Notes: a model not told the origin generated them from the letters alone. Counted from the stretch's first letter, positions 1 to 43,022 are shown. The stretch: DNA of 43,022 bases from a virus (IMGVR_UViG_3300031951_000374:1-43022); one strand, 5' to 3'. Numbers and translations: made by a program.

Positions 1-40
1 GCTCTGTCTTGCCTTTAAGTTTTGCTTCAAGTACTAACAT
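1..40 (-). CDS. tnpB: TnpB (IS200/IS605, IS1341 type), N-terminal start, cut by window edge
   Basis: Reading the minus strand from the ATG at 40-38 gives MLVLEAKLKGKTE before the window ends. This is the usual beginning of cyanobacterial TnpB (OrfB) RNA-guided nucleases of IS200/IS605 elements. Only 13 codons are visible, so the call rests on this signature, on the element end directly upstream (88-120), and on a matching TnpB C-terminus at the other window edge in the same orientation. It is probably the 5' end of the gene whose 3' end lies at 42937-43022 on a circular molecule. Confidence 0.6.
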   Translation of the reverse strand, partial: MLVLEAKLKGKTE

Positions 41-120
41 GGATTTAGTAAGTCTTATGCTGTATATTGTAGCATAGATTAATACAAAGCCGTCCTAGAA
101 GGACGGGGTTTTAGACCCAA
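41..120 (-). mobile_element. IS200/IS605-type left end with hairpin
   Basis: The 80 bases upstream of the tnpB start contain a perfect hairpin (CCGTCC, 5-base loop, GGACGG, 90-106) followed by GGGGTTTTAGACCC, a pattern typical of subterminal palindromes of tnpB-only elements. The outer boundary is put at about 120/121, because from 121 on the sequence matches a second copy of a 99-bp repeat at 904-1002 and before 121 it does not. No target duplication is expected for this family. Confidence 0.55.
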
Positions 121-219
121 TTTCCCGATAAAGTGTTTTGCATTGCGGCGGGCTGTGATACCGCCACGCTCTGCCAGATGCAGAGACGACTCCTTTTATT
201 TTAAGCCCGTGGAGTCAGG
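121..219 (-). repeat. 99-bp leader-like direct repeat, copy 1
   Basis: This copy matches 904-1002 with only about three or four mismatches. Read on the minus strand it holds two hairpins: CTCTGC/GCAGAG, and GGCGG/CCGCC around TATCACAG. The second copy lies 18 bp upstream of a gene start, so the element is probably a transcribed 5' leader. Here the downstream gene has been displaced by the IS end at 120/121. Confidence 0.7.
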
Positions 220-233
220 GCTTTAGCGCAAGT

Positions 234-257
234 GCTGAGGGATTGGTTTCCCTCAGC
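234..257. other. 8-bp stem hairpin at gene end
   Basis: GCTGAGGG and CCCTCAGC form a perfect 8-bp stem with an 8-base loop. It overlaps the stop codon of the 253-489 gene and precedes the leader repeat on the minus strand. No T-run follows on either strand, so it is not a classical intrinsic terminator. It may be an RNA processing site or part of the leader structure. Confidence 0.45.
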
Positions 258-489
258 CCCTCTTTAACTGAGCAAATGCTAGCCGCCAACCCCGACAAAA
301 GGACTTAGGATCGGCGATCGCCTCATCCTCTAATTGCACTAGCCCTGATTGGGCTAGGGCAATACGAATGTGCATCACATCGCCTGTCGCCTCTACCATC
401 TTTACCGCATTGCCAACGCGGTGAATGTTGGCGCGAAATGTTGCGGAATCTTCCATGTTCCGCTTGGACGTTAATATATTAAGCAGCAT
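253..489 (-). CDS. hypothetical protein (78 aa)
   Basis: I do not recognise this family. The protein is soluble and has no Cys pair or membrane segment. The start at 489 overlaps the last codons of the upstream gene (479-886) by 11 bases. It is supported by a strong Shine-Dalgarno AAGGAGGAG nine bases before the ATG, so the two genes are probably translationally coupled. An internal ATG at 456 is the alternative start but has a much weaker ribosome site. A hairpin and then the leader repeat follow downstream. Confidence 0.6.
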   Translation of the reverse strand: MLLNILTSKRNMEDSATFRANIHRVGNAVKMVEATGDVMHIRIALAQSGLVQLEDEAIADPKSFCRGWRLAFAQLKRG

Positions 490-886
490 AGATCAACTCC
501 TCCTTTTTTGCTTCAATTTCGTTTTGCTCAATTAACGCTTGAGCAGCGTGAACGCACTGACGCGCCCAGTTTTCGGGGGTATTGAACTCCGCCGATTCGC
601 AGTATTCGATAGGGGTAAAATGAACCCCATCGATAAAGATCCCGTCTTCATCTTCGATGACGGAAGGGTTTGTTAGTCCTTCTACCTCAAACACGGGACT
701 GCCGTAGCAGTCGTGCCGTGTGACAATGATTGGCTCATTTCGGTGATAGCCAATCATCGTATTTTCTTCCGACATTTCAGAAGAAGACCAGAAGATGATG
801 AAGTCTTCTACCTGTTTGCAGTAGTGGGCGTAGTCCCCACCATTGCTTGAATTGGCGTAGTCGTAGGGATATCTGAGAGTTAGCAT
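479..886 (-). CDS. hypothetical acidic protein (135 aa) behind the 99-bp leader
   Basis: The family is not recognised. The start at 886 has GGAG six bases upstream. The protein is acidic, with aromatic-rich N-terminal residues (LRYPYDYAN) and a C-terminal helix ending KKEELIYAA. Its mRNA would begin in or before the 99-bp repeat that ends 18 bp upstream at 904, so this is the gene that leader copy 2 should control. It forms an overlapping pair with the 253-489 gene. Confidence 0.65.
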   Translation of the reverse strand: MLTLRYPYDYANSSNGGDYAHYCKQVEDFIIFWSSSEMSEENTMIGYHRNEPIIVTRHDCYGSPVFEVEGLTNPSVIEDEDGIFIDGVHFTPIEYCESAEFNTPENWARQCVHAAQALIEQNEIEAKKEELIYAA

Positions 887-903
887 ATTTTCTCCATGTG
901 TTG

Positions 904-1002
904 TTTCCTGATAAAGTGTTTTGCATTGCGGCGGGCTGTGATACCGCCACGCTCTGCCAGATGCAGAGACGACTCCTTTTGTTTTATGCCCGTGGAGTCA
1001 GG
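904..1002 (-). repeat. 99-bp leader-like direct repeat, copy 2
   Basis: This is the second copy of the element at 121-219. On the minus strand the order is GGAGTCGTCTCTGC, a CTCTGC/GCAGAG hairpin, a GGCGG/CCGCC hairpin, then an A-rich single-stranded stretch, then the Shine-Dalgarno and ATG of the 479-886 gene. The position right before a start codon suggests a cis-acting RNA. I cannot assign it to a known riboswitch class. Confidence 0.7.
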
Positions 1003-1008
1003 ACTGGG

Positions 1009-1066
1009 GAGCTAACCGCAATACTGTGAGTTAGCTCATACAATTCCAAGCTCTAGCAGGAGCTTG
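1009..1066. other. two adjacent perfect hairpins upstream of leader copy 2
   Basis: GAGCTAAC (1009-1016) pairs with GTTAGCTC (1030-1037), and CAAGCTC (1047-1053) pairs with GAGCTTG (1060-1066). Both lie between the palindrome at 1091-1133 and the leader repeat. They could extend the leader structure or act as weak terminators, but neither is followed by a T-run. Confidence 0.4.
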
Positions 1067-1090
1067 TGGATCTGCTGCGATCCAAATGAT

Positions 1091-1133
1091 TTTTGTGGCA
1101 GTATAACAGAATTACGTTAATACTGCCACAAAA
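1091..1133. promoter_or_regulatory. 14-bp inverted repeat of the TTTTGTGGCA motif
   Basis: TTTTGTGGCAGTAT (1091-1104) and ATACTGCCACAAAA (1120-1133) are perfect inverted copies separated by 15 bases. The site is in the spacer between the 1134-1733 gene and the leader of the 479-886 gene, where a promoter is expected. TATAAC and TATACT boxes on the two strands lie inside it. The same half-site recurs in many spacers of this window, so it is probably an operator or replicon-specific promoter element. Confidence 0.55.
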
Positions 1134-1733
1134 TTAAGCTGTCAAAACATAGCTCCGAGGTTTGATTTCAAGTCTCCACTTGCAAAACATTTCTCCGTCC
1201 TTATAGATTTCCGAATCCGTTTGGACAGACCAGCCTTCGGGAATAGCTCTGCGCCACTCTCCATGAGCGAGAATTTCGCCCCCTTGTTCGACTTGATCCT
1301 CAAAGCGGGGGTTATTCCACTCCCTAACCTGAACCGAAGCTATATTTGATTCGCTGTAAACGACGAATTGCTCGTGATATTCGCCTGTTTTTAAGGTAAG
1401 GAATTCTTCCGCGAAAGAGTCTCTTATGCTTTTCTGCAATTTCGCGACTGGGGAGTGCCTGTAATCAATAAATATAGGGGTAGCCCAGTTTGGGTACTCC
1501 TCCCAGTCCTCAAGTGTCAGGAAGCTTCTTGATCCCCATTCCTTGATACAGACGTTATTCTCCAGAATCGGAGAACTACTAATCAGTACGCTCCCAGAGG
1601 GGGAAACCTTCGTGCAGTCACGTCCAACATTGTCGCTACCCACATAGCTTTTAGATCCAAAATCCAAAAGCCAGCGAAGTTCGCCAGTTCTAATGCTTCG
1701 GATTGCTTTTTTGCATTCTCTATAGCTAAACAT
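1134..1733 (-). CDS. hypothetical protein (199 aa)
   Basis: The family is not recognised. The ATG at 1733 has GGAG seven bases upstream. The protein is mixed alpha/beta, rich in Trp and acidic residues (LEDWEEYPNW), without membrane segments or metal-binding clusters. It ends at the palindrome at 1091-1133, and a TTTTGTGGC motif lies about 130 bp upstream of its start. It appears to form its own transcription unit. Confidence 0.6.
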   Translation of the reverse strand: MFSYRECKKAIRSIRTGELRWLLDFGSKSYVGSDNVGRDCTKVSPSGSVLISSSPILENNVCIKEWGSRSFLTLEDWEEYPNWATPIFIDYRHSPVAKLQKSIRDSFAEEFLTLKTGEYHEQFVVYSESNIASVQVREWNNPRFEDQVEQGGEILAHGEWRRAIPEGWSVQTDSEIYKDGEMFCKWRLEIKPRSYVLTA

Positions 1734-1865
1734 ATCATCTCCAATTGTTTTGTAAAGTGCCCCTCATGGTACATGGGGAATAAACCAAAAAACAAATAAA
1801 TGGCAATATCTAAAGAAACCCCAAAAGCTATAGCCAGAGCTAGCTTGAGGCTTCCCTAGATAATT

Positions 1866-1874
1866 GCCACAAAA
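1866..1874 (-). promoter_or_regulatory. TTTTGTGGC motif upstream of the 1134-1733 gene
   Basis: The minus strand reads CTTTTGTGGCAATTATCT, with the motif 133 bp before the start at 1733. It overlaps the 5' side of the stop codon of the 1876-2208 gene. It is one member of the recurrent spacer motif and a candidate promoter or operator; no clear -35/-10 pair can be assigned. Confidence 0.4.
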
Positions 1875-1875
1875 G

Positions 1876-2208
1876 TTAGGCGTAATGCTTAACTTCAGAA
1901 CATTGAAAACCCATTCTGAAATTTTTGAAGGTTGGCTTTGCCTTTACAGGAGTAAGCTGCACGGCTGCACCCATGATCCGCGTCACCCATTTCTGGGAGT
2001 CCGCAAAATATTTGCGGCTATTGTCGGACACACTCCGAGAATATTCGGTCGAGCGAATGATCTCGCCGTGACAATCTAGAATAGCTGTGGCGATCGCTTT
2101 GCATTCAAGCTTTTCAGCGCTAAAAAGAGCGCTGTCGATATCGCCATAAAAGCCAAGAGGCTTCGCCTCTCCAGTGCGGAGCGAGTAACCGATAAGTTGA
2201 AAATCCAT
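1876..2208 (-). CDS. hypothetical protein (110 aa)
   Basis: The family is not recognised. The start at 2208 follows GGAGG at proper spacing. The N-terminus (MDFQLIGYSLRTGE) reads as a beta-hairpin followed by a helix, as in small plasmid and phage accessory proteins. A C-terminal basic stretch is present. It sits alone between two spacers on the minus strand. Confidence 0.55.
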   Translation of the reverse strand: MDFQLIGYSLRTGEAKPLGFYGDIDSALFSAEKLECKAIATAILDCHGEIIRSTEYSRSVSDNSRKYFADSQKWVTRIMGAAVQLTPVKAKPTFKNFRMGFQCSEVKHYA

Positions 2209-2321
2209 GATAGAAACCTCCAGTGAAAACCCGATAATCTACGCCTCGGTGACAGCGACAAAGCAAGAGCTAACCCGTGGATCTCTTGCGGGACTCACGG
2301 GTTAGGTTTGGGTGATGATGA

Positions 2322-2552
2322 TTATTGAGAGCGAACAATGACTAGATGAGGATCTACCTCGATCAAGTCGCCTTGCGGAGTGACTATCTCGACAAAACCA
2401 TCATCTAAATAGTCGTTTACAAAGGCTTGGCACTGCGATCGCGTACCCCGAAATAGAATCCATTTCAGGTCACTCGATCTGACTTGCCAGTTGGCTTCGT
2501 CTCTATGCCAAAAACGGGAAAGTATTTCTTTTATATTGTCTATATTGATCAC
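2322..2552 (-). CDS. hypothetical protein (76 aa), start unclear
   Basis: The family is not recognised. The frame is open with a normal composition and ends DPHLVIVRSQ. The Shine-Dalgarno AGGAGG overlaps the only standard start, GTG at 2552, which leaves no spacing. The next codons ATC, AAT and ATA would sit at or near proper spacing if a rare ATA or ATC start were used at about 2543-2549. No better ATG exists nearby. Confidence 0.5.
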   Translation of the reverse strand: MINIDNIKEILSRFWHRDEANWQVRSSDLKWILFRGTRSQCQAFVNDYLDDGFVEIVTPQGDLIEVDPHLVIVRSQ

Positions 2553-2690
2553 CTCCTATCTTTAGCAGGATCTCATGATCTGTCTCAAAAGATCCCAGTG
2601 ATCCCTATTTAAAAATGTCCAAAACTGTCAACTTTTCGCCCCCAAAAAAAATTCGGGAGGCGATCGCGTTTGGCAGAAAAAAAATAGACA

Positions 2691-2729
2691 AAAAAAAATA
2701 GCCCCGATCGCGGTTAAGCGATCGGGGCT
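2691..2729 (-). terminator. intrinsic terminator of the 2743-3417 gene
   Basis: AGCCCCGATCGC (2700-2711) and GCGATCGGGGCT (2718-2729) form a perfect 12-bp stem with a 6-base loop. On the minus strand this is followed by a run of eight T (2698-2691). It lies 13 bp beyond the stop of the 2743-3417 gene, so it is a textbook Rho-independent terminator. Confidence 0.85.
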
Positions 2730-2742
2730 ATAAGGAGTGAGA

Positions 2743-3417
2743 TTAGATGTCAATCGTTAAAGGATGTGCATAGACTGATTTTAGATCGGCTGTATTCTGC
2801 ATAATATGAGAGATAGAGCTAACAAGCGCTTTATATAGCTTGTTAATAGGAGTACTGTAGATAACCGCCATCTTTTGTAAATTAAGAGTACTGTTGCCAA
2901 CGCGATCGCTATGATCTTCGGATAACTGTCTTGTAACTGCGATCTTTGTAGCACCGTAAAAAGAAAGATCGGGATCTTTCTGTATGGCTTTTAGCGTATC
3001 AACAGCTAAAAGATCAATGTCAATTAGCAGGTTAATAATGATAGCGTCATGAATAGAACGGTTAACCGTTCTAACTTGTCTTAACGATAGTTCAACGCTA
3101 TCGCTATACCTGATAAGCAATCCTAGATCTAGAAAGTCTAAAACCGCTATAGAGTCTTTGGGTTTACCAGTAGACTTTTTAGGCTTATCAATTGCGATAT
3201 TAGATCGGGAGTATTGATAAGTAGCATTAGCTACAGTCTTTTTTAGCTGATTAGCTGTTATAGGCTTTGCAAGTGTAAACCCGTCTTTAATTGCTTGTTT
3301 ACACTTTCTACTAGGCTTTAACGGGTTAGCTGTAGCGTTTTCTGTTGTTATCTCTAGAGTATTAAAAAGACTGTCTAACACTCTAGAAATATGATGATCT
3401 TCTTTTTCTATTGGCAT
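2743..3417 (-). CDS. hypothetical protein (224 aa)
   Basis: The family is not recognised. The longest open frame reaches back to 3462, but that would start inside the terminator of the upstream gene and create a false hydrophobic N-terminus. The ATG at 3417 (MPIEKEDHH) is therefore preferred, although no clear Shine-Dalgarno precedes it. The protein is helical and rich in Ile, Leu, Asp and Lys. Codon use is AT-richer and HIP1 sites are fewer than in neighbouring genes. It has its own terminator and so is an independent transcription unit or the distal gene of a pair with 3494-4207. Confidence 0.55.
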   Translation of the reverse strand: MPIEKEDHHISRVLDSLFNTLEITTENATANPLKPSRKCKQAIKDGFTLAKPITANQLKKTVANATYQYSRSNIAIDKPKKSTGKPKDSIAVLDFLDLGLLIRYSDSVELSLRQVRTVNRSIHDAIIINLLIDIDLLAVDTLKAIQKDPDLSFYGATKIAVTRQLSEDHSDRVGNSTLNLQKMAVIYSTPINKLYKALVSSISHIMQNTADLKSVYAHPLTIDI

Positions 3418-3441
3418 TGCTTTATAAAGAAGTAAAGGGAG

Positions 3442-3473
3442 TAAAAAAAATAGCCCGATCACGGGATCGGGCT
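3442..3473 (-). terminator. intrinsic terminator of the TTVEAA-repeat gene
   Basis: A stem of AGCCCGATC and GATCGGGCT (3452-3473) is followed on the minus strand by a T-run (3450-3443). It is 20 bp past the stop of the 3494-4207 gene. The stem resembles the next terminator downstream (2700-2729), so the two may share ancestry. Confidence 0.85.
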
Positions 3474-3493
3474 AGGCTTATATAGTTAGTAGC

Positions 3494-4207
3494 TTAAATT
3501 TTACCCTTGCGAATATCGTTACGGATAGCGTTGATCTCTGCAATGTATAGCTCCTGATATTGACTAATAACGGTATTAGTCATATCGGATGCAAACAGAT
3601 CACCATACTGTCGGATAACTGACTTCTTAGCCTTTTCCTTTGCATACCCGATCGCTGCAATCATAGTAGAGTTAAACTCACTCTTAACCGAGTTGACGGG
3701 ATCGGGAGTTATTTTAGTCTCTACAAGATCAAGATTACAGGCATTGCAGACAAACTTGATAGCGCGATCGCGATCGGGATCGGTAGCTTTTCTAGTGCTA
3801 CCGTTCGGGAACATATATAGCGCTTGGAATCTGCCATCAACTAAACGATTAACAGTAACAAATACTTCGTTGTTAGTGCGATCGCGTGCTAATACTCGAT
3901 CTTCAACCGTGGTAGCTGCTTCAACCGTGGTAGCTGCTTCAACCGTGGTAGCTGCTTCAACCGTGGTAGCTGCTTCAACCGTGGTAGCTGCTTCAACCGT
4001 GGTAGCTGCTTCAACCTTTACAGGTTTGCGTGGTTTGCTGTGTGTTTTACCGTTTTTAACGGTAGCTGCTTCAACCGTGGTAGCTGCTTCAACCGTGGTA
4101 GCTGCTTCAACCGTGGTAGCTGCTTCAACCGTGGTAGCTGCTTCAACCGTGGTAGCTACTTTAGAAGAGTTTAAAGCGCTTTGTAAGGCATTGCTTAGAG
4201 TAGTCAT
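3494..4207 (-). CDS. repeat-containing protein with TTVEAA tandem repeats (237 aa)
   Basis: The ATG at 4207 follows GGGAGA at good spacing; a TTG 15 bases earlier is less likely. The N-terminal 20 residues (TTLSNALQSALNS) are followed by two blocks of the hexapeptide TTVEAA, split by a basic spacer (KNGKTHSKPRKPVKV). A non-repetitive domain of about 135 residues follows, with RDRTNNEVFVTVNRLVDGRF and a conserved-looking Cys pair FVCNACNLD. The repeat block may be an extended or alpha-helical stalk. Function is unknown. A terminator follows and a 12-bp inverted repeat precedes it. Confidence 0.6.
   Translation of the reverse strand: MTTLSNALQSALNSSKVATTVEAATTVEAATTVEAATTVEAATTVEAATVKNGKTHSKPRKPVKVEAATTVEAATTVEAATTVEAATTVEAATTVEAATTVEDRVLARDRTNNEVFVTVNRLVDGRFQALYMFPNGSTRKATDPDRDRAIKFVCNACNLDLVETKITPDPVNSVKSEFNSTMIAAIGYAKEKAKKSVIRQYGDLFASDMTNTVISQYQELYIAEINAIRNDIRKGKI
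3900..4160. repeat. 18-bp tandem repeats (two arrays) inside a CDS
   Basis: The unit, read on the plus strand, is TTCAACCGTGGTAGCTGC. It is repeated about six times at 3902-4015 and five to six times at 4062-4158, nearly without mismatch. Each unit encodes TTVEAA in the minus-strand frame. The near-identity of units implies recent expansion or contraction by slippage or recombination. It is not a CRISPR because there are no spacers. Confidence 0.9.
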
Positions 4208-4841
4208 AACGGGATCTCCCAAAAATTAGTTAGTTAGTTAGTTACTAAATACTTACAGTCTCTACTTTCAGTATTTAGTAAGCTACTAACTACTAAGCAA
4301 AACAAGGGAGTGTTAAAGGTTTGTTTAAAAGCTTTGTTATTGTCAGTAACTAGCAAAATAACCTGTATAAACTCTTTCGGCTATTTACCTTTAAGGTATG
4401 TTTTGACTGTCTTCTTTAGTGCAAAAAAGTAAATAATTAAGCTAAGTAATAAAACTTACTTTCTAGACTGAGTTAGTGTTAGTGTCTGCTTTCTCACCGG
4501 TTTACTACTTCTAACCTTATACAGTCCTATTTAGTTGTTCATAACGTCTTTACGGCTGTCTCTATCCCTCTCTAGCGCTTGAGTGTGGTTACTGCTAGTT
4601 AGCGCGTCGCTATCAGTGAGATCACGATATCACCACAAAATTGTGTCGTCAAATTTGCTATTTCTATACACACGCGCAAAAAAAATAGACAAGAAAGACC
4701 TAGCCTCGCTTGTCCAATTGTATCAACATTTCGTGGAATTTTTAGATCACTGGATCGAGTGGTTTCATGGATCGTAAATAAGGTCTTTTGCCTTAAAGAA
4801 AATCGATAATTACTGTTAGCAAAGAACTTCCGTACTGAGAG
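4208..4841. other. 634-bp AT-rich spacer with inverted repeat
   Basis: Directly upstream of the repeat-protein gene lie tandem TTAG units (4226-4241) and a 12-bp inverted repeat, TTACTAAATACT (4242-4253) and AGTATTTAGTAA (4270-4281), a candidate operator for that gene. The rest is AT-rich with scattered ACTTTCT and TTACT words. An open frame at 4583-4777 on the plus strand ends in a helix-like stretch (LVQLYQHFVEFLDHW) but lacks a ribosome site, and I do not call it. I see no clear iterons. Confidence 0.5.
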
Positions 4842-5297
4842 CTAGGCCTTCTTCGTCACCGCCGTCTTCACATCCATCCCCCTGTTAACACGCTTCCGAA
4901 GAGTATCCTCTTTCAACCCCTTCGCCGCCGCCACATCCTTCAAGCGTTTCTTCTTCCCACCAACCTTGATGTACACATCATTAGTCCTAGCCCCAGCATC
5001 GCCAGCTTCCGCCCATCGGCAATTGCCTTTGCTATACCCCTTCTTCGGGTCGATCCTATCCAGTGTTGCCCCCGCAGGTTTCTTCCCCATGTCCTTGTAG
5101 AACTGCTCAAAGTTTCGCCACTCCTTTGACACCGTGACACCTTTGCCGCCATAGCTGGCATAGTTGTTATTCGACTTATTGGTGCATCGGTTTACCATTG
5201 ATTTCCAGACGGCATATTCGGGTGAGTTACTCTTGCCGTGGGAATCGTTGGAGTCCAGTTTCGCAGTTAGATATCCAAGGGTGTATTCGAGGGACAT
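4842..5297 (-). CDS. phage-type HNH-like (homing) endonuclease family protein
   Basis: The 151-residue protein carries the signature shared by many phage-borne nuclease-like proteins: EYAVWKSMVNRCTN, then YASYGGKGVTVSKEW, then FEQFYKDMGKKP, then LDRIDPKKGYSKGNCRWA. The C-terminal 45 residues (KKKRLKDVAAAKGLKEDTLR) look like a small helix-turn-helix that would add sequence-specific binding. Such proteins are often selfish endonucleases inserted between phage genes. The start at 5297 lacks a strong ribosome site. A CTTTGTGGC motif lies about 80 bp upstream. Confidence 0.7.
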   Translation of the reverse strand: MSLEYTLGYLTAKLDSNDSHGKSNSPEYAVWKSMVNRCTNKSNNNYASYGGKGVTVSKEWRNFEQFYKDMGKKPAGATLDRIDPKKGYSKGNCRWAEAGDAGARTNDVYIKVGGKKKRLKDVAAAKGLKEDTLRKRVNRGMDVKTAVTKKA

Positions 5298-5379
5298 GGT
5301 GATTGTTATCGGTACTGATAATATCTAGAAGTAAATTTCTCTTTATTGTCGATTATCTGCCAGATTCGATAATAAAAGT

Positions 5380-5388
5380 GCCACAAAG
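5380..5388 (-). promoter_or_regulatory. CTTTGTGGC motif upstream of the HNH-like gene
   Basis: The minus strand reads CGACTTTGTGGCACTTTTAT, placing this copy of the recurrent spacer motif about 83 bp before the start at 5297. It may be the promoter or operator of that gene. Confidence 0.4.
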
Positions 5389-5426
5389 TCGCGTACAATA
5401 TCCGCAGACCATCGAGATTACATAGC

Positions 5427-5464
5427 CCGTCGTCCACCATTCCACAGGACGGCGGTATTTTTTT
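5427..5464 (+). terminator. intrinsic terminator with no upstream gene on its strand
   Basis: CCGTCGTCC (5427-5435) pairs with GGACGGCGG (5447-5455), including one G-T pair, and is followed by TATTTTTTT on the plus strand. The only coding region upstream is on the opposite strand, so this terminator suggests a short plus-strand RNA starting around 5350-5390. TTGTCG and TAATAA boxes about 18 bases apart are possible but weak promoter elements. Confidence 0.55.
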
Positions 5465-5473
5465 GCCACAAAA
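5465..5473 (-). promoter_or_regulatory. TTTTGTGGC motif copy
   Basis: The plus strand reads TTGCCACAAAATC immediately after the terminator T-run and just before the first hairpin unit at 5487. It is another copy of the recurrent motif and may control the tandem units. Confidence 0.35.
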
Positions 5474-5486
5474 TCAAGTTAAGATT

Positions 5487-5560
5487 GTGGGGAGAGGTTA
5501 TGTTAGATAATCATTTTCGCGATCGCTACTCACCTCTCTTCAGGGTAGTGATCGCTTTTT
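5487..5560 (+). ncRNA. tandem hairpin/attenuator unit 1 (candidate small RNA)
   Basis: The unit begins GTGGGGAGAGG (5487-5497). It ends with a hairpin whose arms are GCGATCGCTAC (5519-5529) and GTAGTGATCGC (5545-5555), followed by five T. The loop holds CACCTCTCTTC, complementary to the opening GGGAGAGG, so terminator and long-range pairing could compete. A second unit with the same elements follows 97-104 bp later. It could be a small RNA or a transcription attenuator. Confidence 0.55.
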
Positions 5561-5583
5561 AATGCGAATCCAAGCTAAAATCA

Positions 5584-5663
5584 TGGGGAGAGGAATCACT
5601 CGATATATATGTTTACAAATTCGCGATCGCTACTCACCTCTCTTCAGGGTAGCGATCGCTTTC
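5584..5663 (+). ncRNA. tandem hairpin/attenuator unit 2
   Basis: This is the second copy. TGGGGAGAGG (5584-5593) is followed after 29 bases by a perfect 11-bp stem, GCGATCGCTAC (5623-5633) and GTAGCGATCGC (5649-5659), with the same CACCTCTCTTCAGG loop. Only a short T-run (TTTC) follows. The ATG of the next gene is 11 bases downstream without a Shine-Dalgarno, so this unit may act as a translational or transcriptional switch for 5671-5943. Confidence 0.55.
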
Positions 5664-5670
5664 TACATTT

Positions 5671-5943
5671 ATGGACTTAGACGAAGCGATCGCTATAATC
5701 AGAAGCAACAAAGATAATCTTCAGGCGCGACATCTCCTCAGTCTTGCAAGGATATTAGAAGTTCCGCCAATCTTGGTTCTAGACAAAAGCACTGAAACGG
5801 CAAATATTACTAAACGAGATTTGGAAATGCTTGCAGTGCATGCCTACTCCAAAGATTTTATTGGAGCATCTAAGGTTGCCGAACTATTGCATATCAGCGT
5901 TCTTGATGCGCGATCGCTGCTAGCGCATCATAATCATGAATAA
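5671..5943 (+). CDS. small probable DNA-binding protein (90 aa)
   Basis: Family not identified. The C-terminal half, DFIGASKVAELLHISVLDARSLL, has the spacing of a helix-turn-helix, and the N-terminal half is also helical. The ATG at 5671 has no ribosome site and comes right after the second hairpin unit, which suggests regulated or leaderless translation. It overlaps the next gene by 8 bases. Its place just ahead of the partition locus suggests a regulatory role, which is inference. Confidence 0.5.
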   Translation: MDLDEAIAIIRSNKDNLQARHLLSLARILEVPPILVLDKSTETANITKRDLEMLAVHAYSKDFIGASKVAELLHISVLDARSLLAHHNHE

Positions 5944-6130
5944 ACATCCAAAGTCTCATCGATCGCCTATCAATAAATGTTTGTTTTGTGGCAAGCTAAT
6001 TTGTTGCACCCCAGACAACTACAGTCTTGTCTTAATCTATAGTCGCAGGCAAAATGGCGAATATAGTAAGGTTCCAGAAGCTGTAGCTTGCCATCCTTAC
6101 TGCAAACCCTCGGACACTTCTTATGCTTGA
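5936..6130 (+). CDS. small zinc-ribbon-like protein (64 aa)
   Basis: Two Cys pairs, CLFCGKLICC near residue 15 and CHPYC near residue 52, could bind one zinc ion. The protein is otherwise short and basic. It overlaps both neighbours by 8 bases, as expected in a co-transcribed set (5671-6335). No function can be assigned. Confidence 0.5.
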   Translation: MNKHPKSHRSPINKCLFCGKLICCTPDNYSLVLIYSRRQNGEYSKVPEAVACHPYCKPSDTSYA

Positions 6131-6335
6131 TTCCGCGTACACCGAAACCCGACTGGACTGCTACTGGAACGGGGCTAATCCGAAGTGGAGGTCGTACAGC
6201 CCCGATTGCGCCGACCATTGTTATAATCCACAAATCTGGAAGACTAGCGATCGCCACGTTCACACTGAAGCATCTTGGTTAGGCGATCGCTGCCCAGTGA
6301 ATTGTAAGCATTTTAAAATAAGGTCAGTCAACTAA
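6123..6335 (+). CDS. small Cys-rich protein (70 aa)
   Basis: The ATG at 6123 overlaps the stop of the previous gene. Conserved-looking elements are CYWNGANPKWR, CADHCYNP and GDRCPVNCKHF, which recall Cys-rich cyanobacterial proteins with RCAVNP and CxxC motifs such as DUF6464. That resemblance is loose and the function is unknown. It is the last gene before the parA promoter region. Confidence 0.4.
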   Translation: MLDSAYTETRLDCYWNGANPKWRSYSPDCADHCYNPQIWKTSDRHVHTEASWLGDRCPVNCKHFKIRSVN

Positions 6336-6340
6336 TCTTA

Positions 6341-6470
6341 TTTGCGCGGACACCCTAAACCCCTTTCCCAGCAAGGCTTCTAGTGTCATAAATAGCGTTT
6401 ACGCGGACACCCCCAGTAAGTACTGATTGCAGTATCGCAACGATCATGGTTTAATGCGCGGAGGTAATAC
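6341..6470 (+). promoter_or_regulatory. three CGCGGA repeats upstream of parA
   Basis: TTTGCGCGGACACCC (6341-6355), TTTACGCGGACACCC (6398-6412) and ATGCGCGGAGG (6454-6464) share CGCGGA, with starts 57 and 55 bp apart. Spacing of about five helical turns and position before a parA operon fit operator or centromere (parC/parS-like) sites bound by the partner protein. A small GGAG/CTCC hairpin lies between the last repeat and the parA start. Confidence 0.45.
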
Positions 6471-6484
6471 TCCCACGAATAACC

Positions 6485-7117
6485 ATGACTGTAATCTCGT
6501 TGGTCAATCAAAAGGGTGGTTGCGGTAAGTCCACCACCTCAGTGCACCTCGCAGAATATCTGCGGAGGGCGAACAAGAACGTTGTGCTGGTCGATGCCGA
6601 TGGTCAGCAATCTTCAAGTAAATGGGCAAGCACGATCGCCACTCCGATCACCTATACAATCATGTCCGATTCCGACAGCATTCTCGACAAGATACCAACT
6701 CTAAAAAATGACTACTTAATCCTCGATGGTCCCGCCAACTTGTCGGAGGTAACTCGCGCAATCCTGCTAAGAACCGATTTGGCAATTATTCCTTGTCAGC
6801 CAACAAGATTGGATCTCAATTCAGCAATGGACTCGGTGAAGCTGATACTTCAAGCCCAATCGGTGCGAGGTGGCTTGCCCAAGGCGGCATTCTTTTTAAA
6901 CCGCGCAGTCCCTCGAACCATGCTCAAAGAGGAGGCGATCGCCACTTTAAAATCCATATCTGTAATCCCGTTGCTCCAAACAGTCATCCATCAAAAGCAG
7001 GCGATCGCCGATTCGTCGGGGCAACGTACAACCGTCTGGGGATTAAATAGCAAAGCCGCCCAAGATTCGGCGGCAGAGTACGAGGCTTTATTTGCGGAGG
7101 TGTTGAGCTATGTCTAA
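6485..7117 (+). CDS. parA: ParA-family partition ATPase
   Basis: The 210-residue protein starts MTVISLVNQKGGCGKSTTS, with the deviant Walker A lysine of the ParA/MinD family, followed by VLVDADGQQSS (Walker A-prime/switch) and YLILDGPA (Walker B). It lacks the N-terminal helix-turn-helix of the long ParA type, so it belongs to the small ParA group that works with an unrelated ribbon-helix-helix partner. It would move plasmid copies over the nucleoid. The next gene overlaps its stop codon and encodes such a partner. CGCGGA repeats upstream are the probable binding sites. Confidence 0.92.
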   Translation: MTVISLVNQKGGCGKSTTSVHLAEYLRRANKNVVLVDADGQQSSSKWASTIATPITYTIMSDSDSILDKIPTLKNDYLILDGPANLSEVTRAILLRTDLAIIPCQPTRLDLNSAMDSVKLILQAQSVRGGLPKAAFFLNRAVPRTMLKEEAIATLKSISVIPLLQTVIHQKQAIADSSGQRTTVWGLNSKAAQDSAAEYEALFAEVLSYV

Positions 7118-7361
7118 GCGTATACCTCTTAATGAGACGATCGAGCAGAATTTTATCAAAGCTAATTCCGATCTGAACTCCCACAAAACTGCGGAGAATA
7201 TTTTGGACGGGTTGCCCATGAAAGGGGAGAAGGAGCGGACTGTGCGTATTACCGTCGATCTACCTGCTTCATTACATACTCGTCTGAAGATATACTGCGC
7301 GAACAGGAATGTTAAAGCTATGCACTTAATCATCTACCTCTTGGACAGAATCCTGCCCTGA
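7110..7361 (+). CDS. ribbon-helix-helix partition partner (ParG/ParB-like function)
   Basis: The 83-residue protein has a flexible, polar N-terminal half and a C-terminal ribbon-helix-helix: RTVRITVDLPASLHTRLKIY then a second helix. This layout matches the small centromere-binding partners of short ParA ATPases, in which the tail stimulates ATP hydrolysis and the ribbon binds the centromere and represses parA. The ATG overlaps the last codons of parA, so coupling is likely. Its 3' end overlaps the convergent gene 7326-7940. Confidence 0.75.
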   Translation: MSKRIPLNETIEQNFIKANSDLNSHKTAENILDGLPMKGEKERTVRITVDLPASLHTRLKIYCANRNVKAMHLIIYLLDRILP

Positions 7362-7940
7362 GCCGCGTTTCCACGCTTTCCCATACAGGTCATACTTGTC
7401 GCCGACATTTCCAAATCTTCGACGGCGACGAGCATGGCTTCTTCGATCAAATAACGTACAGCATTCAGGATCGTCAGGGACCTCGGGCATAGTTGGTTGA
7501 TAGGCCCAGCCGTGAGGATACAGGAAAGGTGGTCGCTCGTACTTAAATTTGGTGATAGTACCGCGATCGCTGATCTCAATTAGAAACCCATCAAGGCGTT
7601 GATTGCAGATCCGCAAAGCCGCTTCAGGCTCCCATTGATAATAGATTTCTTCTTCGCTAGTTTCAATATACTCATCACCTTCATCGGTGGTGACAAATTT
7701 CGGGGAGTGAGAACGACCAAAACAGGCGATCGCCAAGTCGGTTAACTGTTCAGCAATACTGTCGTTAAATGCAGCGAAGGCAATTCGTACATTCTCGCGG
7801 GTTAAAGGCATTACGTTTTTGCGGTTGCCTCGCGGGGTTGCTAAGTCCACCACCATCTTGAACCTTGGGTCCTGTTCAAGAAGGGTTTCCCACATCTGCG
7901 TCAGGGTTCGGCGCTCTGGTTGTTGTTGCTCTTCGTCCAT
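7326..7940 (-). CDS. hypothetical protein (204 aa)
   Basis: No family is recognised. The protein begins acidic (MDEEQQQPERR), contains an acidic stretch around DEGDEYIETSEEE, and has an Arg-rich segment RRSHARRRRRFG near the C-terminus that may bind nucleic acid. It ends 36 bases inside the 3' end of the convergent partition gene, and its start is overlapped by the upstream minus-strand gene, so it is probably co-transcribed with 7901-8185. Confidence 0.55.
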   Translation of the reverse strand: MDEEQQQPERRTLTQMWETLLEQDPRFKMVVDLATPRGNRKNVMPLTRENVRIAFAAFNDSIAEQLTDLAIACFGRSHSPKFVTTDEGDEYIETSEEEIYYQWEPEAALRICNQRLDGFLIEISDRGTITKFKYERPPFLYPHGWAYQPTMPEVPDDPECCTLFDRRSHARRRRRFGNVGDKYDLYGKAWKRGSGQDSVQEVDD

Positions 7941-8185
7941 TTAAGTTCTACGCGATCTCTAATACCATTAATATAGACATCGACAGCATCTCTCCGCACC
8001 CGCCATACATTCTCTTGGTCTGATATTTGGCAAAACGGACATGAAGTTTCAGTAGTTAAAAATCCATAAGCGATCGTCGCTCCATCTGGAAATTCTTTAA
8101 ATATTTCATCTAATTCAGCGCGAAGTGGGTCAGTATCGGTAGATTGTAAACTTATACCACTCGTTTTTTTCTTTGACGTAGCCAA
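7901..8185 (-). CDS. hypothetical protein with a Cys pair (94 aa)
   Basis: A TTG start at 8185 follows GAGG nine bases upstream. The protein contains ETSCPFCQI, a CxxC that could be a metal or redox site, after an acidic helix (LRAELDEIFKEFPDG). It overlaps both its upstream and downstream genes. The family is unknown. Confidence 0.5.
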   Translation of the reverse strand: MATSKKKTSGISLQSTDTDPLRAELDEIFKEFPDGATIAYGFLTTETSCPFCQISDQENVWRVRRDAVDVYINGIRDRVELKWTKSNNNQSAEP

Positions 8186-8336
8186 CTATTTGATCCTCTT
8201 CTATGGTTATCTGCGCGATCTCTTCAGCGACGATATCGTGATTTTCAAGCAGTAGGTCTTTGATCTGCGAAACTGACGGGGGCTTCCTTTTTCTTGGTAG
8301 TGACAGATGTGGGCGGTGTTGCCAATAGCTCGTCAT
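8130..8336 (-). CDS. small hypothetical protein (68 aa)
   Basis: The ATG at 8336 has AGAGG seven bases upstream. The product has a basic N-terminus and a helical/beta C-terminal part (VSQIKDLLLENHDIVAEEI, then KEKNEWYKFTIYRY). It overlaps the zinc-finger gene upstream by about 90 bases and the next gene by 56, so its reality is less sure than that of its neighbours. Confidence 0.4.
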   Translation of the reverse strand: MTSYWQHRPHLSLPRKRKPPSVSQIKDLLLENHDIVAEEIAQITIEEDQIVGYVKEKNEWYKFTIYRY

Positions 8337-8487
8337 CTCCTTTCCTCTTAGCCCATGTCTTGCCGCAGTCGTTGCACTTTTGTCGCCCCGCACCATTACT
8401 GGTGTGCCAGTGCGACTTGCAGTGTGGGCATTTGGACTTTCGATACTTCCGAGGTTGCCCCACCCCTCTTTTGACCTTTTGTGGCAT
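8245..8487 (-). CDS. InsA-like zinc-ribbon protein (80 aa)
   Basis: After a basic start (MPQKMP-type residues), the sequence CPHCKSHWHTSNG then RQKCNDCGKTW is a CxxC-CxxC zinc ribbon like that at the N-terminus of IS1-type InsA proteins and of some phage proteins. The open frame extends back to 8577, but that part would be encoded by the operator repeats at 8489-8544, so the ATG at 8487 is preferred. It probably binds DNA. Confidence 0.45.
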   Translation of the reverse strand: MPQKVKRGVGQPRKYRKSKCPHCKSHWHTSNGAGRQKCNDCGKTWAKRKGDDELLATPPTSVTTKKKEAPVSFADQRPTA

Positions 8488-8544
8488 CTTTTGTGGCAGT
8501 ATTCTGCCTATCGTGTTAGTATTAACCACAAATGTACCACAAAT
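8477..8544. promoter_or_regulatory. divergent operator: two plus two TTTTGTGG half-sites
   Basis: TTTTGTGGCA occurs at 8477-8486 and 8489-8498, and ACCACAAAT, the inverse, at 8525-8533 and 8536-8544. The copies on each arm are 11-12 bp apart, about one helical turn, so a protein could bind in tandem on one DNA face. The site lies between the minus-strand zinc-ribbon gene and the plus-strand gene at 8572 and probably controls both. Confidence 0.55.
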
Positions 8545-8571
8545 GCGCGGAATATCGCGAGGAGGGCGGCT

Positions 8572-8793
8572 ATGCAAGGAGTTTTAAGTTATGAATTTGG
8601 GCCAGACGATCGCTATTATTTGGTTGGCTTGATTACTCACACAGACTTGAATATTCGCAATCTTTGCGGATTTGATACTCTCGACCAAGCTGGCGCGATC
8701 GCTAAGAGCTTTGGATATGAATTAGCTTGGGTTTTAAACAATGGGTCGGACACGCAAGGAGGGGAGGTCAACTACCTGCCCCTTCTTGTTTAA
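8572..8793 (+). CDS. hypothetical protein (73 aa)
   Basis: The ATG at 8572 follows GGAGGG five bases upstream, a strong ribosome site. A longer frame upstream would run through the operator and is rejected. The product (MQGVLSYEFGPDDRYYLVG) looks like a small alpha/beta protein; no family is recognised. Its 3' end overlaps a convergent gene. Confidence 0.6.
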   Translation: MQGVLSYEFGPDDRYYLVGLITHTDLNIRNLCGFDTLDQAGAIAKSFGYELAWVLNNGSDTQGGEVNYLPLLV

Positions 8794-8943
8794 ACATCCC
8801 ACCCTGCCTTTAGCGATCGCCCATTGGCAGCATTTCGTATAGTGTAAATCTTTGTTTGAGACGGAAATATCTCGTTTGCGATCAAACTCTAAAGAGATGT
8901 TTCCATTTTCCTCTTCCGCGCCACAGATTCCGCAAATTGACAT
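8734..8943 (-). CDS. small Cys-rich protein (69 aa)
   Basis: The product starts MSICGICGAEEENG and later has a CC pair (YTKCCQWAIAKGRVGC), suggesting zinc binding. The frame is open to 9027, but the ATG at 8943 gives a compact product starting at the CxxC. No ribosome site is evident, and its 3' end overlaps the convergent 8572-8793 gene by 60 bases. Confidence 0.35.
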   Translation of the reverse strand: MSICGICGAEEENGNISLEFDRKRDISVSNKDLHYTKCCQWAIAKGRVGCLNKKGQVVDLPSLRVRPIV

Positions 8944-9016
8944 GGGTTTAATTTGAAACGATGCTGAATTATCGCAGATTTGTGGCTTTTTTGTGTATCC
9001 ATCGTAGCAAAATTTT

Positions 9017-9580
9017 ATGTATATCAAAACCGACCTGACCGACGAGCAGAAAACTGTTCTGCAAAAGCTATTCCAAAGACCATGTATTGAACCCCATGTG
9101 ATTGCCCAGCAATTACATCTAAGCAGGTTGGAGGCGATCGCGCTGCTAGATAAACTCGTAAAAGATTACCCGCAGAAGTTTATACGCAAGCAGCTTGTTT
9201 ATCACAGTTGTTCTGACGCACCTGTAAAGGCGATCGATGACAGGGAGGTTATTAAAGAAGGATGGGTCTGCCCTGAATGTGGGGAGGAAGTAGATATCAA
9301 GGAACTCAATCTTGATCTGATGTACAAGGCGATCACGCCTGTAGATTTCCTCAATCCCAATGATGGTTTGGTTCGATACTGGAAGGTTGACTACTTCCCG
9401 TACTACGTTAAAGGTTTCTCGCCGAATACTGAGCCAGTATTCACCTTGCTTCAAGGCGATGCCGAGATGTTTGATGAAGTTCTTGCTCGACAGGCGAACT
9501 CAAGGCAGGAGGCGTTCACACTGATAGAGCGAGAGTTTGAGAGGACTGTTAGGGAGATCGTGAGGGATTTGCCAAGGTAA
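9017..9580 (+). CDS. putative DNA-binding protein with a zinc knuckle (187 aa)
   Basis: Residues 25-55 (EPHVIAQQLHLSRLEAIALL) form a likely helix-turn-helix. GWVCPECGEEV near residue 85 is a single CxxC knuckle, followed by a C-terminal acidic and aromatic domain (VRYWKVDYFPYYV). The pattern of an N-terminal winged helix, a knuckle and a small effector domain is seen in regulators, but I cannot name the family. A clear terminator follows, so it is a single-gene unit. Confidence 0.6.
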   Translation: MYIKTDLTDEQKTVLQKLFQRPCIEPHVIAQQLHLSRLEAIALLDKLVKDYPQKFIRKQLVYHSCSDAPVKAIDDREVIKEGWVCPECGEEVDIKELNLDLMYKAITPVDFLNPNDGLVRYWKVDYFPYYVKGFSPNTEPVFTLLQGDAEMFDEVLARQANSRQEAFTLIEREFERTVREIVRDLPR

Positions 9581-9585
9581 GTGAA

Positions 9586-9615
9586 AAGCATCCCGTTTAG
9601 ACGGGGTGCTTTTTT
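9586..9615 (+). terminator. intrinsic terminator after 9017-9580
   Basis: AGCATCCCGT and ACGGGGTGCT pair over 10 bp (one T-G pair) around a TTAG loop and are followed by TTTTT. It lies 6 bp after the stop codon of the 9017-9580 gene. Confidence 0.85.
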
Positions 9616-9754
9616 GTTGTAGCGATCATGTATTTAGAATGTTGCACTATTTGGGCAGTATTGAGCCTCTGTGACACTTTTGTGTATTTTTTTTGTCATG
9701 TCAGTACCCCTACACTGATACAAAGGTACAAGTATTGTCAAGCTTTTATTGTAA

Positions 9755-9790
9755 CTTTGTGGCAAAAGCAAGTTATACTTGTGGCGGTAT
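9755..9790 (+). promoter_or_regulatory. CTTTGTGGCA promoter region for 9813-10298
   Basis: CTTTGTGGCA (9755-9764) and a second TTGTGGC (9779-9785) flank TTATACT (9773-9779). A TTGTCA box lies further upstream (9735-9740). The region is 30-55 bp before the next start codon. It shows the association of the recurrent motif with a TATACT-like -10 box. Confidence 0.45.
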
Positions 9791-9812
9791 TAAAACTTGC
9801 GGAGATTGAAAA

Positions 9813-10298
9813 ATGGGTAGAAGCTCAAAGCAACGCGCTGCGAGAAGGGCTAGAGCGATCGCAGGTTCAAGCCCCGCGAATACAGAGCATATTGATTTTT
9901 ATAATTACCTCTGGAGGGGAGGACAAGAGGGGTTCCAAACGGAGATCTTTCTTCAAGGAGGTGTAGAACGGCGGTTGCTTTTCTCTAGCCTGTTCGCGTA
10001 TTGGGATTTACCTGAGATCCTGCTCAAGATGATTGCGCGGGACGAAAAATATGACTTTTTCATGTTTGTTTTTGTTGATTCCCCGCGAGAAGGCATTATC
10101 GTAGCCGAAAGGGAGTCAAAAAAAATTGATGGGTCTGAGTTTCAGGTTTGGAGGCAAGGTGAACAAACGATTGACACTGACGATCCAAACTTCAGGAGGC
10201 TTTTTGAAAAGGTGTTTGGGGACAAGTATATAGAAAGAGCTAAAATTGACCTCGCACTTAGAGAGCTATTCTTTCCTGAAGCTTCTAAGATTCGGTAA
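9813..10298 (+). CDS. hypothetical protein (161 aa)
   Basis: The ATG at 9813 has GGAG eight bases upstream. The protein has a very basic N-terminus (GRSSKQRAARRARAIAG), then a domain with hydrophobic strands (DFFMFVFVDSPREGIIVAER) and an acidic tail. No family is recognised. The DNA of the basic segment superficially resembles a tRNA T-arm but does not fold as one. Confidence 0.55.
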   Translation: MGRSSKQRAARRARAIAGSSPANTEHIDFYNYLWRGGQEGFQTEIFLQGGVERRLLFSSLFAYWDLPEILLKMIARDEKYDFFMFVFVDSPREGIIVAERESKKIDGSEFQVWRQGEQTIDTDDPNFRRLFEKVFGDKYIERAKIDLALRELFFPEASKIR

Positions 10299-10306
10299 CT
10301 ACCCAC

Positions 10307-10681
10307 ATGGAAACCCACGCCCTCGAACTAATCCTCTCCAACCTACTCACCTCGCGAGTAAAAGCTGAAGATGCCCCAGCATCCAGCGATCAACACTGGT
10401 GCACCGCGATCGCGGCTTTAGCCGAACTAATCCCCGATTGCGTACCCGAAGACCCAGAACGACTGTACGAATATAAATATGCGCTACTTAACCAAGAAGT
10501 GCTGTACGGCAGAATGACCTCTGGAGATGCGATCGCCGAGTTAGACAAGTACGAGGCGGTAGCACAAGAAGCTAGCTTCGTCCCACCACAGTACCGAGAA
10601 CTTTACAAGCGAGATCGCCCTCCGTGGACAGCGAATCAAACTCCTCCGACATTGAATTTAATCTTGCCGACGGGCAGCTAG
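10307..10681 (+). CDS. hypothetical acidic helical protein (124 aa)
   Basis: The product is mostly helical and acidic (AELIPDCVPEDPERLYEYKY), with a Pro-rich C-terminus (PPWTANQTPPTLNL). It starts 8 bp after the preceding stop and overlaps the following SLOG-like gene by 58 bases, so the three genes 9813-11166 are probably one operon. The family is unknown. Confidence 0.55.
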   Translation: METHALELILSNLLTSRVKAEDAPASSDQHWCTAIAALAELIPDCVPEDPERLYEYKYALLNQEVLYGRMTSGDAIAELDKYEAVAQEASFVPPQYRELYKRDRPPWTANQTPPTLNLILPTGS

Positions 10682-11166
10682 TTGTTGCTGGCACAGGACA
10701 TCGCCCCCAGAAACTACAAAGTACGTGGAGTCAGTACGAATCCTTAACCCTGCCCAGACTTACTGCCCTTGCCAAGAACGCCTTGGCGCAAGAAAGACCT
10801 GTAATTGTTATTTCTGGTATGGCTTTGGGGTGGGACACCGCGATCGCATTAGCAGCGATTGAATTAGAAATGCCTCTCGTCGCCGCAGTGCCTTGCCTAA
10901 ACCACGCATTCAAGTGGAGCCAATCTCAGCAAGACCAGTGGCAGTATATCTGCGACAAGGCGATCGCCGTGCATTGCCCTGATGTACCATACTCGGCTGC
11001 GGCGATGCAGATTAGAAATGAATGGATGTGCGATCGGGCTAACAGGATACTCGCATTATGGGACGGGTCGAGCGGTGGTACGGCTAACTGCGTGAAATAC
11101 GCCAAGAGAAAGGGTATTGAAGTGAAAAACCTCTGGACTTCTTGGCAGAAATACAAAGGTTTTTGA
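10624..11166 (+). CDS. SLOG-superfamily (YpsA/DUF1273-like) protein
   Basis: The 180-residue protein has the Rossmann-like signature of this group: VVAGTGHRPQKL near the N-terminus, VISGMALGWDTAIALAA, and near the C-terminus RANRILALWDGSSGGTANCV. SLOG proteins bind nucleotides or ADP-ribose-like ligands, and many sit in defence or signalling loci. Here the gene is encoded with two unknown proteins. The start is a GTG at 10624 inside the previous gene. The ligand and target are not known. Confidence 0.72.
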   Translation: MDSESNSSDIEFNLADGQLVVAGTGHRPQKLQSTWSQYESLTLPRLTALAKNALAQERPVIVISGMALGWDTAIALAAIELEMPLVAAVPCLNHAFKWSQSQQDQWQYICDKAIAVHCPDVPYSAAAMQIRNEWMCDRANRILALWDGSSGGTANCVKYAKRKGIEVKNLWTSWQKYKGF

Positions 11167-11169
11167 ATC

Positions 11170-11346
11170 TTACTCAGGGCGATCGCCTGTTGGGGTAGTC
11201 TTAAAAATCTTGCACCGATGCTTTTTGAATTTATACCTTTCGCAGGTTGTACAGAAAAGCTGTGGTCCTAATCTTCTTAACTCGGCATCGGAGGGAAACC
11301 AAAGCGCATTTTTACCCGACTGGCATTCAGCTATTTGTTCTTGCAT
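11170..11346 (-). CDS. small zinc-knuckle protein (58 aa)
   Basis: The minus-strand frame from the ATG at 11346 reads MQEQIAECQSGKNALWFPSD and then LFCTTCERYKFKKHRC, a CxxC followed by HRC that could bind zinc. It ends at 11170. The start overlaps the end of the 11331-11537 gene by 16 bases. Coding-like composition and this overlap support both genes. The function is unknown. Confidence 0.5.
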   Translation of the reverse strand: MQEQIAECQSGKNALWFPSDAELRRLGPQLFCTTCERYKFKKHRCKIFKTTPTGDRPE

Positions 11347-11537
11347 TCGGTTGGCTCCGTGACAATATCCACGTACTGCATTACATACTGATTCACTGCG
11401 ACCAAGTGCGACTTAATACCTTCAGGTAGGTGCATATCTTGCTTTTGCCCAGCCATAGTGGGGTGACTGTCACCCCACGTAATTACACACGAACCATTAG
11501 GCGCGATCGCGACATCAGCGTTTTTGTATTTCAACAT
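11331..11537 (-). CDS. small hypothetical protein (68 aa)
   Basis: The ATG at 11537 starts MLKYKNADVAIAPNGSCVIT. There is no obvious ribosome site. The composition is protein-like and the gene overlaps the zinc-knuckle gene downstream, suggesting a small two-gene unit. The family is unknown. Confidence 0.45.
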   Translation of the reverse strand: MLKYKNADVAIAPNGSCVITWGDSHPTMAGQKQDMHLPEGIKSHLVAVNQYVMQYVDIVTEPTECKNK

Positions 11538-11617
11538 TTACTTTTAAAAATTCTGCTGTGGTTATTTTACCGATGTTTGTGTCGCGAATTCTGTAACGAT
11601 CACCGCACTTGACGTAG

Positions 11618-11627
11618 TTTTGTGGCA
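11618..11627 (+). promoter_or_regulatory. TTTTGTGGCA motif before an HNH gene
   Basis: A perfect copy of the recurrent motif lies 27 bp before the ATG at 11654, followed by GGATTATTC. It is a candidate promoter or operator for this gene. Confidence 0.4.
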
Positions 11628-11653
11628 GGATTATTCAAACACGGGTATTGCCA

Positions 11654-11956
11654 ATGCTTTACATATCTCTATCTGATTGTATTCGCAAAAAAGATGTCCT
11701 ACAAAAGATTCGAGATTACACTTTTAAAGAATTCGACTATAAATGCGCCTACTGCGGCAATGAAGCTCAGGGGCTTGACCATATAATCCCCCGCCATGAC
11801 TCAGGCAGTGACGACTTTGCTAATACCGTGCCAGCATGTACGCCGTGTAATCGATCCAAAGGGACTTATCGGTACGAGGATTGGTATACGCCAACTAATC
11901 ATTCGGGGTGGACTGAGTATCGTTGCCAGAGAATTGCTGAGTGGCGATCGCGCTAG
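11654..11956 (+). CDS. HNH endonuclease (100 aa)
   Basis: A compact HNH domain is visible: CAYCGNEAQGLDHIIPR, then ANTVPACTPCNRSKG, giving two zinc CxxC pairs and the DH/N catalytic motif. The ATG at 11654 is preferred to the TTG six bases earlier. Stand-alone small HNH proteins are common in phages as packaging nucleases or selfish elements. Here it is a single gene behind a TTTTGTGGCA motif. The 3' end overlaps a convergent repressor-like gene by 62 bases. Confidence 0.8.
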   Translation: MLYISLSDCIRKKDVLQKIRDYTFKEFDYKCAYCGNEAQGLDHIIPRHDSGSDDFANTVPACTPCNRSKGTYRYEDWYTPTNHSGWTEYRCQRIAEWRSR

Positions 11957-12161
11957 TTTTTTCTAGAGCTTTTAGGCGATCGGTGATCTCTGTCAATTGC
12001 TTTTCTATAAACTCAACACGCTCCTCAAATGTTGGTAAGCCGAGATGCTTTCGCACCGCAACGATTATTTCTGCGTTAGCGCTACTGCCTCTGCGATCGC
12101 AATAGTCTTTTAATGCGGCATGAAGATCGTCTGGAAATCGGGCGGTCTGGGTGACACTCAT
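11895..12161 (-). CDS. ribbon-helix-helix (Arc/CopG-like) transcription regulator (88 aa)
   Basis: The N-terminus SVTQTARFPDDLHAALKDYC matches a ribbon-helix-helix: a short DNA-binding strand, helix 1, then GSSANAEIIVAVRKHL as helix 2. A coiled-coil segment follows (EFIEKQLTEITDRLKALE). The start has AGGA upstream. It is divergent from the operon starting at 12307 and the shared spacer carries a promoter with a CTAGA/TCTAG palindrome, so it is a good candidate repressor of that operon. Confidence 0.7.
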   Translation of the reverse strand: MSVTQTARFPDDLHAALKDYCDRRGSSANAEIIVAVRKHLGLPTFEERVEFIEKQLTEITDRLKALEKTSAIATQQFSGNDTQSTPND

Positions 12162-12222
12162 AAATCCTTAGTGGTTGGATTGCCCAATATTAGCGCATCC
12201 CAAGAGATTTACTATCACTTTG

Positions 12223-12251
12223 TTGACAATCTAGAATAATCTAGGTACACT
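12223..12251 (+). promoter_or_regulatory. sigma70-type promoter of the 12.3-19.9 kb operon with internal palindrome
   Basis: TTGACA (12223-12228), a 17-bp spacer and TACACT (12246-12251) give a near-consensus promoter pointing to the plus-strand operon. The spacer contains CTAGA ATAA TCTAG, a palindrome well placed for a repressor such as the divergent ribbon-helix-helix protein. Confidence 0.7.
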
Positions 12252-12264
12252 AAGCTTATTCGCT

Positions 12265-12297
12265 CAACGGACATCCAACGGACATCCAACGGACACA
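12265..12297 (+). repeat. three 11-bp iterons (CAACGGACATC)
   Basis: CAACGGACATC is repeated at 12265-12275 and 12276-12286, with a third, slightly different copy at 12287-12297. The 11-bp period puts all copies on one face of the helix. They lie in the 5' leader between the promoter and the first gene of the operon and could bind an initiator, a regulator, or the translocase encoded in the operon. Confidence 0.6.
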
Positions 12298-12306
12298 CAA
12301 TCAAAC

Positions 12307-12537
12307 ATGGGAGAGATACAAAGATCGCTTAGAGAATGGGCTGAATTCTTTAATGTTCCTTTTGGAACGTTCAGGGGTTGGGCTTACGAGTTAAACAAGC
12401 GATCGCCCTTCTACCACTCTGACGCAAGAATCATCGCCGCCCACGGCGCTGGTAAAGCATCAAACGGCAGGGGGAATGCAGCGATCGCGGCAAAAAGGAA
12501 TTATACAAATGTCATGGAGAAACTAACTGTTGACTGA
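12307..12537 (+). CDS. helix-turn-helix protein, first gene of the operon (76 aa)
   Basis: The segment RSLREWAEFFNVPFGTFRGW has the spacing of a helix-turn-helix in which the second helix reads the DNA. A basic, Gly-rich tail follows. No ribosome site is visible before the ATG at 12307, which follows directly after the iterons. The protein may bind those iterons; this is inference. Confidence 0.5.
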   Translation: MGEIQRSLREWAEFFNVPFGTFRGWAYELNKRSPFYHSDARIIAAHGAGKASNGRGNAAIAAKRNYTNVMEKLTVD

Positions 12538-12922
12538 GGCTGAATTGGCGGCTTACGAAGCTGGCAAAAACCAAAAGAACCCACGAAGGAGGCTTGGGAA
12601 AGAAGTACCTCGGATGAAAGCCTCAAGGGTGACCAAAGAGCAGTTAGAAGACAGGTACGAGGATTTTGATGGTTTGTGCGCCTATTGTCGTCGAGAGATG
12701 GGAATTAATTCTGAGATAGACCACATTATTCCTATGGCTAAAGGTGGGTTGGACATTATAGAAAACCTCGTCTACGCCTGTAGCTCTTGCAACCAATCGA
12801 AAAATTCTCACGATCTAATCCCTTGGCTTCGTTCTCGCCCAAACTACGAAGAAAAGCTAGAACTCAAACTTCTTTCCGTATTTCCTTATTTACCACTATT
12901 GTTTCTTGACTATTATGAATAA
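12530..12922 (+). CDS. HNH endonuclease (130 aa)
   Basis: A TTG start overlaps the previous stop by 8 bases. After a basic N-terminus comes an HNH domain: LCAYCRREMGINSEIDHIIP, then GLDIIENLVYACSSCNQSKN, with both CxxC pairs and the DH motif. Position in the operon next to an FtsK-like gene and peptidoglycan hydrolase suggests a DNA-processing role (nicking or cutting for transfer or packaging), but a passenger homing nuclease is also possible. Confidence 0.78.
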   Translation: MTEAELAAYEAGKNQKNPRRRLGKEVPRMKASRVTKEQLEDRYEDFDGLCAYCRREMGINSEIDHIIPMAKGGLDIIENLVYACSSCNQSKNSHDLIPWLRSRPNYEEKLELKLLSVFPYLPLLFLDYYE

Positions 12923-13316
12923 CGAAGAAAAAGCAGCGTTCGATGCGGCAAAAAGTCCTAGTTCTAGTATTCCTAAGACTCCCCGAAACCGAGGGAAAGC
13001 CACCCCGACCGAATCTCAAACCAACTCAATCGTTAATCGTATTGATGAAGCTAGAAAGCTGACTCAATCAACCCAGATCGAGCAAGCCAAAGAGTACGCG
13101 GATGTTGTGACCGACCAGATAACAGCTTTGGCAGCACCGCTTATTGGTTTAGGTTTAGTAGAGAAGGGTATTGATTCGATGAGGGGTGGAGGCAAGATGG
13201 CGACGGCTTTTTTGCTCTCTACAACCAGTACTGGGATAGAGATCGAGAGTGCTTTCGCCCAGACATCCAATACCCTTTCCGATCCCTTGGCACAAGCACT
13301 ACTGACTGGGAGCTAA
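12915..13316 (+). CDS. hypothetical protein with hydrophobic segment (133 aa)
   Basis: The ATG at 12915 overlaps the previous stop. The N-terminal 50 residues are polar and Pro/Ser/Thr-rich, then come a helical stretch (ARKLTQSTQIEQAKEYADVV) and a mildly hydrophobic part (ITALAAPLIGLGLVEKGI) that could touch the membrane. No family is recognised. It belongs to the membrane-module operon. Confidence 0.5.
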   Translation: MNNEEKAAFDAAKSPSSSIPKTPRNRGKATPTESQTNSIVNRIDEARKLTQSTQIEQAKEYADVVTDQITALAAPLIGLGLVEKGIDSMRGGGKMATAFLLSTTSTGIEIESAFAQTSNTLSDPLAQALLTGS

Positions 13317-13321
13317 ATGAC

Positions 13322-14047
13322 ATGTTTGACCCTGCCGCAACACAAGAGGACTTTGAAGAATTGATCGCCGATTCTCCAGTCCCCACCCCTAAGATCGCTA
13401 GCAAACCTCCAAGCCAACTTGCCACTGCGCCCCAAGTCCTCGCGCAGCCAAAGCAAAACTTACTTACCCCAAAGAATCTGATTCTTGCAGGTATGAGTGC
13501 TGCCTGTCTGATTATCGGGGTAATGGCAGTGGCAAGCAGTCAACCCAAACCTGCGGAGCAAATCCTGCCTTACACGCCAAAGACCTTGGCTGATGTAGCT
13601 CCGCAAATCCTAGCCGAGAACAAAGAAAAGCAAGCCCAAACACTTGCTGACTTTAATTCCCTCGCCGAAGAAGGATTGAGGCAGGACGAGAAAGCCGCTA
13701 TCCGCATTCTCGCCGCCAAGTATGTGATCGACGCAAATAAAGCCGTCCAGTCTGGCGACAAGCAATGTTTGCGATCGCCTATTGGATTGGACTGTTACTT
13801 AAATCTCCAAGAAGCCGCATGGAGCGATCGCCGCAAAGCCGCTTCTCTTGCTAAAGATGCTACGCAAATGGTTATTGCGACCACAAACCTTCGTGCGATC
13901 GAATCAGCCAGAGAAGGAAGAGTGGAATTGGTTGAAACCGATCCCGAACTAACCGAGCTGGCCCTGCGAAATCGCTACAACGCGAGGATCGACTTACTAA
14001 ATTCCAGTGCCAACGAGAAAGCTCGCCAACTCAACAAAAAGCTATGA
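13322..14047 (+). CDS. single-pass membrane protein of the transfer-like module (241 aa)
   Basis: A Pro-rich cytoplasmic N-terminus (about 50 residues) is followed by one membrane helix (LILAGMSAACLIIGVMAVAS, about 53-72). An outer region of about 165 helical, charged residues contains a Cys pair near residues 150 and 157 (QCLRSPIGLDC). This bitopic shape resembles the scaffold proteins of type IV-like envelope machines (for example VirB10 or VirB8 shapes), but I see no sequence motif of those families. It overlaps the FtsK-like gene by 4 bases. Confidence 0.5.
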   Translation: MFDPAATQEDFEELIADSPVPTPKIASKPPSQLATAPQVLAQPKQNLLTPKNLILAGMSAACLIIGVMAVASSQPKPAEQILPYTPKTLADVAPQILAENKEKQAQTLADFNSLAEEGLRQDEKAAIRILAAKYVIDANKAVQSGDKQCLRSPIGLDCYLNLQEAAWSDRRKAASLAKDATQMVIATTNLRAIESAREGRVELVETDPELTELALRNRYNARIDLLNSSANEKARQLNKKL

Positions 14048-15402
14048 AAAAGTCAACAATAAATGCTGCACTAGCTCTTAGCTGTTTTGCTTGGCTTGGC
14101 GCTGGAGCATGGTCAGCAATCCCCAAGGACTACTTATTCAAATCTGTTGATGAGTACAGGAGAGTAGATTCAAATGTTAACGATCATGGGCAACAGGCTG
14201 TACTTCAGCCCAGCTCCTATAACAATCCTATTATTACTGCTGGTTTTCTCGCTATGGCGATCGCGTCAGGTATCTGCTTGGCAAGCAACCTTGAAGAAGA
14301 ACAACCCGCAGCTCAAGAAGATGACAAACCTGTAGAGCAGCCTCGCCATAATCAGCAGGTTGCCACGCCAGTAATTATCAAGAACAACAATGTTCAGAGG
14401 ATGTCGGTTCCTCGCCCACAGACTGCTCCTATCGCGAAGAAACCTCAGTTCGATGAGGAATCTTACGTTGACGACGAGCCGATCGCTGTCGCCGAGTACT
14501 CAAAGGGCGTATTTACTGGCGATATCATTGGTGAGATCACAAAAACGACTCTCCACATCTTGATCGCCACAAAGTCTGGCGCTGGCAAGTCCACAACATT
14601 GAATGCTATTATTCAGCGCTTAATGACCGATAAGCCTGAAGCCACATTCAATATTGTTGATCCTAAGACTACTGACTGGTTCGGGTTACAGCAATCGACC
14701 GACATTGTTACCTACCTCAACCAAGACACCCCTTCCGAACAGCTTGATGCAGCGCTAGAGGCTATTAACAAGACTTACGCCAAGCTGAAAGCAAGAAGAA
14801 AGGCTGTTCAGAAGGCGTTGAGAGAAGGCAAACCAGTACCAAAATTCTCCCAACACTATCTCATCCTTGACGAGTGGTACAAAGTTTACGCCGATATCGT
14901 GCGCCTTAAAAGGGTTGACGAATTTGCTGAACCCTTGGGCGAGATCATCTCGATGGGTAGGGAACTAGGTATTCAGTTAATACTTGTTTCAATCTCCCAT
15001 CTTTGCGGAGAGATCGGGTTTAGTGGTCCTGCCCGTGAATGTTTCTCGGTATTGGCTCAGGGTCGTGTCGGCGAAAACAACGATGTTGGCTACGCCCCTA
15101 TCGTTAGGGCGCTGAAAGACTCTTACTTATTTCAAGACAAAGCCCAAAGATTATTGCTTGAGCAACAACTTAATCAAGCGATCGCTATGGCGAAGAAAGA
15201 AGGCGATCGCCCCGTAATGCTCATAACAATGGGTATTCCAAGAATTGCGTTGGGACCAGATCTTAAACATCTAAATGGCTTCAGGTTCGATTTCGAGGAA
15301 TCGGAAGACGCTGAAGAATCGGTGGAGGACACTATGGAGGAACTCGATAGAATCCTCGCGATCGGTAAAGACAATGTAGTGCCGTTTGCTAGAACGGCTT
15401 AA
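14044..15402 (+). CDS. membrane-anchored FtsK/SpoIIIE-like DNA translocase ATPase (452 aa)
   Basis: Two N-terminal membrane helices (about 7-26 and 63-81) precede a linker and an ATPase domain. Walker A is IATKSGAGKST (175-184), then comes FNIVDPKTTDWFG, the position of the FtsK IDPK motif. Walker B is HYLILDEW (271-278), and an SMGRELGIQLILVSISH stretch matches the FtsK GRxxGIHLILATQ motif. The family pumps double-stranded DNA through membranes. At 452 residues it lacks the gamma DNA-reading domain of chromosomal FtsK. Neighbours are membrane proteins and a peptidoglycan hydrolase, which suggests DNA transfer across the envelope. A VirD4-type coupling protein is the alternative. Confidence 0.78.
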   Translation: MKKSTINAALALSCFAWLGAGAWSAIPKDYLFKSVDEYRRVDSNVNDHGQQAVLQPSSYNNPIITAGFLAMAIASGICLASNLEEEQPAAQEDDKPVEQPRHNQQVATPVIIKNNNVQRMSVPRPQTAPIAKKPQFDEESYVDDEPIAVAEYSKGVFTGDIIGEITKTTLHILIATKSGAGKSTTLNAIIQRLMTDKPEATFNIVDPKTTDWFGLQQSTDIVTYLNQDTPSEQLDAALEAINKTYAKLKARRKAVQKALREGKPVPKFSQHYLILDEWYKVYADIVRLKRVDEFAEPLGEIISMGRELGIQLILVSISHLCGEIGFSGPARECFSVLAQGRVGENNDVGYAPIVRALKDSYLFQDKAQRLLLEQQLNQAIAMAKKEGDRPVMLITMGIPRIALGPDLKHLNGFRFDFEESEDAEESVEDTMEELDRILAIGKDNVVPFARTA

Positions 15403-15407
15403 AACTC

Positions 15408-15923
15408 ATGAATGCAGGAAATATGCCGCCACAGGGCGGTGGAGGAGGAAAATCAATGAAAACAGCAGATCCAGACGCTTATGGTATTGTTTACGGAAAG
15501 AAAGGGTCGGCAGCGATCGACTATGACGGCGACGGAAAGGCAGATAATCGAGGCTCTGGAGAGGCTCCTTTATGGCTCGTTGATGCAAAGCATTGGTGGT
15601 CTATTGTTGTCGCTTTTCGAGCCCTATTATCTGCGGCTTGGCATAATAAATTTCATGCAGTAATGTTATTCTTCGCCTTGCTGGGCATCATCCCTGCGGC
15701 GTGGATGGGAGGCTTAGCTTTGTTTGCGTCGAACGCTAGACAGCTAACAAACGCAGAAGCGGGTGGATTATCAGGTGCGATCGGCAATAACCTAGTTGTA
15801 AACATCAAAGGAGCAGTCTCCGCTCCAGCTTCAGCTATTTACGATAAGTCCGTTGCTGATAACCTAAAAGCCAGTAATGACATCGCCCTCTCACCTCGCG
15901 AAGAAAGAGCAAATCGCCGCTAA
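15408..15923 (+). CDS. membrane protein with EF-hand-like loop (171 aa)
   Basis: The N-terminal region carries DYDGDGKADNRG, a calcium-binding-like DxDGDGxxD loop. A membrane helix follows (AVMLFFALLGIIPAAWMGGL, about 84-105), then a Gly/Ala-rich region. An ATG at 15456 has a strong Shine-Dalgarno (GGAGGAGG eight bases before), so the true protein may start there (155 aa), and the Gly run of the longer form may only be its ribosome site. It lies between the translocase and the hydrolase genes in the operon. Confidence 0.55.
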   Translation: MNAGNMPPQGGGGGKSMKTADPDAYGIVYGKKGSAAIDYDGDGKADNRGSGEAPLWLVDAKHWWSIVVAFRALLSAAWHNKFHAVMLFFALLGIIPAAWMGGLALFASNARQLTNAEAGGLSGAIGNNLVVNIKGAVSAPASAIYDKSVADNLKASNDIALSPREERANRR

Positions 15924-15927
15924 ACCA

Positions 15928-16419
15928 ATGAAAAAATGTGACATAGCGATAGACGCATTGTTGCTAGGTGCGCTTATCGCTATTTTTTTTAATCTCCCAG
16001 AAGAAGGCTACCTTGCTTTCGTAGATCTCCGCCCGATCGCGGAGACGCAGCTAGCAAAAGTACTCGATGGCAACACTGAAGACTGCCTTACCACCCCCTC
16101 TCAAACAACACCTGTACCAATGAGTCAAGCCCTCAAGCTTGAAGGCAAAACAACAAGACAGGTACTCAAAGAATTTCCTAACTATTTTTGCGAAGGTAAG
16201 AAAGGAACCGTCTCCTACATCAAGTTCCTAACAGACTCAAGCAAGCAGCTATATGTGCAGATTGATAAAACTTTAGACGAGCCCATTAAGTATGGTTTTA
16301 CTAAGCCAGAAGCAGTCAGTCCTGCCACCACAACCAAAGCTAGAAGAACTTCCGAAGCCGGATCAGTTTTATTACCACGAGAATCTCAGAAAGAGGGAAG
16401 CTCGTTGGAGAGGCGCTAA
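15928..16419 (+). CDS. exported or membrane-anchored protein (163 aa)
   Basis: The start at 15928 gives MKKCDIAIDALLLGALIAIF, a signal-anchor helix, followed by an extracytoplasmic region with two Cys (EDCLTTP and NYFCEGKKG) that could form a disulfide. The frame is open to an ATG at 15877, overlapping the previous gene. It overlaps the hydrolase gene by 128 bases. The family is unknown; it is part of the envelope module. Confidence 0.5.
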   Translation: MKKCDIAIDALLLGALIAIFFNLPEEGYLAFVDLRPIAETQLAKVLDGNTEDCLTTPSQTTPVPMSQALKLEGKTTRQVLKEFPNYFCEGKKGTVSYIKFLTDSSKQLYVQIDKTLDEPIKYGFTKPEAVSPATTTKARRTSEAGSVLLPRESQKEGSSLERR

Positions 16420-17440
16420 ACTTTTAGCGATCGCATTGCTTGGTGTCGCGATCGCCTATAAACCAGCCAATGATTCAGTGAAGTGGGCATACAGATTTCT
16501 AGGATTTCCTACTACCGCTAAACCATCCCTCGAAGTTAACTTTAAGCCCGATGAAGACTTCAATGCGCCACTAAAGGTTGGAGATAAAGTTCTAAGTTAT
16601 GAAGTCACTTCTGGCTTTGGTAAGAGAGAAAAGCCATGCCCATCATGTAGCGAAGACCACAAAGGCGTTGACATCGCAACTCCAGTTGGAACTCCTGTTT
16701 ACGCGATCGGGAAACTAGGTTCTAAAAGTAGCTTTCATGACGGTTTTGTAGATGTTGCTTGCCCGTTCAACCCATTTAATCCACCAGAAGGGATGGCAGC
16801 TTATGTAACCAGTCCCCTGTTGCCCGAATATGAAATCGAGCTATTCCACCTAAATGAATGTTATTCAGGTAGACATCCCGTTGGATCAATGATTGCCAAG
16901 TCTGGAAATTCGGGAGCGTCTAGCGGTCCACACCTGCATGTCGGAGTTAAGCTCAAGGGCGAGTTGATTGATCCTCCGAGAGGTATTGTGTCTTGGTTGT
17001 TACAAGGGAAAGAGCCGACTAAGGCTCCAACCAAACCTGTTGTCGAGAGACTTCGTAATGCGATCGCTGGTCAAGAATCAAACCACGACCATAAAGCTAT
17101 TAATGCAGATAGCGGCGCATTGGGTTACGGGCAGATAATGCCTGATAACATCAAATCGTGGAGTACTCAATGCCTTGGCTCCCCATTAACCGAACAGGAA
17201 TTCCTTAAAGACAAGACTAAGCAGGTCAAGATCATTGACTGCAAGCTAGAGGAAGCCTTAAAACAGGTCGCGCCGACATCAAAATCCGAAGAAGAACAAA
17301 TTCGGAAAGCTGCTTCGATTTGGTATTCGGGAGATCCGTCTCTATTCAACAACGCTCGCCCCCAAACCTATGGAGGTAACTCCTACCCCAGTATTGCCGA
17401 GTATACAGAAACTGTTTATAAGAGGTTTAAAAAGCAATGA
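16292..17440 (+). CDS. bifunctional cell-wall hydrolase: M23 endopeptidase plus lytic transglycosylase (382 aa)
   Basis: A membrane helix at about 43-56 (KLLAIALLGVAIAY) anchors the protein. An M23 (LytM) domain spans about 100-235, with SGFGKRE, HKGVDIATP (zinc ligands H123, D127) and SGPHLHVGV (H214, H216). A goose-lysozyme/SLT-like domain follows from about 250, with GQESNHDHKAIN (catalytic Glu262) and GALGYGQIMP. It cuts both peptide and glycan bonds of peptidoglycan. Operon context points to a VirB1-like role in opening the wall for a transfer or injection machine. A phage lysin is less likely given the N-terminal anchor. It overlaps dnaN by 4 bases. Confidence 0.85.
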   Translation: MVLLSQKQSVLPPQPKLEELPKPDQFYYHENLRKREARWRGAKLLAIALLGVAIAYKPANDSVKWAYRFLGFPTTAKPSLEVNFKPDEDFNAPLKVGDKVLSYEVTSGFGKREKPCPSCSEDHKGVDIATPVGTPVYAIGKLGSKSSFHDGFVDVACPFNPFNPPEGMAAYVTSPLLPEYEIELFHLNECYSGRHPVGSMIAKSGNSGASSGPHLHVGVKLKGELIDPPRGIVSWLLQGKEPTKAPTKPVVERLRNAIAGQESNHDHKAINADSGALGYGQIMPDNIKSWSTQCLGSPLTEQEFLKDKTKQVKIIDCKLEEALKQVAPTSKSEEEQIRKAASIWYSGDPSLFNNARPQTYGGNSYPSIAEYTETVYKRFKKQ

Positions 17441-18627
17441 CAAAAATGCAACTAACAATTCCCCTTAAAACATTAAAATCGATGGTGGACGCGGTAAAAG
17501 AAGCTGTTCCCAAGTCACCACCACAAGAAGTACTAACAAACTTCCGACTCGAAGCCAAGAACAATCTCTTCACCATCACAGCTACGGACTTAAAGTTGGG
17601 GCTAATCCGTCGAGAAGACTGCAACGATATTAAGGAAGAAGGGGCGATCGCATTCAACGCCAAGCGATTCTCCGACGCGGTAAAATCTCTCAAAGGCGAA
17701 GAAATTTTAATCAGGGTATCCGAAGGTATTGCCACTATTAAGTGCGGCAAGAGTAAAATCTCACTACCGACCATTAGCGCCGACTCATACCCAAGCACTC
17801 CCAAGATTACTGATGCCGACACCTTTGCGATCGCCACAGATATACTGCGGGACGGTATTGCGGCTACCTTGAAGCTTGTATCTAACGACGAAACCAAGCC
17901 TGCACTTGCGGGTGTGAACTTAGCGGAGTACGACGAAATCGTTGATGGCGAAGACGATTCAACCAGATTCCTGTCTTTTACGGCAACCGATGGCTATCGA
18001 GGCTCTTGTATCAGGTTCGTCCACCCCGAATTGAGCGAGAAGCTGATTAATGTAACGATACCTGCGCGATCGCTCAAAGAGGTGTTGCACATCACCCAAG
18101 CCGAGACGGAGGTAAGCTTGGCTAACAACCATATCTGGTTTCATAGTCACGCTCTGACCGTTATTTCGCCGCTAATCGCACAGCCATTTCCGCCAGTGAG
18201 ATCAATCCTTGTTGACGTGAGACTTAAACAGATGTCTGGGTCTGTAAAGTGCGATCGCAAAGAACTGATTAGCAGTCTAAAGACCGTTGCCTCACTATGC
18301 GAAGGCGAAATTACCAGCTATTTGGTTGACATTACTATCAAGGGTGATGAACTGATACTTGTTGCCGAAGTTGCGGGTGTGGGCAGAGTGGAAGAATCGC
18401 TGCCATGCGATGTTGGCGTGTCAGGATTTGCTGCTCGGTTCAACATAAAATACTTGCAGCATATCTTGGATACCACAAACTCAAAACACGTTAAGCTGGA
18501 GGTATACGAGGGGACTCGACCATTGGTAATGGTTAGCCCATGCGACGGAGTGGAGCAGGAGTCTTTTTTGACATCAGTGATTATGCCCAAGAAATTTCAA
18601 GAGGAAGAAGATGACGAAGAAGATTGA
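17437..18627 (+). CDS. dnaN: DNA polymerase III beta subunit (sliding clamp)-like protein (396 aa)
   Basis: Length and layout fit the three-domain clamp: TIPLKTLKSMVDAVKEAVP at the start, then FTITATDLKLGLIR, then SLPTISADSYPSTP and FATDILRDGIAATLKLVSND at the second domain. The last residues (VIMPKKFQ) correspond to the family end (usually MPMR), followed by an extra acidic tail (EEEDDEED). A private clamp would recruit polymerase, MTase or ligase to the replicon. It overlaps the hydrolase gene by 4 bases and the ParB-like gene by 17, so it is co-expressed with the envelope module, an unusual pairing. Confidence 0.85.
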   Translation: MTKMQLTIPLKTLKSMVDAVKEAVPKSPPQEVLTNFRLEAKNNLFTITATDLKLGLIRREDCNDIKEEGAIAFNAKRFSDAVKSLKGEEILIRVSEGIATIKCGKSKISLPTISADSYPSTPKITDADTFAIATDILRDGIAATLKLVSNDETKPALAGVNLAEYDEIVDGEDDSTRFLSFTATDGYRGSCIRFVHPELSEKLINVTIPARSLKEVLHITQAETEVSLANNHIWFHSHALTVISPLIAQPFPPVRSILVDVRLKQMSGSVKCDRKELISSLKTVASLCEGEITSYLVDITIKGDELILVAEVAGVGRVEESLPCDVGVSGFAARFNIKYLQHILDTTNSKHVKLEVYEGTRPLVMVSPCDGVEQESFLTSVIMPKKFQEEEDDEED

Positions 18628-19255
18628 TTATTCGCTGCCGATCGCTCAGCGAATCAAGATTGAGCGCAGTGTAAGAATTGAAACCTCAAAAATTCACCCG
18701 AATAATTGGAACGCCAATTTTTTAACCCCCAAAGCCCAAAGAGCACTTGGAGGGAGTATGAAGTTGTTCACGCAGGTTGCCGAGATACTTGTCCGTCCTC
18801 ACCCTTTTATTGAGGGCGAATACGAAATCATTGATGGTGAGCATCGGTATATCGAGAACCTCGAATATTTGCTATGCCACGTTATTACAGGACTAACGGA
18901 TGAAGAATGCCAGTTATTAACGCATGCCTCGCACGGATATGGCGAGCATGAACCAGTTAAGCTAAGTAAGTCGCTTAGAGATATTGAAGCAGCGTTAGGC
19001 GATCGCACCTTTCAGCCCATCCCCTATACAAAAGAAGATATCTCCAAGATGTTAGAACTTGCCAAAGAGAAGGCTCCTCCCGAAGCCAGTGACGAATTCA
19101 CTCGAATGATCTTTAGTGTTCCTACGGACGCTGTGGAGATCGTGAGGGCAGCGCTGGAAAAGGTAATGCAGGAGGCTAATATCGAGGGCGAAAATTATTC
19201 CGTCAAGATGGGGCGATCGCTTGAGTATTTATGTGCTGATTATTATGGAGGCTAA
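18611..19255 (+). CDS. ParB/Srx-fold protein (214 aa)
   Basis: The N-terminal half has the ParB nuclease-fold pattern: SKIHPNNWNANFL, GGSMKLFTQVAEILVRPH and EYEIIDGEHRYIENL, the last being the conserved DGxHR box. The usual ParB helix-turn-helix is not clear. In phages such proteins lie near terminase genes and can be nicking or regulatory enzymes. The true partition partner of parA is probably the ribbon-helix-helix protein at 7110, so this one likely has another function. The start has GAGG upstream. Confidence 0.75.
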   Translation: MTKKIDYSLPIAQRIKIERSVRIETSKIHPNNWNANFLTPKAQRALGGSMKLFTQVAEILVRPHPFIEGEYEIIDGEHRYIENLEYLLCHVITGLTDEECQLLTHASHGYGEHEPVKLSKSLRDIEAALGDRTFQPIPYTKEDISKMLELAKEKAPPEASDEFTRMIFSVPTDAVEIVRAALEKVMQEANIEGENYSVKMGRSLEYLCADYYGG

Positions 19256-19259
19256 AGCT

Positions 19260-19871
19260 ATGTTTACCGAGCAGATTTGGAGATCCAAATGTATAGACTC
19301 TACTATGCGTAGATTCGGGATTGAGATACCCAAGGAAGTTGCCGATGCGATCGCCTGCCTAGATAGAGATGAACTACATCGCTTAATAGAGCTTTTAAAC
19401 CTAGCTGTTTGGCTTGAGTTGTATGAAGAAAAGTGGGAAGAGTTTCCTGCTTCATCCGCATGGATTGCGGCAAACAAGTTCCTCGAAATCCAAACAGATC
19501 AAAGGATTTGGTTGGCGCTTCTAAAGGTATTGGTTGGGCTTTTACAATATTACGGAGATCAAATGTACGAGAATTTATTAAAAGAAGGCGAAACAGTCGA
19601 GCGGCTAAATCTTGGTGGCTGGATTGTTTTGTCAAATCTATTGGCGATCGGTGACGAAGTTATCATTGATTACGATAGCTACTACCCTCAATTATTCGTG
19701 GAGCCAGTCAGGGCAACGATTACCAATATAAGCTCCAACAATCTACTGAAGATAGATTTGCAGACAGAAGGAGCTAAGAGCGAGCGTGGCAGTCTTTGGC
19801 CAACAGGAGAACACCCATACTGGCTGGATTGTAAGTTTCAGTGCAAGAAAATTGTAAAACAGGTCAATTAG
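19260..19871 (+). CDS. hypothetical helical protein (203 aa)
   Basis: The ATG at 19260 follows GGAGG nine bases upstream, which decides the start. The N-terminal part is helical (EVADAIACLDRDELHRLIEL). The C-terminal part resembles a small beta domain (GDEVIIDYDSYYPQLFVEPV). No family is recognised. It is the last gene of the plus-strand operon before a 700-bp spacer. Confidence 0.5.
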   Translation: MFTEQIWRSKCIDSTMRRFGIEIPKEVADAIACLDRDELHRLIELLNLAVWLELYEEKWEEFPASSAWIAANKFLEIQTDQRIWLALLKVLVGLLQYYGDQMYENLLKEGETVERLNLGGWIVLSNLLAIGDEVIIDYDSYYPQLFVEPVRATITNISSNNLLKIDLQTEGAKSERGSLWPTGEHPYWLDCKFQCKKIVKQVN

Positions 19872-19886
19872 TTCGGATCGGAATCC

Positions 19887-19898
19887 CACAATATTGTG
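19887..19898. promoter_or_regulatory. 12-bp palindrome CACAATATTGTG
   Basis: A perfect palindrome at the start of the spacer, followed by TTAGAATTGC, which could be a -10 region (TAGAAT). It may be an operator for the RNA or small gene downstream. Confidence 0.35.
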
Positions 19899-19921
19899 TT
19901 AGAATTGCATTGCGATCGCTT

Positions 19922-19978
19922 AGTACGGTAGTTCACTACTACCCCGTGAGAGGGGGTCCCGAAAAGGACTTCTGTACT
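19922..19978 (+). ncRNA. candidate structured RNA: three hairpins closed by a stem
   Basis: AGTAC (19922-19926) pairs with GTACT (19974-19978). Inside are hairpins GTAG/CTAC (19928-19939), ACCCC/GGGGT (19941-19957) and GTCC/GGAC (19956-19969; it shares two bases with the preceding one). The result is a cloverleaf-like outline, but it is too short and lacks tRNA consensus bases. It precedes a small open frame at 19999 and could be a leader element. Confidence 0.35.
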
Positions 19979-19998
19979 TGCGGATTAGGGTAATAGCT

Positions 19999-20163
19999 AT
20001 GCGATCACAACTAACGCAACTGAGCGGCGCGGTTGAAACATTACTTCGTGGGATAACGACCTTAGTATGCAGCGATTCGCAAGTCGATGGGGATATGAAG
20101 CCCAAAGATATCAGAGGCAGCGATCGCACTCAATCAACCGTGGTAACACACAAGCACCTTTAA
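19999..20163 (+). CDS. possible small protein (54 aa)
   Basis: An open frame from the ATG at 19999 (MRSQLTQLSGAVETLLRGIT) has AGGG nine bases upstream and ends HKHL. The N-terminal helix is plausible, but there is no homology signal and the gene could be chance. It follows the structured RNA candidate. Confidence 0.3.
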   Translation: MRSQLTQLSGAVETLLRGITTLVCSDSQVDGDMKPKDIRGSDRTQSTVVTHKHL

Positions 20164-20573
20164 GCCCCTGTGTCGGCAAATGCCAGACATGGTGCTGGCG
20201 GTTGATTACTCTACTACTTTCTTGTCCAGAGAAAGTGCGGATAGAGAAATCTATCTACTATGCGATCGCGCTTAGAGCAGATCAAGTGTTGGTGCAAGCC
20301 CAAAGGTCTAGGGAGTGGATAGTCCCTTATAATCCTTCAGCCTAATCGAAAGATTGAAAGTCAGATCCTCCTTGTCCTAAGCGCGATTGTATAAAAGTTT
20401 ATTAGTAATTGTTCTTTCAAAACTAATTACTTGGCGCTCAAAACACCATTCGCAAAAACATCAGTTGAATCAATAGCTAAGCCAGAGATACACGCACCGC
20501 GTATATTGTCGAAGGCAGTGCTTGAAGGTTTAACTGGTGGTTTTTAATCTTTATCAAGCATCTGAGGAGGATT

Positions 20574-20915
20574 ATGGAAACACTATATCTAGGCATCCCG
20601 TTGAGTGATTGGTTTAAATATCATCCGCCCACAACCGAGGATAGAAAAGCTAAGCACGAAGCGGTTAACAAATTTAGCTTGACTTTAGCGCAAAGTATTG
20701 ATTGTCTTGAGTGGGGCGAAATCCTTAATGCGACGATCGCGCAAACTATAGGACTGTTTGACAATCCAACAAAAGAGTCCACAGTCAAGATTATTGAGTG
20801 GATTTTAAATCTACGCGATCAGCTAGAAGCGGAATCAAACCCTGAAAATAAAATGATGTTGATTCAGCAGATCAGGATGTTCGCCAATCAAGCCGTAACT
20901 TTTGAGAGTCTATAG
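20574..20915 (+). CDS. Acb2-like protein (putative anti-CBASS cyclic nucleotide sponge)
   Basis: The start has GAGGAGG upstream. The N-terminal part FKYHPPTTEDRKAKHEAVNK matches the pattern of the Acb2/DUF7681 family (aromatic-x-HPPTxE, then a helix with His/Tyr and Ala/Val, as in T4 Vs.4). The C-terminal NKMMLIQQIRMFANQAVTF matches the family end, where a mWAN(A/Q)xxxF pattern is typical. Acb2 proteins bind cyclic oligonucleotide signals and block CBASS immunity. An extra stretch of about 30 residues in the middle (WGEILNATIAQTIGLFDN) is longer than usual but Vs.4 also has an insertion there. The call rests on pattern memory. Confidence 0.5.
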   Translation: METLYLGIPLSDWFKYHPPTTEDRKAKHEAVNKFSLTLAQSIDCLEWGEILNATIAQTIGLFDNPTKESTVKIIEWILNLRDQLEAESNPENKMMLIQQIRMFANQAVTFESL

Positions 20916-20976
20916 CTTGAAGTTTGTCGTTAATATGCGATCGCCTAACAAGCTTGCCGTTAATAATAAGCAAAAT

Positions 20977-21210
20977 ATGATATACAAGCTAAAGACAATT
21001 CTAAAACGCCTCGGCAGATATACTCCCCAAGAAGGCGATCGCGTAATCTGCCTATACCCTGGCAACGGCAAATATGGGCTTGAGGCAACCGTAGAAACAG
21101 TGGCGATCGCTTGTGAGAGATTATGGATTCGTTTTGATGATGGAGAGTTAATTCCATTTTCTTTTGATAATGTGGTGTTATGCGATCGCTATTACCACGA
21201 AATCGGCTAG
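20977..21210 (+). CDS. small beta-barrel-like protein (77 aa)
   Basis: The core GDRVICLYPGNGKYGLEATV and RLWIRFDDGELIPFSF look like a small SH3/KOW-type barrel. The frame is open further upstream (ATG 20935), but neither start has a ribosome site. It lies between the Acb2-like gene and the small terminase. The function is unknown. Confidence 0.4.
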   Translation: MIYKLKTILKRLGRYTPQEGDRVICLYPGNGKYGLEATVETVAIACERLWIRFDDGELIPFSFDNVVLCDRYYHEIG

Positions 21211-21241
21211 AATCTGCGTTAGGACATGCTTTCGTCGATAC

Positions 21242-21838
21242 ATGGCTAAGAAAGGTAGACCTAAAAGCAGAGCAGATCTATCTCCGTCTTTACTAAAGGA
21301 GGTGAAAGACCGAATCAGGAGAACTGGTTCGGCTGAATCCGTGTACGAACAATTACCCAGAATCATTACTAAACACACTTACGATTCGTGGCAAATTGAG
21401 TTCCCTGAATTTTCTGAGGAAATTAATGTCGCTTTGGCGGACTACAGGCGATCGCAACCTGATTATTTTATAAATTTAGCCAAGGCTTGCGTAGAAGATT
21501 ACTTAACTTGCCATAAATCTCCAAGGGTTACAACCTCTCGAACTAAGAGAACTCGGTATGTACCAAACAAGAAAAAGCCCGATGAATTAGTTTTAGATTG
21601 CATTGACGAAGTAGAGACCACTAACGAGGTTATCCTGCGCTGCCCTCCCAAGATTATCGAGATGATTATGCCAGCAATACCTCGGACAACTATCGATGTG
21701 CTGGCGACTCAGATGGCTAACGAAGGTATACTGCCGCAGTCTAAAGCCGAGACGATTATGGCGATCGCCGATCAAGCTCAGACAACTATCAGGGAGGTAT
21801 TAAGCGGTGGGCTTAGCGACACTGAAGAAGAGTTGTAA
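21242..21838 (+). CDS. terS: terminase small subunit-like protein (198 aa)
   Basis: The ATG at 21242 starts MAKKGRPKSRADLSPSLLKE, a basic N-terminus. It is followed by a helix-turn-helix-like segment in which KHTYDSWQIEFPEFSEEINVAL resembles the phage TerS pattern (serial HTH plus Wx-hydrophobic patch). The C-terminal domain is helical (IIEMIMPAIPRTTIDVLATQM). The function is mainly inferred from its place directly before and overlapping terL. TerS binds the packaging site and regulates the large subunit. Confidence 0.7.
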   Translation: MAKKGRPKSRADLSPSLLKEVKDRIRRTGSAESVYEQLPRIITKHTYDSWQIEFPEFSEEINVALADYRRSQPDYFINLAKACVEDYLTCHKSPRVTTSRTKRTRYVPNKKKPDELVLDCIDEVETTNEVILRCPPKIIEMIMPAIPRTTIDVLATQMANEGILPQSKAETIMAIADQAQTTIREVLSGGLSDTEEEL

Positions 21839-23435
21839 CGCGCAGGTTAAGGCGATCGGGGGAGATCAGTTTCTAGACTTAGGCGAAGATCTTACAAGGT
21901 TTGCCGACGACCCCGAAGGGCTGATTATGTATATGCAGCCGAACGGAATGCTGTCCCAAGACCAAAGAGAGATACTGCGATCGTATATTGAAGAACAGGA
22001 AACCAACGTACAGGCAGCGCACGGGGTTGGAAAGACTTGGCTACTTGCTTGGATAGTTATTCATTTTGTTAAATGTCTTGGGGGTGTTGCACTTACTACT
22101 GCTCCAACCTATCGACAAGTCGAGATGCTGCTCTGGAGGTATATACGCAGCAACTACGATCGCAACAAGAAGATCATCGGGGGTAGGAGAACTTCGGTTA
22201 GGCTATTTCTAGACAATGACTGTTTTGGGGAAGGATTTAGTACTAGTAATTATGATGCCAATACCTTTCAAGGCGTTCACTCAAAGAAGCTTCTCATTGT
22301 CTTTGATGAGGCTAACGGTATATCCTCTCAGATTGATGATGGGGCTGCATCCTGCCTAACAGGTTCCGACACCAACAAGATTATCAGGGTTGGAAACCCA
22401 GTATCTTCAGGAACAGCTTTTGATGCTGCCTGTAAAATGGGTCACATTAGAATTCCCGTATGGTCTCACCCGAATGTGGTCGATTTCTATGAGTTGCATC
22501 CAGATGGTATACACCGACTCAAGCCCGATATTGCCGAGAAGATACTACGCGATCGCGATGACCCCCAATACAAACGAAGCCCCGTAAAACCACAGAAATT
22601 GTGGTCAGAGGATCTACCGCGAGACGTTGTTGAAGGGGCGGTGTCTGTTGAATGGATTGAGAAGATCCGATCAAAGAAGGGCGAGCGATCGCCTTACTGG
22701 GTAAGCCGTGTCGAAGGCTTATTTCCTGAAGACTCAGGCAGTGCTATTCTTCCCCAGTCATACTTCTTGGCGGCACGAGCAAGGTACGATCTCAACCCCG
22801 ATCTATGGGAAACGATCATCAATGTCAATACACCTTGGAGTTTTGGTGTAGATGTTGGCTCCATGAGTGACGACCATGCTATTTGTGGGTTCCAAGGTAA
22901 TGTACTTAAGGTCGCGAGAGTTATCCCCTGTGTAGGCGATCGCAAAGATGTTATTCGTATTGCCCAAATCATTGAGGAAGAATATCTGCGCGTCTATCCA
23001 AACTGCAAAGTCGGCATAGATGCTACGGGTGTTGGTTCGGGCACATTAGCCTACTTGCTTGATCGCGGATGGGGAGCGCAGGTATGGGCAGCTAATTTTG
23101 GTGATGCAGTTGAAGAAGATGCTAACCAAGACTTCGATCAGTTGTACATGAACTGGAAGGCTCAATGGTATTGGAAGTTGCGTGAGTTCTTTGCGGCTGC
23201 TGATGGTAATGACGATATATCAGCGATCGCACCACTAGAAGAAGAAGAATATATCATGACCGACTTCAGTAACGTCTATTACGAAGAAACCCCCAACGCG
23301 AAACTTCGCATCGAGGATAAGGCTTCTAAGACTATTCCGAGATTGGGGCGATCGCCTAATTGTAGTGATGCTTGTGTAATTGCGTTTGCTGGTAGAGAGA
23401 CACTGATGGATACTTTGTGGCGGACTGGATATTAA
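21807..23435 (+). CDS. terL: terminase large subunit (packaging ATPase and nuclease, 542 aa)
   Basis: The GTG start at 21807 has GGAGG eight bases upstream, within terS. The ATPase domain has Walker A AAHGVGKTW (70-78), TTAPTYRQV, and Walker B LLIVFDEAN (162-170). The RNase H-like nuclease domain has FGVDVGSMSDDHA (Asp349) and VGIDATGVGSG (Asp405). Near the end, DACVIAFAGRE may provide the last acidic residue. It pumps DNA into a procapsid and cuts it. No portal or capsid gene follows; the strand switches right after the stop. Confidence 0.9.
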   Translation: MGLATLKKSCNAQVKAIGGDQFLDLGEDLTRFADDPEGLIMYMQPNGMLSQDQREILRSYIEEQETNVQAAHGVGKTWLLAWIVIHFVKCLGGVALTTAPTYRQVEMLLWRYIRSNYDRNKKIIGGRRTSVRLFLDNDCFGEGFSTSNYDANTFQGVHSKKLLIVFDEANGISSQIDDGAASCLTGSDTNKIIRVGNPVSSGTAFDAACKMGHIRIPVWSHPNVVDFYELHPDGIHRLKPDIAEKILRDRDDPQYKRSPVKPQKLWSEDLPRDVVEGAVSVEWIEKIRSKKGERSPYWVSRVEGLFPEDSGSAILPQSYFLAARARYDLNPDLWETIINVNTPWSFGVDVGSMSDDHAICGFQGNVLKVARVIPCVGDRKDVIRIAQIIEEEYLRVYPNCKVGIDATGVGSGTLAYLLDRGWGAQVWAANFGDAVEEDANQDFDQLYMNWKAQWYWKLREFFAAADGNDDISAIAPLEEEEYIMTDFSNVYYEETPNAKLRIEDKASKTIPRLGRSPNCSDACVIAFAGRETLMDTLWRTGY

Positions 23436-23665
23436 AAATTACTGTCTACCCGTTCTTGCTCAACAGAAGTAGCAGTATATCTGCTGATGCTCGACAAGTA
23501 TAGACATCTGGGTGCTTCAAACTGGCGATCAGGGTCAAGCTGCTTTATCTTCGCCCATTGAATCGAGTCACTTTTCTTTGATAGTGACATAACTTCGCCT
23601 AAGCCGTATCGGGTGACGACTTTTAAGCCTTTAGATAGGCACTCTTCGGCATCTTCTCTAGTCAT
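23432..23665 (-). CDS. hypothetical protein (77 aa)
   Basis: A small protein (MTREDAEECLSKGLKVVTRY, then a beta-rich part GLGEVMSLSKKSDSIQWAKI) of the type often found in phage early regions, possibly with an SH3-like fold. The 3' end overlaps the terL stop by 4 bases (convergent). The start overlaps the upstream gene by 8 bases. Confidence 0.5.
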   Translation of the reverse strand: MTREDAEECLSKGLKVVTRYGLGEVMSLSKKSDSIQWAKIKQLDPDRQFEAPRCLYLSSISRYTATSVEQERVDSNF

Positions 23666-24020
23666 ACGCCCTCCGAAAAATAAATTCGGGCAACTTCTCG
23701 TCGTTCATGATCTGCTTATAGCCAAGACACTGAATTGGCTTTTGCCATTCCGCAAGATGAGGATTGATCCAATCTAAGAAATCCTCGATTTGGTTGTCAT
23801 AGTTTTTGATCGAGCAGCAGATTGATACGGTATTTTCAACCTCGTAATACTCAGTAGGTTCCTGCTTAAATACGGCGTAATGCTTTACCGCAGGAAAATA
23901 ACAGCTTCGGCGATCGCGAAATTGCCCTAACTTATAATCCAACTCAAGCAAGAACCAGTCACTAGCAACTGAGTCATCTTTGATTACCGCGTTAAATACA
24001 AGTGCAGTCCATGTACCCAT
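23658..24020 (-). CDS. hypothetical protein (120 aa)
   Basis: The product MGTWTALVFNAVIKDDSVAS contains mixed strands and helices and ends FIFRRAYD. A CC pair lies in the middle (VSICCSIKNYDN). No family is recognised. It is tightly packed with its neighbours in the minus-strand block. Confidence 0.5.
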   Translation of the reverse strand: MGTWTALVFNAVIKDDSVASDWFLLELDYKLGQFRDRRSCYFPAVKHYAVFKQEPTEYYEVENTVSICCSIKNYDNQIEDFLDWINPHLAEWQKPIQCLGYKQIMNDEKLPEFIFRRAYD

Positions 24021-24022
24021 AG

Positions 24023-24901
24023 TTATTCTGTTTCGTTTATTATTCCGTAAAGCTCTTGGGGGATTGGCATTCTATGGGGCTGAGGATATACCACTACTCC
24101 GCCAAATTGAGACCAAATTCTCGCCTGCCTCCTCTCCTCCGTATACCGTTGACGTTCTTCCTCAAATCTGGGCGGTGGAGTAGTGAACCCCGTGGCGATC
24201 GCGGTAGCATCCTGCCCAGAACCTTCATCTATACCTATAGTCATGCGAGGAATCTCTACCACCCGCGATCGCATTGACTCTTGTACCGAAGCAAAAGCCT
24301 GTCTCGTTTGGTTAAAACCGCTCCCTCGCATGGCTATTTCTTCAAGGTGTTTCATCAAGTCGTGATTGAGGTAATCGTTTAAATCTGTAGCCCTCCAAAC
24401 GAATAGGTTCTCGTTAAACCTCGCAGACACATCGCTACAGTCTTTGCAAGGTAAGGATGGATTAACAGCGCATTTTAAGGTTAAATCACCACTGTAGTAA
24501 GAGCAGTTCTTATCAACCTCCTGAGCGGGTCGATCACCAAACCATTTGCTCAACCCTTGAAACAGCACTGGATGCAGTAAGGGCTTAAACGAGTAGGCAC
24601 ATATCTCAAGCTTTTGGCCGAGATTCATTGACGCGATCGCATAAGCTCCTAAGTGAAAGCAAGTGTTGAAGCCTGTGCCTTCTTTGGTGATCGGGAGTTC
24701 AGCGAAGGACAGGTCCTCCTTAAGCTTAAGAACTGTGATATTGTGATCGGCGTGGCATATAAAGTCGTCGAGACGCAAATCGCAGTAAGCCATAAAATCC
24801 CTTAGTCTTAAATCGCTAGAAGTTAAGGCTTGCCATTTTGCGTCCTCTAGTTCTGAACTGCTGCATTCAAAGCGATCGCCTTTCCAAATAATCCTATTCA
24901 C
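24023..24901 (-). CDS. protein with a cyanobacterial RCAVNP-type Cys motif (292 aa)
   Basis: The centre holds NCSYYSGDLTLKCAVNPS then LPCKDCSD, close to the CPWY-x(n)-RCAVNP-xGPCxxC pattern of cyanobacterial DUF6464 proteins. The N-terminal 140 residues include possible ligand residues (ICHADHN, CFHLGAYA). The C-terminal 70 residues are charged and Pro-rich. The function is unknown. It supports a cyanobacterial host. Confidence 0.55.
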   Translation of the reverse strand: MNRIIWKGDRFECSSSELEDAKWQALTSSDLRLRDFMAYCDLRLDDFICHADHNITVLKLKEDLSFAELPITKEGTGFNTCFHLGAYAIASMNLGQKLEICAYSFKPLLHPVLFQGLSKWFGDRPAQEVDKNCSYYSGDLTLKCAVNPSLPCKDCSDVSARFNENLFVWRATDLNDYLNHDLMKHLEEIAMRGSGFNQTRQAFASVQESMRSRVVEIPRMTIGIDEGSGQDATAIATGFTTPPPRFEEERQRYTEERRQARIWSQFGGVVVYPQPHRMPIPQELYGIINETE

Positions 24902-24918
24902 TTAAGTCTCTCCAGCTT

Positions 24919-25101
24919 TCATAAGAGTTGTGCATTAGCCAGATCCTCGATTGTTGTTAGCTTTAATTCTATACCTCTGCTACGAGGGGACTTGTAATAC
25001 CAGTAATGGCAGGGAGGATATTCAGCGATCGCCACGTTAAGAATCTTGCAGTAGCGATCGCTGTTGTATCGACAGCGATCGCATGGACTACCAGTCATCA
25101 T
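24919..25101 (-). CDS. small Cys-rich protein (60 aa)
   Basis: CDRCRYNSDRYCKI followed by a Cys in YPPCHYWYYKSP gives four Cys and a His, a possible zinc site. The ATG codons at 25101 and 25098 overlap the end of ssb, so it is probably translated by coupling. The function is unknown. Confidence 0.5.
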   Translation of the reverse strand: MMTGSPCDRCRYNSDRYCKILNVAIAEYPPCHYWYYKSPRSRGIELKLTTIEDLANAQLL

Positions 25102-25435
25102 CACTGTAGCCACTATCCTGTTTTTTAGAGCCGAGCAAGGTTAACCCCCTATAATTATCAGCAGTAACTACGTGCTTGCGGCGAAGTTCACCAGTCTCTC
25201 TGTCGTTCCACTCGCTAAAGCCCAGTCGCCCAGTAATGCCTACCAAGGAACCTCTTGTTAGGTATGTTTTGGCTGTTTCTGCTTGCTTGCCCCATACCTC
25301 AACGTTAAACCAATTGGTTTCGGTTTTAGTCCTGTTTACGGCTACGGAGAACTTAGCTACTACCTTGCCGCCCTCAAAATAAGACAGTTCAGGGTCACTC
25401 CCTAGTCTGCCTACAATATTTAACTTGTTAATCAT
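25088..25435 (-). CDS. ssb: single-stranded DNA-binding protein (115 aa)
   Basis: An OB-fold SSB: MINKLNIVGRLGSDPELSYF, then VAKFSVAVNRT and TNWFNVEVWGKQAE, with VGITGRLGFSEW in strand 5. The C-terminal tip is acidic and ends SDDDW rather than the usual DDIPF, so its partner contacts may differ. It lies next to a second SSB-like gene (25445) that does end in IPF. It coats single strands during replication. Confidence 0.88.
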   Translation of the reverse strand: MINKLNIVGRLGSDPELSYFEGGKVVAKFSVAVNRTKTETNWFNVEVWGKQAETAKTYLTRGSLVGITGRLGFSEWNDRETGELRRKHVVTADNYRGLTLLGSKKQDSGYSDDDW

Positions 25436-25444
25436 GTCTGTTTC

Positions 25445-25840
25445 CTAGAACGGTATAGAATCTTCGTCAAAATCATTGCTGGCAGGGGGTTGAGGTGCTG
25501 CCGACTTAGTGGTTTTGGGTGCGATCGCTGCAACAGGTGTTGGCTCTGGAGTGGTTTGAGCAACCTCTTCGGGATCTGGGTTCTTAACACCAGAAATTGA
25601 GGAAATATTGAATACTGTCAGGTAATTTCTCTCTTTATAGATATCGAGATTACCTTCAGCGTCAAATTTGCTGCCAATCTTTATATCTTGAAGCTTCTTG
25701 GCGGTTTCCCCATAGGCTTCAAAGTCTAGGTGATGAACGTCGCCCTTATAGTCTCGGAAGGCTACAATGCCTGTTGCCGTAGTACCGCTAGGCACTACCG
25801 ACACCAGCTTGGTCGGAGTGAGAGCGAATGAATTTGTCAT
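25445..25840 (-). CDS. second SSB-like protein with a canonical C-terminal tip (131 aa)
   Basis: The N-terminal OB-fold is weakly similar (VVPSGTTATGIVAFRDYKG, then HLDFEAYGETAKKLQDIKIG, as in SSB strands). The linker is Pro/Ala-rich and the end is DFDEDSIPF, the classical SSB tip that binds PriA, RecO, ExoI and others. Together with the adjacent ssb it forms a tandem pair. A TTTTGTGGTA motif lies 70 bp upstream and should be its promoter region. Identity is mainly from the tip and context. Confidence 0.68.
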   Translation of the reverse strand: MTNSFALTPTKLVSVVPSGTTATGIVAFRDYKGDVHHLDFEAYGETAKKLQDIKIGSKFDAEGNLDIYKERNYLTVFNISSISGVKNPDPEEVAQTTPEPTPVAAIAPKTTKSAAPQPPASNDFDEDSIPF

Positions 25841-25910
25841 GATATTGTGTGCCAGCCAAATAAAAGTTGTTTGCGATTACTGTAGCGATCGCCTGTTAGA
25901 AAATAATACT

Positions 25911-25919
25911 ACCACAAAA
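25911..25919 (-). promoter_or_regulatory. TTTTGTGGT motif upstream of the SSB pair
   Basis: The minus strand reads CTTTTGTGGTAGTATTATTT, 71 bp before the start at 25840. Motif plus TATTAT resembles the promoter regions at 1091-1133 and 9755-9790. Confidence 0.45.
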
Positions 25920-25928
25920 GCGCGTTAG

Positions 25929-26285
25929 TTAGTCAATAGGATTAATAATTGCGATCGGGTAGCTGTAGTTGATCTCTATATGGGATTCAAGGAATTCTTC
26001 ACCTGCGATGATCACCGTCCTTGGCATTAAGGTTATAGATCCGTCTGCATTATAGGAAGCGGCAAAGTGGCTACCAAAATTGACACTCGATATCGCGGAA
26101 CAGTTTTGCTGGCTTTCGATCGCCCTGAATAATGCCTCAACAGCTTTCATTTTAGAATGTCGGAGACGGCAATAGGCGTTATCACCGCAAATTCCTACAT
26201 CCGCAGCAGTAACATCAAAGCCACACCCCTCTAGTTCGGGCGGGTACAGAATGTCTCTTGGAAGGATTTTTACGTTTACAGCCAT
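25929..26285 (-). CDS. hypothetical protein (118 aa)
   Basis: The ATG at 26285 (MAVNVKILPRDILYPPELEG) is preferred to an upstream TTG within rusA. The protein has four Cys in the first half (EGCGFD, VGICGD, YCRLRH) and a beta-rich second half. No family is recognised. It is closely spaced behind rusA. Confidence 0.5.
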   Translation of the reverse strand: MAVNVKILPRDILYPPELEGCGFDVTAADVGICGDNAYCRLRHSKMKAVEALFRAIESQQNCSAISSVNFGSHFAASYNADGSITLMPRTVIIAGEEFLESHIEINYSYPIAIINPID

Positions 26286-26289
26286 AGTG

Positions 26290-26763
26290 TCAATACAAAA
26301 CAATTAATGTGCTTGGCGATCGCTTAGCATCGTAGTTCAACATCATAGTCTGTTCTGGCACATGCAGAAAGTTGTCATCTTGGAGTATACCTGCTTGTAC
26401 TAAAGCATCATTGCAAGAACCTCCCGAATTGTCGCCATCCTTTCCCCTGTCATGTTTGCCATCAAACACCAAGAAGATATTGGCTTGAGCGAGAGGAAAC
26501 GTGTATGCGGGGCAGCGATACCGAATATCCCGAAAGGCAGCGATCGCTTGCTGTTTCCACTCTCGGTAGTTTTGCGGCATATAGGCGTGTCCCGAATTGG
26601 TTACTCTAGGTCGCGCCTTGGGTACTACCGAGCCTTGCAAGCGAAAAACAATTGACTCGTTCTCCGCTTTAAGCAAGTTCCCGATATACTTGGCGATCGC
26701 GTAGTCCCTCAACTCTTCATCGGATAGAGGTGGGGGAGTTAGTTTTGGCGATCGCTTAGCCAT
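26290..26763 (-). CDS. rusA: RusA-like Holliday junction resolvase (157 aa)
   Basis: RusA family features: FRLQGSVVPKARPRVTNSGH, YREWKQQAIAAF, ANIFLVFDGKHDRGKDGDNS and CNDALVQAGILQDDNFLHVP, with the acidic cluster (D-x-DN, D) that binds metal. The domain normally has about 120 residues, and a 35-residue N-terminal extension is present here. It cuts four-way junctions in phage recombination and replication. The start has GGAGG and overlaps the previous gene by 8 bases. Confidence 0.85.
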   Translation of the reverse strand: MAKRSPKLTPPPLSDEELRDYAIAKYIGNLLKAENESIVFRLQGSVVPKARPRVTNSGHAYMPQNYREWKQQAIAAFRDIRYRCPAYTFPLAQANIFLVFDGKHDRGKDGDNSGGSCNDALVQAGILQDDNFLHVPEQTMMLNYDAKRSPSTLIVLY

Positions 26764-26980
26764 TAACTACCACCTCCAGAGGTCTAGAGCTTAAGCCTTC
26801 TGGATTATCAGGATGATCGATCCCGTGAAGGCAGTCTCTTCCGCAGTAAAGACACTCCATCGCGTCCCAGCATCCAGTCCAACTGACATTGCAGCGATCG
26901 CAGGACAAGTAAACGCTATGTGTAATAGGAGTGGCGCTAAAATTACCTAGATATAGGTGGGGTAATTCGTTTTTAGCCAT
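26756..26980 (-). CDS. small zinc-binding protein (74 aa)
   Basis: CDRCNVSWTGCWDAMECLYC is a clear two-pair Cys site, and a DCLHGIDH stretch may add ligands. The last residues EVVVNG are encoded by the Shine-Dalgarno of the next gene (GGAGGTGGTAGTTAATG), as also at the end of the upstream gene (EVVNG). The function is unknown. Confidence 0.55.
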   Translation of the reverse strand: MAKNELPHLYLGNFSATPITHSVYLSCDRCNVSWTGCWDAMECLYCGRDCLHGIDHPDNPEGLSSRPLEVVVNG

Positions 26981-27242
26981 TAACTACCTCCTGAACTTTA
27001 GGCTTCCTGCCTCGCTTTACAGGGGTAGTCTGCTCAACTGGTTCGGGGCGATCGCGTAGCCCATCTTTCTTGCGACCAATATTGATGGCTTTTTCGGCGA
27101 TCACTAAACAAAAGTCCGAGTCGGAATCTTTTAGCATCTCCTCAATAAGCAAGGAGTAAGGCGTTGTACCGCCAAATACTCCTTGCCCATTCTGAGCTAC
27201 CTGCAATTCCTCAAAGATTTTTTGCAGTCTAGCTAATCTCAT
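26973..27242 (-). CDS. hypothetical protein (89 aa)
   Basis: The ATG at 27242 overlaps the nrdJ stop (ATGA) and has GGAG before it. The longer frame to 27302 is rejected. The product is helical (MRLARLQKIFEELQVAQN) with a basic C-terminus (VKRGRKPKVQEVV), suggesting nucleic-acid contact. The function is unknown. Confidence 0.55.
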   Translation of the reverse strand: MRLARLQKIFEELQVAQNGQGVFGGTTPYSLLIEEMLKDSDSDFCLVIAEKAINIGRKKDGLRDRPEPVEQTTPVKRGRKPKVQEVVNG

Positions 27243-29959
27243 AGGATCTCCACAGTTAAAGAGTCTGATTTGATTTGTTCGAGCGTCTCTTTCATCTCGC
27301 ACAAGCCCGTGTCACAAGCCGCGGTCTCAGGAGAGAGTGCGTCGCCTTGGTCGTAGAACTTGTAGAGGCTGTTAAAGTCGTAGGTGTCGATGCCTGCTTC
27401 TTTGAGTCTGAACGCGAGAGCTACTTGTTTTTGAGCTTTACGTTCAGCGATCGCCTGTTCAAGTTCTTGATACTTTGCGCGATCGATTGGCTCAAAGGGT
27501 AGGCGGGGATAAGTTTGTACGTCGTCATAGCGAGCAAGAATAGCTGAGCTTATATAGCCATCATCATTTTGGATTGCGTCGTAGATACACTTGGCTAGAG
27601 GCTCAATCTCGCTTTCGCGCAGCTCCAAAGTGCTAGAAAGATTATGGGTTACATAGTATTTTTGCACTTGCATCATGAAATTGAATTGAGAGACTGCGCT
27701 AAACTTCGAGATGTCGATTTGGTCTGCGCCATCTAGATCTGCCCAAATGGTCTTCATCGGAATTTCGATCAGCCATTCAGTCACTCTAGGGTCGAACGGG
27801 TCGTTGAGCAGAACTCCATTCTCGTCTTTGTCTGACTGACTGGGTACTACAGTGTAGCCCAATGCGATCGCGGCAAACGCTACGGGATGGTTTTTCCTCA
27901 CTGTGATGCGGCGAATCATGTATGCAGCTTTGGGTGGGTGATAACCAGGGGAAGCGCCTGTCAGTAAGGATTTCGACCCCGAAGGTTGCCCCGCAGTAGT
28001 TCTGTTAGGAGTTTTAAGGTCGTGGCGATCGCAATAATCTTTAACTGTTCGCTCGACAATTTGTCGCCAGTAAGTCAGATACTCTTTTTCGCGCAGAGTG
28101 AAGTACTGCGATGCTGGCATGATATCGGCGATCGACTGACTAAACGTCTCTCCCAATGGAGTCCACACATAGTCATCGCCCCACTCCGCAGGGCGACCAG
28201 CTTCCCACCACTTCAACCAGTCCACACCGAAGGCTTTTACGAAGAAATCGAAAATACCCGTCGGGCAGACAGCCACAATCGGATCGAATTCGCGGGACTT
28301 TTGGTAGCGATCGCCTAACGCAGAAAAATCATGGTTAAGCAATGCAGCTACTGATAAAGCTCCAGCCTTAAATGCCCGTTCTTGGTCTGCAAAATCGTAA
28401 GGATCAATTTGATTTAGATGAATTTCAGCCAAATTACACATAAATTCGGCTCCAACTATTTCTCCACCAACCTGTTACCCGTCTGTATGACGTGCTTAAG
28501 CCATTTCTGCTTAAGTCTGCACCTTTATCGGCTATTCGTGCAGTTCAGACTGTATCACAGACTCTGAGAGCCTCCCTTGTCAGTCGTTCGACCGCTTCTT
28601 CGAGTGGCGGTACGGGATTATCCAGCTTTAGGACTTCCCCCGTGATTCGGGTTTTCATAGGCGATCGCTCGCTTATGCCGCTAGGATTAACGGATTGAGT
28701 TGATAACGGGATAGGCGATGTTCTAGCTCTTGAGCATAAGCCTCTACGTCAAAAAGATCGTATCCATATTTTTCTAGACTTAGAGATCCAAGATACTGAG
28801 CCGCTCTCGCCTCAGTAAACACCTTTACTCCATTGAGGTAATCCTCTTCGTAAAGACGGATAAACTCTCTACGCTTCTCGCCCGTGTCTAGCAGATCGGC
28901 ATTGCCTCGTGCGATCGCCTCTGGAGCATACTGAATTGCACCTTCGCCAGAACCATGTTGCTTGGTTACTGAGGCTAGTACTTCTTCAAGTGCTGGCTTG
29001 TGATGGTATACCCGCGAGTGATTTGCCATCCTAAGAGCATCGCGATCGGGATCGATACTCCAATTGCCAGCACCATCTTGAATCCAGAGGTTGTCTTTAG
29101 CTGTTGCACCCAGCTCGTCATCTTCAGCAAACTGACGAATTCCTGAACTTCTCCTGATATTTCCCGCTACGACTACGATCGCAGCCTCATCAACAATCAA
29201 ACAACACTCAAGAGAATTGAGCTTTCGCCCAACAGCCTTGTTCAGAATTTTGGCTACGCGCACAAACATTTCGGGTAGTTTGGCAGGGTTAGCAGTACCG
29301 CCGAAGCTCTTGAGTGGCTCGCCTGCGGGTCGGACATTGGAGACTACAACCTCAACGTCGAAATTAGCAGGCTTTAGCAGTACATCATTAGAGCCAATTT
29401 CGAGCAAAGCTTTATAAGCATCTGCCCATCCTTTTCGAGAGTCTCCGATTGTGATTACAGCGCGTGGATTGATATCGCAGTAATCAAATTCAATTGCTGT
29501 ATTTTCCTTGCGATCGCCTTTGCGGACTCCGCCAATCTCGCCAACAATCGAAACTTTTAGCCTGTTGCGAATAACAGGTAGTTGAGAAATATATTTCTCT
29601 TCAAGATTTACGCCTGTGCCGCAGCCCATCATCGCTAAATTCATTACAGTGGCAAAAGCTTCCCAGTCGCAAAGCCCCTGTCCAGAGCAGTTATAGGAGC
29701 CAAAGTAGTTGCGAGGATTAAGTACCCACTCAGTACCACCCACCCATAGCCATCGACCACTAGTGAGAGTCTTTAGCTGGATCTGCATGTCATAGACGAG
29801 AGCTTTTTCTTCATCTGTAAACTTGCCAAGGATAGCGATCGCGGGAATAGTGCGATCGCATACATCTTTCCAGCCCTCAAGTAATCCTGAAGCTAAACGA
29901 CGGAAATAGGTACGCGAAGCGACGACGTTACCAAGAACGCCTGAAGGAAATTCTGTCAT
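27239..29959 (-). CDS. nrdJ: class II (B12-dependent) ribonucleotide reductase NrdJ, split by a group I intron
   Basis: Coding sequence is complement(join(28690..29959, 27239..28467)), 832 residues after splicing. Exon 1 has FRRLASGLLEGWKDVCDRTI, YNCSGQGLCDWEAF and NLAMMGCGTGVNLE, as in adenosylcobalamin-dependent reductases. It ends YQLNP plus one T. Exon 2 starts GT and continues GEIVGAEFMCNLAEIHLN, so the join restores NPCGEI, whose Cys carries the catalytic thiyl radical, and a downstream Cys as redox partner. ACDTGLCEM near the C-terminus fits the redox-shuttle Cys pair. Unspliced, exon 1 would stop after LILAA, seven codons past the break. It makes dNTPs for replication. It overlaps both neighbours by 4 bases. 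Confidence 0.88.
28468..28689 (-). ncRNA. group I intron in nrdJ (222 nt, no ORF)
   Basis: The intron starts after a T (exon ...AATCCGT) and ends with G (...CAGGTTG), the group I rule. A P1 helix is visible: exon CCGU pairs with GCGG eight bases into the intron, with the U-G pair at the splice site. Core-like segments in order are AATCACGGGGGAAGTCCTAA, ATAATCCCGTACCGCC, and AAAGGTGCAGACTTAAGC. These resemble the P3-P4, P6 and P7 strands of the cyanobacterial tRNA-Leu intron, which reads CGCGGGGGAAACCUAAAUC and GGUGCAGAGACUC. A CTTAAGC/GCTTAAG hairpin may be P8. No endonuclease is encoded. Group I introns in bacterial RNR genes are known, including in a cyanobacterium. Confidence 0.85.
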
Positions 29960-30264
29960 AGGATTGTGAAATTCTCTAAAAATTTAGGGCTAGCGCTGTT
30001 GATATCGGTAGGGGCGATCGCAAAGTCTAACCGACTCTTTGCGACCTCTTCTATTTTACCTTGCGGGAAAAACAAAATCCGTACTTTTGTGTTAATTTTG
30101 TTGCTTTCTGTTGACGAAATAACAATGCCATAGCGGGATTCTCCTTTCCTCGAACTCTCAGGCTTGAGGTTCTTGGTCGGAGACGACTCCAGCACGAACG
30201 GATCTTCCCTCTTTTGTACCCACTGCCCCTTCGTAAACAGGCGCGGCTTCTTGTTGCTTGCCAT
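29956..30264 (-). CDS. hypothetical protein (102 aa)
   Basis: The start at 30264 has GGAG eight bases upstream, inside the previous gene, so a 107-base overlap is real or the previous gene ends in an unstructured tail. The product is basic at the N-terminus (ASNKKPRLFTKGQWVQKRED) and has a beta-rich core (YGIVISSTESNKINTKVRIL) that could be an SH3/KOW-like fold. The function is unknown; it is co-transcribed with nrdJ. Confidence 0.5.
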   Translation of the reverse strand: MASNKKPRLFTKGQWVQKREDPFVLESSPTKNLKPESSRKGESRYGIVISSTESNKINTKVRILFFPQGKIEEVAKSRLDFAIAPTDINSASPKFLENFTIL

Positions 30265-30598
30265 ACTTCTCCAGTAGATTGTTCAAGGTTTTAATTTGCT
30301 GCGCGATCGCAATCTCTTGACTATGCTCTCTAAACACGGTCATAATTTCATCGAGTTTTCTGTAGACCTCGGAAACCACATCGGTCTCAGAGGTAAAGCT
30401 AACGCCGATATACTTCGCGACGGCGGTAAAGCTGCGGCGGTCTTGTTCGGCTTGGATAGCGATCGCTCTACGAGTAATAAAGAGGACATCCTCTTTTGCT
30501 GAGTCTTGTTCTTCGGTTAACAGACTATCCCATGAGAGATCTCTATCCTTCTCGTACCGAGCTTGCGCGATCGCCTTAATCTGTTCGTCACTTAACAT
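30158..30598 (-). CDS. hypothetical helical protein (146 aa)
   Basis: The ATG at 30598 follows GGAGGG at good spacing within the thyX stop region, which decides the start. The protein is almost entirely helical and charged (LSDEQIKAIAQARYEKDRDL, KLDEIMTVFREHSQEIAIAQ, LNNLLEKYGKQQEA), a likely coiled-coil protein. The function is unknown. Confidence 0.5.
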   Translation of the reverse strand: MLSDEQIKAIAQARYEKDRDLSWDSLLTEEQDSAKEDVLFITRRAIAIQAEQDRRSFTAVAKYIGVSFTSETDVVSEVYRKLDEIMTVFREHSQEIAIAQQIKTLNNLLEKYGKQQEAAPVYEGAVGTKEGRSVRAGVVSDQEPQA

Positions 30599-31442
30599 GG
30601 CGACCCTCCATGATTTTCCCATCTTCAAACTTAAGTGCGCCAACCCTTAGTTCATAGCGTAGGCTAGCCCACTCATCAAAGTTGTCGCTCTTAGTTTTCC
30701 AAGGAGCGACTCTTGCTACGTGCTCAAACGGAGATAGGTGTTTTGGCTTGCTATTCCATAAGCGATCGCACAGTCTCACATCCTCCTGCGGATCTCTAAC
30801 TCCATCATGAGTTAGATAACTCACCCTAGCGCATCGACCCACCGCTACCTTAAGTACAATTTTGGGATCTAGATCCTTGTCTTTTTCTGGGTCTATGAAC
30901 GGGATGTGCCATTGACCTAGCTCACACTCTTTGGGTTTGCATTCCGTATATGCTTTACGCATTAGCTTGGCGATCGCCTGAATTTCTGGCTGAGCCGTAG
31001 GGTGATCTCGAAGCTCAAAGAAATTTTGATATTCGGTTGCCGTGACTAGTTCAGTTACTGGTGCAAAAGGCTCTAGCAGTCTGTTAGGGATTTGCTTGTG
31101 TAGACCTACATCAGAGAGCTTTTTAACCGCTTTTATAGTCGCTTTTCTGTGCTCGTCCCATATAGCGATCGCGTACCATTTGTCTTCCTCTTTAATCTCA
31201 TAGTCAGCTGCCATGCCTTTTTGCGCTGCACCCCAAAAGACTGGATACAGATCGGCTTCTTCGACAGCTTTGATCATCTTGGCGATCGGAATAGCCCGTG
31301 AACTTGATACACAGCGAGAAAAGACTCTGTGCCGCAACATTTCTGCATGTATAAACCGTGGATAGGTAAGAACAAAGGAGGTCAGCCTCGTCCCCCACGG
31401 ATTTAGGCTGTCGGCAACAATTGTTGCTTCATACTGAAACAT
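30588..31442 (-). CDS. thyX: flavin-dependent thymidylate synthase ThyX (284 aa)
   Basis: The ATG at 31442 follows GGGAGG. The ThyX signature RHRX7S is at residues 37-47 (RHRVFSRCVSS). Other family elements are LSPFEHVARVA near the C-terminus and YQNFFELR for FAD and dUMP contacts. ThyX methylates dUMP using methylene-tetrahydrofolate and FAD. It works with NrdJ and Dcd to supply dTTP. The gene overlaps its neighbours by 11-14 bases. Confidence 0.9.
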   Translation of the reverse strand: MFQYEATIVADSLNPWGTRLTSFVLTYPRFIHAEMLRHRVFSRCVSSSRAIPIAKMIKAVEEADLYPVFWGAAQKGMAADYEIKEEDKWYAIAIWDEHRKATIKAVKKLSDVGLHKQIPNRLLEPFAPVTELVTATEYQNFFELRDHPTAQPEIQAIAKLMRKAYTECKPKECELGQWHIPFIDPEKDKDLDPKIVLKVAVGRCARVSYLTHDGVRDPQEDVRLCDRLWNSKPKHLSPFEHVARVAPWKTKSDNFDEWASLRYELRVGALKFEDGKIMEGRHVK

Positions 31443-31800
31443 CCTTACCTCCCTTTGCCGCAACATAAGTACCGATCGCGGGAAGCACATATCGAGTAAC
31501 TCCGTCTATACGACGAACTTCGATTTCGCCATCCCGAATCTCCAGTACCGTGCCGACGCTATCTAGACAGCTAGCACCCACGGTTAGATCGGAAATGTTC
31601 GCGACTAAATCACCGATCGCCACTTCGGAAGCCTTCTCCGCATATAGAGAATCAGCAGATCTTGAGTTTCGTATAGCATCGTGGGTTTTAAAGGCGATCG
31701 CTTCGGCAATCAAGGCAAAATCAACCACTTCCGAAGTGGTTACGCTTGTGCTGGAATCGACTTGTTGCGCGATCGCGGTCTTTTTTCTTGTGGTCATCAC
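31429..31800 (-). CDS. hypothetical protein (123 aa)
   Basis: The N-terminus is basic and Thr/Ser-rich, then comes a helix (DFALIAEAIAFKTHDAIRNS). A beta-rich C-terminal part (VGTVLEIRDGEIEVRRIDG) suggests a small KOW/SH3-like barrel. Tandem ATG codons (31800 and 31797) have AGGA upstream. No family is recognised. Confidence 0.5.
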   Translation of the reverse strand: MMTTRKKTAIAQQVDSSTSVTTSEVVDFALIAEAIAFKTHDAIRNSRSADSLYAEKASEVAIGDLVANISDLTVGASCLDSVGTVLEIRDGEIEVRRIDGVTRYVLPAIGTYVAAKGGKDVSV

Positions 31801-31806
31801 TAGTTC

Positions 31807-32202
31807 CTATTCGTTTGGTCTTAGTATGGTTTTCTTTTTGACGTTGTAGTTAAATTGCTTGCCCTCTAAGAGTTCGGCAAAGTCGGAAGCAAGGATGAGT
31901 CCTTGGTAGTAAAACCACCTCATCTCCTCGTCTCCTCGCTCAAGACCTTGCTTCATGTAAGCAATAAAATCTTCAAGCTCTTGAAATCCATCAATCCTGT
32001 GATTTCGCCCGTTGGACTTCTGGAGGGGAGTGCCATGTTTATCTATACCCATAGCTAGGCGATCGCGCAGGTGGGGAATAAGTATTTTAAATTCACCACC
32101 ATAGGTTTCGATATCCTCGATTGCTAGGTCGATGATTGCGGGTTCATCGGTGGCGATCGGGGGTGGCTCAGGGATTGAATAATTAACGTGGGATTCAGAC
32201 AT
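31807..32202 (-). CDS. phage conserved protein of the nucleotide-metabolism block (131 aa)
   Basis: HLRDRLAMGIDKHGTPLQKS then NGRNHRIDGFQELEDFIAYM matches a common phage family pattern (RxxxGxxKYGTPLxxxNGRD followed by DAxEExxDxxxYL). Proteins of this shape resemble MazG-like or dNTP-related helical folds. Its place between thyX and dcd fits a nucleotide role, which is inference. It overlaps the upstream gene by 8 bases. Confidence 0.6.
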   Translation of the reverse strand: MSESHVNYSIPEPPPIATDEPAIIDLAIEDIETYGGEFKILIPHLRDRLAMGIDKHGTPLQKSNGRNHRIDGFQELEDFIAYMKQGLERGDEEMRWFYYQGLILASDFAELLEGKQFNYNVKKKTILRPNE

Positions 32203-32461
32203 CGGCTATATCTCCAAATCTAAAAACCAGTCGGGCAGAAGTAATAAAAGGAAGAAAATCCTCCTCACCCTCTTCAACTGTGTGGATATCCCAAGCTGTT
32301 ATGTACCTCAAAGACCCAGTCTCGTCGTAACCTACAAGCGGAGCACTGGTTATTCTGGTACTAACATTCTCTAACTCTTCAACAATGCTGTCTAAGGTGA
32401 CTTTATCTTGTAGCATCTGGCTTAGCTTCCTGTACTGTGCGATCGCCGTTGTAGTGACCAT
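32195..32461 (-). CDS. hypothetical protein (88 aa), start uncertain
   Basis: The frame is open to 32491. The ATG at 32461 would overlap dcd by 59 bases, and the ATG at 32416 (MLQDKVTLDSIVEELENVST) only by 14. Neither has a strong ribosome site. The product is acidic with a beta-rich C-terminal part. The function is unknown. Confidence 0.45.
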   Translation of the reverse strand: MVTTTAIAQYRKLSQMLQDKVTLDSIVEELENVSTRITSAPLVGYDETGSLRYITAWDIHTVEEGEEDFLPFITSARLVFRFGDIADV

Positions 32462-33026
32462 GTTCGGCATACGAAACCAGTGGTTCCGCATCCATTGTTT
32501 GAAAAATCATTTGACATACGCGCATGCCTTTTTCAAGAATAAAAGGCTGGTTTTTGTCAACGCATATCAATTCCAGTGTTGGAACCGAATCGTGCCAACC
32601 TGGTTCGCAGTGCCCCGCCTTTAAGTGTTGACACCCCAATCTCGCAGAACTGGATCTGAGGTCGATTGAGGCGGCAATCCATCGGGGGAAATTGCATATT
32701 TCGACCCCAGAAGTTAGAACGAACTCGCCATAGTGCAGCGCATATTTCTGCCCCTGACTGAGATCGATATCAATCCAGCCGTTAGGCGTAGACTTCTTGA
32801 TCGTGTCTCCGATAAAAATATCTAAGCTTGAGCACCCCACATTCTCTGGAATATAAGGCGTTACCAAAGGGACTTCTGGTATGGGCAAGAAATTTTTCCA
32901 AAACCACATCTTGAATATGGTGTTTATTCTGCTAGGGTGCAAGAAGTCCTGCTTGGTGAGACGAGGGATCTGCCAAGAATTGTCTCTGCACAAATACTTG
33001 ATTTGCCAATCTGCTAGAACTCCCAC
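32403..33026 (-). CDS. dcd: dCTP deaminase/dUTPase-superfamily protein (207 aa)
   Basis: Motifs are VGCSSLDIFIGDTI, ASIDLRSSSARLGC (RSSxARxG), then KAGHCEPGWHDSVPTLELIC and GMRVCQMIFQ, as in dCTP deaminases. The GTG at 33026 has GGAGG five bases upstream. The enzyme makes dUTP (or dUMP) for ThyX. The N-terminal 60 residues are longer than usual. The gene overlaps both neighbours slightly. Confidence 0.85.
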   Translation of the reverse strand: MGVLADWQIKYLCRDNSWQIPRLTKQDFLHPSRINTIFKMWFWKNFLPIPEVPLVTPYIPENVGCSSLDIFIGDTIKKSTPNGWIDIDLSQGQKYALHYGEFVLTSGVEICNFPRWIAASIDLRSSSARLGCQHLKAGHCEPGWHDSVPTLELICVDKNQPFILEKGMRVCQMIFQTMDAEPLVSYAEHGHYNGDRTVQEAKPDATR

Positions 33027-33226
33027 TAAGCCTCCACGATCGCTTCAAATTTTTTGCACGTGTCTGGGTAGTGCTCCATCAGATCGGGGTCTAAGGTCTG
33101 AGGTACTTCAATAACGTCCTCGTTGTCGCACCAGTAGTCAGTGTCTCCAACTCTTAACCAAGTGTCGGTAACGGGCTGAGATCCTAGATACTTGCAATTA
33201 AAGCAAATCTGTTCAATCGTCTCCAT
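33026..33226 (-). CDS. small Cys-rich protein (66 aa)
   Basis: The ATG at 33226 follows GGAGG. The product has CFNCKYLGSQPVTDTWLRVG and later WCDNEDV and DTCKKFEA, four Cys for a zinc site. The longer frame to 33259 is rejected because of the ribosome site. It is a common kind of small protein in phage operons; function unknown. Confidence 0.55.
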   Translation of the reverse strand: METIEQICFNCKYLGSQPVTDTWLRVGDTDYWCDNEDVIEVPQTLDPDLMEHYPDTCKKFEAIVEA

Positions 33227-33669
33227 TACACCTCCATGATCGCCTGTAATTTTGTGCATCCCAACCCATCTCCAGAGATATATCCGATATTGAGATGGGT
33301 GGTGGGGTTGTAGCTCTCCGCCCGATCGCCTAACGTCTTCCAGAAATCAGTTCTCCAGTTGGAGTCCTGAAGCCAACGTAGTCGCTCAAGAGGTTTTGCC
33401 TCAATACGAATCTTGTTGCCCCAGTAAATAGCGATCGCGAAGTGATCGATGCCCTTACCCAAGCAAGACTGGTGCTCCTGAAGTATCTCGGAGATGCACT
33501 CAGCAATCACCAGATCCGCCTCGACGTTTACTGGATAGTGGGCAACCAGCCCGTCAGACATTAATCTGCGGGACTGGTTAGGGCTTTCACTATTGCGGGG
33601 TCGGAATAGCAACCTGTTTATGGCGATCGCCTCTGGTGGCTTTGGTTTTAGTAGAAGCTTTTGAGACAT
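33226..33669 (-). CDS. hypothetical protein (147 aa)
   Basis: A basic N-terminus (SQKLLLKPKPPEAIAINRLL) is followed by an alpha/beta domain (AECISEILQEHQSCLGKGID, FAIAIYWGNKIRIEAKP). No family is recognised. The N-terminal part overlaps the upstream gene (33590-33826) by 80 bases in another frame, so its exact start could be lower (for example at 33558, MSDGLVAHYPVN). Confidence 0.45.
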   Translation of the reverse strand: MSQKLLLKPKPPEAIAINRLLFRPRNSESPNQSRRLMSDGLVAHYPVNVEADLVIAECISEILQEHQSCLGKGIDHFAIAIYWGNKIRIEAKPLERLRWLQDSNWRTDFWKTLGDRAESYNPTTHLNIGYISGDGLGCTKLQAIMEV

Positions 33670-33826
33670 AGGACGCGGTATCGAATAATGGTAATTGAAT
33701 TGAGAGTGGTTTCAAAGGGAGAGTTGGTGGGCGATCTCCTACGCTTTTCATCCATGTAGGCAGTGATTCGGTATTACCTCGCCTTAAATCAAGGCAGAAT
33801 TCGGTCTGTATATACTGGGTCATCAT
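33590..33826 (-). CDS. hypothetical protein (78 aa)
   Basis: Tandem ATGs at 33826 and 33823 follow GAGG and overlap the upstream stop. The product is basic and Pro/Thr-rich, likely disordered in its second half (SKASTKTKATRGDRHKQVAI). It overlaps the next gene by 80 bases. The function is unknown. Confidence 0.4.
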   Translation of the reverse strand: MMTQYIQTEFCLDLRRGNTESLPTWMKSVGDRPPTLPLKPLSIQLPLFDTASYVSKASTKTKATRGDRHKQVAIPTPQ

Positions 33827-34017
33827 TTCCTCAGTTTTGCTAGAAAATGGGAGAGAATGCGAGCTTGATGTTTGATCAGCCCTCTCTGCTCTCCATAGAA
33901 TATATTGTTGGTATTTCCAGCCTTGGGATTGTTTTGAAAATACTCTTTCATCACTTCCGCGAACTCTAAGAAAAGCTTTGCGGAAGCGATCGCGTTATCC
34001 AAATCCGATTCCTTCAT
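33823..34017 (-). CDS. small helical protein (64 aa)
   Basis: MKESDLDNAIASAKLFLEFA is followed by a second helix, KHQARILSHFLAKLRK, with charged and hydrophobic residues alternating as in a small helical bundle. A TTTTGTGGTA motif lies 11 bp upstream of the start (on the opposite strand). The function is unknown. Confidence 0.45.
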   Translation of the reverse strand: MKESDLDNAIASAKLFLEFAEVMKEYFQNNPKAGNTNNIFYGEQRGLIKHQARILSHFLAKLRK

Positions 34018-34027
34018 GATAATTCAA

Positions 34028-34037
34028 TTTTGTGGTA
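34028..34037 (+). promoter_or_regulatory. TTTTGTGGTA motif in a spacer
   Basis: AATTTTGTGGTAGTTTTATA lies in the 68-bp spacer between the genes at 33823 and 34086. It is a copy of the recurrent motif in plus orientation, 11 bases before the minus-strand start at 34017, where it could act as operator. Confidence 0.35.
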
Positions 34038-34085
34038 GTTTTATATGTTTTCAAGCAAAACTTTCGACCATTGATCGGCGATCAT

Positions 34086-34298
34086 TTAGTCATTCGCCTC
34101 TTCGCCTTTAGCAATTTCCCATCCACCATCAATAAACTCCCATATCCATTTCTTCCATTCGTTATACAAAGCTTCTTCCAGATCCTCTTGGCTTAGTTCC
34201 GCCCAATTTTCAATAAGTCCTTCTAAGTCAAAGACATCCTCTTGGTCTGACTGAAAACCAATCCCAAGAGTAAATTTGATTCGTGTTGAGCCATCCAT
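34086..34298 (-). CDS. small phage protein resembling DUF7167 (70 aa)
   Basis: The pattern RIKFTLGIGFQSDQEDVFDL, then acidic helices, then WIWEFIDGGWE matches small phage proteins with FxxGxGF at the start and a W-x-x-xFIDGGW end (DUF7167-like). The ATG at 34298 has AGAGAG upstream, so the longer frame (34334) is rejected. The function is not known. Confidence 0.5.
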   Translation of the reverse strand: MDGSTRIKFTLGIGFQSDQEDVFDLEGLIENWAELSQEDLEEALYNEWKKWIWEFIDGGWEIAKGEEAND

Positions 34299-34308
34299 AG
34301 TATTCTCT

Positions 34309-35583
34309 CTAGTTAAAACTCTTCGCGATCGCATCTAATACTTTTATTGTCCGACGTTGCAGCCATGATAAACACGGCACTGCGATACTGTTACCGATCG
34401 CTGCGTACTTACGAGTATCGCTAGCAGGTTTGCCTTGATAGTCAAAGTCAAGATAGTCGTCGGGAAAGCCCATCAGTCGCAAACACTCGGTTGGAGTAAA
34501 ACGGCGAGTAATGTATGCGGTTCGAGTATCTTGCATTGCGATCGCTGCACCGCCACCTCGACCATTCATCCAGCTTTGATCGTGCTTACCTGCCCTGATT
34601 GGTGGGCATACCTTCCCAGCATCCCTGCCATTATCGACGGAGGAAAAGGCGATTTCTCTGACTAGGTGGTAACGACCAGAAAAACCCTCTTGGTTCCCAA
34701 GCCATTGTTTTTTGCCACAGTTTGCAAGAATAGGACCAGTTACGGATTCTTCGTTGGCTAATCGCCAGTCCTGTTCATCAACACCTAAGCTAAGATGATC
34801 AGCGATCGCAGCAGCCAGAAGTTCTTCTCGACAAACGTTAAGTGGCTCTCCAGCGCTAGTTTTAGCAGTCTTGGTAATCTTACTTTTTGAGTTGCTGACC
34901 TTCGTAACAACCCGTCTTTCGCCTTCTGGCTCAAATAGTATCGCTGCTGGTACGCCTGCCAGTCCTGATAACTCGCTTGCGGGTATTTCTGGGAATAACT
35001 TTCCCAAGACTCTAGTATCGATCGCACAGAGGAAGATTCGATTTCTTCGCTGGGGTACTCCAAAGTATTGAGCATCGATAACTCGGTATGCGACACTACG
35101 GTGTTGTCCAAGAAAAAAGCCTGAACGCGACCATTTGCCGTTTCTTCTGCGAGAAGACAACGGTTCTTCCTCTCCCAAAATTGCCGCGAGCATACATCCA
35201 AAAGCGTTGTCGCGGGTTGACAGGACTCCATCGACGTTTTCCCAGAAGAGTATAGGGCATTGATCTCTAGCTGTAAGTTCATTCCATGCCTCCACAAATG
35301 TTTTTGTTAATTGACCGCGAGCATCGCCTAAAGAAAGACGGTTCCCAGCAAGAGAAAATGCTTGGCAGGGGGTTGACCCCATAAAGATGTCGGCATCCTT
35401 GATCTGGCTCCAGTCGATACTATTTAGGTCTCCAAGATTCGGGACTGACGGATATTTGTGAGCCAAGAAAGCGTTACAAAATGGGTCAATATCTGAGAAC
35501 GCGATCGCCTCCCAATCTTTATCCCATGCGGCAGACTGGGCTTCTATGCCAGAACAAACAGTAATATATTTTAGCTTTCTCAC
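34309..35583 (-). CDS. DNA cytosine-C5 methyltransferase (424 aa)
   Basis: Motifs in order are KYITVCSGIEAQSAAW (I, SAM binding), GSTPCQAFSLAG (IV, catalytic Cys73), FWENVDGV (VI), PQRRNRIFLC (VIII), then a variable target-recognition region of about 180 residues, then AAIGNSIAVP (X). The GTG at 35583 overlaps the upstream stop; the frame to 35631 (TTG) is less likely. No restriction enzyme is seen next to it, so it is an orphan that may modify the replicon against host restriction. The target could be the HIP1 core CGATCG, which is untested. Confidence 0.9.
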   Translation of the reverse strand: MRKLKYITVCSGIEAQSAAWDKDWEAIAFSDIDPFCNAFLAHKYPSVPNLGDLNSIDWSQIKDADIFMGSTPCQAFSLAGNRLSLGDARGQLTKTFVEAWNELTARDQCPILFWENVDGVLSTRDNAFGCMLAAILGEEEPLSSRRRNGKWSRSGFFLGQHRSVAYRVIDAQYFGVPQRRNRIFLCAIDTRVLGKLFPEIPASELSGLAGVPAAILFEPEGERRVVTKVSNSKSKITKTAKTSAGEPLNVCREELLAAAIADHLSLGVDEQDWRLANEESVTGPILANCGKKQWLGNQEGFSGRYHLVREIAFSSVDNGRDAGKVCPPIRAGKHDQSWMNGRGGGAAIAMQDTRTAYITRRFTPTECLRLMGFPDDYLDFDYQGKPASDTRKYAAIGNSIAVPCLSWLQRRTIKVLDAIAKSFN

Positions 35584-36233
35584 TACTTTAGCCCCCAGCA
35601 AGGGACGCACAGCTCGCCCTTCGTATTGCAAAAAGTGGTAATCAATATTTTTTCCTCGCGATTGAGCTGCAATAAATCTTCAAAAACGATTTCCCAGTGA
35701 GTGTCAGGGCGATCGCATAGCATTACGATGTCATGGGTAGTAAATATGTGGTAGACACCATCTTTGACCTGTGCCTGACATTCCCGCATTAAATCAAGAA
35801 TGATAGCTTGACGCTGCTGGGGTTTTAGCAGATCCCACTCACCGCTTCCTTGAGCAGTATGTTTAACTTCAGCAACATCCTGCAAATCCTTACCGCGATC
35901 GCCTTGAGTTCCTCCCGACTTTCGGTTGACTGTATGGAGAAAGCGATTGAGAGGGTCTCCAGTCCAGAAACCAAGGATGTCACTTGAGGTCTCAGCCTGA
36001 TTATCGAGTCCTTCTTGTACTCCAGTAGCTGCAAATAATCGGCTACTGCTTTTCTTGCTTCTGGGAGTGGTTGGTGCGTGATCGCCTGTGTGAACTCCAT
36101 CTCGAAAATACTGACCTGTAGCTCTATGGGGTCTAACATGGGGAAATTCCAATTTAAGTATAGATAGCAGGAATCTTGCAGAGTGGTAAGCAGATCCGAT
36201 CTTGCTTACCAAGTAGGCAATTAGTTTGTTCAT
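35583..36233 (-). CDS. hypothetical protein (216 aa), overlapped by a nested frame
   Basis: The N-terminal 35 residues are helical (MNKLIAYLVSKIGSAYHSAR). Residues 40-135 are low-complexity and basic, and the C-terminal 80 (LDLMRECQAQVKDGVYHIF, then HDIVMLCDRPDTHW and KILITTFCNTKGE) look like a real folded domain. A second open frame on the same strand (35825-36139) covers the odd middle part. Either this frame is spliced, shifted or disordered there, or the real genes are two. The family is unknown. Confidence 0.45.
   Translation of the reverse strand: MNKLIAYLVSKIGSAYHSARFLLSILKLEFPHVRPHRATGQYFRDGVHTGDHAPTTPRSKKSSSRLFAATGVQEGLDNQAETSSDILGFWTGDPLNRFLHTVNRKSGGTQGDRGKDLQDVAEVKHTAQGSGEWDLLKPQQRQAIILDLMRECQAQVKDGVYHIFTTHDIVMLCDRPDTHWEIVFEDLLQLNREEKILITTFCNTKGELCVPCWGLK
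35825..36139 (-). CDS. possible nested helical protein (104 aa)
   Basis: The frame MLDPIELQVSIFEMEFTQAI continues with amphipathic helices (EARKAVADYLQLLEYKKDSI and ELKAIAVRICRMLLKLN), typical protein composition, whereas the 216-aa frame over the same bases is low-complexity. The start at 36139 has only GGAA at some distance. It is a candidate overprinted gene, or the real gene with the longer frame being partly spurious. Confidence 0.4.
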   Translation of the reverse strand: MLDPIELQVSIFEMEFTQAITHQPLPEARKAVADYLQLLEYKKDSIIRLRPQVTSLVSGLETLSIAFSIQSTESREELKAIAVRICRMLLKLNILLKEAVSGIC

Positions 36234-36286
36234 CTTTCTTGAAATGCTTCTGTCAATATTGCCATAAATCTACGTTATTAATCAAA

Positions 36287-36853
36287 CTATTTTACGGAAG
36301 CAGGGATGCGTTGCAAGGATAAAATTCTTTTGACGCGATTTTGTTGTTTGTCGATTAGACTATTTCTGAGATCTTTGATTGGCTGGCATTCTGGGCGCTG
36401 GCATCCAAACCCAGAATGCTTGGGGTGAGGCGAGAACCAATACCAATCCCTCTTGCCATCCCTAGCCCCACAAAAAGCGCAACTAAGTCCATCGGGATAA
36501 CAGCCACTATTCCTTAAGAGCGGAAGAATTTTCTCCCCACCTCTCATTCCAACCGTCTCTCCGCACCAATACTCCCAAGTCTGGATGGGGTAGCAAGGCA
36601 ATCCTCGAACCCATAAAGCCAACTGCGCGATCGCCGTCATCATCGTGCCGCCGCAAGACAGTTTATCGCTCCAGCTTGGGTATGAAGATCCACCTCTTGT
36701 TGCCCAAGGGCGGGAATGAGCTTTCCCATAATAATCAAACCAGTTCAGGCAAAGTCGGTTGCGATCGCTAACTACAAACTCGGTCTTACGATACGACTCG
36801 CCGAGTACTACTAAGACCCTGTTCGCTATTTCTAATCTTGTTTTGTCAATCAC
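36287..36853 (-). CDS. Cys-rich hypothetical protein (188 aa)
   Basis: The C-terminal half has LSCAFCGARDGKRDWYWFSP and GCQRPECQP, two Cys pairs with an aromatic spacer, likely a zinc ribbon. The N-terminal half is alpha/beta (IANRVLVVLGESYRKTEFVV) with several Trp. The family is not recognised. It lies in the replication block. Confidence 0.5.
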   Translation of the reverse strand: MIDKTRLEIANRVLVVLGESYRKTEFVVSDRNRLCLNWFDYYGKAHSRPWATRGGSSYPSWSDKLSCGGTMMTAIAQLALWVRGLPCYPIQTWEYWCGETVGMRGGEKILPLLRNSGCYPDGLSCAFCGARDGKRDWYWFSPHPKHSGFGCQRPECQPIKDLRNSLIDKQQNRVKRILSLQRIPASVK

Positions 36854-36953
36854 TGCTTTTTGCTCCTTGCTGTTCTGGATGGTTTCTGAATTTAATCTCG
36901 AACTGCCGAGTTTTCATTGTGCTTTTGCGGTAATTCAGATCTGAAAAAGCGGC

Positions 36954-37388
36954 TTAGGCGATCGCGCACTTAAAGTCCAAGGTTTCTGGATCTGGGCGGT
37001 AGCTAGACTCCTCGTAGCAAACAACCAGCTTTGTTTCTTCGATCAGCTTGTTTAACTCGGCAAGTTTTACGCGGATCTCGTGGCTTGGCGGCAGTATTTC
37101 CGAGATATCGTCAACACCATCAGGTAGATCAAATTCAGCAATCTCAGCCCACGGCAAATAAACTGGTCTACCTAAGAAAAGGCGAGCCATTTCACAAATA
37201 CCTTGAGGAGATTGCTTGGCTTCCGCCCATTCAAGATCAATATCCTCATCTTCTCCGATCTGATCTTCGTAGTATTCCCAGACATCACCGATATCGTGAA
37301 ACCATTTTCCCAGGCGATCAGAGTATAGAGCCATCCCTTCTTCGTAGGGTCTAACTGGGCAACTTAAATAACGCCTGACACTTACCAT
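36954..37388 (-). CDS. hypothetical acidic protein (144 aa)
   Basis: The ATG at 37388 follows AGGAGG. The protein is strongly acidic (YYEDQIGEDEDIDLEWAEA), and such acidity is typical of DNA mimics, though nothing more specific supports that. It has a helical C-terminus (RVKLAELNKLIEETKLVVC). The function is unknown. Confidence 0.5.
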   Translation of the reverse strand: MVSVRRYLSCPVRPYEEGMALYSDRLGKWFHDIGDVWEYYEDQIGEDEDIDLEWAEAKQSPQGICEMARLFLGRPVYLPWAEIAEFDLPDGVDDISEILPPSHEIRVKLAELNKLIEETKLVVCYEESSYRPDPETLDFKCAIA

Positions 37389-37397
37389 ATCAACCTC

Positions 37398-37697
37398 CTA
37401 AAAATATTCATCATCTTCAACAATCTTTTCAACAAACCGAATCGAGTGGTCGCCAGCTTTAATCCTCTCTCGCGCCTGACTATCCAACTCCTCAAAATTA
37501 CTCACCGCAGCTTTAACCATCGACTCAAGCGCCTTAAACAGTTGCTCTAGCCCCTGAGTATCCAGATGCGTGAGATTGTTTGCGGTAAGGTATTTATTCT
37601 TCCAGATCTCTAGCTCCTCAGCTAGAGACTTGCCACGAATATCTTCTAACCACATTCGCTGGCACTGGATTTTGGCTAGGAGTTTAGAACGATCCAT
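37398..37697 (-). CDS. hypothetical helical protein (99 aa)
   Basis: The product is all helical and charged (RSKLLAKIQCQRMWLEDIRG, LEQLFKALESMVKAAVSNFE). It starts 6 bases after the end of the TnpB fragment and has no ribosome site, so its expression is uncertain. No family is recognised. Confidence 0.45.
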   Translation of the reverse strand: MDRSKLLAKIQCQRMWLEDIRGKSLAEELEIWKNKYLTANNLTHLDTQGLEQLFKALESMVKAAVSNFEELDSQARERIKAGDHSIRFVEKIVEDDEYF

Positions 37698-37703
37698 CGG
37701 CGC

Positions 37704-38132
37704 TTAGGGCAGACCAATTAAATTCGTCGGCAGTAATCCATTCTCAAGTTTTACGGAGCGACCCGTATAGGTTACTACGGCCATACCACCTTTGCGGTAA
37801 TTAGGTAGTTTAGGCTTTTGAGACACCCTTCCAGCTTTAAGAGCTTTGAGCAAACCAAAAAAGCCCTTAAAGGACTCCGCAACATCACCTAAAACCTGCT
37901 GAGCTGTATCAGAATAAAAAGCTTGGTAGTGTAAATTTTTATTCCTTACACTAAGTTCTTTTTGTAAATCATACTTAGACGGAGCTTTCCCAGTCTTAAA
38001 GAATAGTTGTCGAGAATAATAAATAGCGCAATTTCCTAATTTTACTGACTCACCACAAAGGAACTCAAGCACAGCTCTTGTTTCTTTATCAGGATTAATT
38101 AGGTTCTGTTGACACTTAAACATTTTGGTCAT
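37704..38132 (-). pseudogene. TnpB (IS200/IS605) N-terminal fragment (142 aa)
   Basis: The product begins MTKMFKCQQNLINPDKETRA and continues LGNCAIYYSRQLFFKTG, SVRNKNLHYQAFYSDTAQQV and VAESFKGFFGLLKALKAGRV, then KPKLPNYRKGG. This is the start of TnpB proteins of the IS891/IS1136/IS1341 group, which have about 400 residues and a RuvC domain. Here the frame stops after YTGRSVKLENGLL, so RuvC and the zinc finger are missing and it cannot be a nuclease. It overlaps the helix-turn-helix gene upstream by 17 bases. It is a decayed remnant or a small retained domain. Confidence 0.7.
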
Positions 38133-38403
38133 ACCTCTTAAAGCCTCCGTTTATCCTTGACCTACTTGATCTCAGTTTCCAAGGCTCTCTAATTGACTGA
38201 AGAACGTCCCTGACTTGTTCAGGGCTCTTATTGAGTCTCTCGGCGATCGCTGCCGTTTTCCACCATTGACCATCTTCAAGCAGCCTGTAAATCCTAAGTG
38301 CAGTTTGTTGAGACACTGTTAACTCCACATCTAAGCTCGGCATTTGGTTAGGATCAGTCTTGGCTGCCCAGACCTTGAGATTTTTTCTGAGTGATTTATC
38401 CAT
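38116..38403 (-). CDS. winged-helix/HTH protein (95 aa)
   Basis: The middle has LTVSQQTALRIYRLLEDGQW then KTAAIAERLNKSPEQVRDVL, a good winged-helix pattern, followed by a wing-like SSRSRINGGF. A near-consensus promoter ends about 9 bases before the ATG at 38403, so the mRNA would be leaderless or nearly so. It is a probable transcription regulator. Confidence 0.55.
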   Translation of the reverse strand: MDKSLRKNLKVWAAKTDPNQMPSLDVELTVSQQTALRIYRLLEDGQWWKTAAIAERLNKSPEQVRDVLQSIREPWKLRSSRSRINGGFKRYDQNV

Positions 38404-38411
38404 ACCAGAAC

Positions 38412-38440
38412 ATGATAGAGCCTGATAGGTTATATGTCAA
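38412..38440 (-). promoter_or_regulatory. sigma70-type promoter of the HTH gene
   Basis: On the minus strand TTGACA (38440-38435) is followed after 17 bases by TATCAT (38417-38412). Transcription should start near 38405, two bases before the ATG at 38403. The spacer and -10 region contain a direct CTATCA repeat, a possible operator. Confidence 0.6.
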
Positions 38441-38924
38441 CACATTTATTCATTTCCCAGAGACACACCAGTGGTAAGCGTTTGCGGGTTCCTGAGACCG
38501 ACACTGTTGCCATAAGCCCATCCTCGGAGATAGCAACACATCGCATCAAGCTGCGGAATTGCCAGTTGTAGGCGGATTCGATAAATCTTTGCCTATCCCA
38601 CTTGCCTTCGATGTGCTCCGCTTCGAGATCTATCCAGTCGCCGTATGGTCGTTCGGCGATCGCGCAAACATCATTCACCTGTGGCTGGGGTATCCACGGG
38701 GTCATGGTGTAAATGTCGGCAACATGGCGAGGGTTTTTTACGATGTCTTCGTTTTTGGACTTGTTCCAGTAGTTGTTCGTTAACGGCCTTGACTGCTTTG
38801 CTGGTGCGGGACTTGGGTTTTTCGGAACAAGCTCATCGATTGAACGCTGCTGCGATCGCTGCATTCTTTTGAGTCTTGCGGCGGCGATCTCGTCGATTTC
38901 TGATTGAGAAATTTCTTCTTGCAT
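38430..38924 (-). CDS. hypothetical protein (164 aa)
   Basis: An acidic N-terminal helix (QEEISQSEIDEIAAARLKRM) is followed by a disordered Pro/Ser/Asn region and a beta-rich C-terminal domain (GLMATVSVSGTRKRLPLVCL). No family is recognised. Its end overlaps the promoter of the next gene. Confidence 0.5.
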   Translation of the reverse strand: MQEEISQSEIDEIAAARLKRMQRSQQRSIDELVPKNPSPAPAKQSRPLTNNYWNKSKNEDIVKNPRHVADIYTMTPWIPQPQVNDVCAIAERPYGDWIDLEAEHIEGKWDRQRFIESAYNWQFRSLMRCVAISEDGLMATVSVSGTRKRLPLVCLWEMNKCVDI

Positions 38925-38926
38925 GA

Positions 38927-39145
38927 TTATGGAGTTCGGGTATAAGGTTTGCCGTCATGTGAATAGGGTAGGAGAAAGCTTTCTCCGTCAGGTGATTCAT
39001 AAAGAGGAGCTTGAACCCATTTCCTATTCCTCTGAGCTGTTTTCGAGCGCTTTGATGAGTGTTGTTGGTAGTCGGCATACCCTTTGAAGTAAAAGTTCTT
39101 GCCGTCCCATCTTTTTATTTCGAGTGGAGGGTTGTTGTTTTCCAT
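38927..39145 (-). CDS. small basic protein (72 aa)
   Basis: MENNNPPLEIKRWDGKNFYF is followed by a basic region (HSSKRSKTAQRNRKWVQAPL) and SFLLPYSHDGKPYTR. The function is unknown. It lies between dnaB and the 38430-38924 gene with small spacings. Confidence 0.45.
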   Translation of the reverse strand: MENNNPPLEIKRWDGKNFYFKGYADYQQHSSKRSKTAQRNRKWVQAPLYESPDGESFLLPYSHDGKPYTRTP

Positions 39146-39203
39146 GTCTTGTTGTAATTTTGTGTGTTTTTACCCACAAGAAATAAATCTCGTGGGCTTT
39201 TAA

Positions 39204-40928
39204 CTAGCTAACTCGACGCAATTCGTCTACGGCAACCTTGATCACCGAATTGTCAGGGAGTAGTAGATGGGCGATACCAAATTTGCCGACTTCTGGGGTC
39301 TCGGCAATGCTTAAATGGGTCACTCCACAGACTTCATTTGGCTTTGGTATTTCTCCTGCGTTGATGCGATCGTTCATTTCCTGCTTTTCTTCGGGGGTTG
39401 AGTAGGAAATGTTGAGTACGACTTGGCATCCATCTTCGAGATCGCCAAAATAGTTGGTGTTATCGGAGGGTGATGTAGTGATCGCCTGTTTTGACTCCGA
39501 CTTTTGAGCGGGTTTCGGTGCGCCAATATCAAAGAAAGTAGCAAGAGAGCCGTTATACCCCAATATAACCTTTCTATTCTTCCCACAGCCATCTGCATTG
39601 CGGCGCTTTAATGAGATTATCTCGGCGCGATCGGAGGGAAGCTCAAAATCGTCATATTTCTCGCCTCGATACAAGCCAAAAACGTCGTCAGCATTCTCCT
39701 CGATCGCCTTGCCACCGTACAAGCCATCAATGGTTGGGCGCTTGTCTGTGCCTTTTAAAGACTCTTTGGTTAGCTGAGACAAAGAAATCACTGGGATGTT
39801 GTAGTCTTTGGCGATCCCCTTCATTTCCTTGACGTATCGGTTGATTAAGCTAAAATCATCTCCGCCTTTTTCGGCAATTTTGATGTTATCGATAACGATA
39901 AATCCTAACTCACCAGCCCCGCCATGTTTCCTTGCATGTTTGCGAGCAAATTCTTTGGCTCGATTGAGTATCTGGGGGATGGTAGCCTTGTTGTCCTCAT
40001 CGATCGCCAAGTTGTTAAGCAAATCTCCGACAGCAGAGGCTTTAGCGATCCTTTCAAGGTCTTCATCCCGAAAATCTCTTCGACGCATACGAGATAGGGC
40101 AACTTTTGCCTCTGACGCAATCCATCGGTCAACGACATTACGTGTGGACATCTCCATAGAGCCGATATAGCCGACCTTGCCTTGAGCCGAAAGAAATTTA
40201 GCCATGTTCCACGCCGCTCCAAACAGCAACATGGATTTGCCAATCCCAGAGTCTCCACCAATTACGGTGAATTCTCCGCCCCTAAAGCCACCTTCAAGCA
40301 TCTCATCCCAAGCTGCGTACCCGCTAGGAATGATTGGGCTGCTATCTTCAGCTTCTGGGTCAAGAAATTCGGCAATGCGATCGGTGTAGGCTGCACCCAC
40401 TTCAAATACCGTGCTGCGAGGTTGGGATGCGGACATCGCCTCGCCAATCATGTCTTGTGCTTTAGTACAGGCATCAAGAATGGTGACTTCCTCATCGTAG
40501 GCGGCAGCGATCGCAGCTCTACTGGCTTTAATTAAATCTCGGCGAATAGAGGCTCCACGGATTAATGCCGCAGCAGATTCATAATGGGCGGGGCTCTGGA
40601 CGTATGTGCTACCCATTACGTCGGCATAGGTGCTGTTAACCAAGGCGGCGATACTTTCAAAGCCGTAGAGGTCTTTAAAACCCGTTTCCCGCAATGACGC
40701 TGCAAGGTTTAGGGTGTTGATATCGCGATCGCTGTCTCTCAGGAATAAAGCTGCCCTGTAAAATGCCCCTAGAAGGCTCGAAAAAAACATCTCAGGTGTG
40801 ATTGCATCTACGACTAGGCTAAGAAGGCTTCCACCCTCAAAAATCCCCGCAATGATGAGTTGCTCGGCTTCGACGTTGTTGGGTTCGATCTGCGCGTTGA
40901 GTCTTTGGACTTGTTGAATGTCTTTCAT
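39204..40928 (-). CDS. dnaB: replicative DNA helicase DnaB (574 aa)
   Basis: The N-terminal helical domain (NVEAEQLIIAGIFEGGSLLS) is followed by a linker and a RecA-like domain: Walker A VIGGDSGIGKSMLL (222-235), EMSTRNVVDRW, Walker B LGFIVIDNIKIA, ISLSQLTKESLKG, and arginine finger ISLKRRNADGCG. An extra 90 residues at the C-terminus (FGDLEDGCQVVLNISYS) are unlike standard DnaB. It unwinds DNA at the replicon fork. The previous gene (40931) ends 3 bp before it and encodes the likely loader or initiator. Confidence 0.92.
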   Translation of the reverse strand: MKDIQQVQRLNAQIEPNNVEAEQLIIAGIFEGGSLLSLVVDAITPEMFFSSLLGAFYRAALFLRDSDRDINTLNLAASLRETGFKDLYGFESIAALVNSTYADVMGSTYVQSPAHYESAAALIRGASIRRDLIKASRAAIAAAYDEEVTILDACTKAQDMIGEAMSASQPRSTVFEVGAAYTDRIAEFLDPEAEDSSPIIPSGYAAWDEMLEGGFRGGEFTVIGGDSGIGKSMLLFGAAWNMAKFLSAQGKVGYIGSMEMSTRNVVDRWIASEAKVALSRMRRRDFRDEDLERIAKASAVGDLLNNLAIDEDNKATIPQILNRAKEFARKHARKHGGAGELGFIVIDNIKIAEKGGDDFSLINRYVKEMKGIAKDYNIPVISLSQLTKESLKGTDKRPTIDGLYGGKAIEENADDVFGLYRGEKYDDFELPSDRAEIISLKRRNADGCGKNRKVILGYNGSLATFFDIGAPKPAQKSESKQAITTSPSDNTNYFGDLEDGCQVVLNISYSTPEEKQEMNDRINAGEIPKPNEVCGVTHLSIAETPEVGKFGIAHLLLPDNSVIKVAVDELRRVS

Positions 40929-40930
40929 TG

Positions 40931-42322
40931 TTATGCTGCCTGTGATCTTCTGAGTAACTGTTTGCGCTTGAGTTCTGCACGAATCTTGTCAATATCGACT
41001 CGCTCTCCATCATCTTCGGGCTGCTCAAATCGCTGTTGTTCGGCTTGTCGTTGTTGAGCGGCGATCGCTTCGGAAGCTTCGAGTTTGAGGGCTTGATCGA
41101 CGAGTTCTTGAAACTTGCCCCAAAAACCAAGAGCTATGCAATCTTTCATTACGTTGAAAATAAAATCGGTGGCTGCCCCTACTGTTGCTTCGTCGCCCCG
41201 CTTTTTCTTTCGCTGAATGCAGACATCAATTAGAGACTTACGCCAGTCATTCGGGTGCTTGCCGTTATGCCATTCCGCGTAGCCAGCTTCTACGAGTAGC
41301 TTGGGTGCATGGCGATTGTAAGACTTGCCTTGGTTGAAGCGATCGCCCATTTTATCCACGACGACCTTCTTCGGTAAATTTTCGGGCAAAGGGGAAAGGG
41401 GGCTTTGGGGGTTTGGGGTTTCTTCAATTCTCGGAGTTGTTTGCGCGGGAAAGGATTTATCTTGATTCTGCGACGAAGGAGCGATCGTGAAAAAATCATC
41501 CGCTCTTATCTCTGTAGTAATCTCTGTAGTAATCTCTGTATATAGATTGTCTGTCTTGCCAAAGCCGTCTTGGTTGTTTTGCTTTGACGCTCTTGATTGA
41601 TTTACCAAGACATCCTTGTTTGCTTTGTTTTGACAAACAGAGATGCTTTGTTCTGACAGACATGACTCTTCCAGCGTTTTAGAACCTTTTTGTTGGTTGC
41701 ATTTTTGGTGCGCTGGGCGAATATTGTCAAAGGTGTGGCTACCTCCTTTGCTTAGCGGGACGACATGATCAAAGGCAATTTTGCTCATGTTCATACCAAA
41801 ATCGATCGCTTGGTTGCATACATGACAGTGAAGCCCATGCGTTTTAACTACATCTCTGTAGTCCACATACTGTCTCTCGGCTTGAAGCTTGGTAGCCCTC
41901 ATCAGTCCCGTGCGAGATAGGCTCAATAAGGATTGCTCATTTATCTCCAGAAACGTGTCGAGATCGACAATTCTCTTAGTGCCAAGAATCAACTCTCGTA
42001 TAGCCAAGACGTTGATGCGGTAGTAGAGCTTGCAAGGGACACCTTCTTTTTTTTCTTGCAATACACCGATGGTCTTGAGTTTCCTTCGAGCGTTTTCTTG
42101 CTCGCTTCGCGTCATTCCAGTCTCTTCTTGCCATTCGGCGGCGGTCTTGTAGAACCAACCATCTTTTTCTGGCGGGAGCGTCTTAGTCCAGTAGACGGAT
42201 TGAGACAACATTACGGCAGCTACGACACTGCCTGAGATATCGGCAAAACATTTGTGATACGCAATAGGGCGATCAAAAAGCCTGAATAAGGCTTGACTAT
42301 CAAGAAGATCTTGATCGTGCAT
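40931..42322 (-). CDS. winged-helix replication protein with an inserted HNH nuclease domain (463 aa)
   Basis: Residues 10-105 (FRLFDRPIAYHKCFADISGS, then VMLSQSVYWTKTLPP, then TAAEWQEETGMTRSEQENAR) match the winged-helix replication proteins of phages and plasmids. Residues 155-215 are an HNH domain: GLHCHVCNQAI, KIAFDHVVPLSKGG, NIRPAHQKCNQQKG. A polar linker with TEITTEITTEI (encoded by 12-bp repeats at about 41510-41546) leads to a helical C-terminal domain (APKLLVEAGYAEWHNGKHP) followed by a charged tail. It is probably a helicase loader or initiator. The HNH may nick the origin or be a selfish insertion. Confidence 0.75.
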   Translation of the reverse strand: MHDQDLLDSQALFRLFDRPIAYHKCFADISGSVVAAVMLSQSVYWTKTLPPEKDGWFYKTAAEWQEETGMTRSEQENARRKLKTIGVLQEKKEGVPCKLYYRINVLAIRELILGTKRIVDLDTFLEINEQSLLSLSRTGLMRATKLQAERQYVDYRDVVKTHGLHCHVCNQAIDFGMNMSKIAFDHVVPLSKGGSHTFDNIRPAHQKCNQQKGSKTLEESCLSEQSISVCQNKANKDVLVNQSRASKQNNQDGFGKTDNLYTEITTEITTEIRADDFFTIAPSSQNQDKSFPAQTTPRIEETPNPQSPLSPLPENLPKKVVVDKMGDRFNQGKSYNRHAPKLLVEAGYAEWHNGKHPNDWRKSLIDVCIQRKKKRGDEATVGAATDFIFNVMKDCIALGFWGKFQELVDQALKLEASEAIAAQQRQAEQQRFEQPEDDGERVDIDKIRAELKRKQLLRRSQAA

Positions 42323-42653
42323 AATTAAATTTTTCCTACGAAACTAATGTGAAATAAACAACCAAAGCGCCCTTGAGATACCCAAGAAACCACTTGTCTA
42401 CCAGTTTTTTCACCAATTCCGTAAATTTCTCTTCACAAAGCGATCGCCATGTGTTAGAGTTATCTAGAATTGGCGGTCGTAACTGACCGAAATGATGTGA
42501 AACAACTAAATTCCAAAGAAATGAAAGAGCAGCTTGGTCGTTAGCTCTTTTATTTTTTGCTTATTTTTAGCAGGTGGGTCTCTCATTTGCTTCTTTGGTG
42601 AATCCACAATAACACAACAAAACTACGTTAGGAAATTAAGATTTAGCGATCGC
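42323..42653. other. 331-bp spacer with candidate small RNA
   Basis: Upstream of the replication gene. It contains one HIP1 site, a CGGTC/GACCG hairpin (42474-42489) and a plus-strand terminator (42524-42558). No standard ORF is supported; a 7-codon frame (MKEQLGR) overlaps the terminator. Promoter elements for the minus-strand replication genes should also lie here. Confidence 0.5.
42474..42558 (+). ncRNA. candidate small RNA ending in an intrinsic terminator
   Basis: A CGGTC/GACCG hairpin (42474-42489) is followed by an A-rich stretch and AAAGAGC/GCTCTTT (42524-42530 and 42544-42550), with TTTTATTTTTT behind it. No plus-strand gene precedes it. TTCACA (42432-42437) and TAGAGT (42455-42460), 17 bp apart, could be a weak promoter. 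It may act antisense or as a copy-control RNA for the replication gene; this is inference. Confidence 0.4.
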
Positions 42654-42899
42654 CTAGCCAATTGTTCCTGCGGCAGATAAGAAGTCAATCAATTCGATGG
42701 CGTAGTCTTGAGAGGCTTTCCACTCAGCGATCGCCTCTTTCAACGACTCATACTTAGTCTCGCCAAACACAGGCGAAACATAGGGATCGAAGTTAGAGTC
42801 TTTTGGGGCTATATGGGTGAAAAACCCAATTCCTTTGCAGTTGGGCGCGGAGCCAATAATCGTGCAATGTTTTAACCCCATCGTTTCAAGTTGCTGCAT
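42654..42899 (-). CDS. hypothetical protein (81 aa), IS-disrupted leader
   Basis: The ATG at 42899 (MQQLETMGLKHCTIIGSAPN) is preferred, because the longer frame to 42968 reads through the IS right end. The product has a CTIIGSAPNCKGIGFFTHI stretch and a helical C-terminus (LKEAIAEWKASQDYAIELID). No family is recognised. If the replicon is circular, this gene was originally behind leader repeat copy 1 (121-219). Confidence 0.5.
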   Translation of the reverse strand: MQQLETMGLKHCTIIGSAPNCKGIGFFTHIAPKDSNFDPYVSPVFGETKYESLKEAIAEWKASQDYAIELIDFLSAAGTIG

Positions 42900-42936
42900 T
42901 GACACTCCCCGCACTGAAGTGACGGGGATTCCTGAT
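42900..42936 (-). mobile_element. IS200/IS605-type right end
   Basis: TTGACACTCCCCGCACTGAA, with its inverse half AGTGACGGGGATTC, forms a CCCCGCACT/AGTG(A)CGGGG hairpin, as found at the 3' end of tnpB elements in cyanobacteria. The tnpB stop lies at 42937-42939 and the flanking gene starts at 42899, so the element end is about here. Confidence 0.6.
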
Positions 42937-43022
42937 TCAGCGAGACAACTTGCCAGATAGACTTGCATCTAATTGGTAGAGGTCGAACTCTCCACAGGCG
43001 TGAATTTGGGTATGCCCTACCC
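42937..43022 (-). CDS. tnpB: TnpB (IS200/IS605), C-terminal end, cut by window edge
   Basis: The minus strand from the right edge reads VGHTQIHACGEFDLYQLDAS and then LSGKLSR stop. This resembles the C-terminus of TnpB proteins (GHxxxACGExxL). The orientation matches the tnpB start at 1-40, so both pieces may belong to one element spanning the contig junction, with about 1.1 kb missing. Confidence 0.55.
   Translation of the reverse strand, partial: VGHTQIHACGEFDLYQLDASLSGKLSR

Follow-up and report, generated by a model that had tools for sequence, protein, structure and literature searches.

The window analysed here, by which is meant the whole stretch of DNA examined, is the entire 43,022-base, linear IMG/VR virus record IMGVR_UViG_3300031951_000374. 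From position 12223 onwards its plus strand carries an operon of tightly packed or overlapping genes, and every ORF named in the initial annotation of this DNA was found to be present. The operon is preceded by a promoter-like site, TTGACA-17-TACACT (12223..12251, plus strand), which matches the consensus at 10 of 12 positions. The proposal that a single promoter drives the operon is plausible in that such a site lies ahead of the first gene, but its standing as the sole promoter is unproven, since promoter-like sites are equally frequent in shuffled sequence (10 in the region versus 9.9 in shuffles). A tandem array of 2.8 copies of an 11-bp repeat, CAACGGACATC, was detected by TRF on the same strand at 12265..12295, beginning 14 nt past the -10-like hexamer and ahead of the first ATG. 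Its run of 20 matches is unusual in that a run so long, with a period of 7-30, occurred in 0 of 20 shuffles. There is no further exact copy of the repeat anywhere in the window, and with up to two mismatches permitted there are 15 matches versus 9 expected, almost all of them dispersed singletons. The repeats described as iterons at the operon start are real and look like a leader element; the suggestion that they form a clt-like transfer site was considered but is not supported, the array being a lone, short one in the leader with no other exact copies.

The first ORF (12307..12537, plus strand, as are all genes described below) encodes a small protein of 76 amino acids for which no Pfam or PHROG family match was obtained, such that the ORF exists as annotated but the HTH designation given to it, although possible, is without family support. 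It is followed by a gene for an HNH endonuclease of 130 amino acids (12530..12922), an assignment borne out by a match to PF01844 (2e-12), and by an ORF for a 136-amino-acid protein with a hydrophobic stretch (12906..13316), which occupies the slot of small membrane proteins in related loci. The core of the operon, between 13322 and 17440, comprises in order a bitopic membrane protein, a two-TM FtsK-like ATPase, two one-TM proteins and an anchored M23+SLT hydrolase. Hydropathy analysis predicts one TM helix each for the bitopic protein (13322..14047, 241 amino acids, TM 53-71), the C-terminal part of which is predicted to lie outside, and for the two small membrane proteins, mem1 (15408..15923, 171 amino acids, TM 87-105) and mem2 (15877..16419, 180 amino acids, TM 23-41), in accordance with the initial annotation. 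The start of mem2 may alternatively lie at 15928. Positional counterparts of mem1 are found at L005, L045 and L047. Downstream, and outside the conserved core, are genes for a sliding clamp resembling the beta subunit (17437..18627; phrog_947, 1e-57), which is probably on the same transcript as the core, and for a ParB-like protein (18611..19255; phrog_723, 3e-8), both as previously annotated.

The ATPase (14044..15402, 452 amino acids) was assigned to the membrane-anchored FtsK/SpoIIIE family on the basis of its PF01580 match (26.6 bits; gathering cut-off 24), its motifs and its homologues. Two TM helices are predicted at the N-terminus (8-26 and 63-81), and the Walker A (GAGKST at 179) and Walker B (LILDEW at 273) motifs are intact, which on sequence grounds supports the earlier call of a putative FtsK-like translocase. 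The protein ends about 40 acidic residues beyond the last motor match (409-411), leaving no room for the C-terminal winged-helix gamma domain by which DNA would be recognised. An AlphaFold model built from an eight-sequence alignment had a pLDDT of 31. A weak match to mad8, confined to the ATPase domain, was judged to be generic, and a role as a defence gene was discounted.

The hydrolase (16292..17440, 382 amino acids) is anchored by a TM helix at 41-59 and combines M23 (PF01551) and SLT (PF01464) domains. The M23 domain scores 36.7 bits against a cut-off of 28.7, and its zinc-site residues H123, D127 and H216 (HxxxD/HLH) fall in invariant columns of the alignment. The SLT domain scores 19.7 bits, slightly below the curated cut-off of 21.3, with its motifs intact, namely GQESN at 260, which includes the SLT glutamate, and GALGYGQI at 275. 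The anchored two-domain enzyme of the initial annotation is thus sustained, with one domain above and the other just below its cut-off. The start at 16292 entails a 128-nt overlap with the preceding ORF; the next in-frame start, at 16436, would cut into the TM helix. With a membrane anchor and two predicted wall-cutting domains, the protein appears to be built like VirB1-type multi-domain hydrolases.

The record also encodes a terminase large subunit (TerL; 21807-23435, plus strand; phrog_2, 6.6e-28, with tblastn matches to phage terminases), by which the element is identified as a tailed-phage genome, the window probably being a fragment of that genome. Other genes encode a DnaB-like helicase, ribonucleotide reductase (RNR), ThyX, dCTP deaminase, SSB, RusA and ParA. 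HIP1 palindromes (GCGATCGC) number 119 in the window versus 0.6 expected, an abundance that is a mark of cyanobacterial DNA. The view that the window is of plasmid origin is ruled out by TerL, which lies on the same strand as the operon and had been overlooked. Relaxases of families PF03432 and PF01076, the two that were searched, are absent from the window, from Planktothrix phage PaV-LD and from three relatives. The reported absence of a relaxase accordingly holds for these families in the window, but it says little on the plasmid question because the record is an incomplete phage contig. Similarly, PF12846, a family of VirB4 type, had no matches in the window, PaV-LD or the Oscillatoria acuminata plasmids considered below, in a search where the conjugative control itself reached only 2.7e-4.

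The nearest annotated relatives of the ATPase are ORF127L of PaV-LD (23% identity, 1e-9) and proteins encoded on plasmids of filamentous cyanobacteria. In PaV-LD the series runs from ORF128 (bitopic) through ORF127 (ATPase) and ORF126-124 (small proteins) to ORF123 (TM-anchored M23, 35% identical to that of the window, 3e-12) and ORF122 (GH108), and thus shares its gene order and topology with the window. Mem2 is the positional counterpart of ORF124, the 'holin'. The two loci differ in that the second enzyme of PaV-LD is a separate GH108 protein, whereas SLT is fused to M23 in the window, and in that the clamp and ParB-like genes lie downstream in the window only. The PaV-LD cluster is distant from the portal, capsid, tape measure and tail genes and adjoins genes of DNA metabolism. 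A contig search with the ATPases of the window and of Leptolyngbya boryana returned no relatives, and a scan with PaV-LD-group ATPases recovered again the same 16 IMG/VR loci. An alignment of all seven ATPases contained no conserved stretch of sufficient length for such a scan. The order is kept in all 16 of these relatives, and median dN/dS values are indicative of purifying selection throughout (ATPase, 0.08; bitopic protein, 0.085; ORF124, 0.12; M23, 0.15; GH108, 0.11), the ATPase and the bitopic protein being the most constrained.

A search for the same gene order on cyanobacterial plasmids, as the initial annotation had suggested, was successful with plasmids of O. acuminata and L. boryana. 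Plasmids pOSCIL6304.01 and pOSCIL6304.02 of O. acuminata have the order and topology of the window core, the full series being ParM, a small protein, a 2TM protein, a bitopic protein, a two-TM FtsK-like ATPase, two one-TM proteins and a hydrolase in which M23(-like) and GH108 domains are fused within a single TM-anchored protein. These clusters differ from that of the window in being on plasmids, in having GH108 in place of SLT and in the additional C-terminal part of the ATPase. The megaplasmid plasmid1 of L. boryana encodes a bitopic protein, the ATPase, a one-TM protein and an anchored M23 enzyme. No terminase match was found on pOSCIL6304.01, pOSCIL6304.02 or L. boryana plasmid1. Looser versions of the cluster are evident on plasmids of Brasilonema, Calothrix and Nostoc. 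In Brasilonema pBOCT1 the series consists of a bitopic protein, a two-TM anchor without an ATPase domain, two one-TM proteins, an anchored M23 enzyme, a lysozyme-like protein and, downstream of the hydrolases, a separate, soluble FtsK protein (PF01580, 3e-21, plus FtsK_alpha). Calothrix PCC 7716 p2 has a bitopic protein, a divergent ATPase-like protein, two one-TM proteins, an anchored 286-amino-acid protein of no assigned type and a further protein akin to cluster members of L. boryana and Nostoc C052. Nostoc C052 has ParM followed by an anchored M23 enzyme and partners, with the ATPase absent. Conversely, the ATPase occurs without an adjoining M23 relative on other Nostoc, Tolypothrix and Oscillatoria plasmids and on the terminase-bearing L. 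boryana pLBA. On plasmids ParM often precedes the cluster or the ATPase.

Across these lineages the wall enzymes vary (M23+SLT, M23+GH108, M23 plus a lysozyme-like protein, and others) while the order is constant, and the M23 enzymes of these loci all bear an N-terminal membrane anchor. Plasmid matches to a Nostoc representative of this ATPase family were all in filamentous genera (31 of 31, the records being non-independent and the denominator uncounted), whereas a control CyRepA-type plasmid-replication protein also matched unicellular genera; with that reservation, the distribution fits transfer along filaments. An Acaryochloris M23 protein was considered as an exception to the filamentous-host pattern and set aside, as it is not within such a cluster.

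Sequence homology across the lineages extends only to the ATPase and the hydrolase, the other parts corresponding by position and topology. In profile comparisons the ATPase domains of the window, PaV-LD/O. acuminata, L. boryana and Nostoc-type groups align with one another, while the Calothrix and Brasilonema proteins gave no alignment to these groups; the M23 domains are related across loci by BLASTP. A tree of the ATPases separates those of the window, PaV-LD and O. acuminata from those of L. boryana and the Nostoc-type group with branch support of 100/99. Comparable profile comparisons of the bitopic and small proteins gave a single hint, between the PaV-LD and O. acuminata bitopic proteins (52%), and nothing else. 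Since these proteins differ in sequence between most lineages, what defines the module is position and topology; the slot and topology of the bitopic protein, for example, recur in PaV-LD, O. acuminata, L. boryana, Calothrix and Brasilonema. Gene order, domains, topology, distribution and selection are established for the cluster, and a search of the available literature revealed no account of an FtsK-hydrolase module in cyanophages or on plasmids of cyanobacteria. It is well supported as a new gene grouping, the function of which we infer below.

Several known systems resemble the cluster in part. The TraB protein of Streptomyces, to which the initial annotation had drawn an analogy, belongs to a mobile element and, as an ATPase of the FtsK type, moves DNA without VirB4 (PMC12857230). 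TraB/Spd systems have in common with the window a mobile-element motor of the FtsK family accompanied by small membrane proteins, the hosts of TraB/Spd being likewise filamentous (PMC12857230). The analogy holds to that extent, but it is weakened because the window ATPase has no room for a gamma domain, and since the iterons are a lone, short leader array as opposed to a clt-like repeat set; indeed, the lack of a gamma domain rules out membership of the TraB family. Additionally, an anchored M23/SLT hydrolase, present in the window, is not reported for TraB operons in the sources consulted. An FtsK-type ATPase adjoins a bifunctional wall hydrolase on a Streptomyces plasmid. In transjugation by Thermus, TdtA of ICETh1, a small FtsK-HerA ATPase, exports DNA with no T4SS involved (PMC5365140); its operon differs from that of the window in having NurA, restriction and methylase genes, with neither a wall hydrolase nor a bitopic protein. 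Gram-positive T4SSs (TcpA/ConQ with PrgK, TraG or Orf14) share with the window a two-TM FtsK-like ATPase and an anchored multi-domain hydrolase. However, VirB4, which characterises all T4SSs (PMC12857230), was not found in the window or its relatives, as judged by the insensitive PF12846 test.

On balance, we tentatively favour the reading that the cluster is a VirB4-less, FtsK-type DNA-export module common to phages and plasmids of filamentous cyanobacteria, TraB/TdtA-like in its motor and supplemented with a VirB1-type hydrolase. The fuller version, in which temperate phages and plasmids share a hitherto unrecognised DNA-export machine that lacks VirB4 and a pilus, uses exchangeable anchored hydrolases and includes the PaV-LD 'lysis module', is put forward with greater reserve. 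The argument is that anchored wall enzymes are found in company with a conserved DNA motor, and that this is so on elements under no necessity to lyse their hosts; export of DNA would account for both. Counting against this reading are the sequence dissimilarity of the bitopic and small proteins between most lineages, the many ATPase homologues on Nostoc and Tolypothrix plasmids with no adjoining hydrolase, the lack of a DNA-recognition domain in the window ATPase and the lysis-type behaviour of PaV-LD ORF123 and ORF124 considered below. We infer that the proteins act jointly, that DNA is the substrate and in which direction it moves. The ATPase would be held in the inner membrane by its two helices and, as a hexameric ring, would drive DNA, probably double-stranded as with FtsK-type motors, through that membrane. 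Together the bitopic protein, mem1 and mem2 would either make up the membrane and periplasmic part of the channel or bring it to the septum or to a site of contact, and the anchored M23+SLT enzyme would make a local opening in the wall, a task that VirB1-type hydrolases perform in conjugation. Neighbouring cells, perhaps those along the filament, would thereby receive the DNA of the element, in the manner of TraB or TdtA and without VirB4 or a pilus. The earlier idea that the putative pump and the hydrolase form one envelope machine draws support from the recurrence of the gene order on phages and on terminase-less plasmids, outside virion clusters. Homologues are not always situated within virion gene clusters, a pattern that would have spoken against this idea, given that the PaV-LD cluster stands apart and the plasmid copies have no terminase.

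The main rival, which we regard as somewhat unlikely, is that the cluster is a phage lysis cassette, the one-TM proteins being holin- or pinholin-like, the anchored M23 and muramidase or transglycosylase enzymes being signal-anchor endolysins, and the ATPase and bitopic protein being neighbours or helpers. PaV-LD ORF123 and ORF124 have been published as an endopeptidase and a holin constituting a lysis module, and inhibit E. coli and Synechocystis, more strongly together and dependent on their TM domains; the assay was of overexpression only, and the paper makes no mention of the ATPase (PMC9096620). An overexpressed wall hydrolase or membrane peptide is toxic, however, regardless of its role. 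Examination of 20 other unannotated PaV-LD proteins revealed no further wall hydrolase, which is in keeping with lysis, as are the position of the window cluster, which precedes the terminase gene and shares its strand, and the juxtaposition there of a phage-encoded wall hydrolase and a small TM protein. Conversely, the PaV-LD cluster does not adjoin late genes, the ATPase and bitopic protein are always retained and are no less constrained than the enzymes, and the same cluster is found on plasmids without a terminase match, so that it is not confined to lysing elements and lysis is insufficient as the shared role. In phages, nonetheless, the cluster may have a use in lysis too.

The cluster might otherwise be a segregation device, in which the ATPase, like FtsK/SpoIIIE, clears plasmid or prophage DNA from the closing septum and the hydrolases open the septal wall, thereby stabilising the element instead of spreading it. 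The FtsK family membership of the motor, the ParM neighbours on plasmids and the ParA and ParB-like genes of the window would suit such a role, but PaV-LD has an integrase and virion genes with no annotated par genes by the cluster, and septal pumping by FtsK/SpoIIIE is not known to require two wall enzymes; we consider this explanation improbable. More improbable still is that the cluster is a remnant or partner of conventional conjugation, with the ATPase as a type IV coupling protein, of which a two-TM topology is typical, the hydrolase as VirB1 and a T4SS elsewhere in the cell. Some plasmids carrying the ATPase family are typed as conjugative (MPF_T) or bear a relaxase, and a relaxase partner, held in the initial annotation to signify ordinary conjugation, is present on pOSCIL6304.02 (MOBP), but none was identified on pOSCIL6304.01 with PF03432 and PF01076. 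The phages, moreover, are without a relaxase of either family, and neither they nor the O. acuminata plasmids have a PF12846 match, although this is a weak test in which positive controls barely scored.

The transfer of many cyanobacterial plasmids is poorly explained, and several of those described here are typed as mobilizable or non-mobilizable and have no recognised transfer apparatus. A small operon of a motor and a wall opener, common to phages and plasmids, is a concrete and testable candidate for such transfer. Some of the genes published as a cassette for phage lysis may be components of machinery for DNA transfer; if so, the PaV-LD cassette, which has been considered for the control of cyanobacteria, has been interpreted too narrowly, whereas if its role is solely in lysis then its occurrence on terminase-less plasmids demands another explanation.

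Pairings of an FtsK-type motor with wall hydrolases were also found on other plasmids. On Brasilonema pBOCT1, the genes for M23 and a lysozyme-like protein are immediately followed by one for a soluble FtsK with an alpha domain (locus L045, 8538-10715), whereas the usual ATPase slot, following the bitopic gene, is occupied by a two-TM anchor that lacks the ATPase; the anchor and the separate soluble FtsK possibly constitute a split motor. A similar pairing to that of the window module is present in actinobacteria, in that a Streptomyces sp. CRCS-T-1 plasmid (L044, 5332-8146) encodes an FtsK/SpoIIIE protein with the gene for a bifunctional lytic transglycosylase/C40 peptidase close behind. In Leptolyngbya boryana plasmid1 (L005, 11831-13204) M23 is fused to DUF2927 (match at 8e-36), an uncharacterised family that may represent another wall-related enzyme. 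An FtsK-like gene of this ATPase family is carried by L. boryana pLBA (77.8 kb), which, although recorded as a plasmid, has a terminase and integrases and looks like a phage-plasmid.

The otherwise near-identical contig L002 lacks exactly 168 bp at junction 1311/1312 (window 13906-14073), covering the bitopic C-terminus and the ATPase N-terminus, which is either a natural variant or an assembly error.

Elsewhere in the window, the minus-strand ORF at 3494-4222 encodes a protein with VEAATT repeats, specified by 14 copies of an 18-bp unit (3901-4161). The ribonucleotide reductase is divided between two minus-strand ORFs (27239-29959), which match its profile at positions 27-372 and 399-701, respectively, and are separated by ∼230 non-coding bases (28442-28672) that had no Rfam match at gathering score; the gap is possibly an intron, an intein remnant or a break. 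Residues 149-249 of a Replication-initiation O-like protein (40931-42322, minus strand) also match HNH endonucleases; an HNH domain has apparently been inserted or fused there. Since HIP1 (GCGATCGC) occurs 119 times in window 1-43022, versus 0.6 copies expected, the window carries a strongly cyanobacterial signature.
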